Shown: piece by piece, positions 1 through 64,000 of the stretch
Layout: each line of letters begins with the position of its first letter
Position numbering within the stretch: position 1 is the first letter of the stretch
From: Fidelibacterota bacterium
GTDB lineage: Bacteria; Marinisomatota; Marinisomatia; SCGC-AAA003-L08; GCA-002719095
Length of the DNA: 64,000 bases
Direction: 5' to 3'
Assembly: GCA_002705575.1 (NCBI GenBank)
Contig: PAHI01000042.1
Coordinates: forward strand, 1-64,000
Program-made: the position numbers and the translations under genes
The notes under the pieces: generated by a model
The model's database searches: none
What the model saw: only the letters and a program-made list of their open reading frames with translations
Told to the model about the DNA's origin: nothing

Positions 1-104
1 GAGTTTTGAAAAATAATTAATTGATTGACACCAGTATCCTCAATAACAACATTATACTGATTAGAAAAAGAAACACTTAATAATAAAAATAATGCTTTAA
101 TCAA
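1..104 (-). CDS. 5' end of a secreted protein (runs off the left edge)
   Basis: On the minus strand a GGGAGG ribosome-binding site (plus-strand 113-118) lies 8 nt before a TTG codon at 104..102. It opens a frame without stops to the edge of the window (34 codons). The translation begins M-I-K-A-L-F-L-L-L-S-V-S-F-S-N-Q, a short signal peptide with a hydrophobic core and small residues before the probable cleavage site, followed by polar sequence. The strong ribosome-binding site supports the TTG start, since no ATG occurs nearby in frame. The protein is probably exported. Its family cannot be told from about 20 mature residues. Confidence 0.55.
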   Translation of the reverse strand, partial: MIKALFLLLSVSFSNQYNVVIEDTGVNQLIIFQN

Positions 105-156
105 AATATTTGCCTCCCAACAAATGAAACTTCAATAATATAAGTAAAATTTATAT

Positions 157-186
157 AAAATAGTGTGATGAATTACACTTTATTTT
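157..186 (-). terminator. possible weak terminator hairpin after the GGDEF gene
   Basis: AAAATA-GTGT and its complement with a two-base bulge flank the loop GATGAATT, between the GGDEF stop codon and the left-edge gene. The stem is AT-rich and would be weak. It lies in the right place for a minus-strand terminator, but it could be chance in sequence this AT-rich. Confidence 0.25.
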
Positions 187-232
187 ATACTATTATTAAC
201 TAATAAATTTAAAAAATAACTTTTGAATGAAA

Positions 233-1120
233 TTAGACGGAATTGTCTTTTTTTTGATTATACTTCTCTGTTTTTGTTTTATACATTTGTTTATCAGCCC
301 TGTTTATTACTTGTGATAAGGTTTGATTCTTATTGATATCTTTACTATTAGAAACTCCAATACTAAGAGAAAGCTTAAATAAATTAATATCCCTACTATT
401 AAATAATTTCACACTTTCAATTAGTCTGTTTTTTATTTTTTCTACTATATCTAATCTGTTATCATGAACAAAAACAACAAATTCATCTCCTCCAAAACGT
501 GATATAATATCACCTTCCCTAAAAGATGTCTTTAATATATTCGCCGTTTCTTTAAGAGCAACATCTCCGATATCATGACCATAATCATCGTTAATTTCTT
601 TCATTTTATCAAGATCTATAAACATTACAAAATAATTTTTATCTTCCATTCTTTTTATTGAATCATTTGCTATATTTAAAAACCCCCTCCTATTATATAG
701 ACCTGTAAGATCATCTTCTATTGAATATTCATATAGCTTATTAATCATTTTATTACGCTCAAAAGCATGCATGATAGACCAAACCGCTCTATCAATATCT
801 AAATTATCTAGCAATATGATATCATGAGCATTAGAATGAACAGCATCCATAAGTATTTTTTTAGATGTATTAATTAATAAATACGGAATATTTCGCCTTT
901 TAACAATCTCTTGATCTATAGCATTGTAAGATAAATCATCTAAAATTTCTTCTGATATTAAAGCGACATCAACATCTTTACTCTTATCAATTTGAGAAAT
1001 CAAATCTTTAACACTAGATAAATGAAATGATTTAATATCCATATATGAATTACTCATAAAACCATCATTCATTTTATGAAATATACTCTTTTTTAATGTT
1101 ATAATATATATATTAACCAT
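233..1120 (-). CDS. diguanylate cyclase (GGDEF) with degenerate receiver-like N-terminus
   Basis: This 295-aa protein probably makes cyclic di-GMP from two GTP in the cytoplasm. The C-terminal half is a complete GGDEF domain. DDLTGLYNRRGF is at residues 136-147, the metal-binding stretch FIDLDKMKEIND is near 167-178, and the signature RFGGDEF ends at 214. An intact RxxD inhibitory site (REGD, 201-204) lies five residues before GGDEF, so product inhibition is expected. Residues 1-120 look like a response-regulator receiver fold, but the usual phospho-Asp strand reads DVALISEEI, so phosphorylation control is doubtful. No membrane segment is seen. The gene stands alone, divergent from the DUF3228 gene, with a 147-bp promoter region between them. 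Confidence 0.9.
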   Translation of the reverse strand: MVNIYIITLKKSIFHKMNDGFMSNSYMDIKSFHLSSVKDLISQIDKSKDVDVALISEEILDDLSYNAIDQEIVKRRNIPYLLINTSKKILMDAVHSNAHDIILLDNLDIDRAVWSIMHAFERNKMINKLYEYSIEDDLTGLYNRRGFLNIANDSIKRMEDKNYFVMFIDLDKMKEINDDYGHDIGDVALKETANILKTSFREGDIISRFGGDEFVVFVHDNRLDIVEKIKNRLIESVKLFNSRDINLFKLSLSIGVSNSKDINKNQTLSQVINRADKQMYKTKTEKYNQKKDNSV

Positions 1121-1230
1121 CGGTGTACTTAAAAATTAAAGATTAAACTAATTTAAGTAATTATTGAATTTTTATCAACCATAAGAAATGTAGTTACTTT
1201 AATAAAATATTTTTATAAATCAAATTGAGC

Positions 1231-1249
1231 ACTATAAATTCTTTATAGT
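1231..1249 (+). promoter_or_regulatory. perfect 8-bp inverted repeat upstream of the DUF3228 gene
   Basis: ACTATAAA-TTC-TTTATAGT is a perfect palindrome with a 3-nt spacer, ending 18 nt before the ATG at 1268. It sits in the divergent region shared with the GGDEF gene. It could be an operator, a leader hairpin or chance. Confidence 0.3.
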
Positions 1250-1267
1250 TATTTAATAAGGCTTTAT

Positions 1268-1834
1268 ATGGAAACTATTGGTATAAGTAAATTTTTAAAA
1301 GATCAAATCAAAAAAAAAGGTAACAACTGGGCTTCAGATTCAACATTAAAAAAACTATTAAAAACGGCTCAGCACAAACTAAATAATAAAGAATATATAA
1401 ACGGATATCGTGATGGAGTTATTATAATTGAAATACATGATGTAGATATTTGCAAAAAAATTAATTGTCCTATTGTTAAAATATCAGATAAAACAATGCT
1501 GAAATGCATAGTATCAAGAAGGAGAGCCTGGGAAGATAGTTATTTACAAATAAAAGCTATCAATGAAAAAAATCTATCAACAGGAAAAATAGAACTTATT
1601 TTGTATAGAAAAGACGTTTTGAAAGAAAGTAATGAACAGGCTACTGATATGGATTGGGATCTTATCGCTGTACATTCAATTCCTAAGGGAATAAAAAAAC
1701 TTCCTATGAAGCCTGAAACAATGATGCGTAATCAACTCCAATTAAAGGGAGGTACAAAAGGCTACTACTCATCTGAAGAATGGGCAGAATCAGTCCATTT
1801 TTGGCAAAAACACAGTACTTCAGATGACTATTAA
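1268..1834 (+). CDS. DUF3228 family protein
   Basis: This 188-aa soluble protein matches my memory of the DUF3228 family over its whole length. Landmarks are GYRDGVIIIEI (about 46-56), the ARR-like segment SRRRAWED, the strand IELILYRKDVL, WDLIAVHSIP, and the conserved tail MKPETMMRNQLQLKGGT followed by YSSEEWAESVHFW. The function of DUF3228 is unknown to me. There is no signal peptide or membrane segment. The ATG follows AAGG with good spacing. It is one of the few plus-strand genes here, and its stop overlaps the stop of the convergent gene at 1831 by 4 bp, so no independent terminator fits between them. Confidence 0.75.
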   Translation: METIGISKFLKDQIKKKGNNWASDSTLKKLLKTAQHKLNNKEYINGYRDGVIIIEIHDVDICKKINCPIVKISDKTMLKCIVSRRRAWEDSYLQIKAINEKNLSTGKIELILYRKDVLKESNEQATDMDWDLIAVHSIPKGIKKLPMKPETMMRNQLQLKGGTKGYYSSEEWAESVHFWQKHSTSDDY

Positions 1835-2181
1835 TTATCACTGGCCGTACTTACTGTTGGCACAGGTATACTTTTAGGTAATCTTTTAATATTTATCTCT
1901 TTATAAGAACTAATTAATGATCCGTTTATACTATACTCTCTATTTGTTTTATTTTTATCACTGTACTTAACATTCCAGCAATCTTCATCTTTACTCTCAG
2001 ATATTTTTTCAGTATAATGATAATGATCTATACTACAACTTAAAGGACAAGAATACTTACTATTTTTAGAAAACTGAACCTTTAAAGTTTCTCCTTTTTC
2101 ATTTACCATTTCATATTTTTTAACTTTAACGTTTTCAATATGAAAACCTATAATAAATGCAGCTATCAATGATACTAGCAT
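1831..2181 (-). CDS. small membrane-anchored or secreted protein, unknown
   Basis: 116 aa. Residues 1-13 (MLVSLIAAFIIGF) form one hydrophobic segment that may be a signal anchor. The rest is polar, with KYSCPLSCSIDHYHY, a Cys/His-rich patch that might bind metal or form disulfides outside the membrane. An excellent ribosome-binding site (AGGAGG) lies 6 nt before the ATG, so the gene is probably real. It lies 18 bp downstream of the gene at 2200..2484 and is likely co-transcribed with it. I do not recognise the family. Confidence 0.6.
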   Translation of the reverse strand: MLVSLIAAFIIGFHIENVKVKKYEMVNEKGETLKVQFSKNSKYSCPLSCSIDHYHYTEKISESKDEDCWNVKYSDKNKTNREYSINGSLISSYKEINIKRLPKSIPVPTVSTASDN

Positions 2182-2199
2182 AATTTTACCTCCTTTTTT

Positions 2200-2484
2200 T
2201 TAAGCGCTAACATAATTCTTATAAGCATATAAGAATTGATTAAGGGTTAAATAACAATGATCTCCAAGTTTATGGTATATAACATCTGTATCTTTAAAAC
2301 CAGAATCATGTATTAGAATAAATTCCATCAAAATTGATCCATCCTTGTACCCTACCTTTCTAAATCTATATTTACCAGTACCGCACTCTGTATTAATAAC
2401 TAACATTGGCTTTTGAGCACAAAGAGCATTTATACAATCTGTAGTATTAATTAATTCACTATATTGTTGTTTATTTAATTCCAT
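2200..2484 (-). CDS. small conserved-looking protein, unknown function
   Basis: 94 aa, soluble, without signal peptide. The start is supported by AAGGAG 6 nt upstream. The sequence has a beta-rich middle (MLVINTECGTGKYRFRKVGYKDGSI is not a true P-loop) and a helical tail LTLNQFLYAYKNYV. It shares a transcript with the membrane-anchored protein downstream. I recognise no domain. It might instead be a lineage-specific regulatory or accessory protein. Confidence 0.55.
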   Translation of the reverse strand: MELNKQQYSELINTTDCINALCAQKPMLVINTECGTGKYRFRKVGYKDGSILMEFILIHDSGFKDTDVIYHKLGDHCYLTLNQFLYAYKNYVSA

Positions 2485-2691
2485 TTTTTTCTCCTTTTTA
2501 ATTTTGTTTCTAAATTATTTTAAAGAATTTTCAAATAGCATTAAGTGACCTAGCACACTCAATTTAAAAACTGTGACAAGCATTACATTTTTTGCAAATA
2601 AAACAATAAAGTGAGGTAGCGCAATAATTAGATAAATAGAATACCATAATATTCCATATACTTATTTAAAACTAATCTAAAGAGGTGAATT

Positions 2692-2892
2692 ATGAGCACA
2701 GAAAAAAAATCTATTAACTTAGGAATTGTTGTATGGCTAAATTTAATAATTGGGATATACAATATGTATACTTACCAACAAGACAATACCATACTTAATT
2801 TATTTATAGGGGCAATCAATATAGGAGTCTGGGTTTTTTTAAGAAACAACAGCCTAAGGATTGCCTATTTAAAAGGAAGACTAAATCGATAA
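2692..2892 (+). CDS. small membrane protein, unknown
   Basis: 66 aa with two predicted transmembrane helices (about 10-27 and 35-50) joined by a short loop containing YQQDN, and a basic C-terminus (KGRLNR), so the tail is probably cytoplasmic. The start is supported by AAAGAGG 7 nt before the ATG. The last 12 bp overlap the 3' end of the convergent hydrolase gene. The 207-bp region upstream is divergent with 2200..2484 and probably holds both promoters. No family is recognised. Confidence 0.5.
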   Translation: MSTEKKSINLGIVVWLNLIIGIYNMYTYQQDNTILNLFIGAINIGVWVFLRNNSLRIAYLKGRLNR

Positions 2893-4251
2893 AACTAAAT
2901 TGACAATAAGTATGACATCAATAATATCAATACTATTGTCATTATTGATATCTACAAGATTGCGTTGGACTGAATCTAATTCTTGAATTTGAACAATATA
3001 ATTAACTGTTATAATAATATCGCTAATATTGACTAAAGAATCAAAATTAGCATCACCTACAGTAAACAACTGAGTATTTTTTAATTCATCTATCCAATAA
3101 TACGCAGATCTAACAATATCTATAGCTGCAGAAGAATGAGGTCCAAAATCTGATAAAAAAATTGTTACATTCTCAGCTCCATTTTGTATAAAATAATCAT
3201 ATGCCTTTTGAGAGTTCTCAACGGGAACGAGCTCATCCTGAGTAGAATGTATAAATCTTGTAGGGCTCACAGGCTTCCAATCATATAAATCGTTCTCTCT
3301 AAGTTTTTGTCTCAAAGGATGGTTTTCATCAGATATTATATCACTAACAAATTCTGGTTTAAAAATTTCTAAAGGAACTGAAGGGATTTGAGCATTAATA
3401 GTCCCTCCACTATTTTGCCCATCAAACAATGGTAATACAGATTGAGCATACTCAGGTAAGAAATAGTCGCTCACATCACCTTCTAAAACATCATATGTAT
3501 CCTCATAAGCCAAAATAACGTAAGGGAGATAGAAACCTTCTCCATACTCTTCACCTGATACCATAACATCAAACATTATTCCTGACATATCGTATGCACC
3601 TGCAAGCAAAGTAGATCCAGATATATTAAAATCATCTGAATAAGTCTCCTCAATCATCTTCTGGGCTGCGGCTGTAACATATCCACCTTCAGAGTAACCC
3701 GATAAAAATAACTGGTCATTAAGATATATATCTTTCATAGCACATAGCTGTTTAGAAGCAAAAAGCATATCTACTACAGCATTAGCACTTGGAATATTAA
3801 TTTGATATGGATGAAAAAGCTCTGAAACCCCCAATCCGAGAAAATCAGGCAAAGCACTAACATACCCAGTTGATCCTAGCCATATTGTTAATATATCAAG
3901 AGCACCTGTTTGAGAAGGAACACTATCTCTATCTATTTGAGTTCCATGATGCCAAGATAAAAGAGGTAATGTCTCCATTTGATTAATCGGAATAATTAAT
4001 GCACCAGATGCTATAGTTGGCTCACCGAATTGATCTATAGTTTCATAAGTAATACTATACATCTGAATTCCATATTTACAATCAGGAGCAGATGTCCCTG
4101 AAATCCCTGATAGAAGTGAATTTAAAACACCTTGAGCAGTATCAACAGACATCTCATCTGTCATGGTATAATCAATCAAATCTCCTCTATCAGCTAAAAG
4201 AACTGCTAGAAATATTGAAAAAACCACCAACATATTAGCTATTTTCTTCAT
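2881..4251 (-). CDS. secreted alpha/beta hydrolase (secretory-lipase-like) with C-terminal dockerin
   Basis: 456 aa. Residues 1-20 are a signal peptide. The hydrolase domain (about 40-395) has the nucleophile elbow GYSEGG with Ser187, a probable acid Asp339 (HSTQDELVP) and His372 (GPHSS), and it resembles secretory lipases and large esterases. Residues 399-456 form a type-I dockerin with two calcium loops, D400-x-N-x-D-x7-D411 and D434-x-N-x-D-x7-D445, each followed by a helix. Dockerins dock enzymes to cohesin domains, and a cohesin-like surface protein is encoded at 20482..21210. The ATG overlaps the stop of the crotonase gene (ATGA), so it is the last gene of the acyl-CoA operon. The substrate is unknown. 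Confidence 0.8.
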   Translation of the reverse strand: MKKIANMLVVFSIFLAVLLADRGDLIDYTMTDEMSVDTAQGVLNSLLSGISGTSAPDCKYGIQMYSITYETIDQFGEPTIASGALIIPINQMETLPLLSWHHGTQIDRDSVPSQTGALDILTIWLGSTGYVSALPDFLGLGVSELFHPYQINIPSANAVVDMLFASKQLCAMKDIYLNDQLFLSGYSEGGYVTAAAQKMIEETYSDDFNISGSTLLAGAYDMSGIMFDVMVSGEEYGEGFYLPYVILAYEDTYDVLEGDVSDYFLPEYAQSVLPLFDGQNSGGTINAQIPSVPLEIFKPEFVSDIISDENHPLRQKLRENDLYDWKPVSPTRFIHSTQDELVPVENSQKAYDYFIQNGAENVTIFLSDFGPHSSAAIDIVRSAYYWIDELKNTQLFTVGDANFDSLVNISDIIITVNYIVQIQELDSVQRNLVDINNDNSIDIIDVILIVNLVLSI

Positions 4252-4991
4252 TTATATTTTCCTAAAATTTGTTTTCTAATTTCACTATCAAATGTTTTTG
4301 CATACATCTTTTTCTCAAAAAATAAACCTTTATCTAAATAGTCATTTAAAGAATAATTTAAACTCTTCTTAGATAATGCAACAGCCATTTTACAATTTTT
4401 TATTATTTTTTTAGCCATTCTCTGAATATAATCATCCATTTCTTTCTCATTGCTAAACACTTTATCTAAAATCCCATCGCTGTATGCTTTTTCTGCTAAA
4501 AATTTATCAGCTGTAAATATCCATTCTTTTGATTTACTTAGTCCTATCAAATAAGGCAACCTCTGTGTCCCACCTGCTCCAGGAATAATCCCAATCCCAA
4601 CTTCAGGAAAACCTAAAACAGTTTCCTTTGTTGCAAACCTAAAATCACAAGCCAAAGAAAGCTCTAACCCTCCACCTAACACAAAACCATGCATCCTAGC
4701 AAAAGTAGGGCAGTGAACATTTTGGAGTATTTCAAAAAGATCCGAATATTTTTTTATAGTATCTAAGGTTTCAGACCTACTCATTTTTGTTCTTTCTTTT
4801 AAATCTGCACCTGCACAAAATCCTTTACCTGAAGAACTAATAATTAAAACCTTAACTTTTTTACTTAAGCTACATAAAAAATCGCTCAAAGAATCAATCA
4901 ATCTTAGAGAAAGAGCATTAACAGGAGGATTATTTATCTCTAAAAAACCAATGCCATTTTCTTTAATCTCTATTTCTACAATACTTTTCAT
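4248..4991 (-). CDS. enoyl-CoA hydratase/isomerase family protein
   Basis: Crotonase-fold enzyme of 247 aa, probably adding water to an enoyl-CoA such as 3-methylglutaconyl-CoA, given its neighbours. The oxyanion-hole segment FCAGADLKER, the GGGLELSLACD block and FPEVGIGIIPGAGGTQR are all present, with both glutamates used by hydratases. The frame is open upstream to 5066, but that would overlap the AtuA-like small gene by more than 70 bp. The ATG at 4991 begins MKSIVEIEI, the normal crotonase start, and lies 1 nt after the stop of the preceding gene. The exact substrate cannot be told from sequence. Confidence 0.85.
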   Translation of the reverse strand: MKSIVEIEIKENGIGFLEINNPPVNALSLRLIDSLSDFLCSLSKKVKVLIISSSGKGFCAGADLKERTKMSRSETLDTIKKYSDLFEILQNVHCPTFARMHGFVLGGGLELSLACDFRFATKETVLGFPEVGIGIIPGAGGTQRLPYLIGLSKSKEWIFTADKFLAEKAYSDGILDKVFSNEKEMDDYIQRMAKKIIKNCKMAVALSKKSLNYSLNDYLDKGLFFEKKMYAKTFDSEIRKQILGKYK

Positions 4992-4992
4992 T

Positions 4993-5325
4993 TTAAAGTA
5001 ATTCTGAAGGAACCTCAATATCCATACGAAGGAAAGCTTGACCATGTGTTTTTCCTTGTGCGTCATTCAACAATGATTCACTGCCTCCTCCGTCCAAACT
5101 ATCATAAAGCATATAATTAATTGCATTAAGGTTTTTTAATAAGTATCGCTTAACTCCTCCTTTTGCTATCTCTGAAAAATACTCAGCAACAATCTCCTCT
5201 GTTAAGTAGTCTACGCCCCAATTATAAAGCTTATCACTAATAAAAATAAGACCTACATTAGAGGCAGAACCTTTATCTCCAGAACGAGCATAAGCTATGT
5301 CTTTAAGTTTAATTTTTTTTATCAA
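4993..5325 (-). CDS. AtuA-like ferredoxin-fold small protein
   Basis: 110 aa. It corresponds to the C-terminal domain found fused to AtuA (DUF1446) proteins in other bacteria: it opens KLKDIAYARSGDKGSASNVGLIF, and YARSGDKG is the family hallmark. Here the domain is a separate gene overlapping the AtuA body gene by 4 bp, so the two products very likely form one complex. The function is unproven. In Pseudomonas the atu operon degrades acyclic terpenes such as citronellol, but close relatives also accompany branched-chain acyl-CoA carboxylases. Confidence 0.8.
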   Translation of the reverse strand: MIKKIKLKDIAYARSGDKGSASNVGLIFISDKLYNWGVDYLTEEIVAEYFSEIAKGGVKRYLLKNLNAINYMLYDSLDGGGSESLLNDAQGKTHGQAFLRMDIEVPSELL

Positions 5326-6674
5326 AATATATTTACCTTGGTATTAATTAATTTTTTATTAATCAGAGTTGGCCAATATGCTATTACCTCTTGAGCTTTT
5401 GGCCTACCACCAGAAAATCCAGTCACACCTGGTGGGCCATTCGTAATTAATGGAGCTAATTCCTGACCAAATCTATTAACTTTTTCTTTATCTTTATCCA
5501 TTACAGACAATCTTACAACAACCTCAGACGGCTCATCAGATAACATACCTATATTTTTATGGCACGAATCATACCCAATAAACTCAACATTCTTTTTATC
5601 ATATACATTTCCCCTTTTAGATAACCTGCCCCAAACAAGTTCGCTTATTAATCGTGCTTTTTCAATTGAATTTGGACCAGAAACAGTTAATTGACCAACA
5701 GCCTTATAAGCTTTAAGGTAATTAATTGATACCTTAAAAGTATCTGTAGGTATTTTTCCTTTAACTCCATCTACAAGAACTTTATTGCCCCCTAAATCTT
5801 TAATTTTTATCGTTGTAAAGTCAACCACAACATCAGGAGAAATATAATTTTCAGGATCCCCCAGCTCATATAATATCTGTTCACTTACAGTATATTTGTT
5901 AATTAATCCTCCAAATTTTTCATCTTTTTTAACAATAAATTCACCATTTGAAGTAATTTCAACTATAGGATAACCAATATTTTCTAAATCCTTAACGCTT
6001 TCCCATCCACTAAAATTCCCACCAGTACACTGAGCCCCACATTCGATAATATGCCCTGCAACAGTACCGCTAGCGAGCAAATCATAATCATCTCTTTTCC
6101 AGCCAAACTCATAAATACAAGGACCTAAAACAAGACCTGGGTCAGACACTCTTCCTGTTAAAACTATATCAGCGCCTAAATCAAGAGCTTCTGAAATATT
6201 AAATGAGTCAATATATACGTTAGCAGAGCAAACATCCTTAATAACTTCATTAATATTTAATCCATTATCTAAATTTTCAAAAGATACACCCTTTTTAAGA
6301 AACTCACCTAATTTGCCTAAAATATCATCACCACTAATTACAGCTACTTTAATATCTACATTTAATTGTTCAGATAGCTCTAGAATAGACTTTTTACACT
6401 CTTCTGGATTAACACCTCCTGCATTAGTTATAACCTTAATACCTTTTGATTTTATCTGAAAAAGGGACTCTTTTAAAAAGCCAATAAAATCTTTAGCATA
6501 CCCTGCTTTAGGATTTTTATTTTTCTGTTTCTGCATTATAGAAAGTGTAACTTCTGCCAGATAATCCATGGTCAAATAATCAATTTCACAAGAATTAACT
6601 AAGTCGATAGGAGCTTGAGATGAGTCTCCCCAAAAACCTTGTCCGTTTGCTATTTTAATTGCATTTTTTAACAT
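5322..6674 (-). CDS. AtuA family (DUF1446) protein
   Basis: 450 aa, soluble. Family landmarks include the N-terminal IANGQGFWGDSSQAP, DLVNSCEIDYLTMDYLAE (a site resembling a nucleotide or substrate pocket), GADIVLTGRVSDPGLVLGP, and the C-terminal GPPGVTGFSGGRPKAQEV. AtuA is required for terpenoid acid breakdown in Pseudomonas, but its reaction is unknown. Here it sits directly after an acyl-CoA carboxylase beta subunit (7-bp overlap) and before its own split-off C-terminal domain. The arrangement suggests it acts on the carboxylase product or forms a complex with the crotonase. The alternative reading is a leucine-type branched-chain pathway rather than terpenes. Confidence 0.85.
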   Translation of the reverse strand: MLKNAIKIANGQGFWGDSSQAPIDLVNSCEIDYLTMDYLAEVTLSIMQKQKNKNPKAGYAKDFIGFLKESLFQIKSKGIKVITNAGGVNPEECKKSILELSEQLNVDIKVAVISGDDILGKLGEFLKKGVSFENLDNGLNINEVIKDVCSANVYIDSFNISEALDLGADIVLTGRVSDPGLVLGPCIYEFGWKRDDYDLLASGTVAGHIIECGAQCTGGNFSGWESVKDLENIGYPIVEITSNGEFIVKKDEKFGGLINKYTVSEQILYELGDPENYISPDVVVDFTTIKIKDLGGNKVLVDGVKGKIPTDTFKVSINYLKAYKAVGQLTVSGPNSIEKARLISELVWGRLSKRGNVYDKKNVEFIGYDSCHKNIGMLSDEPSEVVVRLSVMDKDKEKVNRFGQELAPLITNGPPGVTGFSGGRPKAQEVIAYWPTLINKKLINTKVNIF

Positions 6675-8314
6675 TGAAAAACACTAAATCTAGGAGCAGG
6701 TAATTTAGATTGATTGTTAATTATTTCTAAGCTTCTTATTAAAACTTCTCTACTATTGTCAGGATGTATAATTTCATCAACCCACATTCTAGCTGCGCCA
6801 TATTCAGCTTTTGTTTGTTTGTTGTAATTTAATTTTATTTCATTATAGATTCTATCTTTTTCCGCATCATCAATATCACTCATTTTTGAGATTTTAATTT
6901 GGGCAAGAGTTTTTGCGGCTTGCTCTCCTCCCATCACAGCTAATTTGGCACAAGGCCAAGAATACATAAACCTAGGTTCATAAGCTCTCCCAGACATAGC
7001 ATAATTACCTGCTCCATAACTACCTCCAATTAACAATGAGATTTTGGGAACTATCGAGTTTGATACAGCATTAACCATTTTAGCACCATCTTTAGCTATT
7101 CCTCCCCATTCAGAATCTTTTCCAACCATAAAACCATTTACATCATGTATAAAAATAATAGGAACTTTATCTTGGTTGCAATTCATTATAAATCGAGCAC
7201 CTTTATCTGCAGATTCAGAATAGACGACTCCTCCTAGCTGCATACCTCCATTTTGATTTCTAATTACTAATCTTTGGTTAGCCACAATTCCTACATTATA
7301 CCCTCCAATTCTTGCGCTACCACATAAAAGAGTCTTACCATAATCTTTTTTAAACTCATAAAATTGACTACCATCGACTAATCTTGAAATAACTTCACGC
7401 ATATCATATTGACCTGGATTATTTGGATTAAAAAGCTTATTTAAATCCTTAATATCATAGTCAGGCTCTACAACCGGATTTTTATTGAACATCTTCCTAT
7501 TATCATGGTTAATATTACCAATCATGTCTTTTATGCAGTCTAAAGCATCAATATCATCTTTAGCCCTATAGTCAGCTGTACCACTTATTGAGGTGTGAGT
7601 ATGAGCACCACCTAACTCTTCTTGGCTTATATCTTGGCCTATAGCTGCTTTTACAAGAGCAGGTCCTGCCAAAAACATACTTGCACCTTCAACAATAATA
7701 TACTTATCAGACATTACAGGCAAATAAGCTCCTCCAGCTATACATGGACCCATAACAGCAGAAATCTGAGGAACACCATAGCTAGACAATTTTGCATTAT
7801 TATAAAATATGCGACCAAAATGAGCTTCATCAGGAAAAACCTGGTCCTGAAGAGGTAGAAAAACTCCTGCTGAATCAACTAAATAAATCACTGGAATATT
7901 ATTCTCTAATGCTATTTTTTGAGCTCTTAACGTCTTTTTAAGAGTTATTTCAAAATATGCCCCTGCTTTAACTGTAGCATCATTTGCTATAACCATACAA
8001 TCAAACCCAGAGACTTTAACAATAGACGTAATAACGCCTCCTGCTGCAGGACTTCCGTAATCATCATACATCTCATATCCTGCAAATAAACCTAATTCAA
8101 ATGAAGAAGTATTACTATCTTTAAGATAATCTATTCGTTCTCTAGCAGTAAGCCTTCCCTTATTATGCTGCTTATCAATAGCTACACTACCTCCACACAT
8201 CAATATTTTATTTACTTTTTCATTATAATCTGAAATCATTTTAGAAAAGTTGTTAATATTAGATTCAATATCTACATTAAGCCATTTTTTTATATCTGAT
8301 CCAATTTTAACCAT
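6668..8314 (-). CDS. acyl-CoA carboxylase beta subunit (methylcrotonyl/geranyl-CoA type carboxyltransferase)
   Basis: 548 aa, the carboxyltransferase of a biotin-dependent acyl-CoA carboxylase, moving carboxyl from carboxybiotin to an enoyl-CoA. Seen are CGGSVAIDKQHNKGRLTARERI (40-61), the first crotonase-like domain with GPCIAGGAYLPVMSD (189-203), GGAHTH (235-240), and the second domain with GGSYGAGNYAMSGRAYEPRF. These are typical of the MccB/AtuC/LiuB clade rather than AccD. No biotin carboxylase or biotin carrier subunit is in the window, so the partner must be elsewhere. It lies 1 nt after accA and overlaps atuA, in one operon. The substrate choice (3-methylcrotonyl- or geranyl-CoA) is inference. 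Confidence 0.9.
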   Translation of the reverse strand: MVKIGSDIKKWLNVDIESNINNFSKMISDYNEKVNKILMCGGSVAIDKQHNKGRLTARERIDYLKDSNTSSFELGLFAGYEMYDDYGSPAAGGVITSIVKVSGFDCMVIANDATVKAGAYFEITLKKTLRAQKIALENNIPVIYLVDSAGVFLPLQDQVFPDEAHFGRIFYNNAKLSSYGVPQISAVMGPCIAGGAYLPVMSDKYIIVEGASMFLAGPALVKAAIGQDISQEELGGAHTHTSISGTADYRAKDDIDALDCIKDMIGNINHDNRKMFNKNPVVEPDYDIKDLNKLFNPNNPGQYDMREVISRLVDGSQFYEFKKDYGKTLLCGSARIGGYNVGIVANQRLVIRNQNGGMQLGGVVYSESADKGARFIMNCNQDKVPIIFIHDVNGFMVGKDSEWGGIAKDGAKMVNAVSNSIVPKISLLIGGSYGAGNYAMSGRAYEPRFMYSWPCAKLAVMGGEQAAKTLAQIKISKMSDIDDAEKDRIYNEIKLNYNKQTKAEYGAARMWVDEIIHPDNSREVLIRSLEIINNQSKLPAPRFSVFQC

Positions 8315-8315
8315 A

Positions 8316-9275
8316 CTAATCTGTCCAATCTCCTATACTATTATACTTAGCCATTCTATTTTCAACCAATTGTTCATCTGTTAATTTAATTAATTCCTGG
8401 TATTCTGACAAAATAGCTTCCTTTAATTTTTTTGATGATCCCTGAGGGTCAATATGCGCAGAACCATTTGGCTCATCAATTATTAAATCTGCTATACCTA
8501 TATCAAATAAATCTTTTGAAGTAACTTTCATAGAATCTGCTGCTTCATTAGCTTTTGCAGAATCTCTAAACAATATTGACGCACAGCCCTCAGGAGAAAT
8601 AACAGAATACCATGAATTTTTCAAACATAATATTTTATCAGAAAGACCTATGGCTAAAGCTCCGCCTGAAGCACCTTCTCCAATAATAGTTGATATAATA
8701 GGAACTTTCAATTGCGACATTAAAATTAAGTTTTCTGCGATAGCTTGGCCTTGCCCTCTTTCTTCTGCACCTATTCCAGGATAAGCACCAGGAGTATCAA
8801 TAATTGTTAAAATAGGTAATTTAAACTTTTCGGCCATTCTCATTATTCTTCCAGCCTTTCTGTAACCTTCAGGTCTAGGCATTCCAAAATTTCTAAACAA
8901 TTTATCTTTAGTACCCTTTCCTTTCTCTTGGGCTATAATAATAAACTTAACATCATCTATAAACGCAATTCCTGATAATATAGCAGAATCATCTGAATAA
9001 AGCCTATCACCATGAAGTTCGAACCAATAGTTTGTCATCATTTCAATATAATCCTTAGCATGCGGACGACTAGGGTGCCTTGCTAACTGAACAATCTCCC
9101 ATCTAGATAAATTATTATAGATTTTATCTTTTTTAGAAATTAATTCTTGTCTTAATACATCTATCTGCTTTTGTACATCTATGCCCGTATTCTCAGACGT
9201 ATTTTCTAGCAATCTAATTTTATCTTCAATCTCTTTTAAGGGTAATTCAAAATCTAATATATATTTTTCACTCAT
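8316..9275 (-). CDS. accA: acetyl-CoA carboxylase carboxyltransferase subunit alpha
   Basis: 319 aa, the normal length for AccA. It forms half of the carboxyltransferase that makes malonyl-CoA for fatty acid synthesis. The N-terminal coiled region (8-60) is followed by WEIVQLARHPSRPHAKDYI, TPGAYPGIGAEERGQ (161-175) and GEGASGGALAIG (199-210), all diagnostic of AccA. AccD is not seen in the window. The gene overlaps the upstream glycosyltransferase by 8 bp and precedes the MccB-like gene, so fatty-acid synthesis and an acyl-CoA catabolic cluster share a transcript. The identity is secure. Confidence 0.95.
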   Translation of the reverse strand: MSEKYILDFELPLKEIEDKIRLLENTSENTGIDVQKQIDVLRQELISKKDKIYNNLSRWEIVQLARHPSRPHAKDYIEMMTNYWFELHGDRLYSDDSAILSGIAFIDDVKFIIIAQEKGKGTKDKLFRNFGMPRPEGYRKAGRIMRMAEKFKLPILTIIDTPGAYPGIGAEERGQGQAIAENLILMSQLKVPIISTIIGEGASGGALAIGLSDKILCLKNSWYSVISPEGCASILFRDSAKANEAADSMKVTSKDLFDIGIADLIIDEPNGSAHIDPQGSSKKLKEAILSEYQELIKLTDEQLVENRMAKYNSIGDWTD

Positions 9276-10173
9276 ATCGTTTTAAAATTCTTTTTATCAT
9301 TAGATGAAAGTAAGATACATATTTTTTCACCTTAATACTAAGCATAATAAGAAAACTCACCTCTCTCCATAATCTATTTTCATATCGGTGCTTTTTATAA
9401 TATTTGAACATTGAATCATGAAAATAACCTATAACTTTAAATGGATGAGAATTTGCACTTTTTCCTCTATAATGAACAACTTCAGCAAAAGGATAATAAT
9501 AAACTTCAATACCTTGCTTGTTCATTCTAAGGCAATAATCAGTATCTTCACAATACATAAAAAACGATTCATCAAATAATCCAACTCTTTTTATAGTCTC
9601 TGAACGTAAAAACATAAAAGCACCACTGATAACTTCTACTTTATGTATTGCATATTCATCTAAGTAAAGAAGATTGAAACTTCCTATATGCTTATTATTA
9701 GGGAAAAGTTTATCTAATCCGATAATTTTATAAAATGAATTTACTATACCTGGCAACGACCTCTTACAGCTTATCTGTAATGAATTATCAGAATTTAAAA
9801 CTTTAGCAGTAGCACAGCCTATATTTGGATTTAAATCTAAATAACTCTTCATATTAGTAAAGCAATCCTTTTTTACAAAAGTATCTGGGTTCAATATGCA
9901 AACATACTTTCCATTACAGCGAGACAAACCAATATTGATTGCTTTAGAAAAACCCAGATTAGAATCATTGACAACAATATCTAAATCAGTAAAATCACGA
10001 TTCTTGCTAATATATTCTTTAAGATTTAAGATAGATGTATCTCTAGAAAAATTATCTACAACAATTATTTGCAGTTTAGATAAATTGAATCCACAATTAT
10101 AAATTGATTCTACACACTCTTTCAAATAATTTTGAGTATTGTAATTAACAATTACAACAGATATATCTACCAT
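9268..10173 (-). CDS. GT2 glycosyltransferase (rhamnosyltransferase-like)
   Basis: 301 aa GT-A glycosyltransferase. The N-terminus VDISVVIVNYNTQNYLKECV is the nucleotide-binding strand. NPDTFV carries the metal-binding D-x-D-like motif, and FFMYCEDTDYCLRMNKQG holds the ED pair usual in rhamnosyltransferase relatives. The C-terminal 40 residues are basic and hydrophobic and probably associate with the membrane. It sits with a dolichyl-P-mannose-synthase-like protein and an RmlD-like reductase, so it probably builds a surface polysaccharide or lipid-linked glycan. Donor and acceptor cannot be told. It overlaps the next gene upstream by 7 bp. Confidence 0.88.
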   Translation of the reverse strand: MVDISVVIVNYNTQNYLKECVESIYNCGFNLSKLQIIVVDNFSRDTSILNLKEYISKNRDFTDLDIVVNDSNLGFSKAINIGLSRCNGKYVCILNPDTFVKKDCFTNMKSYLDLNPNIGCATAKVLNSDNSLQISCKRSLPGIVNSFYKIIGLDKLFPNNKHIGSFNLLYLDEYAIHKVEVISGAFMFLRSETIKRVGLFDESFFMYCEDTDYCLRMNKQGIEVYYYPFAEVVHYRGKSANSHPFKVIGYFHDSMFKYYKKHRYENRLWREVSFLIMLSIKVKKYVSYFHLMIKRILKRYE

Positions 10174-10883
10174 AATCTAAAAAGCCTTTTTAAGGCTAGC
10201 TTAGGCACAAGAAACATCGCTTCAAAAATAATGGCTCTAGACATTTTTGAATCACCTACAGTTCTATCATGGAATATAATTGGAGTTTCTTTAATTGTGA
10301 AGTTTTTTATCCATGCTAAAAAATTAACTTCAATCTGAAAAGAGTAACCTTGAGATTTGACCTTATTAAAATTTATAGATTCAATAACTCTTCTATTGAT
10401 ACATTTATAGCCACTTGTCGAATCATTAACATTTAAACCTGTTAAGATTTTTACATATATATTAGCAAAGTAGCTTAGCAGTAATCTTGACATAGGCCAA
10501 TTAACTACATTAACACCTTTAATATACCTACTTCCAATAACTAAATCGTAATTATCAGAAATAGATATTAAATCTGGAATTGAATTTGGATTATGAGATA
10601 AATCTGCATCTATTTGAATAATTTTTTCATAATGACGCTCTATTGCCCACTTAAACCCATCCTTATAAGCACTGCCCAATCCCATTTTAGATTTTTGAAG
10701 AATTGTATTTAAATTAGACATACGGATCTGCATTTTTTTAACAATTGCATAAGTTTCATCGCTAGATTGGCCATCTACAACCAAAATATCTAAATCTATA
10801 TCCAAACCATTAATAATATTAATAATTTTTTTTATATTCCTAGATTCATTATACGTTGGAATTATAACTATATTTTTATTCAT
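10167..10883 (-). CDS. GT2 glycosyltransferase, polyprenyl-phosphate mannose synthase-like
   Basis: 238 aa. It resembles soluble dolichol/polyprenol-phosphate mannose synthases. IVIIPTYNESRNIKKII is the donor-binding strand, VDGQSSDETYAIV follows, and QIDADLSHNPNSIP contains the metal-binding DAD. The later GSRYIKGVNVVNWP and STSGYKCINRRV match the family. The usual length is about 240-260 aa, so no membrane domain is missing. It probably transfers a hexose from a nucleotide sugar to a polyprenyl phosphate at the inner face of the cytoplasmic membrane. The sugar specificity is inferred from family only. Confidence 0.88.
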   Translation of the reverse strand: MNKNIVIIPTYNESRNIKKIINIINGLDIDLDILVVDGQSSDETYAIVKKMQIRMSNLNTILQKSKMGLGSAYKDGFKWAIERHYEKIIQIDADLSHNPNSIPDLISISDNYDLVIGSRYIKGVNVVNWPMSRLLLSYFANIYVKILTGLNVNDSTSGYKCINRRVIESINFNKVKSQGYSFQIEVNFLAWIKNFTIKETPIIFHDRTVGDSKMSRAIIFEAMFLVPKLALKRLFRLW

Positions 10884-11754
10884 CTAAGACTCTTTCTTTG
10901 CTTCTATTTAAATAGTAATCAATTGAGTATACATCAATATTGAGCTCATTTAATATTTTATCAGTTTTTAAATACGTGTTTTTAGGTCTATTTGCCTTAA
11001 AATTAATTACTTTAGAATCTACTGAATTAATAAGATTAGAATTAAACCCAAATAGATTCGCTATTTTAACCGCAAAGTTATATCTATTAATTGGTTCTAA
11101 GCAACCAACATTATATATATCATAATTATTCAACATAATAACTGCCTGAGCAACCTCAGATATTAGCTCAACCGAAGTTGGATTAGAAACCTGATCTACA
11201 ACTACGTTGATTTTTTTATTGCTTTTCAAATTATTGTACACCCATGCTAAAAAATTACTCTTATTATATATGTAATGACTAAACAAAGTACTACAACGAA
11301 AAATTGAAAAACACCTATTTGAAGACATAAGCAAGTTTTCTGCTTCTAGCTTCAATTTACCATAATAGTTTACGGGATTAGGTTTATCATATTCAGTATA
11401 ACTTCTTTTAAAACCATCAAAAACATAATCAGAGGATATATGAATGATATTGCAATTTTTATCCGAATACTTTAAAATATTTTGAAGACCTCGAAATATT
11501 ACACCTCTTGAATATTCTTTTTCGATTTCACAACTATCAACATCATTAAATGAAGCACAATTAATAATTATTTCAGGATAATATTTAGTAAGAATATTCT
11601 CAACATCTTTTTTACTAGATACATCCATATGAATAATATCTTTGTTTTCAGGATTCTTTGATGTGCTAACTACATTAAATACTTTGCCTAAACTATACGA
11701 TAAAAAAAGACCTAACTGTCCTTTAGCTCCAGTAATAAGAATGCGTTTTGACAA
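10876..11754 (-). CDS. RmlD-like dTDP-4-dehydrorhamnose reductase / SDR sugar reductase
   Basis: 292 aa extended SDR enzyme. It has the NAD(P)-binding GAKGQLGLFLS near the N-terminus, the D-V-D-x-C-E segment (NDVDSCEIEKEY) typical of RmlD, SSDYVFDG and the catalytic Tyr/Lys pair in YYGKLKLEAE. It would reduce a 4-keto-deoxysugar nucleotide, classically dTDP-4-keto-rhamnose to dTDP-L-rhamnose. RmlA, RmlB and RmlC are not in the window, so the sugar is uncertain. It overlaps the polyprenyl-P transferase by 8 bp and follows purE directly. It belongs to the surface-glycan part of the operon. Confidence 0.85.
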   Translation of the reverse strand: MSKRILITGAKGQLGLFLSYSLGKVFNVVSTSKNPENKDIIHMDVSSKKDVENILTKYYPEIIINCASFNDVDSCEIEKEYSRGVIFRGLQNILKYSDKNCNIIHISSDYVFDGFKRSYTEYDKPNPVNYYGKLKLEAENLLMSSNRCFSIFRCSTLFSHYIYNKSNFLAWVYNNLKSNKKINVVVDQVSNPTSVELISEVAQAVIMLNNYDIYNVGCLEPINRYNFAVKIANLFGFNSNLINSVDSKVINFKANRPKNTYLKTDKILNELNIDVYSIDYYLNRSKERVLDE

Positions 11755-12216
11755 TTATAGCTTTGCTCCATTACGCTTAAACTTATCTAACTTATCAACA
11801 ACATCAATATCTGATAAAGAAAAAACTTCCGCACAAAATATTGCAGAATTAATAAAACCAGCTTTACCTACTGTCATTGTAGCAACAGGGACTCCTTTAG
11901 GCATCTGTAAAGTTGCCAAAAGAGAATCAAGTCCATCTAATATCCCTCCAGGAAGAGGTACGCCTATTACCGGCAAAGTTGAATTCGCCTTTAAAGCTCC
12001 CGCTAAATGTGCAGCCATGCCTGCAGCTCCAATTAAAATAGAATATCCGTTTTTCCTTGCATTTACTGCAAAATCATGAACTTTTACAGGGTTTCTATGT
12101 GCGGAAAGTATATGCACTTCATAATCAATCCCAAAATAATCAAAATATTCTTTAGATGATTCTACGTACCTTAAATCACTTTCACTACCAAGTAAAATAG
12201 CTACTTTTTTATTCAT
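11755..12216 (-). CDS. purE: N5-carboxyaminoimidazole ribonucleotide mutase
   Basis: 153 aa, class I PurE, which rearranges N5-CAIR to CAIR in purine synthesis. Motifs are GSESDL (10-15), the active-site SAHRNP (38-43) with catalytic His40, and AGMAAHL (65-71) followed by PVIGVPLPG. The length is close to the usual 160 aa. PurK is not adjacent, although the two are commonly paired. The gene sits in the middle of glycan genes, with an 8-bp overlap with the lipoprotein gene upstream and its stop abutting the RmlD-like start. The identity is secure. Confidence 0.95.
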   Translation of the reverse strand: MNKKVAILLGSESDLRYVESSKEYFDYFGIDYEVHILSAHRNPVKVHDFAVNARKNGYSILIGAAGMAAHLAGALKANSTLPVIGVPLPGGILDGLDSLLATLQMPKGVPVATMTVGKAGFINSAIFCAEVFSLSDIDVVDKLDKFKRNGAKL

Positions 12217-13246
12217 AACTATATTCTCCTTTTTTTTTAATTTGCTTAAATACTGACTCTATTTGTTTTAAATAAATCATTTTATTATTACCAGGATTAT
12301 TAATTAAACCTATAAATAAAACTGATTTATTATTATTTATATTATATATATAACTGACATATGGACCACCAACTTTAGGTATAGTATCTACTTTATCACC
12401 AAAAACAAAAATATCTGAATGAACATATGTACCTCCAATAATATAGTTATTATTATGTGTTAACTTATAAGAATTCCTATCCTGAAAATCACTTATCCTT
12501 AATAAACTTGAATCTTTAACAATTTCATTAAATGTATTTTGAATTTCTGATAAACATAATCTTGGATTTAAACATTTATCAATTTCTTTAACGATCACCC
12601 ATCTAATAGGATCCCCTAAAGATGGACGCCCTCTTCCAACCCATAACAAGCTATCATTGTTTCTTATATATTCATAATTATGATCAAGAACTATATCTAA
12701 ACCAAATTTATTCCTTATATCGTCTATAATATTTTCATTCTTAGGAATTTCTTTATATTTGCTAAATATATCTGCATCAATTCTGTTAACCATGCAATCT
12801 GATAAAATAGAATCATAATTAAATAATATATTTTTAAATTCTATTGCATCTATAGCTTCAATTCCAATTATAGACTGATTTTTGCTATAATAATTATTAA
12901 TAATATCAACCTTACTGCTATCATTTTTATTTTTAAACATTCTATCATAAAAAGCATCTCCTGTTTGATCCTTAGGACTACTAATCTTCAAGCATATAAT
13001 TAATGGATATGCTTTAAATAAATTAAAATCATTTGGAGTAATCCATTTTAGATTATAATAATTTTCTTCAATAGGCATGAATCGATTTTTTAAATCTAAA
13101 TACTGTTTTAAAAATAAAGCTGAATAAAGACTGTCTATCTTCGAAGATACAACTATAATTTGATTAGACTCAACTTCTTTAAGTTCATTTGAGCAGGATA
13201 CGAGAAAAAGTAGAAAAAAAACACCAAAAAAAGTTAGAATCTTCAT
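12209..13246 (-). CDS. lipoprotein, probably DUF4837 family
   Basis: 345 aa. The first 18 residues form a lipoprotein signal, with FLLFLVSC as the lipobox and Cys18 as the lipidation site, so the protein is membrane-anchored after processing by Lgt (encoded nearby) and LspA. Two halves each begin with a strand-rich segment. The stretch WVGRGRPSLGDPIRWVIV and the later VGGPYVSYIYN resemble the DUF4837 family of Bacteroidetes and relatives as I remember it. No enzyme motif is seen. The function is unknown. It overlaps the methyltransferase gene by 4 bp and purE by 8 bp. Confidence 0.7.
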   Translation of the reverse strand: MKILTFFGVFFLLFLVSCSNELKEVESNQIIVVSSKIDSLYSALFLKQYLDLKNRFMPIEENYYNLKWITPNDFNLFKAYPLIICLKISSPKDQTGDAFYDRMFKNKNDSSKVDIINNYYSKNQSIIGIEAIDAIEFKNILFNYDSILSDCMVNRIDADIFSKYKEIPKNENIIDDIRNKFGLDIVLDHNYEYIRNNDSLLWVGRGRPSLGDPIRWVIVKEIDKCLNPRLCLSEIQNTFNEIVKDSSLLRISDFQDRNSYKLTHNNNYIIGGTYVHSDIFVFGDKVDTIPKVGGPYVSYIYNINNNKSVLFIGLINNPGNNKMIYLKQIESVFKQIKKKGEYSYE

Positions 13247-14088
13247 TTCTTTTTACAAACAAAAATTAAGGATGAAGCTCTCTTATTATTCCAAAAAATA
13301 CCAACTAATGATACTGAAATTTGAATTAAAATGCGCATACTTGATAGAATTTTATTTTTATGACTCATTATAATATTATGAAAAGTGTCTAAATAAATAG
13401 GCTTATAAAATTTAATTTCAAAATTATACTTATCTAACAACAATCTCATTGTTTCAAAATTAAAATGCAATAGATGGCGTGGAGCATCGTAAGCAATCCA
13501 CTTTTCTCTTAAAATGTTTCTTTCATAAGCATTATGGTTAGGCACAGCTATAACTAAGAGCCCTTTTTTATCTAGGACATTATTAATTGTTAAAAACGTA
13601 CTATCTATATCATGAATATGCTCTAAAGAATGAAACATCGTAATCACATTAAATTTTTTTGATTTTTGCAATCCCTCAAGTTCATTTTGATTACTACTTC
13701 TAAAAAATGGATCATAACTGTAAGAATCCCAACCTTTGGTAGACATATACTTTGAAAACTGACCATCGCCTGACCCAAAATCAAGAAGAACCCTTTTTTT
13801 TCCAATAAAAGCATTCTCAATAATTCTACTTTTAAAACGATTATTTACTCTTTGTAAAATTTTATAAATAACGCCTAAAACATTCTTTTTTCTGCCATGA
13901 GGCAAATAATTGATATTTTCATAGTACTCAGCAATATCATTGCATCCTGGTCTTGGATTTAGCATTACTAAACCACATCTACACTTCTGAAGTTGATATC
14001 TGTAATTTTCATCAAAACGATCTACTACTGATATATAATCATTTAAAAAAAAATCTGAGTCACACAATATGCATTTTATATATTCCAT
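13243..14088 (-). CDS. class I SAM-dependent methyltransferase with N-terminal zinc-ribbon-like motif
   Basis: 281 aa. The N-terminus has paired cysteines (CILC at 6-9 and CRC at 37-39) followed by GLVMLNPRP, as in Methyltransf-23-type proteins with a zinc-binding cap. The SAM site is VLLDFGSGDGQFSKYM (about 95-110), followed by the post-I acid and FHSLEHIHD. A short hydrophobic stretch lies near the C-terminus. Such enzymes often methylate sugars or lipid-linked intermediates, which fits the glycan genes downstream. The substrate is not known. It lies 9 bp downstream of lgt. Confidence 0.82.
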   Translation of the reverse strand: MEYIKCILCDSDFFLNDYISVVDRFDENYRYQLQKCRCGLVMLNPRPGCNDIAEYYENINYLPHGRKKNVLGVIYKILQRVNNRFKSRIIENAFIGKKRVLLDFGSGDGQFSKYMSTKGWDSYSYDPFFRSSNQNELEGLQKSKKFNVITMFHSLEHIHDIDSTFLTINNVLDKKGLLVIAVPNHNAYERNILREKWIAYDAPRHLLHFNFETMRLLLDKYNFEIKFYKPIYLDTFHNIIMSHKNKILSSMRILIQISVSLVGIFWNNKRASSLIFVCKKK

Positions 14089-14097
14089 AGGAACTAC

Positions 14098-14886
14098 CTA
14101 CATTATTTTTCTTCTGAGTCCATAATGAAGCAGAATACCCGAAATAATCATTAATAAAGAAATGTATTGAGCACCGCTGAGACCTAAAAACATAAATGAA
14201 AAGCCCTCTGAAGAGACTGGATGCTCTCTTATAAATTCTATCAAAAAGCGTGAAACTCCAATTAAAAATAAATATTCAAAAAATAATTCACCTTTAAAAT
14301 TAATTTTATTCCTAAAATTATATAAATAAAGAAAAATCACAAAATATATAGCCATTTCATATAGCTGAGTAGGAAATCTATAAAAATTCTCATCAGGAAA
14401 CTGAACAGCCAATGGAAAAAAATCAAATGATGTTCTAATGCCATCGCAATCATGAACAAGAAAGCATCCTACTCTTCCTATGGAATGCCCTAGAGCTAAT
14501 AAAGGAGCGACGACATCTGAATATTCAAGCCATGATAATTTATTTCTAAAAAGATATATAGATACTGCAATCAGTCCGCCAATAAGACCTCCATAAAAAA
14601 CAAGACCTGAGCCACATGAATGAATAGCATTTTTAAAATCTCCATCAATAATATACAAAAAACCTTCATGACTACTATGAAATCCAAACTCAAACATATA
14701 ATACAATTTAGCACCGATAATACCGCCTAAGGCTGCCCAAAAAATAATATTATCTCCCACTTCAACTTCTACTTTTTTTTCACTTAAAGTTTTTCTAATT
14801 AATATGTTACAACTAAGAAATGCTAAAAACATCATTAATCCAAAGCTTGAAATATTAAACCCCATAAACTCAAATCCAGGCCACAT
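14098..14886 (-). CDS. lgt: prolipoprotein diacylglyceryl transferase
   Basis: 262 aa inner-membrane enzyme that attaches diacylglycerol from phosphatidylglycerol to the lipobox cysteine of prolipoproteins. Several transmembrane helices are visible. SGLVFYGGLIGG (93-104) and HSIGRVGCFLVHDCDG (134-149) correspond to the Lgt signature around H-x-x-GR-x-G-x-F. RFPTQLYEM and the late RFLIEFIREHP are the other conserved blocks. The signature has Cys where many Lgt proteins have Asn after RVG. An RBS-like AAGGAG precedes the ATG. It lies 19 bp after lepA in the same operon. The identity is secure. Confidence 0.93.
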   Translation of the reverse strand: MWPGFEFMGFNISSFGLMMFLAFLSCNILIRKTLSEKKVEVEVGDNIIFWAALGGIIGAKLYYMFEFGFHSSHEGFLYIIDGDFKNAIHSCGSGLVFYGGLIGGLIAVSIYLFRNKLSWLEYSDVVAPLLALGHSIGRVGCFLVHDCDGIRTSFDFFPLAVQFPDENFYRFPTQLYEMAIYFVIFLYLYNFRNKINFKGELFFEYLFLIGVSRFLIEFIREHPVSSEGFSFMFLGLSGAQYISLLMIISGILLHYGLRRKIM

Positions 14887-14905
14887 AAAAACTCCTTTTT
14901 ATTTA

Positions 14906-16708
14906 TTATTCCTCATCATTTCTTAAAACTGCTAAAAATGCTTTTTGAGGAATTTCGACATTTCCTATCTGCTTCATTCTTTTCTTCCCTTCTTTTTGCT
15001 TTTCGAGCAATTTTCTCTTTCTCGATATATCTCCACCATAACACTTTGCTATGACATTTTTTCTAAATGCATTGATTGTCTCTCGTGCAATTATTTTACT
15101 TCCTATAGAAGCTTGTATAGGAATCGAGAATTGGTGCCTCTTAATTTCTTTTTTTAATTTTTTGCATAAACTAGAACCTTGTTTATAAGCTTTATCAACA
15201 TGCACAATTAGACTCAACGCATCTACCTGTTCATTAGCAATCAAAATATCTAATTTCTGTAATCTAGACTTTTTTTCGCCTTTAACTTCATAGTCGAATG
15301 AAGCGTAGCCTTGCGTTAGAGATTGCAACTTTTCAAAAAAATCGAAAATAATCTCACCAAAAGGAATTTCAAAAATAAGCTGAACTTTTTCAGTTGTTAT
15401 ATACTTTGTCTCAATATATACACCTCTTTTAGCTAAACATAACTTCATTATATTGCCAATATATTTTGAAGGAGAAATAATCTCAGCTTGTATAATCGGC
15501 TCATATATCGCTTTTATGTCTGAAGGATTTGGCATTTCTGAAGGATTATCAATATAATCAGAAGTACTGTCATGTCTTTCCAGTCTGTAATTAACATTTG
15601 GTGCTGTGCTAATAAGATCAAGATTATATTCTCTTTCTAATCTTTCTTGAACAATTTCTAAATGCAAGGGGCCCAAAAAACCACAACGAAAACCAAAGCC
15701 TAATGCAGTTGATGAATTTGGCTCATAACTCAAAGCTGAATCATTAATTTTTAATTTATTTAAACTTTCCCTCAAATTATCATAATCATTGTTATCTACT
15801 GGATATATACCGCTAAAAACCATAGGTTTAATATCTTTATAGCCTTCCAAAGCCTTTTTCGCCTGATCCTCAGCAAGTGTCATTGTGTCCCCAACTTTTA
15901 TTTCTGAAACATCTTTATTATTAGTTATAACATATCCAACCTCACCTTGGTTTATAGAATCTAGAGCTATCTTATCTAATTTCAACTTACCAACTTCTAA
16001 AATTTCATGGACATTACTATTAGCAAAGTATTTAGCTGTCATTCCCTTATTTATCTTTCCATTAAATACTCTAACATATGATATAACTCCTCTATACTTA
16101 TCAAATATACAATCAAAAATCAACCCTCTTGTACCAGTCACACTTCGATCTTGAATTGGGGCAGGAATAATATTGATTATTGCATCAAATACTTTATTTA
16201 TACCTGTCCCATTTTTTGCACTAACACAAATAATGTCACTTTCCTTGCAACCCAATAATTCTATCGTTTGCATAATGGCTGAATCTATATCTGCATTTTT
16301 CATATCAACTTTATTTATAATAGGAATGATTTCTAGGCCAGCCTCAATAGCTAAATATGCATTTGTTACAGTTTGAGCTTCAACTCCTTGAGAAGCATCA
16401 ATCAATAGCAAAGCTCCTTCACAGGCTGCTAAACTTCTAGAAACTTCATAACCAAAATCAACATGCCCTGGAGTATCTATCAGATTTAACATATATTGTT
16501 TATCCTTATATTTAAAATCTATAGATATAGGGTGTGATTTAATTGTAATTCCTCTTTCTCTTTCTATATCCATATCATCTAAAACTTGATTTCTCATCTC
16601 TTTTATATGCAATGTTTTTGTGTGCTCAATCAAACGATCCGCTAATGTAGACTTACCATGATCAATATGAGCAATGATACAAAAATTTCTAATTAAATCA
16701 ACAGACAT
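14906..16708 (-). CDS. lepA: elongation factor 4 (ribosome back-translocating GTPase)
   Basis: 600 aa, the standard LepA length. The N-terminal GTPase has AHIDHGKST (13-21), the switch segment with RERGITIK, DTPGHVDF and NKVDM. This is followed by domain II, the EF-G-like domains and the LepA-specific C-terminal domain, which ends AKCYGGDISRKRKLLEKQKEGKKRMK and then VEIPQKAFLAVL. LepA binds ribosomes and promotes back-translocation under stress. It starts the lepA-lgt pair common in bacteria. The stop of the crotonase gene lies 1 nt upstream of its ATG, so translation is probably coupled. Confidence 0.96.
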   Translation of the reverse strand: MSVDLIRNFCIIAHIDHGKSTLADRLIEHTKTLHIKEMRNQVLDDMDIERERGITIKSHPISIDFKYKDKQYMLNLIDTPGHVDFGYEVSRSLAACEGALLLIDASQGVEAQTVTNAYLAIEAGLEIIPIINKVDMKNADIDSAIMQTIELLGCKESDIICVSAKNGTGINKVFDAIINIIPAPIQDRSVTGTRGLIFDCIFDKYRGVISYVRVFNGKINKGMTAKYFANSNVHEILEVGKLKLDKIALDSINQGEVGYVITNNKDVSEIKVGDTMTLAEDQAKKALEGYKDIKPMVFSGIYPVDNNDYDNLRESLNKLKINDSALSYEPNSSTALGFGFRCGFLGPLHLEIVQERLEREYNLDLISTAPNVNYRLERHDSTSDYIDNPSEMPNPSDIKAIYEPIIQAEIISPSKYIGNIMKLCLAKRGVYIETKYITTEKVQLIFEIPFGEIIFDFFEKLQSLTQGYASFDYEVKGEKKSRLQKLDILIANEQVDALSLIVHVDKAYKQGSSLCKKLKKEIKRHQFSIPIQASIGSKIIARETINAFRKNVIAKCYGGDISRKRKLLEKQKEGKKRMKQIGNVEIPQKAFLAVLRNDEE

Positions 16709-16709
16709 T

Positions 16710-17492
16710 CTAATCTTTGAATTGAGGTTTTTTCTTATCTAAGAAAGCTTTAATACCAATATCTTTATTTTCATTTTTAAAAATCTTTTTAAAATATTCA
16801 GACTCTAAGCTTAACGCATCTTTTAAATTCATTGAAACACCTTTTGATACAGCATCTATTATAAGTTTTGCAGAAAAAGGAGATTGCCTATTTATCAAAT
16901 TAGAAAGTTTAATTGTCTGATCTATAAGTTCATTATGATTGAAGACATCACTAACCAAGCCTATTCTTTTAGACTCTACTGCATTTATAGTACCACCTGT
17001 AAGTAATAACTTATAAGCATTAGACAAGCCTATTATTCTTGGTAATCTTTGAGTTCCTCCAAAACCAGGAATAAGACCTAAGCCAATCTCAGGCTGTCCA
17101 AAAATTGCTCGATCAGACGCAATCCTAATATGACAAGCCATCGCAAGCTCGCACCCTCCACCTAAAGCAAAACCATTAACTGCTGCTATAATTGGCTTAG
17201 GATAAGAATCCATCATTAATGTAATATCGTTTCCAAATTTAGAAAATCTATAAGCCTCGCTTGATTTCATTAATGACATCTGTTTTATATCTGCCCCTGC
17301 AACAAAAGCTTTATCTCCTTCACCTGTAATAATAATACTTCTAATTTCTTTAAAATCTCTATACTTAATCAAAACTTCTTCTAGCTCCATTAAAACATTT
17401 AAATTTAAAGAATTGTAAGACTCTTTTCGATTTATTAAAATAACACATGTCTCATTAATAATTTTAATATTTATATTTTTCATTTTCTCCAA
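16710..17492 (-). CDS. enoyl-CoA hydratase (crotonase family)
   Basis: 260 aa, full-length crotonase. AFVAGADIKQM forms the oxyanion hole, GGGCELAMACHIRIA holds the first catalytic glutamate, and QPEIGLGLIPGFGGTQR holds the second. This looks like a short-chain 3-hydroxyacyl/crotonyl-CoA hydratase. It overlaps the 3' end of trkH by 13 bp and is 1 nt from lepA, so it lies between transport and translation genes without any obvious partner. An earlier in-frame Met (residue 4) is also possible as the start. This is the second crotonase in the window, and it differs from the one at 4248..4991. Confidence 0.9.
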   Translation of the reverse strand: MEKMKNINIKIINETCVILINRKESYNSLNLNVLMELEEVLIKYRDFKEIRSIIITGEGDKAFVAGADIKQMSLMKSSEAYRFSKFGNDITLMMDSYPKPIIAAVNGFALGGGCELAMACHIRIASDRAIFGQPEIGLGLIPGFGGTQRLPRIIGLSNAYKLLLTGGTINAVESKRIGLVSDVFNHNELIDQTIKLSNLINRQSPFSAKLIIDAVSKGVSMNLKDALSLESEYFKKIFKNENKDIGIKAFLDKKKPQFKD

Positions 17493-18982
17493 TAAGTTTT
17501 ACTAAATAATATTATAACTGTAAAAATCTCCAACCTACCAAGAAGCATACAAAAAGAAGTAACCCATTTTGTAGAATCAGGCAGACTCGCCCAATTATTA
17601 AGAGGACCAATAACTCCTAAGCCTGGACCTATATTGCCTATAGAAGATGCTGATATTGATAATGAAGAAATAAAATCTGTGCCAGCAGTAAATGCTATCA
17701 TTAATGATAAAACCATAAATATAAAAATATAAACTAAATAAAAGCCTAAAACACTCTGAACTATATCATCAGAGACTTCTTTTTTGCCAATTTTTATAGG
17801 ATATACGCCATTAGGGTGAATCAATTTTCTTATAGTAGATCCTAAATATTTAAAAATTAACAATGTTCTAATTAATTTAATTCCTCCCGTCGTAGATCCT
17901 GCGCAGCCACCAATAAATAATAGAATAAATATTATTATTAAATTAAAATTACCCCATTCGAGATAATTAATGCCGCTAAAACCCGTAGTACTTAAAAAAG
18001 ATATAGCGTAAAATGCTGAACTCTCGAATTTTCCATAAGTAGTTAACGCTTGCCCATTACTTACGATATCTGCGTTATATATATTAGCAAAAAATATTAT
18101 AGTAATCAAAACAGATAGTGATGCATAAACTTTAAATTCTGGATTTTTCAAATAATCAAAACTCCCTTTGACTAAAAATAAAAAATGAAGAGTGAAATTA
18201 GTAGCAGATAAAAACATAAAAATAATAATTGTCCATGTTACAACAGGATGATTAAATGCAGAAATACTAGTATTATAAGTTGAAAAACCAGCTGTAGCAA
18301 TTGTACAAAAAGAATGACATAGAGAATGAAAAAAGTTTAACTTTTCTAAACCAAGAACTTTGCCTTCAACATACAAGACTATCGTCTCAACAACAATCAA
18401 TCCTATATATATAGCCCATAGATACTTTGCTGTTTGCTTAATTCTAGGAGTTAATTTGTCAGCGGTAGGACCGGCTACCTCAGCTTTAAATAACTGAACG
18501 CCTCCAAATCCCAAAAGAGGTAATATAGCAATACTAAAAACAATAATACCCATTCCACCAATAAACTGAGTAAAGCTACGCCAAAACAGTATTCCATGGG
18601 ACATACTATCCAAATCTTCAATAACACTTGCGCCTGTAGTTGTCAAACCTGACATTGACTCAAAAAAACAATCAATATAGTTCATACTGCCAGTAAAGTA
18701 ATAAGGTAACGCAGAAAAAGAAACCATAAAAATCCAACCTAAAGTAACTACAGCAAAACCATCTCTTACAGATAGTTCAGACTTCTTTTTTTTATAGGTA
18801 CCTAAAATTAACACAGTACCTGAAAAAATAGTAATAACCATAGATTTAATTAAAGCAAACAAATCACGCTTATAATTCAAATCATCATTATAGTATAATG
18901 ACCAGCTAATACTAAATATCATAGAAAAACCTAAAAATAAAAGAATAAAACCTATAACATTAACTACTAAGCGATAATTCAC
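17480..18982 (-). CDS. trkH: Trk potassium uptake channel subunit
   Basis: 500 aa integral membrane protein with about ten hydrophobic segments in the repeated M1-P-M2 pattern of the Trk/Ktr/HKT superfamily. The selectivity loops include MSGLTTTGASVIEDL, SLCHSFCTIATAGFSTYN, SFLSTTGFSGINY and SSIGNIGPGLG, each with the central glycine. The late GGCAGSTTGGIKLIR is characteristic of TrkH. It mediates K+ uptake together with the TrkA gating ring. Its ATG overlaps the trkA stop by 4 bp, so the two are translationally coupled. Confidence 0.94.
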   Translation of the reverse strand: MNYRLVVNVIGFILLFLGFSMIFSISWSLYYNDDLNYKRDLFALIKSMVITIFSGTVLILGTYKKKKSELSVRDGFAVVTLGWIFMVSFSALPYYFTGSMNYIDCFFESMSGLTTTGASVIEDLDSMSHGILFWRSFTQFIGGMGIIVFSIAILPLLGFGGVQLFKAEVAGPTADKLTPRIKQTAKYLWAIYIGLIVVETIVLYVEGKVLGLEKLNFFHSLCHSFCTIATAGFSTYNTSISAFNHPVVTWTIIIFMFLSATNFTLHFLFLVKGSFDYLKNPEFKVYASLSVLITIIFFANIYNADIVSNGQALTTYGKFESSAFYAISFLSTTGFSGINYLEWGNFNLIIIFILLFIGGCAGSTTGGIKLIRTLLIFKYLGSTIRKLIHPNGVYPIKIGKKEVSDDIVQSVLGFYLVYIFIFMVLSLMIAFTAGTDFISSLSISASSIGNIGPGLGVIGPLNNWASLPDSTKWVTSFCMLLGRLEIFTVIILFSKTYWRK

Positions 18983-20331
18983 CTCTGAAATAAATCCTCA
19001 ATTGTTCCTATATCTTTTGGTTTTGCAAAAAATAGCAACTCATCATCAATCTCAATTTTCACATTTTGACCTGGAATAATAATTTTATCAGACCTAATTA
19101 TTGCACATAAACTGACATTTTTAGGGATTCCGGATATACTATAATCTTCTTCTAAATACCTACAGTACTCTTCAACTTTTATTTCTATAGCTTCAATATC
19201 TAAATCTTCGTACCTTGAAATCTTTACATTTTCTTGTTCAGTTCTTATGTAATTTAATATTTCGTTTACAGCAGATATATTTTTACTAATGACAGTTCCT
19301 ACTCCTATTTTCTTTAAAACTTTATAATAATCTGTAGTTGTTATATGCATTATTATCTGCTTTACGCCATAATCTTTAACAATTAAACTTGATAATAAAT
19401 TCGTTTGCTCACTTTCAGTCGCAGCTATAAAGCAATCCATTCTAGATATTTCTTCCGCTTCTAAAAAATCAACATCCAATCCATCACCTGACAACATTAA
19501 TGTATCAGACAACTTAGAACTAAACTCTTTTGCTTTATTTGATTTTTTCTCAACTAATGTAACACTGTAATCAGTTTGCAAAGATTTCGCTAAAAGTCTA
19601 CCTATTTTACCACAGCCTAAGATCATTATATTTTTAATATCATAATTAGGATTGCCAGTCATTTTTTGTATTTCTGAAATATCTTCTGTACGTCCAACTA
19701 TATATATAAAATCATTTTTTTTATAAATTGTATCTGATGTAGGTATAAAACTTTCATCATCTCTATACACTAGAGCTAATTTATGTTGTATAAAAGGATT
19801 TGAAACTTCCACATCTTTTACAGTCCTTTCCACTATAGGAGAATTCTCTTCTAAATGAAATCCAATCATATTAATCTTTCCATCTTTAAATTCATGGACC
19901 TCATCTTCTGAACCTTTCTTTATAATATGCTCAATATCATTTTTTGCAGCCATCTCTGGATAGGTAACATAAGAAATATTAAAATCTAAAGGAGAAATTA
20001 TAGCATTTTTATGTATATACTCAGTATTTCTAAGTCGACAAATAATGTGTTTTGCTCCCATTTTAGATGAAATTTGAGAAGCTACGAGGTTAACCTCATC
20101 GATTCTAGTTAATGCCAATACATAATCGACTTCAAACATATCTATTTTAGAAAGTAGTCTTTGAGATGTGCAGTCTCCCTCAATCACTTTTGCATCGATT
20201 GTATTTCGTACTCTTAAACACTTTTGGGGATTAACATCGATTACAGTAATTTCATAATCTTCTTTACTTAGTGATTTAGCTATATTAAATCCAACTTCAC
20301 CTGCACCGATAATGACTATATTCAAACTCAC
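18979..20331 (-). CDS. trkA: Trk system potassium uptake regulatory subunit (RCK protein)
   Basis: 450 aa cytosolic protein with two RCK/TrkA-N modules. The first begins NIVIIGAGEVGFNIAKSL with a GxGxxG nucleotide motif, and the second begins IMILGCGKIGRLLAKSL near residue 230. Each is followed by a TrkA-C domain (about 140-220 and 370-450). It binds NAD(H)/ATP and gates TrkH. The gene is the first of the trkA-trkH-crotonase-lepA series, lying 80 bp beyond a strong terminator. Its promoter should therefore be in 20332..20410, where AT-rich sequence shows no unambiguous boxes. Confidence 0.94.
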   Translation of the reverse strand: MSLNIVIIGAGEVGFNIAKSLSKEDYEITVIDVNPQKCLRVRNTIDAKVIEGDCTSQRLLSKIDMFEVDYVLALTRIDEVNLVASQISSKMGAKHIICRLRNTEYIHKNAIISPLDFNISYVTYPEMAAKNDIEHIIKKGSEDEVHEFKDGKINMIGFHLEENSPIVERTVKDVEVSNPFIQHKLALVYRDDESFIPTSDTIYKKNDFIYIVGRTEDISEIQKMTGNPNYDIKNIMILGCGKIGRLLAKSLQTDYSVTLVEKKSNKAKEFSSKLSDTLMLSGDGLDVDFLEAEEISRMDCFIAATESEQTNLLSSLIVKDYGVKQIIMHITTTDYYKVLKKIGVGTVISKNISAVNEILNYIRTEQENVKISRYEDLDIEAIEIKVEEYCRYLEEDYSISGIPKNVSLCAIIRSDKIIIPGQNVKIEIDDELLFFAKPKDIGTIEDLFQR

Positions 20332-20410
20332 CTATTTATTCTCTAATAAAATCGTTATTTGATATATTATATGATATTTATAACAATTACAAATTATTAT
20401 TTAATTAAAT

Positions 20411-20443
20411 AAAAAAAGCCTCTTTTAATAAAAAAGAGGCTTT
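20411..20443 (-). terminator. rho-independent terminator of the T9SS-sorted protein gene
   Basis: A perfect 12-bp inverted repeat, AAAGCCTCTTTT (20415-20426) and AAAAGAGGCTTT (20432-20443), with loop AATAA. On the minus strand it is followed by a run of at least seven U (plus-strand A 20411-20417). It lies 39 bp past the stop of 20482..21210. It is the clearest terminator in the window. Confidence 0.92.
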
Positions 20444-20481
20444 AAAAAAAATTACAATAATCTTATCTTAAAATAAAATAG

Positions 20482-21210
20482 CTACTTTAATAATGTAATA
20501 GCTTGCTGAGCAATATCTCCATTTGACTCTAAACGCACCAAGTACATACCACTAGCAACTTGCTCACCGTTATCATTTTTACCATTCCAAGAAACAGTGT
20601 ACTGGTCTGCAATCTTATATTCAGAAACTAAAGTTTTAACTAATCTTCCTTGCATATCATAAACAAACAAAGAAACGTCTGAGTCAACGCTCACAGAATA
20701 ATCTATATTAGTTGATGGATTAAATGGATTTGGATAAGCACTAGATAATCCAAATTCATTAGGTGTTTGTGAAGACACTTCATATATAAAAGATCCTGGA
20801 TAATCCAACTGCTGGCCTACTCTATTTGCAAGCAAAATATTGTCAAATGTAATCGTACTACTTTGAGCATAATTATCTAAAAGAACTACATTTAATTCGG
20901 CAATTTCTAAAAACTGATTAGCTGAAGAGATTTTATTTAATTCATCACTGAACATTACAACTCTAACAAAACCAGGAGCTTTAACTCTACTAAATAAATT
21001 AACACCATTAACAAGAGAATTTGAATTAGATAAATCATCAACACTGATAATAGAGTGATCAAACCTTAAATCAAATTGAATGCCATAGACATCCTCTGAG
21101 CTATAAATACTTAATTTAGAATCATCATTAAAGGCCATTCCTTTAGTATTTAAAGCAACGGTAAAGGATAATATAGACAGAATTGAAATTATTGCGTTTA
21201 TTTTTTTCAT
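20482..21210 (-). CDS. secreted cohesin-like protein with T9SS type A sorting domain
   Basis: 242 aa. A signal peptide (1-27) is followed by a beta-rich domain (about 31-140): VYGIQFDLRFDHSIISVDDL, then FVRVVMFSDELNKISS and FLEIAELNVVL. This pattern resembles a cohesin-type jelly roll. The C-terminus (about 150-242) is a T9SS type A / FlgD-like sorting domain with YPNPFNPST (159-167), VYDMQGRLV and ASGMYLVRL. It should cross the outer membrane through the type IX system and be attached at the cell surface. AAGGAG precedes the ATG and a strong terminator follows the gene, so it is a single-gene unit, perhaps highly expressed. Its partner might be the dockerin hydrolase at 2881..4251 (inference). 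Confidence 0.82.
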   Translation of the reverse strand: MKKINAIISILSILSFTVALNTKGMAFNDDSKLSIYSSEDVYGIQFDLRFDHSIISVDDLSNSNSLVNGVNLFSRVKAPGFVRVVMFSDELNKISSANQFLEIAELNVVLLDNYAQSSTITFDNILLANRVGQQLDYPGSFIYEVSSQTPNEFGLSSAYPNPFNPSTNIDYSVSVDSDVSLFVYDMQGRLVKTLVSEYKIADQYTVSWNGKNDNGEQVASGMYLVRLESNGDIAQQAITLLK

Positions 21211-21318
21211 TTTAAAACTCCTTGTAATTTTATAAAAGCTTAATTGTTACATACCAAAATTAATTCTAATTAGTTAATAATACAAGTATTCCAAGTCACA
21301 TTTTTGTAACAAGTTATT

Positions 21319-22575
21319 TCAATCAACTTGTCTTTTTATAAAACCACCTAATTGTTCTATTTTATTCTCAATTCGCTCATATCCTCTATCTATATGATAT
21401 ATTCTTGATATGCTGCTTTGACCATCGGCTGCCAAAGCACCTAATATAAGAGACGCACTAGCTCTTATATCTGTTGACATAACTGGAGCTCCATTTAGTT
21501 TATTAACGCCATTAATATAAGCAACATTGTTTTTTAAATTAATATCAGCACCAAGTCTTACTAGTTCAGATATATGAGTAAATCTATCTTTGTAAATACT
21601 CTCTTTTACTGAACAAGAACCTCTAGCAATAGACATCAAAGACATCCATTGAGCCTGCAAGTCGGTAGGATACCCAGGAAATTCCTTGGTTTCCATATCT
21701 ACAGGATTAATTAATCCATCATACCTAATCCTTAAAATATCTTGATTAATAATATCGATTTTAGCTCCAGCTTCTAAAATCTTATCAATAACAATCTGCA
21801 AATGATTTGGAACAATATTCTTAATTAGAACATCGCCTTTAGTCATGAAAGCACCTATCATGAATGTACCAGCCTCAACTCTATCTGGGATAACTCTATA
21901 TTTAAATTCCTTTAAATCGCTTTTATTAGGCTTAATATACAAGTGGCTTGTTCCAACACCCTCTATTTCAACTCCTGTAATTTTTAAAAAGTTGCAAAGA
22001 TCAACAATCTCTGGTTCACATGCAGCGTTTTTTATCTCTGTGATACCTATTGCATTGCAAGCAGCCATAATAATATTTCCAGTAGCGCCTACACTTTTTT
22101 GCTTAAAACTAATACGTGCACCCTTTAACTTGCCTTTGCAAATAATATTTCCTTCAATCAAATCGACTTTAGCGCCCATCTTTTTTAAAGCCTCTATATG
22201 ATAATTAACTGGCCTAGGGCCCCATGCACATCCACCAGGAAGCGATATCAAAGCTTCATTAAATCTACTCATAAAAGGACCCAACATATAAAAAGAGGCT
22301 CTCATCGTTTTTACTAATTCATATGGAGCTTCAGGATTATCACAAAATCTAGAATCTATAATTAAAATATTTTTATTGAAATCCACCTTAGCTCCAGAAC
22401 CTTTTAAAATAGATATCATGGTTCTAGTGTCTCTCAAATTTGGAACATTTTTTATTTTATATATTGCAGGTTTTATAATTGTTGCAGCCATAATTGGAAG
22501 AACTGCATTCTTAGCGCCACTGATGCTAATCTCACCTTTTAAAGGAGTCCCACCTTTAATAATAAATTTATCCAT
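21319..22575 (-). CDS. murA: UDP-N-acetylglucosamine 1-carboxyvinyltransferase
   Basis: 418 aa. It catalyses the first committed step of peptidoglycan synthesis, PEP plus UDP-GlcNAc. The start MDKFIIKGG is typical, and SGAKNAVLPIMAATI binds substrate. The catalytic cysteine (Cys116) lies in PGGCAWGPRPVNYH, so the enzyme should be fosfomycin-sensitive in principle. EFPGYPTDLQAQ and the final ERIENKIEQLGG match the family. A TTG six bases upstream is closer to the AAGGGA motif and is an alternative start. The chosen ATG overlaps the recN stop by 8 bp. The identity is secure. Confidence 0.95.
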   Translation of the reverse strand: MDKFIIKGGTPLKGEISISGAKNAVLPIMAATIIKPAIYKIKNVPNLRDTRTMISILKGSGAKVDFNKNILIIDSRFCDNPEAPYELVKTMRASFYMLGPFMSRFNEALISLPGGCAWGPRPVNYHIEALKKMGAKVDLIEGNIICKGKLKGARISFKQKSVGATGNIIMAACNAIGITEIKNAACEPEIVDLCNFLKITGVEIEGVGTSHLYIKPNKSDLKEFKYRVIPDRVEAGTFMIGAFMTKGDVLIKNIVPNHLQIVIDKILEAGAKIDIINQDILRIRYDGLINPVDMETKEFPGYPTDLQAQWMSLMSIARGSCSVKESIYKDRFTHISELVRLGADINLKNNVAYINGVNKLNGAPVMSTDIRASASLILGALAADGQSSISRIYHIDRGYERIENKIEQLGGFIKRQVD

Positions 22576-24166
22576 TAGCAATTATTTCCCTTGCTTGTGA
22601 TATACTATGCCTGCTAATAGTTTTACCGCTCAACATTCTTGCAATTTCAAGCTCATGTTCATCATCTTCTAGTTTTCTAGATAATGAAATAACTCTTCCC
22701 TTATTTTCTTTTTTATATGATAGAAAATGTGCCGTAGATTTAGATGCTATCTGAGGAAGATGAGTGACAATAACCAACTGTTTTGAATCAGATAATCGGC
22801 GAAGCATATCTCCAACATTACTAGCAATAGCGCCTGAAATCCCTGAATCAACTTCATCAAAAACAAGAGTATTAATATTTTTTCCTTTTTGAAAGACCAA
22901 GTTAATTGCAAGCATAATTCTAGATATCTCTCCGCCAGAGGCTATTTGACTCAAAGGCTTGTACTCCTCACCTTTATTTGTTATAACATATATTTTACAA
23001 TCATCTAAACCTTTATCTCTATAGATATCTGTTTTTGAAAGTTTTATTTTAATTCTTGCGTCAGGCATACCCATATCTTTAAGGTAAAAATTAATTTTAT
23101 CGGACATTTTTTTTGAAGAAGATAACCTTATATCACTAACTTCTTTTGCTAATTTTAAAAATGAATTCTCAGTATCTAGCATTTGTTTTTTTAACAAATC
23201 CAGATTGTCATCAAAAGTCATCTGTGAATCATATTTTGATTTTAATTGTTTTTTATAATCAATTGCAGCTTTTATTGAGCCTCCATATTTTCTTTTAATT
23301 TCTTCATACTTAAGAATATCATCCTCTAAAGATAACAAATCATCAGAACTAAAATAATATTGACTTTCAATTATGGATGCATCGTCAATTATAGAATCCA
23401 CATTGAGCAAAACATCTTCAAGCCTTTCAACTATATCCTTTATTTTTTCATCCGTACCCTCATATAATCTTAGCTCTTTAATAAACTTACTAATTTTTAA
23501 ATTAATAGAATAATCAGAGCTATTATTTTGCTTTATAAAATCATTAAATATTTTTCTAACACTATTAGACTGAGTCATTCTTCTATATTCTTTACTCAAG
23601 GTATCTTCTTTTTCTTCATTTAAATCTATAGAATCTAATTCTTCTATCTGGTATTTATACAACTCATATCTATCTCTGTAATTATCAATATTTTTTAATA
23701 GATTTTGATACTTATCTTTATTTTCAATATAATCAAAGTATGCTTTTTGAATTTTCACTACAATATCTTTATTTAAAGCATATGTATCTAAAATATATAA
23801 GTGCTTAGATTCGTTTAAAAGATCATTAGAGTCATGCTGTCTTTGAAATTGTATATATGATTTAAATTTATCTAAAAAGTGACTTTTCGTAGATTTAATA
23901 CTATTGATAAAATAAAAAGACCTTCCATTTTTATTAATAAATCTTAAATCAATATCACCTTCCATAATAGCGCATATCTCAACCTCCTTGCTATTATCTC
24001 TGATCATTTTAGATGAAATTTTACCTCCAAACAATACATCAAGAGCTTTTATAATCAGAGATTTGCCTGAACCTGTATCACCCGTAATGACATTAAAGCT
24101 AGAATCGAAATTAATAACTAAATCATCAATTATAGCAAAATTTCTAATTTTAATTTTTTTTATCAA
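22568..24166 (-). CDS. recN: DNA repair protein RecN
   Basis: 532 aa SMC-like ATPase for double-strand-break repair. It begins KIKIRNFAIIDDL, has the Walker A motif GDTGSGKS (29-36), a long coiled-coil middle (about 150-370), the ABC signature LSQIASGGEISRIMLAI, and Walker B with VFDEVDSGISG, then VTHLPQIAS. The length is close to the usual 550 aa. Two terminal overlaps (with the VanZ-like gene and murA) place it in one operon with cell-wall and nucleotide-repair genes. RecN is often LexA-regulated, but no SOS box is evident within this operon's interior. Confidence 0.95.
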   Translation of the reverse strand: MIKKIKIRNFAIIDDLVINFDSSFNVITGDTGSGKSLIIKALDVLFGGKISSKMIRDNSKEVEICAIMEGDIDLRFINKNGRSFYFINSIKSTKSHFLDKFKSYIQFQRQHDSNDLLNESKHLYILDTYALNKDIVVKIQKAYFDYIENKDKYQNLLKNIDNYRDRYELYKYQIEELDSIDLNEEKEDTLSKEYRRMTQSNSVRKIFNDFIKQNNSSDYSINLKISKFIKELRLYEGTDEKIKDIVERLEDVLLNVDSIIDDASIIESQYYFSSDDLLSLEDDILKYEEIKRKYGGSIKAAIDYKKQLKSKYDSQMTFDDNLDLLKKQMLDTENSFLKLAKEVSDIRLSSSKKMSDKINFYLKDMGMPDARIKIKLSKTDIYRDKGLDDCKIYVITNKGEEYKPLSQIASGGEISRIMLAINLVFQKGKNINTLVFDEVDSGISGAIASNVGDMLRRLSDSKQLVIVTHLPQIASKSTAHFLSYKKENKGRVISLSRKLEDDEHELEIARMLSGKTISRHSISQAREIIANG

Positions 24167-24488
24167 AATATCTCTTTATTGTAATACCTAAACATAAACC
24201 AATAATATTAAAAATCAAATCCCAATGGTCAACATTCCTTCCAGATATTCTTTGAATTAGATACTCATCAATAAAAGGAATCATAAAAATCAATAAATAG
24301 CTTGAAATTCTCTTTTGAACAAAGCAAGCCTCAAACAAATAAGCTAAGCAAAAAAATTCAAATAAATGAATAAACTTATCGATACCCAAAACATGAATTC
24401 TTTTTACTGATGAAGATGGAATTAATGAAACACAAAAAATAAGACTAACATAAAAATAAAAAATACTTTTTTTATAATAGATCATCAA
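24150..24488 (-). CDS. VanZ-like small membrane protein
   Basis: 112 aa with four hydrophobic helices. SSVKRIHVLGIDKFIHLFEFFCLAYLFE carries the conserved D-K-x-x-H-x-x-x-(Y/F) pattern of the VanZ family, and FIDEYLIQRISGRNVDHWDLIFNIIGLCLG has the later E-x-x-Q-x-x-x-x-R-x-x-D-x-x-D signature. VanZ relatives in glycopeptide clusters confer low-level teicoplanin resistance, but chromosomal copies like this have no defined role. It overlaps both neighbours (17 bp each), a compact arrangement that implies translational coupling. Confidence 0.82.
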   Translation of the reverse strand: MMIYYKKSIFYFYVSLIFCVSLIPSSSVKRIHVLGIDKFIHLFEFFCLAYLFEACFVQKRISSYLLIFMIPFIDEYLIQRISGRNVDHWDLIFNIIGLCLGITIKRYFDKKN

Positions 24489-25998
24489 ACACTCTAGGTA
24501 TTAAATCAATAATATTACTAACAGTCATTACTTTTCTGGATATTTCACTATAATGTTTAATACTACATTGATTGTGAATATATACTGAAAGAATGGATGC
24601 ATCTTCAGTGCTATAGCCAATCGATATTAACCCTAGTATAATACCTGACAAAACATCTCCAGAGCCCGCGACAGCTAGTAAAGAATTTGAATTATTTTGA
24701 ATATATATTTTTTTACTTTTCCCAATTATAATTGTTGTAGGGCCTTTTAGAATCAAAACTCTTCCACCAAGTCTATGAATTATCTTTTTACAATCATCAA
24801 TCGGATTTTCAAAACTAAAATTGACGTCAGGGAATATTTTCTTAAATTCTCCATAATGAGGTGTTAATACACAGTTCTTTGGAAGATCGCTGATATCAAT
24901 ACACTTTTTATAAAGCGACACAAAAGCTGATGCATCTAAAACACATGGACAATCCATTGAACTTATATACTTTAGTGTTCTTGCAGTAAATTTAGCAGTC
25001 TCTAAATCATCACCAAGCCCAGGACCTATTAATAAGGGACCTCTTTTTTGAAATAAATCTAAATCTTTTATTATTTTAAAATCTGATTCTTTAAAAATCC
25101 CTTTATTGAAATTACCAACAGAGATATTAATAGCATCATAATTAACTTGTGAATAAATAGCATGCAATTTCTCAGGAATAACAGTATTAACATATCCTGC
25201 ACCAATATTTATTGCAGACTTAGAAGATATTATACCTGCTCCAATATATTTTTTTGAACCTACTATCATAGTACACAATCTATCATACTTATTCCTTAAA
25301 AGACTATCTTTTAAAATACGCTTTTTAATATCATCATTATTAACTATGAATGTATTTAATCCTTTAATCAAATTACCAACTTTAGGAAAAGCAATATCTA
25401 AGACTTTTGTTACAGGAAAAAATTCTTTCCCTTCATTAATAATATTTGCATTCTTGAAATATCCCATTGAAAGCACATACCTAGGATGACATATATTTCC
25501 ACCATACTTTGCCAAACCTGTATCGCAATCTAATCCAGAAGGTATGTCTATAGATATAATTTTTTTACTTTTAATTAAACTAATTACATCATTGTATTTA
25601 GTACCTATATTACGATTGAGACCAATTCCAAATATTCCATCAACAACCCAATCATAAAAAGAGACTTCCTTAGAATCTAATACATCTATTATGGTTGAAT
25701 CTTCTATCTTGTAATGTTTAGTAATATTTTTATTTTTAACTTTATTTAAAAAAAATATTCTAGAGTTAATACCGTAATACAAAAGGTAATAGTGCATGAC
25801 AAATGCATCTGCCCCATTATTTCCTTTGCCTGCTAAAACTAATACTCTCTGATTAAACGGATTATCTATATTTTCAACGAAATATTGAGCTGACAACTTT
25901 CCTGCGTTATTAATTAATTCTAAACTTGATATTATGCTTTGACTTTCACAAAGCTTATCAAGAAGTCTAGCTTCATATTTAGATAAAACAGGATCCAT
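24472..25998 (-). CDS. nnrDE: bifunctional NAD(P)H-hydrate repair enzyme (epimerase + dehydratase)
   Basis: 508 aa, a fusion of two repair activities for hydrated NAD(P)H. The N-terminal YjeF-N epimerase (about 1-215) has VLVLAGKGNNGADAFVMHYYL and DGIFGIGLNR followed by SIDIPSGLDCDTG. The C-terminal ADP-dependent dehydratase (about 225-508) has GPLLIGPGLGDD, VLTPHYGEF and the nucleotide-binding AVAGSGDVLSGIILGLI. This is the common bacterial fusion, of normal length. acpS lies 1 nt upstream, a frequent pairing. The combined gene symbol is a convenience, as fused copies are usually written nnrD or nnr. Confidence 0.93.
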   Translation of the reverse strand: MDPVLSKYEARLLDKLCESQSIISSLELINNAGKLSAQYFVENIDNPFNQRVLVLAGKGNNGADAFVMHYYLLYYGINSRIFFLNKVKNKNITKHYKIEDSTIIDVLDSKEVSFYDWVVDGIFGIGLNRNIGTKYNDVISLIKSKKIISIDIPSGLDCDTGLAKYGGNICHPRYVLSMGYFKNANIINEGKEFFPVTKVLDIAFPKVGNLIKGLNTFIVNNDDIKKRILKDSLLRNKYDRLCTMIVGSKKYIGAGIISSKSAINIGAGYVNTVIPEKLHAIYSQVNYDAINISVGNFNKGIFKESDFKIIKDLDLFQKRGPLLIGPGLGDDLETAKFTARTLKYISSMDCPCVLDASAFVSLYKKCIDISDLPKNCVLTPHYGEFKKIFPDVNFSFENPIDDCKKIIHRLGGRVLILKGPTTIIIGKSKKIYIQNNSNSLLAVAGSGDVLSGIILGLISIGYSTEDASILSVYIHNQCSIKHYSEISRKVMTVSNIIDLIPRVFDDLL

Positions 25999-25999
25999 T

Positions 26000-26374
26000 T
26001 TATACTAATTGCAATATTGTATTTGCAATAGCATAATTATTAGTATGAGAAATAGAAACTTTAAAATCCTTAATAATATCTTTATTAAAATTATTATTAA
26101 TAATTATGTACGGCTCACCATTATATTTGTTTAAAATCTCTATATTTTTAAAAAAAATATTATTAACTAAGCCAGCAGACATTAATGCTTTTTTAGCTGC
26201 CTCCTTTGCTGCAAACTTTCCAGAATAATGAATCGACCTTACCTTGATATCCTTTTTCTGTACAATATTTATTTCATTATTTGAGAAAACTCTACATAAA
26301 AAACTCAAATTATACTTTTTTCTAAGTAAATCTATTCTAGAAACATCCACAATATCAGTTCCAATAAACATCAT
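26000..26374 (-). CDS. acpS: holo-[acyl-carrier-protein] synthase
   Basis: 124 aa, normal for AcpS. It transfers 4'-phosphopantetheine from CoA to acyl carrier protein. The N-terminal GTDIVDVSRI carries the Mg-binding Asp, and GKFAAKEAAKKAL carries the second conserved Glu and Lys. VSISHTNNYAIA near the C-terminus replaces the usual VSISHE/D stretch. The chosen start could be the second Met. It overlaps the HAD gene by 4 bp and precedes nnrDE. The identity is secure. Confidence 0.93.
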   Translation of the reverse strand: MMFIGTDIVDVSRIDLLRKKYNLSFLCRVFSNNEINIVQKKDIKVRSIHYSGKFAAKEAAKKALMSAGLVNNIFFKNIEILNKYNGEPYIIINNNFNKDIIKDFKVSISHTNNYAIANTILQLV

Positions 26375-27057
26375 TTTTTATTTTCACTTTCTATATACTT
26401 TAAAATTTCAGATATATCATTTAAAACAACATCCGCACCTAAATTATCTAAAGACTGATTTGAGTTTCCATACTTTGCAAAAGCTGTTTGCATACCTACA
26501 TTTTTAGCACCACAAATATCTTTCTCGGGCCAATCTCCGACCATTATTGCTTCATTTGGATCAATCTTAAAATAATCTAATATCGTATAAAAGGGAACAC
26601 TAGAAGGCTTATAAGCTTTTGTATCATCATATGTTAAAACTTTATCAAATATGTGGTGTAAATTAACAGTGTAAAGCCTAGTCCACGCTTCTCTAATAGG
26701 GGCATCAGTTATCAATCCTAATTTTAGGCCTAACTTTGATAATTTTATCAAAGTATTATCAGCCTGACTATACGTCTTTAAAGATTTCTCTTTAGCCTTT
26801 CTATAGCTGACAATTCCTGCTGCTAATAACTTATAATCAACCTTATTGCAAACAGATACAATAAACTTATTTAAAACTTCCTGGTACTCATAACCTTCTT
26901 CTTCATAAATTTTAAAAATTTCTCTTTTCGCATCCTGATAAGATATATTAAGACCGGCTTCAATCATACCCATTATAGCAGAATCTACAGCTTGATTCTT
27001 CATATGCATAAAATCTATTAAAGTATTATCTAGATCAAATATTACAGCTTTTATCAT
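26371..27057 (-). CDS. HAD-family phosphatase
   Basis: 228 aa haloacid-dehalogenase hydrolase. Motif I is FDLDNTLIDF at the N-terminus, with the nucleophile Asp and acid Asp. Motif II is LGLITDAP, and motifs III/IV are KPSSVPF and MVGDWPEKDICGAKNVG. An alpha-helical cap lies between I and II (about 20-95). It resembles phosphoglycolate-phosphatase or YjjG-like nucleotidase subfamilies, but the substrate cannot be determined. It sits between the TPR protein (13 bp upstream) and acpS. Confidence 0.87.
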   Translation of the reverse strand: MIKAVIFDLDNTLIDFMHMKNQAVDSAIMGMIEAGLNISYQDAKREIFKIYEEEGYEYQEVLNKFIVSVCNKVDYKLLAAGIVSYRKAKEKSLKTYSQADNTLIKLSKLGLKLGLITDAPIREAWTRLYTVNLHHIFDKVLTYDDTKAYKPSSVPFYTILDYFKIDPNEAIMVGDWPEKDICGAKNVGMQTAFAKYGNSNQSLDNLGADVVLNDISEILKYIESENKK

Positions 27058-27070
27058 AAATCAAAAACGT

Positions 27071-28354
27071 CTATAGTTCGGCTTTTATTTGATCAATCTC
27101 ATATTTTGCTGCTTTCCTCCACCTACTATCTTTTGAAGCTTTTTCAAAAGCATCAATTGCCGCAATTCTATTGCCAAGACCTTTTTCTGACAATCCTAGT
27201 TCATAATAAGCTGGAGCATAGTTTCTCTTCAATTTAATACAATTATTAGAATGTTTTTTAGCTAGCTCAAAATTAGAAATAGAATTGTAAACAGAAGCTA
27301 GCCTAGACATAGTTTTGTAATTTCTTCTATCATACTTAATAGTTTCTTCAAAGTAATATATAGCTTGTGTGAAATTTTCCAAATTTTCATTAATCAAACC
27401 TATCATTTCATAAGCTTTTGAATAATTGTTTTTCTTGCTAATAGCTGTCTCAAAATATTCTATAGCTTTATTGAAATCACCATTTGAGTAATAAATTTGT
27501 CCTGCAGACAAATAAGCTTTCTCATAATTAGGATTAACTTCTAAAGACTGCAAATAGTTAGCAAGAGCAGCATCATAATCACTCTCTTTTTTATAAGCAT
27601 CTCCTAATAATTTAAATCCCTGGAAATGGCTAGAATCTATTTTAATCAACTTTGTTAAATGTTTAATGGTTTCATTATAATTTTTAAGAAAATAATTAGT
27701 TTTAGCAATCTTAAATAAAACTACTGAATTATCGGGCATATAATTCAGCGTATATGAATATTTTTCATTAGCAGAATCAAAATCTCTCATTCCTGCATAC
27801 TCATCACCTTCTATTATATATTGACCTAAAATATAGTTGAAAGATTTTTGATATTTTTCTCTATAGGGATTTACAGAAATAGACATTTTAAAATACTTCA
27901 AAGCTTCATCAAATATACTTTCCTGTTGATTTATCTTGCCAATATTATAGTCCAATAAACCACAACCAGGATACTTTTCTTTTAATTTCAACAATTGCAA
28001 TATAGAATCATCATACTTATTCTCTTCAGTGTACATTTTAAGAGCAATTTCTATATCTTTACGCATTGTAACTATTTTATCCCATTCTTCTCTGTACTCT
28101 TTTTTATCCTTTACAGCAATAGCTTTTTTTAGAAATGTAATTGATTTATCTAACTCATCTAAATTAAACGCAGCTTCAGATGCTCTTTTAAAAAACATAT
28201 CATTTTGTGATTGGTCTTGCTCTAATATTTCTTCAGTCAAGCTTAAAAAAGCTAGATATTTATCCTGATTGAATAAATTTATCAAACTATCATTAAGTGA
28301 CCCTGCAAAGAAAAAACCTAAAAAAACTATAGAAAAGCATTTTTTAATTTTCAT
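27071..28354 (-). CDS. exported tetratricopeptide-repeat protein
   Basis: 427 aa. An N-terminal signal peptide (about 1-20) is followed by many 34-residue TPR units covering nearly the whole chain (about 30-425). Recurrent blocks such as NPNYEKAYLSAGQIYYSNGDF and NNYSKAYEMIGLINENLENF show the usual W/L-G-Y-A-F-A-P spacing. It is probably a periplasmic or outer-membrane scaffold. No enzymatic domain is present. It follows tRNA-Leu(GAG) and precedes the HAD gene. TPR proteins of this type are common near secretion and envelope genes, but its partner is unknown. Confidence 0.82.
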   Translation of the reverse strand: MKIKKCFSIVFLGFFFAGSLNDSLINLFNQDKYLAFLSLTEEILEQDQSQNDMFFKRASEAAFNLDELDKSITFLKKAIAVKDKKEYREEWDKIVTMRKDIEIALKMYTEENKYDDSILQLLKLKEKYPGCGLLDYNIGKINQQESIFDEALKYFKMSISVNPYREKYQKSFNYILGQYIIEGDEYAGMRDFDSANEKYSYTLNYMPDNSVVLFKIAKTNYFLKNYNETIKHLTKLIKIDSSHFQGFKLLGDAYKKESDYDAALANYLQSLEVNPNYEKAYLSAGQIYYSNGDFNKAIEYFETAISKKNNYSKAYEMIGLINENLENFTQAIYYFEETIKYDRRNYKTMSRLASVYNSISNFELAKKHSNNCIKLKRNYAPAYYELGLSEKGLGNRIAAIDAFEKASKDSRWRKAAKYEIDQIKAEL

Positions 28355-28376
28355 GAATACTCCTTAATTATATCCG

Positions 28377-28460
28377 TGCTGAAGGCGGGACTTGAACCCG
28401 CATGAGAATAATCTCACTGCCCCCTCAAGACAGCGTGTATACCAATTCCACCACTTCAGC
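28377..28460 (-). tRNA. tRNA-Leu (anticodon GAG)
   Basis: A class II tRNA of 84 nt without encoded CCA. The acceptor GCTGAAG pairs with CTTCAGC, with A as discriminator. The anticodon stem CTGTC/GGCAG closes the loop TTGAGGG, giving GAG. The variable arm TGAGA-TTAT-TCTCA is typical of tRNA-Leu, and the T arm is GCGGG-TTCAAGT-CCCGC. It lies directly after secG. The same secG to tRNA-Leu(GAG) order occurs in E. coli (secG-leuU). Confidence 0.97.
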
Positions 28461-28477
28461 AATCTTATATCATTTTT

Positions 28478-28714
28478 TTATTTAACCAAAAATGACATCA
28501 ATATCGCCAAAGCCATATATAAAACTGCTAAACCCGTTGTTATTTTAACAAGCAACTTATCCGCTTCAGCTGAACCAAATGCCGAATTCAAAGCAGTATT
28601 GCCCCCAATGCCTGCACCCATTCCAGACTTACTACTCTGAAGTAAAATTATACCAATTAGCATAATACAAACTAATACAAATATTGCTAAACACATATAA
28701 CCTAAAGTACCCAT
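28478..28714 (-). CDS. secG: preprotein translocase subunit SecG
   Basis: 78 aa with two transmembrane helices (about 5-25 and 52-75). The conserved cytoplasmic loop is LLQSSKSGMGAGIGGNTALNSAFGSAEADKLLVK, which I describe only by its key features: Q-S, the Gly-rich middle and the FG-x-x-x-A-x-x-L-x-K end. SecG assists SecYEG-mediated protein export. It lies 11 bp after tpiA and 17 bp before tRNA-Leu, in a transcript with pgk and tpiA. The identity is secure. Confidence 0.93.
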   Translation of the reverse strand: MGTLGYMCLAIFVLVCIMLIGIILLQSSKSGMGAGIGGNTALNSAFGSAEADKLLVKITTGLAVLYMALAILMSFLVK

Positions 28715-28725
28715 ATCATCTCACC

Positions 28726-29475
28726 TTATTTTTTTATTAAATTCCAAAATTTTTGCACATTTAAAGATGCACCGCCAATCAAAAAGCCACTAAGATAATC
28801 TGAACTTTTCAAATTTATCACATTATCAATATCAACACTTCCTCCATATAAAATATAAAATTGCTCTATATTAAAACCTAATGTAATCATGCAATTCCTA
28901 ATTACAGAATTCATAGATGATATATCTTTAACTTCTGCACTTTGACCAGATCCTATAGCCCAAACTGGCTCATATGCAATCAAAATTTTATTTTTTGATT
29001 TTGTCGCAATCCCTTTCAAGCAATCAAACATTTGTTTTTCAACAACATCATTGCTTATACCTAATTCCCTATGTCGATAATTTTCTCCAACACATAAAAC
29101 AGGGATTATATTATTATAAATTAGTTGTTTGATTTTTTTATTAATAATTTGATCTGTTTCTTTAAAATATTTTCTTCTTTCAGAATGTCCAACAATACCA
29201 TACTTGCAACAAAGCTGCTTAATCATACTGGCAGATATTTCTCCAGTATAAGAGCCACAATCATTCTCATTGATATTTTGAGCTCCAAAGGAAATTCTTT
29301 CTAATCCGTTTACTTTATTTGAAATAATTGGCAAATTTGTAAATGATGGACAAAAAACAATTTCTTTATTACAATCTGGTTTATAAATGGATATAAAGTC
29401 GGAAATATATTGATTCGCCTCTTCAGCATTAAGGTTCATTTTCCAATTCGCTATATAAATATTATATTTATTCAT
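28726..29475 (-). CDS. tpiA: triosephosphate isomerase
   Basis: 249 aa, standard TIM-barrel length. It interconverts dihydroxyacetone phosphate and glyceraldehyde 3-phosphate. NWKMN carries the substrate lysine, IVGHSERRKYF carries the electrophilic His, and AYEPVWAIGSGQSA holds the catalytic Glu. LYGGSVD and FLIGGASLN bind phosphate. It follows pgk with zero spacing and precedes secG, a widespread glycolytic gene order. The identity is secure. Confidence 0.96.
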   Translation of the reverse strand: MNKYNIYIANWKMNLNAEEANQYISDFISIYKPDCNKEIVFCPSFTNLPIISNKVNGLERISFGAQNINENDCGSYTGEISASMIKQLCCKYGIVGHSERRKYFKETDQIINKKIKQLIYNNIIPVLCVGENYRHRELGISNDVVEKQMFDCLKGIATKSKNKILIAYEPVWAIGSGQSAEVKDISSMNSVIRNCMITLGFNIEQFYILYGGSVDIDNVINLKSSDYLSGFLIGGASLNVQKFWNLIKK

Positions 29476-30645
29476 TTAACATAAGGCCTTAAAAGATGGC
29501 ATAACATCCCCACTCAACAATTTTAAACAAGCTCCTCCTCCTGTTGAAATATGAGTAAAGCTATGATATTCTTTTTTGTCAATCAAAGCTCCCGTATCTC
29601 CTCCTCCAATAATACTAACAGACTCATTTATTGTATTTTCTTTCATTGCATCAATTATCGCAATTGTGCCATCAGAATAATCTGATATTTCAGCTATACC
29701 CATAGGGCCATTCCATATAACACACTGAGATTTAGATATAACATCAGCATATAATAATCTAGTCAAAGGGCCGATATCAACAGCAAATTCATTATCATTA
29801 ATATCTTCTGCTTTTGATGTTCTTATATTCAGCTTTAAATTTACATCTTCAGTGCAAATTAAATCTAATGGGCAATATATCTTAGTTTTAGATTTTTTTC
29901 TTAAAATATCTGAAGCATAACTCACATAATTTTCTTCAAATAGAGATTTTCCAATATTAAAGCCTTTTGCGTATAAAAAATTGTTGGACATTGCACCTCC
30001 AATCAAAATACTATCAGCAATATCAATAAACCTATTAATTAATTTAATTTTATCAGATATCTTAGCTCCACCTAATATTAAACATATATTCTTTTTAGAA
30101 TTTTTAATTAAATAATCAAGATATTTAATCTCTTTAGCTATTAAAAATCCAAACCCCTTATCTTCAAAATATTTAGTAATACCAACATTAGAAGCATGCA
30201 TTCTATGAGCTGTGCCAAATGCATCATTTATGTATATATCTGCATGTTTTGAAAGTTTCTCGCAAAACAAAGATTCATTATCAATCTCTTGTTTGTAAAA
30301 TCTTAAATTCTCTAGTAGATGGATTTCTCCAGCATTAAGATTTTCTGATTTATTTATAGAATCTTTTGATATACAATTTTTACTAAAAAAAACTTTACCT
30401 GGGAAAATTTTACGTAAATATTCAAATATTATTTTAAGCGAATACTTTGAGTCTTGATTAACAGGCCTTCCTAAATGTGACATCAATATAATTTTGCAAC
30501 TATTATCAATACAATATTTAATTGTTTCAAGACTAGCATTTATTCTAGATGAGTCTTTTATTGTTCCATTTATAATTGGCACATTGTAATCAACTCTAAT
30601 TAAAACTTTTTTATTTTTAATATTTATATCTTTAATACTTTTCAT
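29476..30645 (-). CDS. pgk: phosphoglycerate kinase
   Basis: 389 aa. It transfers phosphate from 1,3-bisphosphoglycerate to ADP. VLIRVDYNVP starts the N-domain, SHLGRP and the ENLRF block bind substrate, and LGGAKISDKI and GGGDTGALI (the glycine-rich nucleotide loop) belong to the C-domain. The ATG at 30645 is preferred. A TTG at 30663 would add six residues and overlap the HIT gene, whose TAG stop lies 2 nt before the ATG. No strong Shine-Dalgarno is visible, so translation is probably coupled to the HIT gene. Confidence 0.95.
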   Translation of the reverse strand: MKSIKDINIKNKKVLIRVDYNVPIINGTIKDSSRINASLETIKYCIDNSCKIILMSHLGRPVNQDSKYSLKIIFEYLRKIFPGKVFFSKNCISKDSINKSENLNAGEIHLLENLRFYKQEIDNESLFCEKLSKHADIYINDAFGTAHRMHASNVGITKYFEDKGFGFLIAKEIKYLDYLIKNSKKNICLILGGAKISDKIKLINRFIDIADSILIGGAMSNNFLYAKGFNIGKSLFEENYVSYASDILRKKSKTKIYCPLDLICTEDVNLKLNIRTSKAEDINDNEFAVDIGPLTRLLYADVISKSQCVIWNGPMGIAEISDYSDGTIAIIDAMKENTINESVSIIGGGDTGALIDKKEYHSFTHISTGGGACLKLLSGDVMPSFKALC

Positions 30646-30647
30646 TT

Positions 30648-30989
30648 CTAACCCGGAGGCCAAGATAGTTTTCTTCCCGCTAATAAATGCACGTGTATAT
30701 GAAATACACTCTGACCACCATCATCATTACAATTGAGAACTAATCTATAACCATTCTTATCTATAGCTAGTTTTTTTGCAATTTTTTTTGCAGCTATAAA
30801 CATATCTCCAATTAGAATTTTATCACAATCTTCTACATCATTTATAGTTTTAATTTCTTTTTTAGGCACAATTAATATATGTATAGGTGCTTGAGGATTA
30901 CTATCTTCAAATGCTATGACTTGATTATCCTCATAAATTATTTCTGCATCAATTTCTTTGTTTATTATTTTAGAAAATATTGTACTCAT
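30648..30989 (-). CDS. HIT family nucleotide hydrolase (HinT-like)
   Basis: 113 aa. It is a purine-nucleoside phosphoramidase-type histidine-triad protein. The signature H-x-H-x-H is in VFHIHVHLLAGRKL, and the N-terminal IFSKIINKEIDAEIIYED and the middle PQAPIHILIVPKKEI match HinT of normal length. Its ATG overlaps the TGA of the 51-aa gene (ATGA), and its stop is 2 nt before pgk, so all three are tightly coupled. The natural substrate is not defined. Confidence 0.93.
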   Translation of the reverse strand: MSTIFSKIINKEIDAEIIYEDNQVIAFEDSNPQAPIHILIVPKKEIKTINDVEDCDKILIGDMFIAAKKIAKKLAIDKNGYRLVLNCNDDGGQSVFHIHVHLLAGRKLSWPPG

Positions 30990-31141
30990 TTTATATCTTC
31001 AAATTCACCATCTTGAATATCTGATTTTTTAGGAGGACTAAACTTCTGCTTAATAATCACTTTATTTTTTTTAGAAAAAATTGATTTATAAACTTTTACA
31101 AAACCAAGAACAAATAAAAAAGCTATTGCAATTTTATACAT
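30986..31141 (-). CDS. 51-aa single-pass membrane protein (small gene)
   Basis: An unannotated-size gene that fits exactly between two coding regions. The ATG at 31141 overlaps the stop of the kinase gene (AATGTATAA), and the TGA at 30988..30986 overlaps the ATG of the HIT gene. The product starts with a hydrophobic helix (residues 4-15, IAIAFLFVLGFV), then a basic stretch (KVYKSIFSKKNKVIIKQK), and ends in an acidic tail with GEFEDIK. The layout (membrane helix, basic linker, acidic end) recalls small DUF4834-like proteins of Bacteroidetes, but this is a weak comparison. The double overlaps are the best evidence that it is translated. Confidence 0.6.
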   Translation of the reverse strand: MYKIAIAFLFVLGFVKVYKSIFSKKNKVIIKQKFSPPKKSDIQDGEFEDIK

Positions 31142-31787
31142 TATTATTTTCTAAAGTTTGAGGATTAAAGAACTTAATACCCGTAAAAGGAGTCCTTATT
31201 ACTTTTAGTATCTGATTTAAATCTTCTTTATTATTTACAAAATCTATATTATTAGCATTTATAACAAGAAGGTTACCTTTATCGTACCTAAAAAAATATT
31301 GATTGTAAATCTCATTTAGCTGAGAAAGATACTCCCAATCTATATCTTTTTCATATTCTCTCCCTCTTTTCCTAATATTTTCTATCAATTTGTCAACATC
31401 TGACTGTAAGAAAACTACTAAATCAGGATATGTCACATTTTTCTCAAATATATTAGCAAGTTTTTTATATAATATCATTTCATTGTCATCTAAGCTTGTT
31501 TGTGCAAACAACTTGTCCTTGGCAAACATATAATCAGAAATAATTTTATCTGCAAATAAATCTACTTGCTGCATTCTTAATTGCTGATAATAACGAGATA
31601 TAAGGAAATTAATCTGCGTTTGGAAGGCCCATCTCTTTCTGTCTTTATAATAATCTTTTAAAAATGGATTACTTTCAAATTCTTCAAGAATCAAGCGACC
31701 TTGAAGCTCTTCTGATAATATCCTAGCTAGGCTTGTTTTTCCAACACCTATTGTCCCTTCAACTGCTATATGATAGATTTTTTTCAT
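31134..31787 (-). CDS. deoxynucleoside kinase family protein
   Basis: 217 aa, dNK/dGK type. It phosphorylates a deoxynucleoside for DNA precursor salvage. The P-loop is GTIGVGKTS (11-19), EEF (about 36-38) and the later SDYMFAKDKLFA correspond to substrate-binding residues and the DRS-like motif, and RGREYEKDIDWEYL is the LID-like arginine-rich region. The length is usual for bacterial dAdo/dGuo kinases. It overlaps folK by 29 bp and the 51-aa gene by 8 bp. Deoxynucleoside specificity cannot be read from the sequence. Confidence 0.88.
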   Translation of the reverse strand: MKKIYHIAVEGTIGVGKTSLARILSEELQGRLILEEFESNPFLKDYYKDRKRWAFQTQINFLISRYYQQLRMQQVDLFADKIISDYMFAKDKLFAQTSLDDNEMILYKKLANIFEKNVTYPDLVVFLQSDVDKLIENIRKRGREYEKDIDWEYLSQLNEIYNQYFFRYDKGNLLVINANNIDFVNNKEDLNQILKVIRTPFTGIKFFNPQTLENNNV

Positions 31788-32289
31788 TTATACTATAATT
31801 ACACTTACTAATTTTATCACTATTTTTATCCAAATCCTTGATTAAATCTTCTATTTTTTCAGAACCTCCAGGTATAGATATATTTCCCATTAACTCTAGT
31901 AGCGGGATAAGCACAAATTTCCGTTCCTTAATACTAGAATGTGGAATATTCAGATTCTCATCATCAATGATTTCATCATTATAAGTTAATATATCAATAT
32001 CTATTTTTCTAGGTTGATTTCTATCGAGATTTCTATTTCGTCCCATCTTGATTTCTAATGATTGAGTTTCCTTTAGTAGTTCTAATGGTTTTAAAGAAGT
32101 TTGAACCTCTACTACACAGTTTATAAAATCATTTTGATCTAAGTTGTACATTGGAGAGGTTTCGTATAAAGATGATACTTTAATAACATCAATACTTTTA
32201 GAATCACTTAAATAGTGTATGCAATTTTGAACATTACATATTCTAGAATCCAAATTTGAACCTAGAGATAAAAAGACCTTATTTGTCAT
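31759..32289 (-). CDS. folK: 2-amino-4-hydroxy-6-hydroxymethyldihydropteridine pyrophosphokinase (HPPK)
   Basis: 176 aa from the ATG at 32289, where the family start MTNKVFLSLGSNLDSR is found. A longer frame from 32319 would overlap folB more. HPPK pyrophosphorylates the pterin in folate synthesis. VSSLYETSPMYNLDQNDFINCVVEV and the signature PRKIDIDILTYND (two catalytic Asp) are present, followed by IPHSSIKERKFVLIPL. The C-terminal 30 residues are a lineage-specific tail. It overlaps folB by 11 bp, a common gene pair. Confidence 0.93.
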   Translation of the reverse strand: MTNKVFLSLGSNLDSRICNVQNCIHYLSDSKSIDVIKVSSLYETSPMYNLDQNDFINCVVEVQTSLKPLELLKETQSLEIKMGRNRNLDRNQPRKIDIDILTYNDEIIDDENLNIPHSSIKERKFVLIPLLELMGNISIPGGSEKIEDLIKDLDKNSDKISKCNYSINEKNLSYSS

Positions 32290-32698
32290 ATCTATCTCTA
32301 ATATACTCAACCTCCACATAGGGTGCTCCTATAAACGAAGATTCAGTTTTTCTTATCCTAACTTTAACTAATAAAATATTCAAAGAACCACGGTATTCAT
32401 AATAAGTGTCATTATTAATTAATTTATATGGAATTTTAGAAACATCATTTGCCAATCTTTCTAGCAAGTCACACCTAAATTTCTTATTTTCATCTCCAAC
32501 TAATTCTTGCACAAGTTTTTCTATTTTTATGTAATCAATAGTATATCTTAATTCGTCATTTAATAGACTATTATCATTGTCTTTAAATTTAATTTCTATA
32601 TCAACTTCAAATTTCTGACCTTCCTTTCTTTCAATTTCATAGCATCCATGGTATCCAAAACAACTTATTTTAGGTAATCTAATAATGTATGTATTCAT
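32279..32698 (-). CDS. folB: dihydroneopterin aldolase
   Basis: 139 aa. It splits dihydroneopterin to hydroxymethyldihydropterin and glycolaldehyde, supplying HPPK. FGYHGCYEIERKEGQKFEVDIEI is the conserved N-terminal beta/active-site region with Glu and Lys, DYIKIEKLVQEL follows, and the C-terminal ends in VRIRKTESSFIGAPYVEVEY. The family usually has about 120 aa. It is slightly longer here, with NDTYYEYRGSLN inserted before the last strands. It overlaps folK and the upstream methyltransferase by 4 bp. FolE is not seen in the window. Confidence 0.9.
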   Translation of the reverse strand: MNTYIIRLPKISCFGYHGCYEIERKEGQKFEVDIEIKFKDNDNSLLNDELRYTIDYIKIEKLVQELVGDENKKFRCDLLERLANDVSKIPYKLINNDTYYEYRGSLNILLVKVRIRKTESSFIGAPYVEVEYIRDRYDK

Positions 32699-33300
32699 TT
32701 TTTATCCATAGTTACTAATATTTCAAAACCTTTTCGAGGTTTGATTGAATTTGGGCTTTTATCAATTTTAATAATATTGAAATTATTTTTAAACATTGAA
32801 AGTGTTTCTTCAAAATTCACATAGAATGGAGGGCCTTTATCTATATCACCCTCTATCCTTTCAGTTGGAAAAAAAAGGGCTATGAATTTCCCATTTTTAT
32901 TTAACACATCCTTAACCAACTCTACATACTGAGGTCTCATTTTAGTATCTATCGCACAAAAACAAGTATACTCAAGAACTATATCAAAAAAGTTAGAATA
33001 TTCCCTGCTAAGATTAAATATATCTTCCTGCACTGGAAATAAATTATCTAAAGCTTCTTTATTTTTTAAATCATTCAAATACTCTATAGGCTTTGAAGCA
33101 AAATCAATAGGATATACTTTATGACCTTTCTTTGCTAAGAATAACGAATCCTTACTATATCCACAACCTAAAATAGCTATTTTTTTACTTTTTAAATGAT
33201 TAACTGAATTAATTAATGCGGGAGTAGTTGTTTTTGTATCCCAAGGTATATTGTTAGAAAAATATCTATCTTCCCAAAAATGAGAATTACTTACGTCCAT
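32695..33300 (-). CDS. TPMT-like class I SAM-dependent methyltransferase
   Basis: 201 aa, resembling thiopurine S-methyltransferase-type enzymes. The N-terminal FWEDRYFSNNIPWDTKTTTPAL is the TPMT family start with the IPWD motif, and KIAILGCGYSKDSLFLAKKGHKVYPIDF is the SAM-binding region, followed by FDIVLEYTCFCAID. It may methylate small thiol, selenium or halide substrates, but the role is not established. It overlaps folB by 4 bp. It lies 6 bp after the cold-shock-like gene. Confidence 0.85.
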   Translation of the reverse strand: MDVSNSHFWEDRYFSNNIPWDTKTTTPALINSVNHLKSKKIAILGCGYSKDSLFLAKKGHKVYPIDFASKPIEYLNDLKNKEALDNLFPVQEDIFNLSREYSNFFDIVLEYTCFCAIDTKMRPQYVELVKDVLNKNGKFIALFFPTERIEGDIDKGPPFYVNFEETLSMFKNNFNIIKIDKSPNSIKPRKGFEILVTMDKK

Positions 33301-33306
33301 TATTAA

Positions 33307-33504
33307 TTAAGTAGTCTTTAGAATATTATATGCAGAAGGACCTCTATTAGACTGCCTATAATCAAACTTTACTGAGTCACCCAATCTTAAAGTCTGCCCA
33401 GGCCTTACATTTGATACATTAAAGAAATAATCCTCTCCATCATCAGCCTCAATAAAACCCCAACCTTTATCATTCTGCAAATGTTTAACTGTTCCTTTTA
33501 GCAA
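33307..33504 (-). CDS. cold-shock-domain protein
   Basis: 65 aa, a single CSD (OB fold) that binds single-stranded nucleic acid. RNP1-like KGWGFIEA (about 13-20) and RNP2-like DYFFNVSNV (about 24-33) are present, followed by QTLRLGDSVKFDY. RNP2 has F-N-V-S rather than the common F-V-H-F, so it is a diverged member. It follows the unknown gene at 33517 by 12 bp and precedes the methyltransferase. It probably acts as an RNA chaperone. Confidence 0.88.
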   Translation of the reverse strand: MLKGTVKHLQNDKGWGFIEADDGEDYFFNVSNVRPGQTLRLGDSVKFDYRQSNRGPSAYNILKTT

Positions 33505-33516
33505 TTTAATTAACCT

Positions 33517-33867
33517 TTAACTAGACTTAACAAAACCTATTTTATTTTTAAAAACATTTGGAAAATCAAAGCCATCTCTGTTAGGAAAATGTAAAATAGT
33601 ATTGATATTATTCCAAGGAACCATAAAAACACCTTCTATTAGCTCTCGTCTCTTATCTTTGTCAGGAATAGGCTTACCATTTTCATCTATTTCTTCTATC
33701 TGCTCTATCCCTGGATGCTCTAGCCACAACCCTAAATGATCATGCCCTTTAACTTTAAAATAACCTTCTGCAGACTCAATACCAATATAACTCATTTTCT
33801 CTCTAAATGAGATAAGGACAACATCATTTACAATAAAGCCTATTGTGTAAAAATCAGAATCTTTCAT
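33517..33867 (-). CDS. conserved-looking soluble protein, unknown
   Basis: 116 aa, no signal peptide or membrane helix. It is mainly beta-strand, with YTIGFIVNDVVLISFREKMSYIG, GYFKVKGHDHLGLWLEHPGIE and a C-terminal NRDGFDFPNVFKNK. The pattern GVFMVPWNNINTILHFPNRDG suggests a small barrel or LSM/TruB-like fold, but this is a guess. It is encoded upstream of a cold-shock protein, so a nucleic-acid role is possible. No family is recognised. Confidence 0.6.
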   Translation of the reverse strand: MKDSDFYTIGFIVNDVVLISFREKMSYIGIESAEGYFKVKGHDHLGLWLEHPGIEQIEEIDENGKPIPDKDKRRELIEGVFMVPWNNINTILHFPNRDGFDFPNVFKNKIGFVKSS

Positions 33868-33894
33868 ATTTTCTTAAAAGTAAATAATAGGGGG

Positions 33895-34431
33895 TTAATT
33901 TGCGCTTTGTTCTTGCTCTAAAACTTCCTCTTCGTCAAGAAGATACTTGTCAGGCACTCTTTTATCAAAGAATTGAAGTTCAGCAACTTGCTCAAAAGCA
34001 GATTTTATATCATTTTTAATTTGCCTTAAATCTCTATTTGTTTTTCTTTTATAAGTTTCAAAAAGATCAGTGATATTTTCAATACCTTCCTCAAGCTGCT
34101 TATCTTTCTGCGTTAAACGCTCATTCATTCTATCCATTGCAAATTGCATTTGCTCTAAAGCTAAGTCGAGAGAATCCATCTTTTGATTATATTTTACAAG
34201 AAATGCAGCATAAGAGATTTTCAATGAATCTAATTTATAACCTTGATAAATCAGCTTATCATCTTGAATCCTTATTTTTTCGTCTGTATGATTTTGTATA
34301 TCAAGAACTTCATCTATCCTATCTAAAGTATCAACAACATTTTTTCCTGTATCACCTCTATCAATCAACCAATAAATAAGCTGAGAAAACAACAAAACTA
34401 CTATTAAAACCCAAATAACCCTTAACTGCAT
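33895..34431 (-). CDS. membrane-anchored coiled-coil protein, unknown
   Basis: 178 aa. One N-terminal transmembrane helix (about 4-24, VIWVLIVVLLFSQLIYWLI) is followed by a long charged coiled coil (about 30-150) with heptad Leu/Met/Ile and QMQFAMDRMNERLTQKDKQLEE. The tail is acidic. The topology suggests a single-pass protein that spaces or tethers envelope complexes. It follows the small gene at 34432 with zero gap and was probably co-transcribed with lepB. Homologues are not known to me. Confidence 0.65.
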   Translation of the reverse strand: MQLRVIWVLIVVLLFSQLIYWLIDRGDTGKNVVDTLDRIDEVLDIQNHTDEKIRIQDDKLIYQGYKLDSLKISYAAFLVKYNQKMDSLDLALEQMQFAMDRMNERLTQKDKQLEEGIENITDLFETYKRKTNRDLRQIKNDIKSAFEQVAELQFFDKRVPDKYLLDEEEVLEQEQSAN

Positions 34432-34752
34432 CTAATCTCCTTTCTCAATTTCAGCTAATTTGATTTCCCAGTCAGAAAGTAATTCCGTCTTATTTTTAGA
34501 TTCCTTTGTAATTGTCTTGCCTTTTTTCATAAGACCTATAACAGACTGCTTTTTATCTTCATCTTTTTTAAGGCTAACAAATAATTCCTTAATTTCTTTA
34601 TTAAAATCTTTGATTGTGTAATCTAGGCGCCTGAAAAGCTCATCTAGTAATAACTCTCCATATTCAGAACCTATACTTTCTACCAAATTATTAACTTTAT
34701 CTGATAGGAAGCTGTCTTTTTTTTCAATATTATCTTTTCCTTGTACATTCAT
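34432..34752 (-). CDS. small soluble helical protein, unknown
   Basis: 106 aa, highly charged and helical. KDSFLSDKVNNLVESIGSEYGELLLDELFRRLDYTIKDFNKEI looks like a helical hairpin, with a lysine-rich C-terminus. No motif or signal is present. It abuts the coiled-coil membrane protein, so they may interact as a cytoplasmic and membrane pair. No family is recognised. Confidence 0.55.
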   Translation of the reverse strand: MNVQGKDNIEKKDSFLSDKVNNLVESIGSEYGELLLDELFRRLDYTIKDFNKEIKELFVSLKKDEDKKQSVIGLMKKGKTITKESKNKTELLSDWEIKLAEIEKGD

Positions 34753-34818
34753 ATTTATTCAACGCTGATAGGCATAAATTTTACTACTATTTTAAACATA
34801 AAAAAAGACAAATAATTG

Positions 34819-35280
34819 TCATTCATCTATTTGCTCAATAATTTGTTCATCATTAATTGTTTTTTCATCGTCATATTTATTAAAAAAAGTAAATACACCA
34901 TCTAATAGATACTTCATTAGAAAAACTACAATTGCAAAAGTAATAGCAGAAAGATAGTAGCCTATTCCAATCAAAAAACTAATAGTAAATAACAAAAAAT
35001 AATGGAGGAAGTCTTCATCTAAAGGTTTTGCAACCAAAATTTTAACAGACAACAGCATAGAAACAGCTATTATTGTAAATAGCAAGATATCTGAGTTGTA
35101 ATGAGAATAACTACTAGATACAGCAAACAAACCTGTAATAACAACCATAAGCATAGCATAATATCTCAATTTATCAGTATTTTTATTTGGCTTATAGGCA
35201 GAAAAAACAACTAATGATAGAATAAGTGCTAAAGAACACTTAAACAAAAATAAAAAATAATATCCTATATCGTAAAACAT
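34819..35280 (-). CDS. multi-pass membrane protein, unknown
   Basis: 153 aa with four to five hydrophobic helices (about 4-24, 38-58, 63-82, 90-108 and 112-130) and an acidic C-terminal tail (YDDEKTINDEQIIEQIDE). No catalytic motif. It is 2 bp downstream of lepB, and may be a lineage-specific envelope protein. I do not recognise the family. Confidence 0.6.
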   Translation of the reverse strand: MFYDIGYYFLFLFKCSLALILSLVVFSAYKPNKNTDKLRYYAMLMVVITGLFAVSSSYSHYNSDILLFTIIAVSMLLSVKILVAKPLDEDFLHYFLLFTISFLIGIGYYLSAITFAIVVFLMKYLLDGVFTFFNKYDDEKTINDEQIIEQIDE

Positions 35281-35282
35281 AC

Positions 35283-36968
35283 CTATAAATGTATATCAAA
35301 TTTTAATTTTAATTGAGAGAAATTAAGCAATGTCAAAACAGGCTGACCTAACATATTATAATCTGGAACAAAACCCCAGTAACGAGAATCTGAACTATTA
35401 TTACGATTGTCGCCAATCATGAAATAGTAATTATGCTCTAATCTATAATTAGATTTTTCACTAATAGATACACCATCTACATAAATATAATCAAACAACT
35501 CATCTTTTAATTTTTGATTTAAAAAACCCATCTTATTATACTCAAAAGTATTATTATATCTATAATAATCAAAAACAATTTGATTAGCATCATTAATATT
35601 ATCTCTTACCTTAACAAGCTTATTTAAAATAATCTGATTATGCTGAACGCCAAGGCTCATCATACCTATTGCAACATAATTTATACTTGAAAGTTCTTCA
35701 ACTTTATATCCCTTAGTCATTTCATATAAACTTAAATATGCCTCAAGCTCTTCCAAACTTAATTGAAATTTATTTCTACAAGATCTTTTTATAGATAAAA
35801 GACTCTTATTTAAAACCTCCGAATTAAAACTATTTGATGGTAAATATTTTGAAACCTTAATATTATCAAAAAAATATTTAAGCGAAATCATATTTTTATT
35901 ATTATCGACTAATATACTGTTTTTAAAATCTTTTATAGCTTGCTGCCTAATATCAGATATATCTCTGTTAGATAAATAGTATAATAGAAATACAATAAAA
36001 ATTGAAAATATTATTTGAGATATTTTTTTATTTCTAGTATGTACTTTATTTCTATCTATTATTATTATAGAACTATAAAAAAGCAAAATCAAAAAAATAG
36101 GTATCTTGAAGTTTTTTGCCGTTTGCGTAAAAAAGTTTTTTATTGTAATCGATGTCATTGCCATTTGAGCATTATCATATTTATGAAAACTATGATTCAT
36201 CTCATCACTATTTATATTAATATCTCTAGTTTTAAAGTCATATTTTTTAATAGTTATCTTTCGATTATCTAAAAGGAGTAACATTAAACTCGAAAACAAG
36301 TCTGTACTATCGTCACCTAAGTCAATCTCCATTCCTTTATAAGGAACTCTAAATTGCATGTTATCCCGATCTAAAACTAATTCTCCATTGATATTCAATG
36401 GTTTGAAATATGGATATAATTGAGAGACCTGATTTGTTTGAATTTCAGAATAGGTCTTCTCAGAATATAATTTAATACTATTTCTTTTTTTGTAATTAGA
36501 TACCATGTTATTTAAAGAGCCTATTCTTTGCTTTGTAAATTTAGCTTTTGGTAAAAAAGTTAAATCTGACCTATAATCCAAAGAATCCCAACTATCTCCA
36601 ATACTTATTAAACCATTTTTAATTTGAACATATTTGCCTGGAGTACCCACGCACCTCTTAACATATTTAACATAATCATCATTAGGAAATTCAAATATAG
36701 ATATATCTCCTTCTTTTATATCTTTAAATTTCGGTAATCTAAAAGAAGGTATATATGAACCAATTCTTGTAAATGGAACACCTATCCAATTAGGAGTTCT
36801 TAATCCATAAATAAATTTATTACCTATAACAACATCATTAAGCTCAATAGTATCAAGCATAGAGCCGGTTGGAACAACATATATTTCTAATATTGTCGTC
36901 TTTATAGCGAAAGCAACTAAAATTAATAAAACAAAATTTCTAAGGCTTATAAATAATTTAGATTGCAT
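35283..36968 (-). CDS. lepB: signal peptidase I with a large internal insertion
   Basis: 561 aa, about twice the usual length. The N-terminal membrane helix and VPTGSMLDTIELND carry catalytic Ser36. VKYVKRCVGTPGKYVQI carries the general-base Lys104. The last conserved box MIGDNRNNSSDSRYWGFVP is near residue 520. Between the Lys box and the last box lies an insertion of roughly 390 residues with two further transmembrane helices (near 290-305 and 315-330) and a charged helical region. Long-insert signal peptidases are known in Bacteroidetes-type bacteria. It cleaves signal peptides of exported proteins. The insertion's role is unknown. ggt lies directly upstream with no gap. Confidence 0.88.
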   Translation of the reverse strand: MQSKLFISLRNFVLLILVAFAIKTTILEIYVVPTGSMLDTIELNDVVIGNKFIYGLRTPNWIGVPFTRIGSYIPSFRLPKFKDIKEGDISIFEFPNDDYVKYVKRCVGTPGKYVQIKNGLISIGDSWDSLDYRSDLTFLPKAKFTKQRIGSLNNMVSNYKKRNSIKLYSEKTYSEIQTNQVSQLYPYFKPLNINGELVLDRDNMQFRVPYKGMEIDLGDDSTDLFSSLMLLLLDNRKITIKKYDFKTRDININSDEMNHSFHKYDNAQMAMTSITIKNFFTQTAKNFKIPIFLILLFYSSIIIIDRNKVHTRNKKISQIIFSIFIVFLLYYLSNRDISDIRQQAIKDFKNSILVDNNKNMISLKYFFDNIKVSKYLPSNSFNSEVLNKSLLSIKRSCRNKFQLSLEELEAYLSLYEMTKGYKVEELSSINYVAIGMMSLGVQHNQIILNKLVKVRDNINDANQIVFDYYRYNNTFEYNKMGFLNQKLKDELFDYIYVDGVSISEKSNYRLEHNYYFMIGDNRNNSSDSRYWGFVPDYNMLGQPVLTLLNFSQLKLKFDIHL

Positions 36969-38657
36969 CTAATAACCTTTTGCAGCTCCATTTCTTCTAT
37001 CATCGCTTACGCCTACATAAATATTATCTTTTTTATAATACATGATACAATTAGCTTCTCCAATTGATTTTTTATAATCAACTTCATGACCTAAAACAGT
37101 TAATTCATTAGAAATATTTTGATTAAAAAAAGCTTCTTCTAAAAATATTTTGTCAGGAAGCCATTGATGATGCGTTCTAGGAGATTCAACAGCATCTTTC
37201 AAAGGCATATTAAAATCTATAATATTTGATATAATTTGCGCAACAGTAGTTATTATTGTAGAACCACCTGGACTACCTATTATTGCAAATAATTCACCTG
37301 AAAAATCTTCAACAATTGTTGGAGTCATTGAACTTAACATACGTTTATTTGGTGATATAGAGTTTGCCCAACTCCCAACCAAGCCATATTTATTTGGATA
37401 GCCTGGCTTAATTGAAAAATCATCCATTTCATTATTAAGCAAAAAGCCTGCACCATCAACGGTAATACCAGATCCATACCAGCCATTTATAGTAGTAGTA
37501 ACGCTAACAGAATTACCCCACTTATCAACAACTGAATAATGAGTAGTTTCTTCCTTATCATGATAATCTAAATTAAATGACTTAACATCAGAAGATTTAC
37601 TAGCTTTACAGCATCGAATATCTTCTATTTTGATTTTTGCATACTTATCACCTACAAGAGTGTCAATCGGAACATTTATAAAATCACTATCACCCAAAAC
37701 TTCAGCTCTATCTGCATAAGCACGTCTCTCAACTTCAGACATGTAATGAATATGTTTAGAACTATGATAATCAAAATCTCCAATTTCAAAACTTTCTAAT
37801 TGATTTAATATTTGAGCCAAAACAATTCCACCAGATGAGGAGGGTGGCATAGTTATAATTTTGTAATCCCTATAACTAAAGATAATCGGTTTTCTTTCGA
37901 CTGGCCTATAATTTTCTAAATCATCTAATGTTATAATACCTCCAATTCTTTCCATAGAGCTTACTATTTTTTTACTAATCTCACCTTCATAAAAATCTTT
38001 ATAACCATATGAAGCTATCCTAGACAAAGTTTTAGCTAAATCTTTTTGAATAAATAATTCATTAAGTTTAAAACCTTCGTTTTTATAGAATATTTTTTTT
38101 GTTTCTACATCTGAAGATAAATATTGTCTATAGTAAGGACTATTTAATAAATTGTAATTAAGATAGTCAATTTTGTATCCGTACCTAGCTAACTTTATAG
38201 ATGGCTGTATCAAAGTACCCCACCTTTTTGAACCATATTTATCATGAACATACCCAAAACCTGCTACGCTACCTGGAACTCCTACAGCTAATCCTGAATT
38301 CCAGCTTTTATTAGGAATAACATCTCCATTTAAATCTAAAAACATATCTTTATTGGATAATTTAGGTGCTGTTTCTCTAAAATCAATAGATGTTGTTTCT
38401 CCATCAGAAAATCTAATAACCATAAATCCACCGCCACCGATATTTCCAGCTCCAGGATGAGTAACCGCTAAAGCAAAGCCTACTGCAACAGCCGCATCTA
38501 TTGCATTACCTCCATTCTTTAATACATCCAGTCCAATTTCAGTAGCTAAATGATTAGATGATACCACCATCCCATTAGCACCAACGGCATCAGGATACTT
38601 GCTATACATGAAACTAAGTAAAAATATTAACACTAACTTATTTAATAAATTTTGCAT
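36969..38657 (-). CDS. ggt: gamma-glutamyltranspeptidase
   Basis: 562 aa with a signal peptide (about 1-20). It is an Ntn-hydrolase made as a precursor and autocleaved before Thr372 in EETTHYSVVDKWGN, giving a large and a small subunit. GGNAIDAAVAVGFALAVTHPGAGNIGGGGFM and the small-subunit SMTPTIVED and GSPGGSTIITTV match the family. It hydrolyses gamma-glutamyl bonds of glutathione and gamma-glutamyl peptides in the periplasm, here probably for amino-acid and sulfur scavenging. It overlaps rnhB by 16 bp. The identity is secure. Confidence 0.94.
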   Translation of the reverse strand: MQNLLNKLVLIFLLSFMYSKYPDAVGANGMVVSSNHLATEIGLDVLKNGGNAIDAAVAVGFALAVTHPGAGNIGGGGFMVIRFSDGETTSIDFRETAPKLSNKDMFLDLNGDVIPNKSWNSGLAVGVPGSVAGFGYVHDKYGSKRWGTLIQPSIKLARYGYKIDYLNYNLLNSPYYRQYLSSDVETKKIFYKNEGFKLNELFIQKDLAKTLSRIASYGYKDFYEGEISKKIVSSMERIGGIITLDDLENYRPVERKPIIFSYRDYKIITMPPSSSGGIVLAQILNQLESFEIGDFDYHSSKHIHYMSEVERRAYADRAEVLGDSDFINVPIDTLVGDKYAKIKIEDIRCCKASKSSDVKSFNLDYHDKEETTHYSVVDKWGNSVSVTTTINGWYGSGITVDGAGFLLNNEMDDFSIKPGYPNKYGLVGSWANSISPNKRMLSSMTPTIVEDFSGELFAIIGSPGGSTIITTVAQIISNIIDFNMPLKDAVESPRTHHQWLPDKIFLEEAFFNQNISNELTVLGHEVDYKKSIGEANCIMYYKKDNIYVGVSDDRRNGAAKGY

Positions 38658-39517
38658 GAATATTTAATTTTAGGGTTTTTTGAAAAATCATCTGAATAAA
38701 TTACATCTATCCTAACTTTGTTCACAGAATCTTTTTCTTTTATCGTTTCAATAAAATTTAAAATAACAGAATCTTTTCTAATTTTATTTAAGGATAATAC
38801 ATATATTGTTTTATCAAAATTAAAATACTTGATTACAGAAAATACTTCATTTATAGTTAATTCTTTCAAATTAAAACCTTTATTAATCAAATTAATTCCA
38901 AATCTGATAATAGGCATAGACTCATGTTTTTTCATATCATTAGAATTAATCATACCTGAAACAGGTTTAAATGTTTGCCTATGTATTTCAGAAGGTCCAT
39001 ATTTATTAAGTAAATCAAAATGTAACTTAGTACCGTAACCCTTATGTTTTGATAATTGAAACATAGGATAAATTTTATTATAACTTTCAATTATTTTATC
39101 TCTTTTGACTTTTGCAATAATTGATGCAGCAGAAATTTCAGCTACTTTTTGATCACCCTTAACAACAGCTTCTTGATTTATAGATGTTTTTATTAACTGA
39201 TTACCATCAATCAAAAGTTTATATGGTCTAATACTTAAATTATTAACAGCTAAAAGCATTGCTTTTTTTGTCGCATTTAAAATATTGATTTCGTCAATTT
39301 CGTTTGCATTGACTATACCAATTTTATAATTAATATTTTCTTGAATAAGCTTATCATAAACCTTTTGACGTTTTGATGCAGATATTTTCTTAGAGTCTTT
39401 AATCTCAGTTATATCTATTTTTTCATTAAAAATAACAGCACAGGCAACAACAGGTCCAAATAAAGGTCCTCTTCCTGCCTCATCAATACCTGCAATTATT
39501 TGATTATTATTTGACAT
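38642..39517 (-). CDS. rnhB: ribonuclease HII with a C-terminal extension
   Basis: 291 aa. The catalytic core (1-195) has GIDEAGRGPLFGPVVA, with the first catalytic Asp/Glu pair, ITEIKDSKK, LLIDGN, VAEISAASIIAKVKRD and KHKGYGTKLHF. It removes ribonucleotides from DNA. The usual length is about 200 aa. The extra 90 residues end in KVRIDVIYSDDF, which weakly resembles the RFDVIAI end of YraN/UPF0102, a family often encoded next to rnhB. That would be a decayed fusion (inference). The ATG overlaps the -35 element of the divergent riboswitch promoter. Confidence 0.9.
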   Translation of the reverse strand: MSNNNQIIAGIDEAGRGPLFGPVVACAVIFNEKIDITEIKDSKKISASKRQKVYDKLIQENINYKIGIVNANEIDEINILNATKKAMLLAVNNLSIRPYKLLIDGNQLIKTSINQEAVVKGDQKVAEISAASIIAKVKRDKIIESYNKIYPMFQLSKHKGYGTKLHFDLLNKYGPSEIHRQTFKPVSGMINSNDMKKHESMPIIRFGINLINKGFNLKELTINEVFSVIKYFNFDKTIYVLSLNKIRKDSVILNFIETIKEKDSVNKVRIDVIYSDDFSKNPKIKYSCKIY

Positions 39518-39539
39518 AAAACTTTCTTTTTAATTTAAT
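39511..39539 (+). promoter_or_regulatory. sigma70-like promoter of the thiamin-uptake operon
   Basis: TTGACA (39511-39516) and TTTAAT (39534-39539) are separated by exactly 17 bp, matching 11 of 12 consensus bases. Transcription would start near 39546-39547, about 18 nt before the riboswitch. The -35 box overlaps the start codon of the divergent rnhB. Confidence 0.75.
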
Positions 39540-39563
39540 TAAAAAAGATGATAAATTAAAAAG

Positions 39564-39640
39564 ATGTTAGGGGTGCTTAATTGCTGAGATTATACCCTTT
39601 TAATTAACCTGACCTGGATAATGCCAGCGGAGGAAAACAT
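39564..39640 (+). ncRNA. TPP riboswitch (THI element)
   Basis: The thiamin pyrophosphate aptamer is recognised by AGGGGTGC (39569-39576), GCTGAGAT followed by TACCC (39583-39597), ACCTGA (39607-39612), CTGGATAATGCCAG (39614-39627) and CGGAGGAAAAC. The closing helix P1 pairs ATGTT (39564-39568) with AACAT (39636-39640). That second strand contains the first two bases of the receptor's AUG. The Shine-Dalgarno GGAGG (39629-39633) is also inside the aptamer. Ligand binding should therefore block translation directly, with no separate expression platform. Confidence 0.95.
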
Positions 39641-42044
39641 GAAAAAAAATCTTTTATTACTAACCTTAATCACATCTCATATCTTCACTGCTACGTATAA
39701 AGTTGTTGATGAGCAAGAAATTCCAATTCCAAATGTACAAATCTACAACTCTATTGAAGGCGTAACATCTGATGAGAATGGTCTTTTTTCTTTAAACTCT
39801 AAATGTGTTAGTTATAATATTTCTCATATTGGTTTTCAAAAAGTAAATTTTAATCCATGCGATATATCAGACGATATTTCAAAAAAAATTGTTCTAAAAA
39901 ATCTATCTATCCCTAATAATGAAATCAAAGTATTAGGAGACATAGGAAAATCAAAATTAAAAGATGTTTTATCTAATGTTGAGATTTTTACTCAAACTAA
40001 TATCATTAATTCTGGAAAAAATTCATTTGAAGATATTCTTAAGGCATCTACAAATGTCAATTATTCCGGAGTAAGCTCAAGACCGAGATATTTTCAAATA
40101 AGGGGAATAGGCGAATATGAACAATATGTAAGTCAAGGTGGTCCAAGTTATTATGTGGCCTCATACATAGATAACTTCAATCTAAGTGGCCTAGGCTTGC
40201 CAATCCCGTTATTTGATGTAGAAAATATCGAAGTTTTTAAGGGTGGACAATCTTTTGCTTTCGGGCAAAATGCTCTTGCAGGTATTATTAAAGTAAATCT
40301 TAATAAACCAAAACCTATAAGGGAAACAAAAATCATTGTTGAAGAAGGAAGTTTTAATAAAAAAAATGTTCACTTTATTTATAACCAGCCCATACTATCT
40401 TTTTTAGGTTCAAAATTGTACTCCGACTCAAAAAATGAAAAAATTAACATGAGACTATCAATATCAAAGAATAAAGATGACGGCTTCATATATAATACTC
40501 ATACTAAGGAATATTCAAATAAAAGAGATGAGCTAATTTCTAATATTCAATGGTCTTGGAGCAAAGTTTTGAAATCAGGAAATTTTTTAGCTCTGAATAT
40601 AGCTTCAATGCATTCTAGCCTTGACAATAACTACGATCGTTGGAGTTATACTAATTTTGATAACATGCAAACATTTGAAACGCACTCTAACTTCAATGGC
40701 TTGCCTAACAATCAGTCTAAAGATGCTTTGTTTGGATTATCAAACAGTATTGAAGCAAGCTACAAAAATCAAAATAATTTGACCTTGACCACTATTTTCA
40801 CCAATAATGATATTGAATTAAATCATTACTATGATGCAGATTGGTCGAATGAAACTCAATGGATAGAAGATCATCCTGAGCCATACAATACATACTATTC
40901 TTATTCTCAAATTGAGGATAGAAAGCGAAACGACAATTCATTTGAATTTAAATTAAATAAGGACTTTAATTTCGGAAAGAGCACTTTTGGCATCTTTAAT
41001 AAATCTCTTAAAGAAAAGGATGTTGCAAATGGGTTTATCTTTTGGACAAGTGGAGGCTGGGTTTCAGAGTTTACAAGCACATACAATATTGATTATTCAT
41101 CACTTTATTACCAGTATATCCATTATTTAAAAAATAATATTAGACTTATTCTAAATCATCGAATAGATAACTACGAAAATAATTATAAAAATAAAGTAGT
41201 AACCACTAATTCATCAGACTATAGCGTAAACACTATCGATCAACCTGGAGAAATTTTCAATGAAAAATTCTCCAGTTCAAGAGCTGGAATACGATTTAAT
41301 AATTTTTTTATATCCATATCTTCAAATCATAAACCTGGCGGTTTTAATCAAAACCCCTACGTGGAGAATGATTATAGAAAATATTTAGCTGAAGAAACTA
41401 CTAGCCTAGATATAGGGTATAAGGAAAATTTTGAACGACTATCTATTAATTTAAATATTTTTCATATGTATAGAAAAAATATGCAGATTGATATAGCTGA
41501 TCAGGCTGATGCTGCAAATCCTGTTACTTTTTACTTTTATACTGCAAATGTTAAAAGAGGTACAAATTCTGGGCTAGATCTATTATTGAATTATAGATTG
41601 AATAGTAAAACAAATTTATTTTTTAATTGTGGACTTCTTAGAAGTACGAAAGATCGTTTTACTTACCCATCTCCAGTACTTAATCCAGATCCAGTAATTG
41701 AAAAACGTGACCAAGCTCGAGCCCCGAAACACACTATCACTACTGGCTTAGAATCGCAGATTACATCTAAAATATTTACACGATTGGAGATAATAGCAAA
41801 AGATAAATATTATTACTTTAACAATACCAATCAAATGTCTAAATCATATACTATATTAAATTTTACTTCTAAATACAAAATTAGCAATAACATAGATTTT
41901 GGTCTGAGTATAAAAAATGCTACGGACGAACATTATGGAATTCATGGTTTCTATTTTTCCGTATCAGGATATGAGCCAAGAAAGTTTCATGAATCTCCTG
42001 CAAATCCAAGAGACATAAGTGTTTCTTTATCTTTAAAATTATAA
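39639..42044 (+). CDS. TonB-dependent outer-membrane receptor, probably for thiamin or a precursor
   Basis: 801 aa from the ATG at 39639. A signal peptide (about 1-17) is followed by a carboxypeptidase-regulatory-like beta domain (about 20-90; VQIYNSIEGVTSDENGLF), a plug (about 105-230; RYFQIRGIGEYEQYVSQGG) and a 22-strand barrel, ending in the aromatic-rich C-terminal strand (ISVSLSLKL). It imports a substrate across the outer membrane with energy from TonB. The TPP riboswitch covers its ribosome-binding site. TPP-controlled TonB receptors (OMR1 in comparative genomics) are predicted thiamin transporters. The exact compound is inference. A frame opening 18 nt earlier lies inside the aptamer and is not used. 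Confidence 0.9.
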   Translation: MKKNLLLLTLITSHIFTATYKVVDEQEIPIPNVQIYNSIEGVTSDENGLFSLNSKCVSYNISHIGFQKVNFNPCDISDDISKKIVLKNLSIPNNEIKVLGDIGKSKLKDVLSNVEIFTQTNIINSGKNSFEDILKASTNVNYSGVSSRPRYFQIRGIGEYEQYVSQGGPSYYVASYIDNFNLSGLGLPIPLFDVENIEVFKGGQSFAFGQNALAGIIKVNLNKPKPIRETKIIVEEGSFNKKNVHFIYNQPILSFLGSKLYSDSKNEKINMRLSISKNKDDGFIYNTHTKEYSNKRDELISNIQWSWSKVLKSGNFLALNIASMHSSLDNNYDRWSYTNFDNMQTFETHSNFNGLPNNQSKDALFGLSNSIEASYKNQNNLTLTTIFTNNDIELNHYYDADWSNETQWIEDHPEPYNTYYSYSQIEDRKRNDNSFEFKLNKDFNFGKSTFGIFNKSLKEKDVANGFIFWTSGGWVSEFTSTYNIDYSSLYYQYIHYLKNNIRLILNHRIDNYENNYKNKVVTTNSSDYSVNTIDQPGEIFNEKFSSSRAGIRFNNFFISISSNHKPGGFNQNPYVENDYRKYLAEETTSLDIGYKENFERLSINLNIFHMYRKNMQIDIADQADAANPVTFYFYTANVKRGTNSGLDLLLNYRLNSKTNLFFNCGLLRSTKDRFTYPSPVLNPDPVIEKRDQARAPKHTITTGLESQITSKIFTRLEIIAKDKYYYFNNTNQMSKSYTILNFTSKYKISNNIDFGLSIKNATDEHYGIHGFYFSVSGYEPRKFHESPANPRDISVSLSLKL

Positions 42045-42045
42045 T

Positions 42046-43368
42046 TTGATATATATACTTATAGCATATTTTGCAATTATCCTTACTATTGGTTTTTGGA
42101 CAAAATCTAAAAAAAACACAAAAGACTTCGTCTATGCAGGAAGAAAGCTAACGGCAATTCCTCTTGCTTTTACACTGATTACTACATGGTATGGAGCTAT
42201 TTCAAGTGTCGGCCAAGAAATATCATATAATGGAATATCTACATGGCTTTATTTCGGACTAACATATTATATCGCTGCCTTTATATATTCTGAATTTATT
42301 TCAAGTAAAATTATAGATAAAAATATAAGCTCTATATCAGATGCAATATTAAAGCATATGGGTAAAAAGGCTGCATTAATATCAATTCCTGTTGTTCTGC
42401 TATATATATCTCCTGCCCCATATTTAATTATGCTTGGAAATATTATTAATACCACCATGTTTAAATCTACGAACTTTACAATCTCTGTATTAATTGGAGT
42501 TATTATAAGTACCTTATATTGCTTTAAAGGTGGTTTTAAGGCTATTATCAATACAGATAGATATCAGTTCTACTTTATGTTTTCAGGATTCTTTCTTATG
42601 GTATTATACATTGTTCTTAATTACGACTATGGATTTGTAAAACTAAAAGAAATTTATAATACAGACCCTGACCTATTTGCAATACCTGGAAATCAAGGTT
42701 GGGGATACATTATAGCTTGGGGTTTTTTAGCAATTTTAACTTTTGTAGATCCAAACTTTCATCAGAGAACATTTTCCTCAAAAAATAAAGCGGAAATTAA
42801 GAACGCAATTCGGATATCCATATTTTGCTGGTTTATATTTGATATCATTACTCTTTTCTGTGGACTCTATACAATAGGGCTAGCATCTCATACTCCTTAC
42901 ATTTCTTTAGCCTTAGATGTTTTTAAAAACTATCCATTATTATATGGAATATTTATTATATCAATACTATCTATTGTTATGTCTACGATAGATAGTTTTA
43001 CATTTGTTTCAGCTATAACTATTGGTAAAGACATAAAAAAAATTCTTAATAAAGATTTTACACAGAAAGATATTAACTGGGGCATATTATTTACGATTAC
43101 ATTATCATTGATTATTATACAATTTTTTGATAATAGTAGAATTATTCAAATTTGGTTTACTTTTGGAAGCTATATGGTTAGTGGGCTACTTGTACCATTT
43201 ATGTGCATTCTGTTTAATATAAAAATACGATGTCCAATTATATTAATACTTCTTCCATTAATTTTAACGCTAGTATGGGACATAATGCAAATTAGCTGGA
43301 TTATATCAATGTATCCAGGATTATTCTTAAGTATTTTACTAGGGTTATTATTGAAAATTAGGAATTAG
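42046..43368 (+). CDS. sodium/solute symporter family transporter, ThiV-like
   Basis: 440 aa, with about 12-13 transmembrane helices. The N-terminal FAIILTIGFWTKSKKNTKDFVYAGRKLTAIPLAFTLITTWYGA, of which DFVYAGRKL is the family hallmark, and FVDPNFHQRTFSSKNKAE are typical of the SSS (Na+/pantothenate-proline-like) family. It begins with TTG, 1 nt after the receptor stop, so it is coupled to the receptor and shares the TPP riboswitch. SSS transporters under TPP riboswitches (ThiV) include the SAR11 transporter for the thiamin pyrimidine HMP. By analogy, this one may carry HMP or thiamin across the inner membrane. Confidence 0.85.
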   Translation: MIYILIAYFAIILTIGFWTKSKKNTKDFVYAGRKLTAIPLAFTLITTWYGAISSVGQEISYNGISTWLYFGLTYYIAAFIYSEFISSKIIDKNISSISDAILKHMGKKAALISIPVVLLYISPAPYLIMLGNIINTTMFKSTNFTISVLIGVIISTLYCFKGGFKAIINTDRYQFYFMFSGFFLMVLYIVLNYDYGFVKLKEIYNTDPDLFAIPGNQGWGYIIAWGFLAILTFVDPNFHQRTFSSKNKAEIKNAIRISIFCWFIFDIITLFCGLYTIGLASHTPYISLALDVFKNYPLLYGIFIISILSIVMSTIDSFTFVSAITIGKDIKKILNKDFTQKDINWGILFTITLSLIIIQFFDNSRIIQIWFTFGSYMVSGLLVPFMCILFNIKIRCPIILILLPLILTLVWDIMQISWIISMYPGLFLSILLGLLLKIRN

Positions 43369-43373
43369 CTAAT

Positions 43374-44252
43374 TTACGACTTCGCAGACATAACGGTATT
43401 ATAAAGAAGCATAGCTATTGTCATTGGACCAACTCCTCCAGGCACTGGCGTTATATACGAAATTTTATCAATCATTGAATCTAAATTAACATCTCCAACA
43501 ATCCTATACCCTTTTTTTAAAGTCGTATCTTCAACTCTATTAATTCCTACATCAATAATAACAGCACCTTCTTTAACCATATCAACATCTAGAAAATTAG
43601 GAACACCTATTGCACTTACTACTATATCAGCATTTCTAGTATAAAATTTTAAATTTTTAGTGCGAGAGTGGCACATAGTAACAGTTGAATTACCTTTTTT
43701 AAATTTTTGAGCAAGAAGAGCAACCATAGGTTTTCCAACTATATTACTCCTACCAATAACAACGCAATCTTTTCCAGATGTTTCAATATTATAGTAATCT
43801 AAAATTTTAATAATACCATGAGGTGTACAAGGTATGAAATTCGGTTTACCAGAAAACAAACGACCTACATTGTATGGATGAAAACCATCTACATCTTTAT
43901 TTTCATCAATAGCATTTAAAATTTTCTCATCATCAAAATATTTAGGCAATGGAAGCTGAACAAGAATACCATGTATAGATTCATCTTTATTCAATTTTTC
44001 TATAAATTTCAATATCTCATTTTGAGAAATATTTGAATCAAATTTAAAAGTTTCACTATCACAATCATTTTTAGCAAAAAACTTGGCCTTAGCATTAACA
44101 TATATTTGAGAAGCGGGATTTTCACCTATAATAATAGCTGCAAGCTTTGGGATAACATCAGATTTCTTTAACTCAGATATAGTAAGACTTAATTCTCTTG
44201 CTAAACTTGAAGATACTTCTTTGCCTGAAAGAAGCTTATTCTCCTGTTTCAT
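43374..44252 (-). CDS. folD: bifunctional methylenetetrahydrofolate dehydrogenase/cyclohydrolase
   Basis: 292 aa. It interconverts 5,10-methylene-THF, methenyl-THF and 10-formyl-THF. Landmarks are IIGENPASQIYVNAKAKF with the catalytic Lys, ILVQLPLPKYF, DVDGFHPYNVGRL, VVIGRSNIVGKPMVALL (NADP site) and ITPVPGGVGPMTIAML. The ATG at 44252 gives MKQENKLLSGKEV, a normal start, and overlaps the zapA-like gene by 17 bp. The longer frame to 44288 is less likely. Only 5 bp separate its 3' end from the convergent transporter gene. Confidence 0.94.
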   Translation of the reverse strand: MKQENKLLSGKEVSSSLARELSLTISELKKSDVIPKLAAIIIGENPASQIYVNAKAKFFAKNDCDSETFKFDSNISQNEILKFIEKLNKDESIHGILVQLPLPKYFDDEKILNAIDENKDVDGFHPYNVGRLFSGKPNFIPCTPHGIIKILDYYNIETSGKDCVVIGRSNIVGKPMVALLAQKFKKGNSTVTMCHSRTKNLKFYTRNADIVVSAIGVPNFLDVDMVKEGAVIIDVGINRVEDTTLKKGYRIVGDVNLDSMIDKISYITPVPGGVGPMTIAMLLYNTVMSAKS

Positions 44253-44568
44253 TTCTTTTTTCGAAGGACAATATTTGTTGATCAACATATTCTTTTAAAG
44301 AAATTGTTTTTGATTTAATCCTATCTAAAAGCTGGTTTTCTGAATACTTACTTTCTTTTTCTTTAAATAATTCATCAGCAATGTTCATACATGCTAGTAT
44401 AGCAATTCTTAACTGCTCTGTTTTAGGATCCATCCCAGAATTTTTCAACTCCTTCATTGTACTATTTACATAATTAGCAACTTTATCAATATAATTCTTA
44501 TCTGCTGTTGTCTTAATAGTATAGTTTTGACCAAGAACTTCAACTAATATATCTTTTTTTTGTTTCAT
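44236..44568 (-). CDS. zapA: ZapA-like cell division protein
   Basis: 110 aa. The N-terminal beta domain (VEVLGQNYTIKTTADKNYIDKVANYVNSTM) and the coiled-coil C-terminus (about 60-105) match ZapA, which bundles FtsZ filaments at midcell. RIAILACMNIADELF is the conserved helix. It lies between pheT (start adjacent) and folD, where zapA occurs in many bacteria. The identity is good but rests on a short family. Confidence 0.85.
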   Translation of the reverse strand: MKQKKDILVEVLGQNYTIKTTADKNYIDKVANYVNSTMKELKNSGMDPKTEQLRIAILACMNIADELFKEKESKYSENQLLDRIKSKTISLKEYVDQQILSFEKRNETGE

Positions 44569-46968
44569 TTATCTCTGAGTTATTTGATAATTTTTCTTTA
44601 ATCTACTAATTATTTTTTCAATGATAGCATCAACATCACTATCTTTCAAGGTCCCTACGCTTGATTGAAACACCATTTTAAAACCATAACTTTTCGTATC
44701 TTTATTAAATGAATCATCTGTATAAACATCAAATAAATATACTTCATTTAAAAATTTTCCACCAGCTTTCTTAATCGTATTTATAAGTTTTTTTGCGTTA
44801 GAATCACCAGAAACTAAAATTGATATATCTCTTTCTACATTTGGATAAATCGAGGGCTCTTTAAAATCATGACGCTTAATCAAAATCTTTTTAATATTAT
44901 CAATTGAAAGTTGCGCATATACAACTTCCATATTGATACCACTATTTTTTAATACTTTATTGTTCAATATTCCAATATATCCTAATTCTTGATTTTGAGA
45001 TCTAATTAAATAACAAACATCAAAACCTTTTTTCTTATTTTCTACATAATCGTGTTCACTTAGATTGAAATTATCTAAGAATGAGTCTATATCACCTTTA
45101 GAATTAAAAAAATCATATTTCATATTATCTTTCCAGTGATTAAACTGTTTTTTAGGCCAAACTATACCTAAACACATATCTTCATCAGAAGGAGTTTTGT
45201 CAGCAGATTTATAAGTTGCACCAATCTCAAATAATTTATAGTTTTCGTTTTTCCTGTTTTGATTAAAAGCAACTGCTCTAAGTAATCCTGGAGCGATAGA
45301 ATTTCTAATAAATTTCATATTTTCATTTAGCGGATTAGAAATCAAAACACCTTCACTTTCAGCAAAAGCTTCATGTTCTTTATTTGAAAGTAAACTATTT
45401 GAATAATGTTCAAAAAATCCTTTATTAGATAAATTAACTTTAATTCTATCAACTATATCATTATTCTTTGAACTGACAACATCATAGCCAATTGATAAAC
45501 TTTTACTATTTTCAATATTATTAAAACCAAAAACTCTAGCTACTTCCTCATATAAATCGACATCTCTATTAACATCATGCATTCTATAACTAGGTGGAAC
45601 ACATATATAGGAATTTTTATTTTTTTTATAAGATATATTTAATCTATCAAAAATATTTTTAATGTCCTCATTGTTTAAACAGGTGCCTAAAAATTTATTG
45701 CAATCATCTATGTTAAACAAAATACCATCCTTATTTTCTGGCTTTTGACCAACCTGAATTAAACCTTTACTGATACTTCCTCCACTATAATCAAGAATCA
45801 TACCTGATAAAAAATCAATTGCAATTTTTACCATATCTGGATCTACAGACCTTTCATACCTTCTAGATGCATCAGTTGATAAATCTAATGCTTTAGCACT
45901 TTTTCTAATAGTAACTGAATCAAATAAAGCGCTTTCTATAAAAATATTTTTTGTATTACTATCTCCCTCTGTATTTTTGCCGCCAATAACTCCAGCAATA
46001 GCTATAGCTTTATTTTTATCTTTTATTAATAAATTTTTTGAAGAAAGGCTTCTATCAATAGAATCTAAAGTTTTAAACTTAACATCAGATGAAGAATATC
46101 CAACTTTGATTTTTTTATTTGGCAATTTATCATAGTCAAAAGTATGCATAGGTTGCCCAATAGTAAGCATAACGTAATTAGCTAAATCAACTATTATATT
46201 AATTGGCTTCATACCTAAATTATTGAGTTTATTTTTTAACCAGCTAGGAGACTCTTTAACATCTACATTAGTAACTATTCGTCCTACATATAATGGACAA
46301 GCAACATTATCTTCAATTTCTACAGAAATCTGACTATTAATATCTGCACCAGATTCAACAATTTTAAATGGATTTTTTTTAAAAATATTTTCCATTATTT
46401 CTGATTGAGATACAGATTCTATAATACCTAACTCTCTTGAAATACCTAAATATGATAAGCAATCTCCTCTATTAGGAGTTAAATCAAAATCAATAATAGT
46501 ATCTTTTTCAAGACTGACAAAATCTTCGAATGAATCACCAGGATTCAAATCTCCATCTAAAACCATTATTCCTTTATGATTTTCACTAAGACCAAGTTCT
46601 TTTTCTGAACATATCATACCATTTGAAACTTCGCCTCTAATTTTTGTTTTTTTTATTTTAAATTTACCATTATCTAACGTAGAGCCTACAACAGCAACAG
46701 GAACATAAATATTATTTTTAACATTTGGAGCACCACAAATAATCTGTAAATCAGAATCAGAACCAATATCAACCTGACATAATGATAAGTGATCTGAATT
46801 ACTATGTTTTTTTATAGAATTAACCTTTCCTATAATAACCCCACCAAAAGATACGCCTATATCAGAAAAAGAACATTCTAGACCTAAATCAGTAAGCTTA
46901 GATACTAAAACATCTGTATCTAGATTAGTATTTATTAATTCTTTCAGCCATTTCAAAGAAATAATCAT
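44569..46968 (-). CDS. pheT: phenylalanyl-tRNA synthetase beta subunit
   Basis: 799 aa, normal length. It forms the alpha2beta2 enzyme with PheS. Seen in order are the tRNA-binding EMAP-like domain (about 40-150, GKVNSIKKHSNSDHLSLCQVD), B3/B4 editing domain (GIIESVSQ onwards, about 210-370), B5 and the catalytic-like domain, and the C-terminal ferredoxin-fold anticodon-binding domain (YPNVERDISILV to the end). The ATG overlaps the pheS stop by 4 bp. The identity is secure. Confidence 0.96.
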   Translation of the reverse strand: MIISLKWLKELINTNLDTDVLVSKLTDLGLECSFSDIGVSFGGVIIGKVNSIKKHSNSDHLSLCQVDIGSDSDLQIICGAPNVKNNIYVPVAVVGSTLDNGKFKIKKTKIRGEVSNGMICSEKELGLSENHKGIMVLDGDLNPGDSFEDFVSLEKDTIIDFDLTPNRGDCLSYLGISRELGIIESVSQSEIMENIFKKNPFKIVESGADINSQISVEIEDNVACPLYVGRIVTNVDVKESPSWLKNKLNNLGMKPINIIVDLANYVMLTIGQPMHTFDYDKLPNKKIKVGYSSSDVKFKTLDSIDRSLSSKNLLIKDKNKAIAIAGVIGGKNTEGDSNTKNIFIESALFDSVTIRKSAKALDLSTDASRRYERSVDPDMVKIAIDFLSGMILDYSGGSISKGLIQVGQKPENKDGILFNIDDCNKFLGTCLNNEDIKNIFDRLNISYKKNKNSYICVPPSYRMHDVNRDVDLYEEVARVFGFNNIENSKSLSIGYDVVSSKNNDIVDRIKVNLSNKGFFEHYSNSLLSNKEHEAFAESEGVLISNPLNENMKFIRNSIAPGLLRAVAFNQNRKNENYKLFEIGATYKSADKTPSDEDMCLGIVWPKKQFNHWKDNMKYDFFNSKGDIDSFLDNFNLSEHDYVENKKKGFDVCYLIRSQNQELGYIGILNNKVLKNSGINMEVVYAQLSIDNIKKILIKRHDFKEPSIYPNVERDISILVSGDSNAKKLINTIKKAGGKFLNEVYLFDVYTDDSFNKDTKSYGFKMVFQSSVGTLKDSDVDAIIEKIISRLKKNYQITQR

Positions 46969-47990
46969 ATCTTGAATTGCTCTAAAAATTTAATATTACC
47001 ATCATAGAATTTACGTATATCATTAACTCCATATTTAAGCATCGCTATCCTTTCAATCCCCATTCCAAAAGCAAAGCCTCTCCATTTAGAAGAATCATAA
47101 TTGACCGATTTAAAAACATTAGGATCAACCATACCACAACCTAATATTTCAAGCCATCCAGTCCCTTTAGTGACCCTATGATCTGCTTGTGTTTCTAAAC
47201 CCCAATAAATATCCATTTCAGCACTAGGCTCTGTAAATGGAAAAAAACTGGGTCTAAATCGAACCCTAACATCTTTACCAAACATTGTTTTTGCAAAATA
47301 GTCTAAAGTTGCTTTTAAATCTGAGAAACTTACATTCTTATCGACATAAAGGCCTTCAACTTGATGAAAAAGACAGTAGCTTTTCACACTAATATCCTCA
47401 TTTCTATAAACTCTTCCTGGAGATATGATTCTTATAGGAGGAGAATTATTCTCCATAAAATGAACCTGAGTAGAAGATGTATGAGTTCTCAATAAGAGCT
47501 CACTGTTAATATAAAAAGTGTCCTGCATATCACGAGCAGGATGATTTTTAGGAATATTCAAAGCTTCAAAGTTATAAAAATCAGTATCAATTTCAGGGCC
47601 AAAAACTGTATCAAAGCCTATTTTATTAAAAATTTCTTTAATTTCATTAGTAACAATAGTTAATGGATGAAGTCTTCCTTTACTAAAAGGGCTACCAGGC
47701 AATGAAAAATCTTGACTTAATTCAGACTGAGAAGAACTTATACTCTGACTTCCTATTAAATTTTGAATATCATCATATATATTATTCTTCAGAGAATTAA
47801 TCTTTTCTCCGGCTTTTTTTCTATTTTCAGGAGAAACTTGAGACAATTCTTTAAATAAAAGAGAAATTCTTCCTTTCCTACCTATATATGCATTTTTAAG
47901 GTACCCAAAATCTTTATCTTTCAAAGCTCTTTCTCTATCAAGCTTAAAAGATTTCTCGATTTGCTTAATCTTAGAAAATAGATTAGACAA
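46965..47990 (-). CDS. pheS: phenylalanyl-tRNA synthetase alpha subunit
   Basis: 341 aa. An N-terminal coiled coil (about 1-80) precedes the class II catalytic core. Motif 2 is RVYRNEDISVKSYCLFHQVEGL, motif 3 is the FAFGMGIERIAML region, and RFRPSFFPFTEPSAEMDIYW and GCGMVDPNVF bind phenylalanine. It charges tRNA-Phe together with PheT. It follows rplT by 12 bp in the classic infC-rpmI-rplT-pheS-pheT order. The identity is secure. Confidence 0.96.
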   Translation of the reverse strand: MSNLFSKIKQIEKSFKLDRERALKDKDFGYLKNAYIGRKGRISLLFKELSQVSPENRKKAGEKINSLKNNIYDDIQNLIGSQSISSSQSELSQDFSLPGSPFSKGRLHPLTIVTNEIKEIFNKIGFDTVFGPEIDTDFYNFEALNIPKNHPARDMQDTFYINSELLLRTHTSSTQVHFMENNSPPIRIISPGRVYRNEDISVKSYCLFHQVEGLYVDKNVSFSDLKATLDYFAKTMFGKDVRVRFRPSFFPFTEPSAEMDIYWGLETQADHRVTKGTGWLEILGCGMVDPNVFKSVNYDSSKWRGFAFGMGIERIAMLKYGVNDIRKFYDGNIKFLEQFKI

Positions 47991-48002
47991 CGTTAAAAAA
48001 AA

Positions 48003-48347
48003 CTACGAAATTGACTTAATTATTTCTGAGAACCTGCTAGGATTATGAACCGCCATATCTGCAAGGACTTTTCTATCTATTTCAACATTACTTTGCTTAA
48101 GTAAGTGCATAAACTTCGAATAAGATATACCATGCTGCCTTACTGCAGCATTAATCCTTATAATCCAGAGTCTACGAAACTCTCTCTTTTTATTTCTTCT
48201 ATCTCTGTAAGCATATTGTAATGCTTTTTGAACAGCATCTTTAGCTGTACGATAATTTGATTTCCTAGTCCCGAAGTAACCTTTGGCTTGTTTTAAAACC
48301 TTTTTATGTCTTCGTTTACGAGGGACTGAACTATTTGATCTAGGCAT
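48003..48347 (-). CDS. rplT: 50S ribosomal protein L20
   Basis: 114 aa, very basic, with [56 protein letters not shown] as recognisable features. These include AKGYFG-R and RRLWI-RINAA. L20 is required early in large-subunit assembly and represses its own operon in E. coli. No pseudoknot leader is evident here. It follows rpmI by 13 bp, in the standard order. Confidence 0.96.
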
Positions 48348-48360
48348 GATTTCTCCTTAA

Positions 48361-48555
48361 TTATTTTTGAATCATTTTCTTTGTTCTACTTGTCATTGCA
48401 CTACTCATACAAGTATCTTTACGGAGGCGTCTATTCCGCTTACTGGTTTTTCGGGTTTTAAAATGGTTCCCGCCAGATCGATTATGAACGACTTTACCTG
48501 AACCTGTTACTTTAAATCTCTTTGACGCACTTTTCTTTGTTTTTACCTTTGGCAT
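48361..48555 (-). CDS. rpmI: 50S ribosomal protein L35
   Basis: 64 aa. Short basic protein with the PKVKTKKSASKRFKVTGSGKV opening of the family and a normal length. It lies 12 bp after infC with an AGGAG-like site (GGAG before the ATG), and 13 bp before rplT. The identity is secure. Confidence 0.95.
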   Translation of the reverse strand: MPKVKTKKSASKRFKVTGSGKVVHNRSGGNHFKTRKTSKRNRRLRKDTCMSSAMTSRTKKMIQK

Positions 48556-48567
48556 TATTTCTCCAAA

Positions 48568-49080
48568 TTATTTAGGGCTTAATATTAAGAACATTTTTCG
48601 ACCTTCCAAACTAGGTTTTTTATCAATCTCAGAAATTCCACTAAAAGATTCTGCTACATTATTCAACATTTCTAAGGCTGAATCCTTTCTTGAAATCTCT
48701 CTACCTCTAAACATAATTGTAAATTTCATTTTATTTCCGTCTTCTAAAAATTTCTTAGCCTTATTTAATTTTGTAACTAAATCATGTTCACCAGTATTTA
48801 ATCTTAATCTAATTTCTTTAACATGAATTATATGTTGATTTTTTTTATTCAACTTATCTTTTTTTTGCTTTTTATATAAGTATTTACCAAAGTCTAAAAT
48901 CTTGCAAACAGGTTGTTCTTTACCATCAGATATTTGCACTAAATCTAAATTGTTATCCTGCGCAATTTTTAAAGCGACACTCCTATCTAGGACACCTCTT
49001 TTTTTACCCTCAGAATCAATAAGCATAACTTTGTCTGCTTTTATTGAATTATTTATGAAAAATTTATTTTTTTTAACTAT
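48568..49080 (-). CDS. infC: translation initiation factor IF-3 (probable ATA start)
   Basis: 170 aa if started at ATA (49080). The first ATG (49026) would cut away the conserved N-terminal INNSIKADKV, which corresponds to the INEEIRAREV stretch of IF-3. In frame upstream, AAGGAG ends 9 nt before the ATA codon, and the reading gives a family-like length (usual 170-180 aa). IF-3 genes are known to use rare start codons for autoregulation (AUU in E. coli). The rest is typical: LDLVQISDGKEQPVCKILDFGKYLYK, then KEIRLRLNTGEHDLVTKLNKAKKFL. The ATA overlaps the thrS stop by 4 bp. Confidence 0.9.
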   Translation of the reverse strand: MVKKNKFFINNSIKADKVMLIDSEGKKRGVLDRSVALKIAQDNNLDLVQISDGKEQPVCKILDFGKYLYKKQKKDKLNKKNQHIIHVKEIRLRLNTGEHDLVTKLNKAKKFLEDGNKMKFTIMFRGREISRKDSALEMLNNVAESFSGISEIDKKPSLEGRKMFLILSPK

Positions 49081-51032
49081 TTTATCAATCTCCTTTCTTT
49101 ATTATCTATTTCATTTATTATTTTTTTTATAAAATTATCTAATTTTATTTCACCAATATCTCCTTCAAACTTTCTTCTTACTGAAACAGAAATATTCTTT
49201 TCCTCTTTGTCTCCCAATATTAGCATAACAGGGATTTTCTTCATCTCTGATAATCTAATCTTAGCTCCCATCTTTTCATTCCTTAAATCTAAGTTAATTC
49301 TAATATGATTCTTTTCTAGTTCTTTTTTTACATAAATAGCATAATTATTATTTTTTTCAGAAACTGGGATAATAGAAACCTGTTTAGGGCAAAGCCATAA
49401 AGGAAAATTACCTGCAAAGTGTTCTATTAAAAAACCAACAAATCTCTCATGGGTACCAAGTGGAGCTCTATGAATACATAAAGGAGTTTTATCAGTGTCA
49501 TTTTTATCTTTATAAGTCAACCCAAATCTAGAAGGTATAGCAAAATCTACTTGATTAGTTGCTAATGTAAATTCTCTACCTATAGCACTCCACACCTGAA
49601 CATCAATTTTAGGACCGTAAAAAGCAGCTTCACCAGGAATTTCAATAAAATTCAATCCCCCATCTGTTAAAGCATCTCTTACAAGACTTTCAGTTTTTTT
49701 CCATAATTTTGGCTCATCAACATATTTATCACCCATTTTTTCAGGATCATGCAAGCTAAGACGCATTTCATACTTCTCTATTCCAAATATATCAAAATAC
49801 TTTAAATACATATTACAAACTGATAAAAATTCTTTTTTAAATTGATTCTCAGTACAATATATATGCGCATCATTCATTTGCATACTTCTAACTCTCATAA
49901 GACCAAAAAGTTGACCTGATTTCTCATATCTATAGCACGTTCCATATTCAGATAGCCGAATAGGCAAATCCTTATAACTTTTGGGTGAACTTGCATATAT
50001 TTTATGATGATGAGGACAGTTCATTGGCTTTAAATAATATTCATTGCCATCAATATCCATAGCAGGAAACATACTGTCTTTATAATGAGAAAGATGACCT
50101 GATTTTTTATATAAAGAAGATTTTGTAATATGCGGAGTGCGAACCCTACTATAGCCAGCACTTATTTCTGTCTCTTTTGCTAATTTCTCAATTTCATCAA
50201 TAATAACCATACCATTTGGAAGCCATAATGGCAACCCTGCCCCAACCTCTTCATCAAATGTAAAAATTTTTAATTCTTTACCAATTTTACGATGATCTCT
50301 TTTTTCAGCCTCTTCAAGCATTCTAAGATAAACTTTTAATTCTTTATCTGTTCTCCAAGCAGTCCCATATATGCGAGTCAACATCACATTATTTTCGTCT
50401 CCTCTCCAATATGCTCCAGCTACTTTCATAAGCTTAAAAGATTTACCTATATGCTTAGTACTTGGAAGGTGGGGACCTCTACACAAATCGGCCCATTCAC
50501 CCTGTTTATATATGGTTAGTTCTTCTTTCAATGGTAAATCTTTTATTATTTCAGTTTTATAAAACTCACCAATTCCTGAAAAGTATTTAATTGCATCTTC
50601 TCTATCCCATACTTCTCTAACAAATGAATCACCTCTATCAATAATTTGATGCATTTTTTTTTCTATTCTAACTAAATCATCAATTGTAAAAGGATTTTTC
50701 CTTGCAAAATCATAATAAAAGCCATTTTCTATAGAAGGTCCAATTGTAACTTGTGTTTCAGGATAGATTTCTTGAACAGCCTCTGCCATAACATGAGCAC
50801 AATCATGCCTTAAAACATCTAAAAATTTATCAGAGTCTCTTTTTAAAATGTTCAATTTTGAATCTTCATCAATAGAATACGATAAATCACGAAGCTCACC
50901 ATTCAATTCTATAAGAACTGACTGTTTTGCAAGGCCTTCTGAAATATCTTTTGCTATCTCAAGACCTGTAACACCTTGTTGTCTTTCAAGGACCGTACCA
51001 TCTGGTAAAGTAATATTTATTTTTTTATCCAT
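49077..51032 (-). CDS. thrS: threonyl-tRNA synthetase
   Basis: 651 aa. The N-terminal TGS domain (about 1-65) is followed by the editing domain (VLRHDCAHVMAEAVQEIYP with His/Cys zinc-like residues), the class II core (motif 2 RLSEYGTCYRYEKSGQLFGLMRVRSMQMNDAHIY; zinc ligands in KPMNCPHHHKIY), motif 3 IHRAPLGTHERF, and the anticodon-binding domain (about 550-645). It charges tRNA-Thr. It is followed by infC in the usual order, with tRNA-Val(GAC) just upstream. A leader regulation like E. coli thrS operators is not visible. Confidence 0.96.
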   Translation of the reverse strand: MDKKINITLPDGTVLERQQGVTGLEIAKDISEGLAKQSVLIELNGELRDLSYSIDEDSKLNILKRDSDKFLDVLRHDCAHVMAEAVQEIYPETQVTIGPSIENGFYYDFARKNPFTIDDLVRIEKKMHQIIDRGDSFVREVWDREDAIKYFSGIGEFYKTEIIKDLPLKEELTIYKQGEWADLCRGPHLPSTKHIGKSFKLMKVAGAYWRGDENNVMLTRIYGTAWRTDKELKVYLRMLEEAEKRDHRKIGKELKIFTFDEEVGAGLPLWLPNGMVIIDEIEKLAKETEISAGYSRVRTPHITKSSLYKKSGHLSHYKDSMFPAMDIDGNEYYLKPMNCPHHHKIYASSPKSYKDLPIRLSEYGTCYRYEKSGQLFGLMRVRSMQMNDAHIYCTENQFKKEFLSVCNMYLKYFDIFGIEKYEMRLSLHDPEKMGDKYVDEPKLWKKTESLVRDALTDGGLNFIEIPGEAAFYGPKIDVQVWSAIGREFTLATNQVDFAIPSRFGLTYKDKNDTDKTPLCIHRAPLGTHERFVGFLIEHFAGNFPLWLCPKQVSIIPVSEKNNNYAIYVKKELEKNHIRINLDLRNEKMGAKIRLSEMKKIPVMLILGDKEEKNISVSVRRKFEGDIGEIKLDNFIKKIINEIDNKERRLIK

Positions 51033-51042
51033 ATCTTTTAAG

Positions 51043-51117
51043 TGGTCGATACTGGACTCGAACCAGTGACCTCCACGATGTCAACGTGGCGCTCTAACCA
51101 AGCTGAGCTAACCGACC
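51043..51117 (-). tRNA. tRNA-Val (anticodon GAC)
   Basis: 75 nt without encoded CCA. The acceptor GGTCGGT pairs with ATCGACC (one G-U), with discriminator A. The D arm is GCTC-AGCTTGGTTA-GAGC, the anticodon stem CCACG/CGTGG closes the loop TTGACAT, giving GAC, and the T arm is ACTGG-TTCGAGT-CCAGT. It is encoded between the S41 protease and thrS, 10 bp before thrS. Confidence 0.97.
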
Positions 51118-51153
51118 TATATCTACTTTTTTTAACATCCAAAATATAACGCA

Positions 51154-53043
51154 CTAATATCCTAAAATTGAATAATATTTATCTAAATCAAGCAAAAGCT
51201 TAGCAGCTTCATTATACTCACTGTCAACTTCTAAAGAAACTCCAATTCTACTTTTTTCATCAAGCAATATTCTATGAAATTCTCTTTTCAATCCATTGAT
51301 AATCCATTTACGATTTTCTGGATCTTTAAATTGAGCAGCTTTTCGCTTTTTAAAATACTGTTCAGTTTTATTTATCACTCTATGCTCATGCCTTAATTCA
51401 GAAATAAATTTTAAAAACTTTTCTTGTTTAGCTGAATTCCCTTCTATCTTTTTCTTCATAGATATAAACTCTCTTTCTCCAGGTAATTGATAAGAAAAAT
51501 CATCTCCCAACTCTTTTATAAATTCCTCGAAGTCATTTAGAGTTTGATCAGTAATCAATATGTTATCCTTTGTAATATTTTTTTTTGGAATATATTGAGC
51601 TGAGAATGAAAGAAATACACCCTTATCCCATAAAGCTTTTATAAAAATAGGAATTTGCTCTTTAGAAGACTCTAAATCAGGAGATATACCTCCTCCGCCT
51701 AAAACCTCTCTATTCATGTTAATAGTATAAAAAACGGAATCTTTTTTATCTAGCCCATCTGTTAAATAGCCATTATCAAGCCAATCTTGTTTTTGAATCA
51801 ATCTTCCTGAAGGAGTATAGTATTTTGCATTTGTAATCTTAAGAGAAATAGTATCATTTAAATTTTTTATTTTTTGAACAAGACCTTTTCCAAAAGTCCT
51901 TCTTCCCATTACTACGCCCCTATCTAAATCCTGAATTACACCAGATACAATTTCACTCGCTGAAGCAGAGCCCTTATTAACAAGAACGATAATAGGTGTA
52001 TTAATAGATAAAACTGGAGCTCTTGTTGATTTATAATGTCTTAAAATCTTACCATTTTTTCCTTTTGTATAAAGTAATGTTTGCCCTTTGTCAATAAGCA
52101 AATTAAGAATAGATATAGATTCTCCCAAAAGCCCTCCAGAATTACCTCGCAAATCTATAATTAAACCTTTTAATCTTCCATTATAGTCATATTTATTGTT
52201 ATTGTTTAGATCATCAAAAAACTCACCTGAATCCCACTCTTTATTTTTATTTTTATCAGAATACCTTTCTCCAGCATCCCATACTCCATTTTTATTTTGA
52301 TCTCGATACCTTTCAGGACTGTCCCATTTGTCATTATTGTTTAAATCAGAGAAAGTTTCTCTATCTATATAATTAAGAGCCTTTAAAAAATCTTCATAAG
52401 TGTTCCTTGAAAATCTTGTTATTCTTATATATCCAATAGAGTTTTCATCAATTCCATAATAAGGGACATCATTAACAGATATATTTGAGCGCGTTAATTC
52501 AAAAGAAATTTTCTTTTTAGGGTTAGGTTTTTTACCATGCCTTAAAACCTCTAATACAACTTTTGTACCAAGCTCACCTTTTATTATTTTTGCTGCATCT
52601 CTTGTAGTCATACCAATACATTTAATACTATCAATTTTTACTATTTGATCTCCTGCTTTAATCCCTTCAGTATATGCAGGACTATCTTCCATAGGAGATA
52701 ATACTGTTAAAGTATCTCTCAGCAAACCAATCCTTATTCCAACTCCTCCATACTTACCTTTTGTAAGCATATCTAGGCGTTCTTTACTACCCCCAACAAC
52801 TAGCTTAGTATATGGATCCAAAGGTTTGAGCATACCTTTAATTGCAGACTTCATCAATTCAGATTGATTGATAGAATCAACATACATTTTATTGATATAT
52901 TCAAAAGATTTATCAAACATATCTTTATATTCTTCAATATTTTGTTCATTTGAAAAAATAACCTTATTATTCGCTTTTTTTTGAGCTAAAAAAAGCGACA
53001 TCAAAAAAACAAAAATAGTAGTAGTTTTATACTTTAATATCAT
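51154..53043 (-). CDS. S41 family C-terminal processing protease with PDZ domain
   Basis: 629 aa. Signal peptide (about 1-20), N-terminal helical region (30-90), PDZ domain (about 95-185; YGGVGIRIGLLRDTLTV), and a catalytic core with IIDLRGNSGGLL (295-306), GSASASEIVSG (358-368, nucleophile Ser) and TFGKGLVQ (383-390, Lys386). Residues 233-286, between the PDZ and the catalytic strand, hold four Asp/Asn-rich repeats. It is a periplasmic Ctp/Prc-type protease for envelope proteins. The C-terminal 150 residues are helical. It lies downstream of tmk (17-bp overlap) and upstream of tRNA-Val. Confidence 0.92.
   Translation of the reverse strand: MILKYKTTTIFVFLMSLFLAQKKANNKVIFSNEQNIEEYKDMFDKSFEYINKMYVDSINQSELMKSAIKGMLKPLDPYTKLVVGGSKERLDMLTKGKYGGVGIRIGLLRDTLTVLSPMEDSPAYTEGIKAGDQIVKIDSIKCIGMTTRDAAKIIKGELGTKVVLEVLRHGKKPNPKKKISFELTRSNISVNDVPYYGIDENSIGYIRITRFSRNTYEDFLKALNYIDRETFSDLNNNDKWDSPERYRDQNKNGVWDAGERYSDKNKNKEWDSGEFFDDLNNNNKYDYNGRLKGLIIDLRGNSGGLLGESISILNLLIDKGQTLLYTKGKNGKILRHYKSTRAPVLSINTPIIVLVNKGSASASEIVSGVIQDLDRGVVMGRRTFGKGLVQKIKNLNDTISLKITNAKYYTPSGRLIQKQDWLDNGYLTDGLDKKDSVFYTINMNREVLGGGGISPDLESSKEQIPIFIKALWDKGVFLSFSAQYIPKKNITKDNILITDQTLNDFEEFIKELGDDFSYQLPGEREFISMKKKIEGNSAKQEKFLKFISELRHEHRVINKTEQYFKKRKAAQFKDPENRKWIINGLKREFHRILLDEKSRIGVSLEVDSEYNEAAKLLLDLDKYYSILGY
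52186..52347 (-). repeat. four tandem Asp/Asn-rich WD-GE repeats inside the S41 protease
   Basis: In the encoded protein, four units of about 15 residues follow the pattern D-x-N-x-N-x-x-W-D-x-x-E-x-[FY] (for example DQNKNGVWDAGERY). They resemble calcium-binding EF-hand or dockerin loops (D-x-N-x-N-G). They are inserted between the PDZ and catalytic region of the protease. A related stretch is in the protein at 58932..59840. Confidence 0.85.
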
Positions 53044-53653
53044 ACCTCTCCTTTACAATATCCCAAATATGATTTGAAATGATTTCTTTCTGTAATTTTC
53101 CATTAATAACAATTATTCTTTGAGGGTCCCTCTTGGCTAATTCTAAAAAACCTGACCTAACTTTATTTAAATAAACTAACCCTTTATCTTCGATTCGATC
53201 GTTTTCAATTTTTTTTCTTCTAGTTAATGATTCTTCCGCATCTATATCTAAATAGAAAGTTAAGCTTGGAAAGTTGCCTTCAATTGAAAATTGAGTGAGC
53301 AAATTAAAGAATTTTATATCATTATCTTCACCGTAACATTGATAGGCTAAAGTGCTATCATTAAATCTATCGCAAATAACAAAACAACCTTTATCAATAT
53401 AAGGAGAAATTTTCTCCTTTAAAAGTTGTACACGAGATGCAAAAAACAAAAGAGATTCTGCTTTTCCACTAAGATTTAAATTACTTTTATCTAAAAGAAT
53501 TGAACGTATTTTTTCAGAAATAGATGTTCCTCCTGGCTCTCTAAAGATATTGCACTCTTCACCAATAGAAATTAGATTTTCTTTTAAAGCCTTAACTTGT
53601 GTGCTTTTACCAGAACCATCAATGCCTTCAAAGGATATAAATTTATGATTCAT
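53027..53653 (-). CDS. tmk: thymidylate kinase
   Basis: 208 aa. It phosphorylates dTMP to dTDP. The P-loop GIDGSGKST (10-18) is followed by FREPGGTSISEKIRSILL, the DRF motif in VICDRFNDSTLAYQCYG, and FYLDIDAEESLTRR. These are diagnostic of bacterial Tmk at normal length. It overlaps the rsmI gene by 11 bp and the S41 protease by 17 bp. The identity is secure. Confidence 0.96.
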   Translation of the reverse strand: MNHKFISFEGIDGSGKSTQVKALKENLISIGEECNIFREPGGTSISEKIRSILLDKSNLNLSGKAESLLFFASRVQLLKEKISPYIDKGCFVICDRFNDSTLAYQCYGEDNDIKFFNLLTQFSIEGNFPSLTFYLDIDAEESLTRRKKIENDRIEDKGLVYLNKVRSGFLELAKRDPQRIIVINGKLQKEIISNHIWDIVKERYDIKV

Positions 53654-54329
53654 TGTAACTTTTTTTAGCGATTATAATAACGTACTCACCTTTAATAATA
53701 AAATCTTTCTCTAATTTCAAGATAACGCTATCAAAAGTACCAAATATATTTGCTTCATTTATTTTTGTCAACTCTTTGCAAATAGATATAGAACGATTAC
53801 CCATCACAGGCCTTAAATCTTTAAGTGTTTTTAAAATTCTATTTGGAGATTCAAATAAAATGATAGTTGTATCTAAAGCTGATAATTCAGCAATTCTAGT
53901 TTTACGCCCTTTTTTTTTGGGCAAAAAACCTTCAAAAAAAAATCTTTCAGAAGGCAACCCAGATACACTTAAGGCAGCAACTAATGAGCTAGGACCCGGC
54001 ACTGTAAAAACATTTATGTTATTATGCCTTGCTTTATTTACTAACAGATAGCCTGGATCACTAATACATGGAGACCCAGCATCTGAAACCAAAGCAACAT
54101 TGCTTCCATCTAACATTAGAGATAGAATATCATGAACTTTATAATTCTCATTTTTAAGATGCAAAGGAATCATTTTATTACTTATATTATATTTTTTAAG
54201 AAGCCTTCTCGTAATTCTAGTATCCTCTACTGCGATACAATCAACATTTTTAAGCGTTTCAATAGCCCTTAAGGTTATATCTTCTAGATTTCCAATAGGA
54301 GTGCTTACTACATACAATGAGCCAATCAC
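53643..54329 (-). CDS. rsmI: 16S rRNA (cytidine1402-2'-O)-methyltransferase
   Basis: 228 aa. SAM-dependent tetrapyrrole-methylase fold enzyme modifying C1402 of 16S rRNA. LYVVSTPIGNLEDITLRAIETLKNVDCIAVEDTRITRRLL is the signature, followed by LVSDAGSPCISDPG and VPGPSSLVAALSVSGL, and FEGFLPKKKGR. The family is usually about 280 aa. This is a shorter form without the C-terminal extension. It overlaps the aminotransferase stop by one base. The identity is good. Confidence 0.93.
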   Translation of the reverse strand: MIGSLYVVSTPIGNLEDITLRAIETLKNVDCIAVEDTRITRRLLKKYNISNKMIPLHLKNENYKVHDILSLMLDGSNVALVSDAGSPCISDPGYLLVNKARHNNINVFTVPGPSSLVAALSVSGLPSERFFFEGFLPKKKGRKTRIAELSALDTTIILFESPNRILKTLKDLRPVMGNRSISICKELTKINEANIFGTFDSVILKLEKDFIIKGEYVIIIAKKSYNES

Positions 54330-55687
54330 TAATTCAAAATTTCCTTTATTGATTTATGAATCATATCGATAGCATAGTCCAATTCTTGTTTAGTAACTGT
54401 CAAATGAGGTCTAAATCTTACAGTATAATCACCAGAAGACAATATTAACAATTTATTTTTATAAGCTTGTGATATAACTCTATCTCTCTCTGTTGATGAT
54501 GGCAAGTCAAATGCGCAAAAAAGACCGCTTCCTCTAGAATTAGAAACAAAACCTGGAAAAGAAGACTCTAAAAAACGCATTTTTTCCATCAAATAATTAC
54601 CTTTAGAGCTAGCATTGTCTAACAAAGATTCTTTTTTTATAGTTTCAAGAATAATTCTAAAACGAACCATATCTACAAGACTGCCTCCAAAAGTTGAATT
54701 GATACGACTAGACTCTGAAAAAACATTTTTTTCTACTTCAAGAACTCTATTTCCTGCAAGCATGCCACAAACTTGAGTTTTTTTACCAAAGGATATAATA
54801 TCTGGAATAGGAGCCTTCTTAATAGTAGTATCACACCTGCATAAATTAGGAGTAAAGTGCTGGTGTGCCCACATTTTTCCTGTTATACCTATACCAGTCT
54901 GCACTTCATCGTATATAAGTAAAAACTCATTATCTTCTGATAAATTTTTTAGCTTTTCAAAAAACTGACACCTAAAATGATTATCTCCACCCTCCCCTTG
55001 AATAGGTTCTATAATTAAACCTGCAATTTTATTAGGGTTTAATTTAATGGCATCTTTAATTTGAGAAATAGCTAAATCTTCTTTTACTTTAACTTTCTCA
55101 ATAACTTCATCTGTTATAGGAAAGCTTAAATACGGATTGTCAATACGTGGCCAATCAAATTTTGGGAAATACATTGTTTTTCGTGGATCTGAAGTATTAG
55201 TCAATGATAATGTATACCCCGTCCGACCATGAAAAGCCTGTTTAAAATGAATTATTTTCATATCTTCATCTACACCTATCCCCTTCTGCATATTCTTTCT
55301 TATTTTCCAATCAAATGCCGTTTTCAAAGCATTCTCAACAGCCAGACCTCCTCCTTCAACAAAAAATGCATTATTAATATATTCAGGTATTGCAATTTCA
55401 TTAAAAGTTTTCATAAAATCTGCATATTGCGTACTATAAATATCTGATAGAGTTGGTTTAAAAAGAGACACTTCAGCTAGCTTATCTTTTTGTGCCAATA
55501 TTTCTGGATGATTATAACCAATAGCACCTGACGCATACATTGAAAACATATCTAAATACTCTGCACCATCTCTAGCATCTACCAACCATGAATCATGAGA
55601 TTTAACTAAATCTATTATAGGCTCAAAACCATCTGCTAAAATATTATTTGACAAAACTTCTCTGACTTTTCTAGGTTTTACTGACAT
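54329..55687 (-). CDS. lat: L-lysine 6-transaminase (lysine epsilon-aminotransferase)
   Basis: 452 aa, class III PLP aminotransferase. The opening VREVLSNNILADGFEPIIDLVKSHDSWLVDA and the PLP site SFGKKTQVCGML, with Lys302, closely match actinobacterial Lat. DEVQTGIG (260-267) binds the cofactor. It removes the epsilon-amino group of lysine to 2-oxoglutarate, giving 2-aminoadipate-6-semialdehyde. The next gene upstream encodes the ALDH7-type dehydrogenase that would oxidise this product, which strongly supports the assignment. The gap is 2 bp. Alternative: another omega-aminotransferase. Confidence 0.9.
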   Translation of the reverse strand: MSVKPRKVREVLSNNILADGFEPIIDLVKSHDSWLVDARDGAEYLDMFSMYASGAIGYNHPEILAQKDKLAEVSLFKPTLSDIYSTQYADFMKTFNEIAIPEYINNAFFVEGGGLAVENALKTAFDWKIRKNMQKGIGVDEDMKIIHFKQAFHGRTGYTLSLTNTSDPRKTMYFPKFDWPRIDNPYLSFPITDEVIEKVKVKEDLAISQIKDAIKLNPNKIAGLIIEPIQGEGGDNHFRCQFFEKLKNLSEDNEFLLIYDEVQTGIGITGKMWAHQHFTPNLCRCDTTIKKAPIPDIISFGKKTQVCGMLAGNRVLEVEKNVFSESSRINSTFGGSLVDMVRFRIILETIKKESLLDNASSKGNYLMEKMRFLESSFPGFVSNSRGSGLFCAFDLPSSTERDRVISQAYKNKLLILSSGDYTVRFRPHLTVTKQELDYAIDMIHKSIKEILN

Positions 55688-55689
55688 TT

Positions 55690-57210
55690 TTACTCCAAAT
55701 TAAATTTAATTCCTTGAGCCAAGGGAAGATCTAAGCTCCAATTAACTGTGTTTGTTTGTCTTCGCATATAAGCCTTCCATGAATCAGAACCAGACTCTCT
55801 TCCACCTCCAGTATCTTTTTCTCCTCCAAAAGCACCTCCAATCTCTGCACCTGATGTCCCTATATTTACATTTGCAATACCGCAATCACTACCCATAGCA
55901 GATAAGAATTTTTCTGAATTTATAACGTTATTTGTAAAAATTGAAGAAGATAGCCCTTGCGAAACATTGTTATGCTCTTTTATTGCTTCATCCATATTTT
56001 CATATTCTATTAAATATAATATAGGTGCAAATGTTTCTTGTTTTACAATTTCAAAATGACTTTCAGCCTTAATAATTGCAGGTTCCACAAAAGACCCTTT
56101 AAGTGATTCAAGCTTACTACCTCCATACAATAATTCACCTCCTTGACTTAATGCATTTTCAATAGCATTCAAATAACCATTTACAGCATCCTTATCTATT
56201 AGTGGTCCCATAAGCGTATCAGGTAATAATGGGTCGCCTATTTTAACCTGCTTATAAGCAGCAACCAGCTTATTTGATATTAAGTTAAATTGATTCTTAT
56301 GTATGAAAACTCGCCTTGTAGAAGTACATCTTTGACCTGCTGTTCCTACTGCTCCAAATACAATGGCAGGAATCACAAGATCAAGATTACTATCTTCATC
56401 AACTATAATACCATTATTTCCACCTAACTCAAGAATAGTTTTTCCTAATCTGGATCCGACTTTTTGTGCAACGATTTTTCCCATTTTAGTAGAACCTGTA
56501 GCAGAAATCAATGGTATTCTTCTATCACTAACTATTTCTTCACCTATATTTGAATCTTCTCCAATTATAAGATTAAAAATACCCTTATAACCATTTTCTA
56601 TAAGGACCTCGTTGCAAATATTTTGTACAGCAATAGCACATAAAGGAGTTTTCAAAGAAGGCTTCCAAATAACAACATCACCACAAACAGCAGCAATAAA
56701 AGCATTCCAAGCCCATACAGCCATAGGGAAATTAAATGCTGTTATAACTCCAACTATACCTAAAGGATGCCATTGTTCATACATACGATGATTAGGTCTT
56801 TCAGAATGCATTGTAAGTCCATACAATTGCCTTGATAGACCGACAGCAAAATCAGCAAGATCAATCATTTCTTGAACTTCTCCATCACCCTCTGATTTAA
56901 TTTTTCCCATTTCATACGATATTAAGCTCCCTAGTGAATCTTTATGCTGTCTAAGCTTTAGTGAGATTTGATAAATAAGCTCTCCTCTTTTAGGAGCCGG
57001 CAACATTCTCCATGATTTGAATGCTTTTTGTGAAGCTAATACGATATCTGAATAAATAGCTTTATCTGCAATCTGAACATCAGATATTCTATCTAAAGAT
57101 CCTGGGCTATATGACGTGAAGGATTTATTTTTACTACAATCAATCCATTTTTTACCTCCAATACAAGCCCCGCTATTAATTTTTTTTATTCCTAAAGATT
57201 CTAGATTCAT
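55690..57210 (-). CDS. alpha-aminoadipate semialdehyde dehydrogenase (ALDH7 type)
   Basis: 506 aa aldehyde dehydrogenase. NAD-binding ITAFNFPMAVWAWN, GSTKMG, catalytic Glu261 in ELGGNNGIIV and nucleophile Cys295 in GTAGQRCTSTRR are all present. The C-terminal FGGEKDTGGGRESGSDSWKAYMRRQT matches the ALDH7 (antiquitin-like) group. It oxidises 2-aminoadipate-6-semialdehyde, the lysine aminotransferase product, to 2-aminoadipate. It sits with the transaminase at a 2-bp gap, as a two-gene lysine-catabolic unit. The substrate is inferred from the pair. Confidence 0.9.
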   Translation of the reverse strand: MNLESLGIKKINSGACIGGKKWIDCSKNKSFTSYSPGSLDRISDVQIADKAIYSDIVLASQKAFKSWRMLPAPKRGELIYQISLKLRQHKDSLGSLISYEMGKIKSEGDGEVQEMIDLADFAVGLSRQLYGLTMHSERPNHRMYEQWHPLGIVGVITAFNFPMAVWAWNAFIAAVCGDVVIWKPSLKTPLCAIAVQNICNEVLIENGYKGIFNLIIGEDSNIGEEIVSDRRIPLISATGSTKMGKIVAQKVGSRLGKTILELGGNNGIIVDEDSNLDLVIPAIVFGAVGTAGQRCTSTRRVFIHKNQFNLISNKLVAAYKQVKIGDPLLPDTLMGPLIDKDAVNGYLNAIENALSQGGELLYGGSKLESLKGSFVEPAIIKAESHFEIVKQETFAPILYLIEYENMDEAIKEHNNVSQGLSSSIFTNNVINSEKFLSAMGSDCGIANVNIGTSGAEIGGAFGGEKDTGGGRESGSDSWKAYMRRQTNTVNWSLDLPLAQGIKFNLE

Positions 57211-57219
57211 AAATACTCC

Positions 57220-58101
57220 TTAAATATTATCACTTACTTTACTGCTACTTTTTTTAATAGAAAAATAGCCTATAAGAATTAACACCACAATCACTAAAGA
57301 ACCTATTGCCCCATAATAGTAGTCACCTCCGCTAAACTTAATCAAATCATCAAATCTTCCGATTAACAATGAAATTCTACCCATTACAGTAAAACCAAAT
57401 GAAGCACCAAACGAAATCATAAGAAAATATATTCCAACTTTACTTATTTTGCCCAATGCCCCTTCATGTTTTTTTGAAAAAAAGAAATAGACCAATGCGC
57501 TAATAGTTCCTACAATAAGAATCATACTATTTATAAAAGATACTGGGTCAGTTAATGATAAATCATTCTTAACTCCTTGAACTTGTGCCAAAATATCAGA
57601 ATTCAAATAACTAAATGCTCTTAATCCTGCAAAAACACCTACAATATATGCAATTGAATACCGTGCTAACCAAGATAAAGATGGAATCAATCTAAAAAGC
57701 ATTAAAACACCTAACGCAAGAGGAATAAGGTAACTAATGTAAATTGTAGGCTCTTTAGAAGATATATCTATACCGCCTTCTGTCAATAAGGTTGGACTTA
57801 CTGCTCCAAATAACGTTGTTATATTATACCCAAGATTATAAACCCCATACCATATTTCAATTAAGATATTACTATCATTATTTTCAGGTAATTTTGGCCA
57901 TAATTTTCCAATTAGACTTGGACGTAAAAATTGCCAATAGGCCAAAACAAGACCATAGCCTGCAGATACACCAGCAAACAAATGTTCAGCTGCTTTGTAC
58001 AAAGGATTATCATTAAATAAGAAACTAAATATAGCTAACGTCAGAAACGCAGATATCCACGCAGTCAGAATATCAGCACTAGTTATTTCTAGCCCTGTCA
58101 T
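57220..58101 (-). CDS. multi-pass membrane protein of the MutL cassette, unknown
   Basis: 293 aa with about eight transmembrane helices. Notable features are EHLFAGVSAGYGLVLAYWQFLRPSLIGKLWPKL near the N-terminus and ISFGASFGFTVMGRISLLIGRFDDL near the C-terminus. The paired small-residue glycines in the latter suggest tight helix packing. It overlaps the next gene upstream by 4 bp. No family is recognised. It could be a channel or the membrane base of a complex with the three proteins upstream. Confidence 0.65.
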   Translation of the reverse strand: MTGLEITSADILTAWISAFLTLAIFSFLFNDNPLYKAAEHLFAGVSAGYGLVLAYWQFLRPSLIGKLWPKLPENNDSNILIEIWYGVYNLGYNITTLFGAVSPTLLTEGGIDISSKEPTIYISYLIPLALGVLMLFRLIPSLSWLARYSIAYIVGVFAGLRAFSYLNSDILAQVQGVKNDLSLTDPVSFINSMILIVGTISALVYFFFSKKHEGALGKISKVGIYFLMISFGASFGFTVMGRISLLIGRFDDLIKFSGGDYYYGAIGSLVIVVLILIGYFSIKKSSSKVSDNI

Positions 58102-58931
58102 CTATCTTCCTTTCTTTTAATAATATAAGTAATGTTACCAATAATAATTAAAATGACAATTAACAAGTGTGCAAAAGATTGTGGCGTCATATTCTTTGAT
58201 GCAGGACCAAAATCTCCAACTAAGCTTTCATAGCTAGCAGCGCCCGATAAACCTGCCAGTATTCCTTTTAGCTGACCATTATTAACATAAGGTAATAATT
58301 CTGTTACCTGAACTGCAGTTACACCAGTAGTAACATTTATTTTTTTACCATTACAAGCTGCCTCACTTTGATCTCCTGCAAACTGAACCCACTCTTTAGA
58401 GCCCGGACTTCCAGCAGAGAAAGAAACAATAAAATCATAATCACATAAATTTTTTATACTATCTTTTACTTTAGGAAATATCTTTGGAATATCAGACAAC
58501 ATTCCTTTTATAACAGCTTCTCCACCTGGAGCATATCCCAACTGAACTATTCTTTTATTAAGATTAATATTTGATTCTAATAGTAATGAATCTTTTTTAA
58601 CCCTATCTATTGTTTGAGTAATCATGCCTAAACCAGTAGGAAAAAGGGCAACCAAGTGAACTTCATTATCAGTTAATAAAACCTGCTTCATAATAGCGAA
58701 TGACATCGGTCCAAGTTCAGGCTCTGTACTAGGTCCATAATCGAAAGAAAGAAGTATTCTTTTATTGGGCTCTTTAAATGTGTTAGATATTGAATTATAC
58801 GCAGTTTGTGCATAATCATCAGGAGCAATTGGCATCTCTAATTCAACAATCATCGGAGTTATAACCGCTATAGCTAAAAGAAGATATATAATTCTCCTGT
58901 CAATATTACTTAAAATTTGAAGCGCTTTCAT
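58098..58931 (-). CDS. membrane-anchored protein with large extracytoplasmic domain, unknown
   Basis: 277 aa. One helix near the N-terminus (about 13-30) and one near the C-terminus (about 248-268) hold a soluble domain of about 210 residues. The domain begins KRILLSFDYGPSTEPELGPMSFAIMKQVLL and contains GYAPGGEAVIKGML, FIVSFSAGSPGSKEWVQFAGDQ and GILAGLSGAASYESLVG. The alternating strand/helix pattern suggests a Rossmann-like fold. No catalytic motif is recognised. It overlaps the multi-pass gene by 4 bp and abuts the next gene. Confidence 0.65.
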   Translation of the reverse strand: MKALQILSNIDRRIIYLLLAIAVITPMIVELEMPIAPDDYAQTAYNSISNTFKEPNKRILLSFDYGPSTEPELGPMSFAIMKQVLLTDNEVHLVALFPTGLGMITQTIDRVKKDSLLLESNINLNKRIVQLGYAPGGEAVIKGMLSDIPKIFPKVKDSIKNLCDYDFIVSFSAGSPGSKEWVQFAGDQSEAACNGKKINVTTGVTAVQVTELLPYVNNGQLKGILAGLSGAASYESLVGDFGPASKNMTPQSFAHLLIVILIIIGNITYIIKRKEDR

Positions 58932-59840
58932 TTATTCACCTAGAAATGATTTATCTTTACCAAAAATAATTCTCAATGATGTTGCAACTATTCCTAAAGC
59001 AACGCCTATCATAATAGCTTTTTTTCCTGCGACAGTAGGATAAGCTATAATCCAAAACAATACAGATTTAGAATTTAAAAATGTAGGATTCCAAAAAAAC
59101 ATAGAAAACCCTAACAAAATACATGACACTAAAAAAGATTTAATCAACATATCTTTAGATTTAAACAATGGAGATATAAATGCAAATAAAAGAGATAGCA
59201 ATATAAAAACAAATATCCAAGAAGGGATATATGCCCCTATAGGAACAGCACCAATCATAACAAGAACTCCTGCTGTAAGCAATAAAGATGCTTCAAAATT
59301 TCTTATTCTAAATGCTCTATAAGAAGCAGAAGCAACAAAAAATGCCAATAAAGCAAACATAGTTGCATCCAAGGGATAAAAAAGAGAATTAAACATCCAT
59401 GAAAACAACGAATCCGGGTGCTTAATGTGATCTCCCCATACTCCATCTGTAAACCCTTCACCTTCATCCCAAGTTTGATTATTATTAATATCTATAAACT
59501 CTTCACCTTCATCCCATACTTCATTTCCTATAGTCTGCGTACCATGATAAAAAAAGCCAGAAAAAATCATCAAGAAAAATCCTAGAATCAGAATGAAACT
59601 ATACTGAAAATCATTTTTTTTCATAAAAATTTTAAAGAAATGCATCTTTAGTAGATTAAAAGCACCTAAAAAAATTGCAAAAGCTGCAATAATATCAAAC
59701 CATAACAAAGAATCTTCTTCAACCCATGTTCCAATAGATTCTATCTTAATAAAATGTGCTAGCAAGGTTAGCATTCCAATGCTAACCATAATAATAACAG
59801 GAAGCTGTCTCTTAAAGAACATTAGGTGTAAATCCACCAA
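58932..59840 (-). CDS. multi-pass membrane protein with Asp/Asn-rich insert, unknown
   Basis: 302 aa with about eight transmembrane helices. Between the third and fourth (residues 108-135) sits a hydrophilic loop with WDEGEEFIDINNNQTWDEGEGF, resembling calcium-binding repeats. The loop faces the side opposite to the first cytosolic segment, so it is likely extracytoplasmic. No family is recognised. It is encoded with a 19-bp overlap with the DUF6754-like gene, inside the cassette with the MutL-like protein. Confidence 0.65.
   Translation of the reverse strand: MVDLHLMFFKRQLPVIIMVSIGMLTLLAHFIKIESIGTWVEEDSLLWFDIIAAFAIFLGAFNLLKMHFFKIFMKKNDFQYSFILILGFFLMIFSGFFYHGTQTIGNEVWDEGEEFIDINNNQTWDEGEGFTDGVWGDHIKHPDSLFSWMFNSLFYPLDATMFALLAFFVASASYRAFRIRNFEASLLLTAGVLVMIGAVPIGAYIPSWIFVFILLSLLFAFISPLFKSKDMLIKSFLVSCILLGFSMFFWNPTFLNSKSVLFWIIAYPTVAGKKAIMIGVALGIVATSLRIIFGKDKSFLGE
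59436..59519 (-). repeat. Asp/Asn-rich WD-GE repeat in a membrane protein
   Basis: Two units of the same pattern as in the S41 protease (W-D-E-G-E-x-F-x-D-x-N-x-N-x-x-W-D-E-G-E) occur in the loop of the protein at 58932..59840, a protein with no other similarity to the protease. Confidence 0.8.
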
Positions 59841-60673
59841 AAAGTTACATTAAATAAAACAATAACAAGCATTGCAGTAATTATAAATAATTTTATAATA
59901 TCTTGACCACGAACGCTTCCTAATAAATCTTTCCTATCAGATAGTATCGCGCTTGCAGTCAAAAATTCCTCTCCAATCAATGTATAATCACAAGCAGTTA
60001 CAAAAAATGGGATTTGAGAAGATGAGCCTGTACCTGCTATTTGGATTGCACCAATTCTATTACCTGTTTCTGCCAACAACAAAGATTCGGCATAAAACTT
60101 TCCTTGATATAAACAAGCTGCTGGTTTTTCTCTTACCATTATTCCATTTATACCAGCAGCATATGCAAATTGATCTTCAGCAAGATAGTGAACCATATCA
60201 TTGTGATACAAATCAGGCCTACCTATTTGGAGATAAGATTCTTTGCAAATCTCTCTTGCCGCCTCCATTACAATTGACTTAGAAACAGGTACATTAAGAG
60301 AAGTTTCATATTCAGCTGTAATTTTAGCAACATGCCCTAATATATTAATTCCAGCAATAGTTTCTACTTCGTTTAAATCTAATATGCCAGGAACAAACAA
60401 AACAGGCTTGCCCATTTCAGTTGCTCTGCCAACAGCTTCTTCCATCGCTTTGATTCCAGGTATATCTCTAATAAAAACCTTATTACCAGACTCAGCCCAA
60501 AAAACAGATATCATTAAAATATTCGATACAAATATTAATAAAAAGAACATAAGAGAACTATCAGCGTTAAAGAAGAAATTAATCCAATAAATATCAACAA
60601 TATAAAAACCCATTATAAGAACGCTTATTCCAATTGTTGCTACAATCTTAATATTATTAAATAAATTACTCAT
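59822..60673 (-). CDS. membrane-associated protein, possibly DUF6754
   Basis: 283 aa. Two N-terminal helices (about 10-28 and 35-55) and one C-terminal helix (about 262-280) frame a cytosolic-looking domain. That domain begins IRDIPGIKAMEEAVGRATEMGKPVLFVPGI and has ETIAGINILGHVAKITAEYETSLNVPVSKSIVMEAAREIC and AGTGSSSQIPFFVTACDYTLIGEEF. From memory this recalls DUF6754-type proteins, of unknown function, but I cannot verify it. It overlaps the genes on both sides, so it is an integral member of the cassette. Confidence 0.6.
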   Translation of the reverse strand: MSNLFNNIKIVATIGISVLIMGFYIVDIYWINFFFNADSSLMFFLLIFVSNILMISVFWAESGNKVFIRDIPGIKAMEEAVGRATEMGKPVLFVPGILDLNEVETIAGINILGHVAKITAEYETSLNVPVSKSIVMEAAREICKESYLQIGRPDLYHNDMVHYLAEDQFAYAAGINGIMVREKPAACLYQGKFYAESLLLAETGNRIGAIQIAGTGSSSQIPFFVTACDYTLIGEEFLTASAILSDRKDLLGSVRGQDIIKLFIITAMLVIVLFNVTFWWIYT

Positions 60674-60923
60674 TACTTTGACTTTCTATTTCAGATATAA
60701 AATACTCAATATTATTTCGTTTAGACAAAATATTGGAAATTTGGTAATATTTTTTACGGTTCAAAAATATTGTTGCTAGCGGACCAAATACAATCATTGA
60801 CTGACTAAATATAAAAGATAAATACTTAAACATTTCCAAAAAAAATACAGCTGGAACAGACATTTTTTTATCTATTACTTTTTTTACATATAAGCTCATA
60901 ATCTGTTTTTCTGAAGAATTCAT
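60666..60923 (-). CDS. small membrane protein of the MutL cassette, unknown
   Basis: 85 aa with one strong hydrophobic segment (about 24-52) and charged ends. It overlaps the upstream end of the DUF6754-like gene by 8 bp and lies 1 nt after the KOW-like protein. It might be a small subunit or assembly factor. No homologue is recognised. Confidence 0.55.
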   Translation of the reverse strand: MNSSEKQIMSLYVKKVIDKKMSVPAVFFLEMFKYLSFIFSQSMIVFGPLATIFLNRKKYYQISNILSKRNNIEYFISEIESQSNE

Positions 60924-60924
60924 G

Positions 60925-62019
60925 CTACTCTAAAATTATCTCAAGATTAGCCCTAGGAACAAGCTTTCTTTCATTATTTTTAAATTCTATTTTTGCAACC
61001 CTCGCTTTTGTCTCTGAATCAATTTTAACAGGCTCAGATGGCAGCTGTTTGACAACTCCAATCTTACCAAAATAAGGACTTCTGATTACTCTAACTTTTG
61101 AACCTTCACTTATAATTAAATCTTCCTCCTTAAATTCTTGTAATACCGGTGATTGATTAATATCAGTCACTATAACTTCAGGGCGAATAACTCCTGCTCT
61201 AATTTGAGTTGCTCCATTAATAGATGCATTTTTACCAATATGACCTTTAAGCAAATTATAAGTTTTATCAGACATTTGTACATCTCCAAAGCCCTCTGTA
61301 ATCATTAATGTCGTAGGGATAGATTCTGTCCCTGTTATAGCAACTCCTAATCTATATCCTAAAATATCGCTCAATGATTGGTAATCAAATCCTCCTGCTA
61401 CAATACCTACCACACCTTTTTCTGAATATATATCATACTGAGATTTATTAATTGAATCTCTGAAAACTAGAATTTTATCCTTATAATCCTTTGGATTTTC
61501 ATCTAAAAATATTAACTCTCCGTTTTTTTCAGACCCTACTCCAATTATACCTTGAATTAAAGACCCCCTCGATTGAATAACAACTCCCTCATCTTTAATA
61601 ATTTCAACAACTTCACCATTAATATACGCATCTATATCAACAGAAACTTCAGGTTCAGATATCATAATTTGACCTGTTGTGATTGATACATTAGAAATCT
61701 TTCCATCAATAGGACTCTTAACTTGTGTTTTGAAAAAACCAAACAAACCATTATTTTCAGCGATTACATCACCTTTATTTATCTCTTGGTCGATTTTAAC
61801 TGTTAAATATTCCTTGATTGATTGGGCATCAATATTTAACTGGCTAGCAATATTAAGCATATGAATATTCCCAGGTAAGTATGTAGAAGCTACAATTTTA
61901 GAATTCTCAACAAAGTCTCCAATTTTACAATTAATACCTCCTTTTAAAGGAAGCTTTCTTTCTTTTTTTATTTTTGTATTTTTTAATATTTTTAATCCTG
62001 GAGTATAAGACTTCGACAT
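60925..62019 (-). CDS. soluble protein with lipoyl-like and KOW-like segments, unknown
   Basis: 364 aa, no membrane segment. Residues about 75-130 (EINKGDVIAENNGLFGFFKTQVKSPIDGKISNVSITTGQIM) look like a biotinyl/lipoyl hammerhead (SBHM), but lack the modified-lysine EAMKM. The final 60 residues (EGSKVRVIRSPYFGKIGVVKQLP onwards) resemble a KOW/NusG-type SH3-like barrel. The middle contains IGVGSEKNGELIFLDENP. The combination is unfamiliar to me. It directly precedes the MutL-like gene by a one-base overlap, so a link with that ATPase is likely. Confidence 0.6.
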   Translation of the reverse strand: MSKSYTPGLKILKNTKIKKERKLPLKGGINCKIGDFVENSKIVASTYLPGNIHMLNIASQLNIDAQSIKEYLTVKIDQEINKGDVIAENNGLFGFFKTQVKSPIDGKISNVSITTGQIMISEPEVSVDIDAYINGEVVEIIKDEGVVIQSRGSLIQGIIGVGSEKNGELIFLDENPKDYKDKILVFRDSINKSQYDIYSEKGVVGIVAGGFDYQSLSDILGYRLGVAITGTESIPTTLMITEGFGDVQMSDKTYNLLKGHIGKNASINGATQIRAGVIRPEVIVTDINQSPVLQEFKEEDLIISEGSKVRVIRSPYFGKIGVVKQLPSEPVKIDSETKARVAKIEFKNNERKLVPRANLEIILE

Positions 62020-63842
62020 TATATACTATAGACCTTTGTTTTTTTATACCATTCTTTAATTTTTTCTTTATTTTTTATTATAATTTGATTGTCAGAATCT
62101 TTTATTCTACCATCAAATAAAATACCTACTTCTCCACCATATATTCTTGCTTCAATTTTTTGCCCAAAACCATTGCCTAAATTAACATTGTTTTTAGGCA
62201 TTAAAATTATATCTATAGGCTCATAAGGAATCGCTAGCAATTCTAAATCATGAGATTTTATTGTTCCTGTATAATTTTTATTGTTATAAGAAAAAGAGTA
62301 ATCAAATAGATCAAATTCTCCAGATTTATTTTTAATTATTGGGTTTATACTTGTTCCCAATCTAATAAGGCAATCTCTATCAAATACCTCTAAAGCTGCA
62401 TCAGGATGGATACTCGATAAAACGCCTAGTTGAGGCATCATAAAAATTGAATCTACAGCTATTTGAGTTATGCCTATAGGATTAAAAGAATCAACCATCA
62501 TTAAAAAGGATTGATTCCTTCTAGGGGCATGAGACAATACTCCTCCAGAACCAACAATTAAATCTAACTCCAGCATATCTACTAAAGTTTTCCCAGATGA
62601 ACTTTGCTTAAATGCATCAGATATTGTTCTTTCTTGCTGAACTCCTTTTAAAGATACTGCAAATTGTTTATGCTGAAGGAAGGATAAATTTAATGCTTCT
62701 CTAGCTAATGATTGTTCAATTATAAGCTCTTCCATACTTTGAGGAATTGTAGTAGGCCTTATCATTTTATTTGCAATTCTATTTGTCAAATCTACTTCAT
62801 CAATTTTAAAAGGAAGCCACCTAGATATTGAGTCGTAGCCAGATTCTGCCAACACATTACATATAGAATAACTCATACCTAAATTAGCGCTTACAGTTCT
62901 ATTAAAAATACCTTTAAAAACTGAAAAAACATCTGTTGTTGCACCTCCAATATCTACACCAACTACAGATATATTATTCTTGTCAGCTATTTTTTTTATT
63001 ATCTGACCAACAGCTCCTGGGGTTGGCATTATGGGCGCATCTGCCCAACTCATTAATTTTTCATACCCTGGAGCTTGGGCCATTACATGCTCCATAAATA
63101 AATCATGTATTTTATCTCTGCTAGGCTGCAAATTCTCTATTTCAAGCTTTGGTCGAATATTGTCAACAATTTTAAGGTCAGTAATATCACCTAGCTTAGA
63201 ATCTATATCTTTTATTGCTTTTTTATTACCTGCGTATATTATTGGAATTTTAAAATCTAAACCTAATCTAGGCTTAGGATTCGCTGATTCAAGAATTTCA
63301 GCAAGCTTAACAACATGAGACACAGTACCTCCATCAATTCCGCCTGAAAGCAATATCATATCAGGCCGTAAATCTCTTATTTTTTTAACTTTTTCATGAA
63401 ATAATCTTTTATCATTAGACGCAAGAATATCCATAACTATTGATCCTGCTCCTAAAGCTGCTCTTTGTGCACTCTCAGCTGTCATAGACTTTACAACTCC
63501 TGCAACCATCATTTGCAATCCACCTCCTGCTGAGCTAGTAGAGATGTATACATCGACACCTTCATTATCAGATTTGAAACCTACTTTATGTTCATTTCTA
63601 ATTGAAGAAGTAATTATCTTATCTTTATTTAAAATTTTTCGGCCAGAAAGCTCCTCTATTTCAATAATAGAATTAATTACTCCTTTAGTTACATCTTCAA
63701 AAGGTTCCTCAACAGTTGTAGGAGCTTCACCTCTGAATGTTAACTGAAATTCGCCTTTTATTTTTTCAATAAGAATAGCTTTTGTTGTTGTTGAGCCACA
63801 ATCAGTAGCTAAAATAGTTACGATATTTTCAGTATTAATCAT
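62019..63842 (-). CDS. glutamate-mutase-accessory-type MutL (ASKHA ATPase-like) protein
   Basis: 607 aa. [13 protein letters not shown] (12-24) is phosphate-1 motif of the actin-like ATPase fold, and [13 protein letters not shown] (294-306) is phosphate-2. [18 protein letters not shown] and [18 protein letters not shown] complete the MutL/GlmL family pattern. Relatives accompany adenosylcobalamin-dependent mutases such as glutamate mutase and aminomutases and probably maintain the cofactor. Here no mutase subunit is near. Instead the protein heads a row of membrane proteins. It is not the mismatch-repair MutL. The ATG overlaps the cdsA stop (ATGA). Confidence 0.88.
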
Positions 63843-64000
63843 AATAAATTATTTAAATATAAAAAAATATACAAAAATGGTGCAGCAAAACTGAGTGAAT
63901 CAAATCTATCTAAAATACCACCATGGCCTTGCAATATACTGCTTGTATCTTTTATTCCCATATCTCTTTTTAATAAAGATATAGACAAATCTCCAATTTG
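63839..64000 (-). CDS. cdsA: C-terminal end of phosphatidate cytidylyltransferase (runs off the right edge)
   Basis: 53 codons plus stop on the minus strand: [18 protein letters not shown], then [18 protein letters not shown] and a final hydrophobic helix. The GD-x-x-x-S-x-x-KR-x-x-x-KD and GHGG-x-LDR-x-D signature identifies CdsA, which makes CDP-diacylglycerol for phospholipid synthesis. The rest lies beyond the window. It overlaps the MutL-like gene start by 3 bp. Confidence 0.92.

Follow-up and report, generated by a model that had tools for sequence, protein, structure and literature searches.

The closest described relatives of the MutL-type protein in the window (the whole 64,000-nucleotide stretch of Fidelibacterota DNA analysed here) are GlmL and Or-4, MutL-family accessory proteins of glutamate mutase and D-ornithine aminomutase, with which it has in common the PF13941 domain and conserved nucleotide motifs. 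Unlike GlmL and Or-4, however, MutL proteins of the window type form a separate clade, have a longer C-terminus, are tied to membrane genes, and are sometimes fused to the neighboring protein, g2. A second likeness, by analogy, is to the PilM-PilNOP, GspL, and FtsA systems, in which an actin-fold cytosolic protein is attached to an envelope complex; here too an ASKHA-fold cytosolic protein is accompanied by several inner-membrane partners, but no match to PilM, FtsA, PilN, or PilO was found among the seven window proteins in Pfam at E≤1. "DUF6754" is not mentioned in the literature searched; result listings for MutL with Chloroflexi or glutamate mutase, for PF13941, PF20539 or glmL, for ASKHA or reactivase, and for a conserved cluster in Planctomycetes contained nothing apparently relevant; and the relevant passages of PMC5167688 (where MutL is the mismatch-repair protein), PMC10632474, and PMC12283558 do not show the system.

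Besides MutL and g2, the block encodes five proteins, of which four or more lie in the membrane (Table 1). As the initial annotation had it, seven reading frames separated by gaps of at most 1 bp or by overlaps are all present on the minus strand: i) MutL and g2 overlap by 1 bp; ii) g2 and g3 are 1 bp apart; iii) g3 and g4 overlap by 8 bp; iv) g4 and g5 overlap; v) g5 abuts g6 (0 bp); and vi) g6 and g7 overlap by 4 bp. The run does not begin at MutL as had been supposed, since the stop codon of a cdsA-type gene overlaps the MutL ATG by 4 bp; this gene thus belongs to the same run and is a candidate member of the system. An ALDH gene starts 9 bp past g7. Relatives of g5 begin with the motif KR.IP, and the real g5 start is therefore likely to be the internal ATG. 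Neither g3, g5, nor g6 has a Pfam match at E≤1, and the sole match of g7 is DUF2976 (E=0.089).

Table 1. Features of the gene block, with window coordinates and the basis of each assignment
Feature	Coordinates	Strand	Length	Basis
g1, MutL-type ASKHA protein	62019-63842	-	607 aa	PF13941
g2, putative soluble adapter	60925-62019	-	364 aa	sub-threshold Biotin_lipoyl_2, RnfC_N, KOW; fusions to MutL
g3, small hydrophobic/amphipathic protein	60666-60923	-	85 aa	VPA.FFLE..K.LSF family profile
g4, DUF6754 membrane protein	59822-60673	-	283 aa	PF20539
g5, multi-pass membrane protein	58932-59840 (likely ATG 59822)	-	302 aa from TTG	family alignment, block position
g6, two TM helices around Rossmann-like domain	58098-58931	-	277 aa	AF2 and invariant columns
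g7, multi-pass membrane protein	57220-58101	-	293 aa	alignment; tracks DUF6754 even when unlinked
CdsA-type cytidylyltransferase, end only	63839-64000	-	53 residues	PF01148, E=4.8e-21

The g1 protein matches PF13941 over residues 10-491 (E=7.7e-123, 411 bits against a cut-off of 27) and extends about 115 residues past that domain. DCGSTTTK (14-21), DIGGATTD (297-304), and SGGVLSHAP (432-440), which we take to be the phosphate and adenosine motifs of ASKHA ATPases, are invariant in an alignment of 16 MutL sequences that are 55-70% identical to the window protein; by these motifs the predicted nucleotide-binding site is intact and g1 falls in the ASKHA class. A search of PHROGs gave only a weak match to a "partition protein". 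The description of g2 as lipoyl/KOW-like is right but weak because its Pfam matches are all sub-threshold; we describe the protein as barrel-sandwich/lipoyl-like hairpins with a KOW-like C-terminus. Full-length natural fusions of MutL to g2 occur at L114 and L115, a fusion lies beside g3 and g4 in two cases, and diverged fusions are found at L097, L098, and L099, the last matching FtsA at E=0.0055, below cut-off.

Among the membrane proteins, g4 is a clear member of PF20539 (E=1.1e-107, 359.4 bits against a cut-off of 27), by description a domain of unknown function. The AF2 model of g4 (pLDDT 92.2) has a Rossmann-like domain at about residues 71-246 between TM helices, and that of g6 (pLDDT 95.7) has one between two TM helices, the second of which carries H255 and N266, both invariant in the family alignment. 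Counts of K+R suggest that the g4 domain is cytosolic and the g6 domain extracytoplasmic, that is, on opposite sides of the membrane. Helices and strands follow one another alike in the two domains, but we do not claim homology between them, because hhalign gave a probability of 2.8% for the whole alignments and <1% for trimmed cores. Foldseek returned five matches to g6 at E≤0.001 (four trehalose-phosphate-synthase-like proteins and one methyltransferase), which at TM-scores of at most 0.34 we take to be generic. Comparison of g5 and g7 profiles detected no homology. Invariant residues of g7 are D31, N32, E39, Q173, R242, and R249. The Asp-rich loop of g5, which the initial annotation had mentioned, is lineage-specific rather than a family feature, since it is absent from short relatives such as the 226-residue protein of L043. 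Against solved structures, the g1 sequence and profiles of g1, g2, g4, g5, g6, and g7 found nothing better than E=0.05, except that titin-like FnIII chains match an N-terminal extension of g4 relatives.

Conservation of the block was followed in the best 80 loci, chosen on DUF6754 alone. Counting labelled genes only, g4-g5-g6-g7 occur in that order in all 65 loci with room downstream, the block being split at L044; of the 58 loci that extend far enough upstream, 46 include MutL-g2; the full order is 1234567 in 29 loci and 3124567 in 15; and the g3 profile matches in 54 of 80, as well as in the window. Co-occurrence was also counted at the genome level. MutL and DUF6754 are both present in 37 of 148 Planctomycetota and both absent from 107, each occurring alone in 2 (Fisher p=5e-30); the corresponding figures for 100 Marinimicrobia are 63 with both, 35 with neither, 2 with MutL only, and 0 with DUF6754 only (p=6e-25), and in the 2 exceptions MutL adjoins g2, the contigs being 3.4 and 12.5 kb long. 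Scattered homologs that do not co-occur, named in the initial annotation as evidence against its proposal, were not found: the genes are scattered in some genomes and still co-occur there. Similarly, g7 is present in 38 of 39 DUF6754-positive and 0 of 13 DUF6754-negative genomes tested, including those in which it is unlinked. We conclude that the seven genes are one conserved and co-inherited system, beyond chance. Of the genomes sampled, 63 of the 100 Marinimicrobia and 39 of the 148 Planctomycetota carry markers of the set, to which the libraries searched assign no function. Ten of 30 genomes have 4 to 6 DUF6754 matches each, some fragmentary, and their MutL counts are 1, 0, 1, 1, 1, 1, 1, 2, 1, and 1 (eight with a single MutL); one MutL can accompany several DUF6754 genes.

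Could the cassette MutL nonetheless act as a chaperone that reactivates a B12-dependent mutase whose gene lies elsewhere, with the membrane genes as unrelated neighbors? PF13941 does include the mutase-linked GlmL and Or-4, and the initial claim that no mutase is present holds for the locus, where none of the seven proteins matches a mutase or B12-binding family, but not genome-wide, as MM_CoA_mutase (PF01642) is encoded elsewhere in 25 of 30 cassette genomes. Nevertheless, this explanation is strongly disfavored, and we give it almost no credence, for the following reasons: i) MutL tracks DUF6754 in two phyla, and not MM_CoA_mutase, which is present in 19 of 39 DUF6754-positive and 82 of 109 other Planctomycetota; ii) in those 30 genomes, many of them fragmented assemblies, no MutL or DUF6754 match has an MM_CoA_mutase match less than 20 kb away on its contig, the nearest being at about 23 kb (G002), so that the adjacent mutase named as contrary evidence did not appear; iii) 25 cassette genomes without MM_CoA_mutase were found, and glutamate mutase E (PF06368) is present in 0 of the 25; iv) the B12-binding matches of G164 are MetH, over cut-off, and one protein matching radical-SAM models only below cut-off; v) G020 has a different, 445-residue MutL one gene from OraE; and vi) g1 scores below cut-off with the GlmL (NF040745, 227.8 against 475 bits), Or-4 (NF040744, 218.3 against 600), and GlmL-family (TIGR01319, 173.6 against 204.05) models. 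In the MutL tree, 54 cassette and 6 unlinked MutLs form one clade (support 95/99) with three GlmL/Or-4 types outside. The genome-wide search covered MM_CoA_mutase and glutamate mutase E, and for these two types the proposed independence of MutL from B12 mutases is borne out: MutL-g2 is not tied to either. The cassette runs counter to the assumption that proteins of the MutL family work for B12 mutases, and a mutase-based label on these genes would therefore mislead.

The set looks instead like one undescribed cell-envelope machine, and neighboring genes hint, though only hint, at an envelope or lipid role. Several of them would agree with a machine that acts on a phospholipid or lipid precursor by moving, flipping, or sensing it: the cdsA-type gene is present in 27 loci, in 24 of which it overlaps MutL or lies no more than 100 bp from it, and it overlaps MutL in the window; 15 loci carry a YegS/DAGK-type lipid kinase cluster; plsX-fabH lie past g7 in five Phycisphaerae loci; and Lnt is near a lone g7 (L106). 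We nevertheless consider such a machine unlikely, if worth entertaining: no lipid-binding fold was found; plsX starts 378-485 bp after g7; in 14 loci g3 is preceded by a gene that looks PH-like by eye, but of 4 scanned only that of L069 matched bPH_6, below cut-off; and neighbors, also judged by eye, are lineage-specific (glycine-cleavage-like in Fermentibacteria, ppdK-like mainly in Zixibacteria, an ABC transporter at L047 and L073). A ligand-gated channel or signaling complex with a Rossmann sensor on either side of the membrane, comparable to RCK-gated potassium systems, seems improbable. The known folds closest to our predicted domains are the Rossmann-like ones of Sir2, CODH epsilon, RCK, and PGK, at 11% identity; here the domains are set between TM helices, and the likeness implies no function. 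The barrel-sandwich segments of g2 also bring to mind a relative of Rnf/Nqr working as a redox or ion-translocating complex, which is very improbable: RnfC_N matches g2 weakly (20.2 bits against a cut-off of 25.6) and RnfC_N/NQRA_N match its fused relatives, but the seven proteins include no further subunit of Rnf/Nqr and no flavin or Fe-S family, and barrel-sandwich hybrids are widespread in unrelated proteins.

We favor, with a probability of roughly 0.6, a single inner-membrane machine in which g4-g7 form a trans-membrane module that is driven, assembled, or reset by a MutL-g2 ATPase-adapter. MutL would act as an ASKHA-class switch that changes conformation with ATP and, together with its adapter g2 and perhaps also g3, docks on g4 at the cytosolic Rossmann domain; the g4-g5-g6-g7 module would span the membrane with the second Rossmann domain, that of g6, outside; binding and hydrolysis of ATP by MutL would assemble, energize, or reset the module; and the module so enabled may move or sense a small ligand across the inner membrane. 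The part that is duplicated, and that probably sets substrate specificity, would then be the g4-g7 block, with MutL-g2 as a shared motor or reset factor. This layout of one ATPase and several modules, together with the fusions, yields concrete, testable predictions of interaction. More tentatively, and with considerable doubt, the set may represent a new class of ATP-energized envelope machine, in which a MutL-type actin-fold ATPase and a barrel-sandwich adapter drive interchangeable four-protein modules that couple cytosolic and extracytoplasmic Rossmann domains in Marinimicrobia, Planctomycetota, Zixibacteria, and other phyla, and which is kept even in genomes of 0.8-1.0 Mb. Both DUF6754 and MutL are present in all 8 sampled Marinimicrobia genomes of at most 1.0 Mb.

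The seven ORFs proposed by the initial annotation are confirmed in position and lie on the - strand, with gaps of at most 1 bp or overlaps; they encode MutL (g1), an adapter (g2), a small protein (g3), a DUF6754 protein (g4), and membrane proteins g5 to g7. Among the seven, only MutL (PF13941) and g4 (PF20539) reach Pfam cut-offs, and g2 gives sub-threshold Pfam matches to barrel-sandwich and KOW domains. MutL had been taken for the first gene of the run, but a CdsA-type gene lies upstream. A lysine-degradation pair starts 9 bp downstream of g7, and the ALDH cluster of the window recurs in 14 of the fetched loci.

A DUF6754 profile scan of the genome collection returned at least 585 stretches (581 confirmed), and since only the best 80 loci (L-numbers) were taken, the set is biased to close relatives; their genes were labelled with profiles iterated on the ORFs of those same loci. 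Record titles span Neomarinimicrobiota, Zixiibacteriota, Planctomycetes, Latescibacterota, Eisenbacteria, Caldithrix, Riflebacteria, Fermentibacteria/Aegiribacteria, Coatesbacteria, Celaenobacter, and Methylomirabilis, and may mislead: L043 (titled Gemmatimonadetes) belongs to the same phylum as L045 (titled Latescibacterota), and L059 is titled Puniceispirillum. Within the best 80, i) the order g4-g5-g6-g7, counting labelled genes only, is kept in all 65 loci that extend 3.5 kb or more past a DUF6754 gene; ii) ten loci carry two or three such blocks; and iii) MutL and g2 lie within the locus in 46 of the 58 with more than 4 kb upstream, the other 12 being L032, L037, L038, L044, L048, L052, L057, L059, L060, L061, L063, and L077. 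Outside this set the block is sometimes split. A small gene precedes g3 in some loci (table); of four scanned, it is PH-like at best, with bPH_6 below cut-off in L069 only.

Features of the window and of fetched loci of relatives
Feature	Location	Remark
Cassette g1-g7	window 57220-63842, - strand	
End of CdsA-type protein	last 162 bases of window	stop overlaps MutL start
L-piperidine-6-carboxylate dehydrogenase and L-lysine 6-transaminase	window 54329-57210, - strand	NF050084 and TIGR03251, both over NCBIfam cut-off
Small gene with hydrophobic stretches	L028, L032, L037, L038, L050, L054, L056, L064, L066, L067, L069, L070, L071, L080 (14 loci); by eye also L115	directly upstream of g3
Split block	L044:10786-16372	Caldithrix title; g4-g5 gap ~2.4 kb, g6-g7 gap 1.6 kb
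ExbB/ExbD-type genes near cassette	L112:15512-17259; L113:1702-2981	two large planctomycete genomes; one ExbD Pfam-confirmed, remainder by eye
Fused MutL-g2 and g4, with the genes that follow	L115:1485-5424 (genome G236)	two restriction-modification-like genes (by eye) after g4 in place of g5-g7 at the locus
Diverged MutL-g2 fusions	L097:4047-6953; L098:3732-7007; L099:4275-6749	more distant than L114/L115
DUF6901 protein	L096:4627-5352	E=6.1e-63; between D-ornithine aminomutase OraE and Or-4-like MutL

Co-occurrence extends beyond linkage. In 148 genomes from the phylum of G011 (source of L053, titled Phycisphaerae), taken as Planctomycetota, DUF6754 and MutL over cut-off are each found in 39, with 37 common to both (Fisher p=5e-30, relatedness ignored); DUF6754 stands alone in G057 and G068, as MutL does in G139 and, with a weak hit of 102 bits, in G059. 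g7 occurs in 38/39 DUF6754-positive genomes versus 0/13 DUF6754-negative genomes tested. The genes are often unlinked, DUF6754 and MutL lying 2.9 Mb apart on the G165 contig (~1.1 Mb if circular) and DUF6754, MutL, and g7 in three separate places in G048, yet even when scattered they still co-occur. Among 100 Marinimicrobia (the phylum of G001, source of L002, Neomarinimicrobiota), all 63 genomes with DUF6754 have MutL; MutL stands without DUF6754 in G231, adjoining g2 on a 3.4 kb contig, and in G244, adjoining g2 with g3 extending to the contig end. Both genes are present in 8/8 Marinimicrobia genomes of at most 1.0 Mb (rounded sizes), one of which supplies L111, a locus with all seven plus a cdsA-like gene. 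In the phylum of G004, DUF6754 is found in 11/13 genomes. Synteny, together with MutL/DUF6754 co-occurrence in two phyla, supports the earlier proposal that the seven genes are one system, and its parts are co-inherited.

MutL and g2 are a pair, as fusion shows: L114 and L115 each encode full-length MutL and g2 as a single protein (1003 and 1006 aa), with g3 and g4 alongside and, in L114, g5-g6-g7 after them. Around the three diverged fusions the membrane genes are absent within the fetched stretch; that of L097 adjoins ABC-permease-like genes (by eye). In a MutL tree, for which the program warned of long branches, the 54 MutLs from cassettes group with 6 unlinked ones in a single clade (95/99), the diverged fusions branch next, and three GlmL/Or-4 types, accessory proteins of glutamate mutase/D-ornithine aminomutase, fall outside.

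Could the cassette nonetheless serve a B12 mutase? MM_CoA_mutase (PF01642) is found in 25/30 cassette genomes and in 19/39 DUF6754-positive Planctomycetota, so mutases are common but not required; in that phylum (101/148 overall) PF01642 is rarer with DUF6754 than without (82/109; odds ratio 0.31, p=0.0045). The 25 cassette genomes free of PF01642 (20 Planctomycetota plus G007, G016, G017, G020, and G025) have no match to glutamate mutase E (PF06368). Each of the 25 encodes B12-binding proteins, just two in eight cases; the two in G164 are MetH and a protein matching radical-SAM models below cut-off, and the one checked in G075 is MetH. An additional MutL of 445 aa in G020, closest to Or-4 though under that model's cut-off, lies one gene away from OraE, and in G007 a methylaspartate-mutase S-type subunit is encoded 2.7 kb from a third MutL; mutase subunits were therefore missed by PF01642 and PF06368 in both. 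As anticipated, co-occurrence counts in Planctomycetota and Marinimicrobia show MutL following the membrane genes, and those in Planctomycetota show it not following MM_CoA_mutase; we conclude that the cassette is independent of the two mutase types tested, MM_CoA_mutase and glutamate mutase E.

Membership of the GlmL/Or-4 group failed on model scores, and that of the Rnf/Nqr and PilM/FtsA systems on profile matches. In the literature searched, with subscription journals outside coverage, the term DUF6754 was absent and other searches gave nothing relevant.

Ten of the 30 genomes, seven titled Zixibacteria and one Eisenbacteria, have 4-6 DUF6754 hits, some fragmentary, with MutL counts of 1, 0, 1, 1, 1, 1, 1, 2, 1, and 1; G010 (L052; Zixibacteria, titled chromosome) has five DUF6754 hits and no MutL hit. 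One MutL to many DUF6754 copies suggests specialised modules served by a common motor or reset factor, MutL-g2. ATP-driven MutL-g2 would act on membrane modules predicted to link two Rossmann domains, one in the cytosol and one outside; lipid genes adjoining the cassette in two lineages are a lead, not evidence. The mechanism may be a variant of actin-fold-driven envelope complexes.
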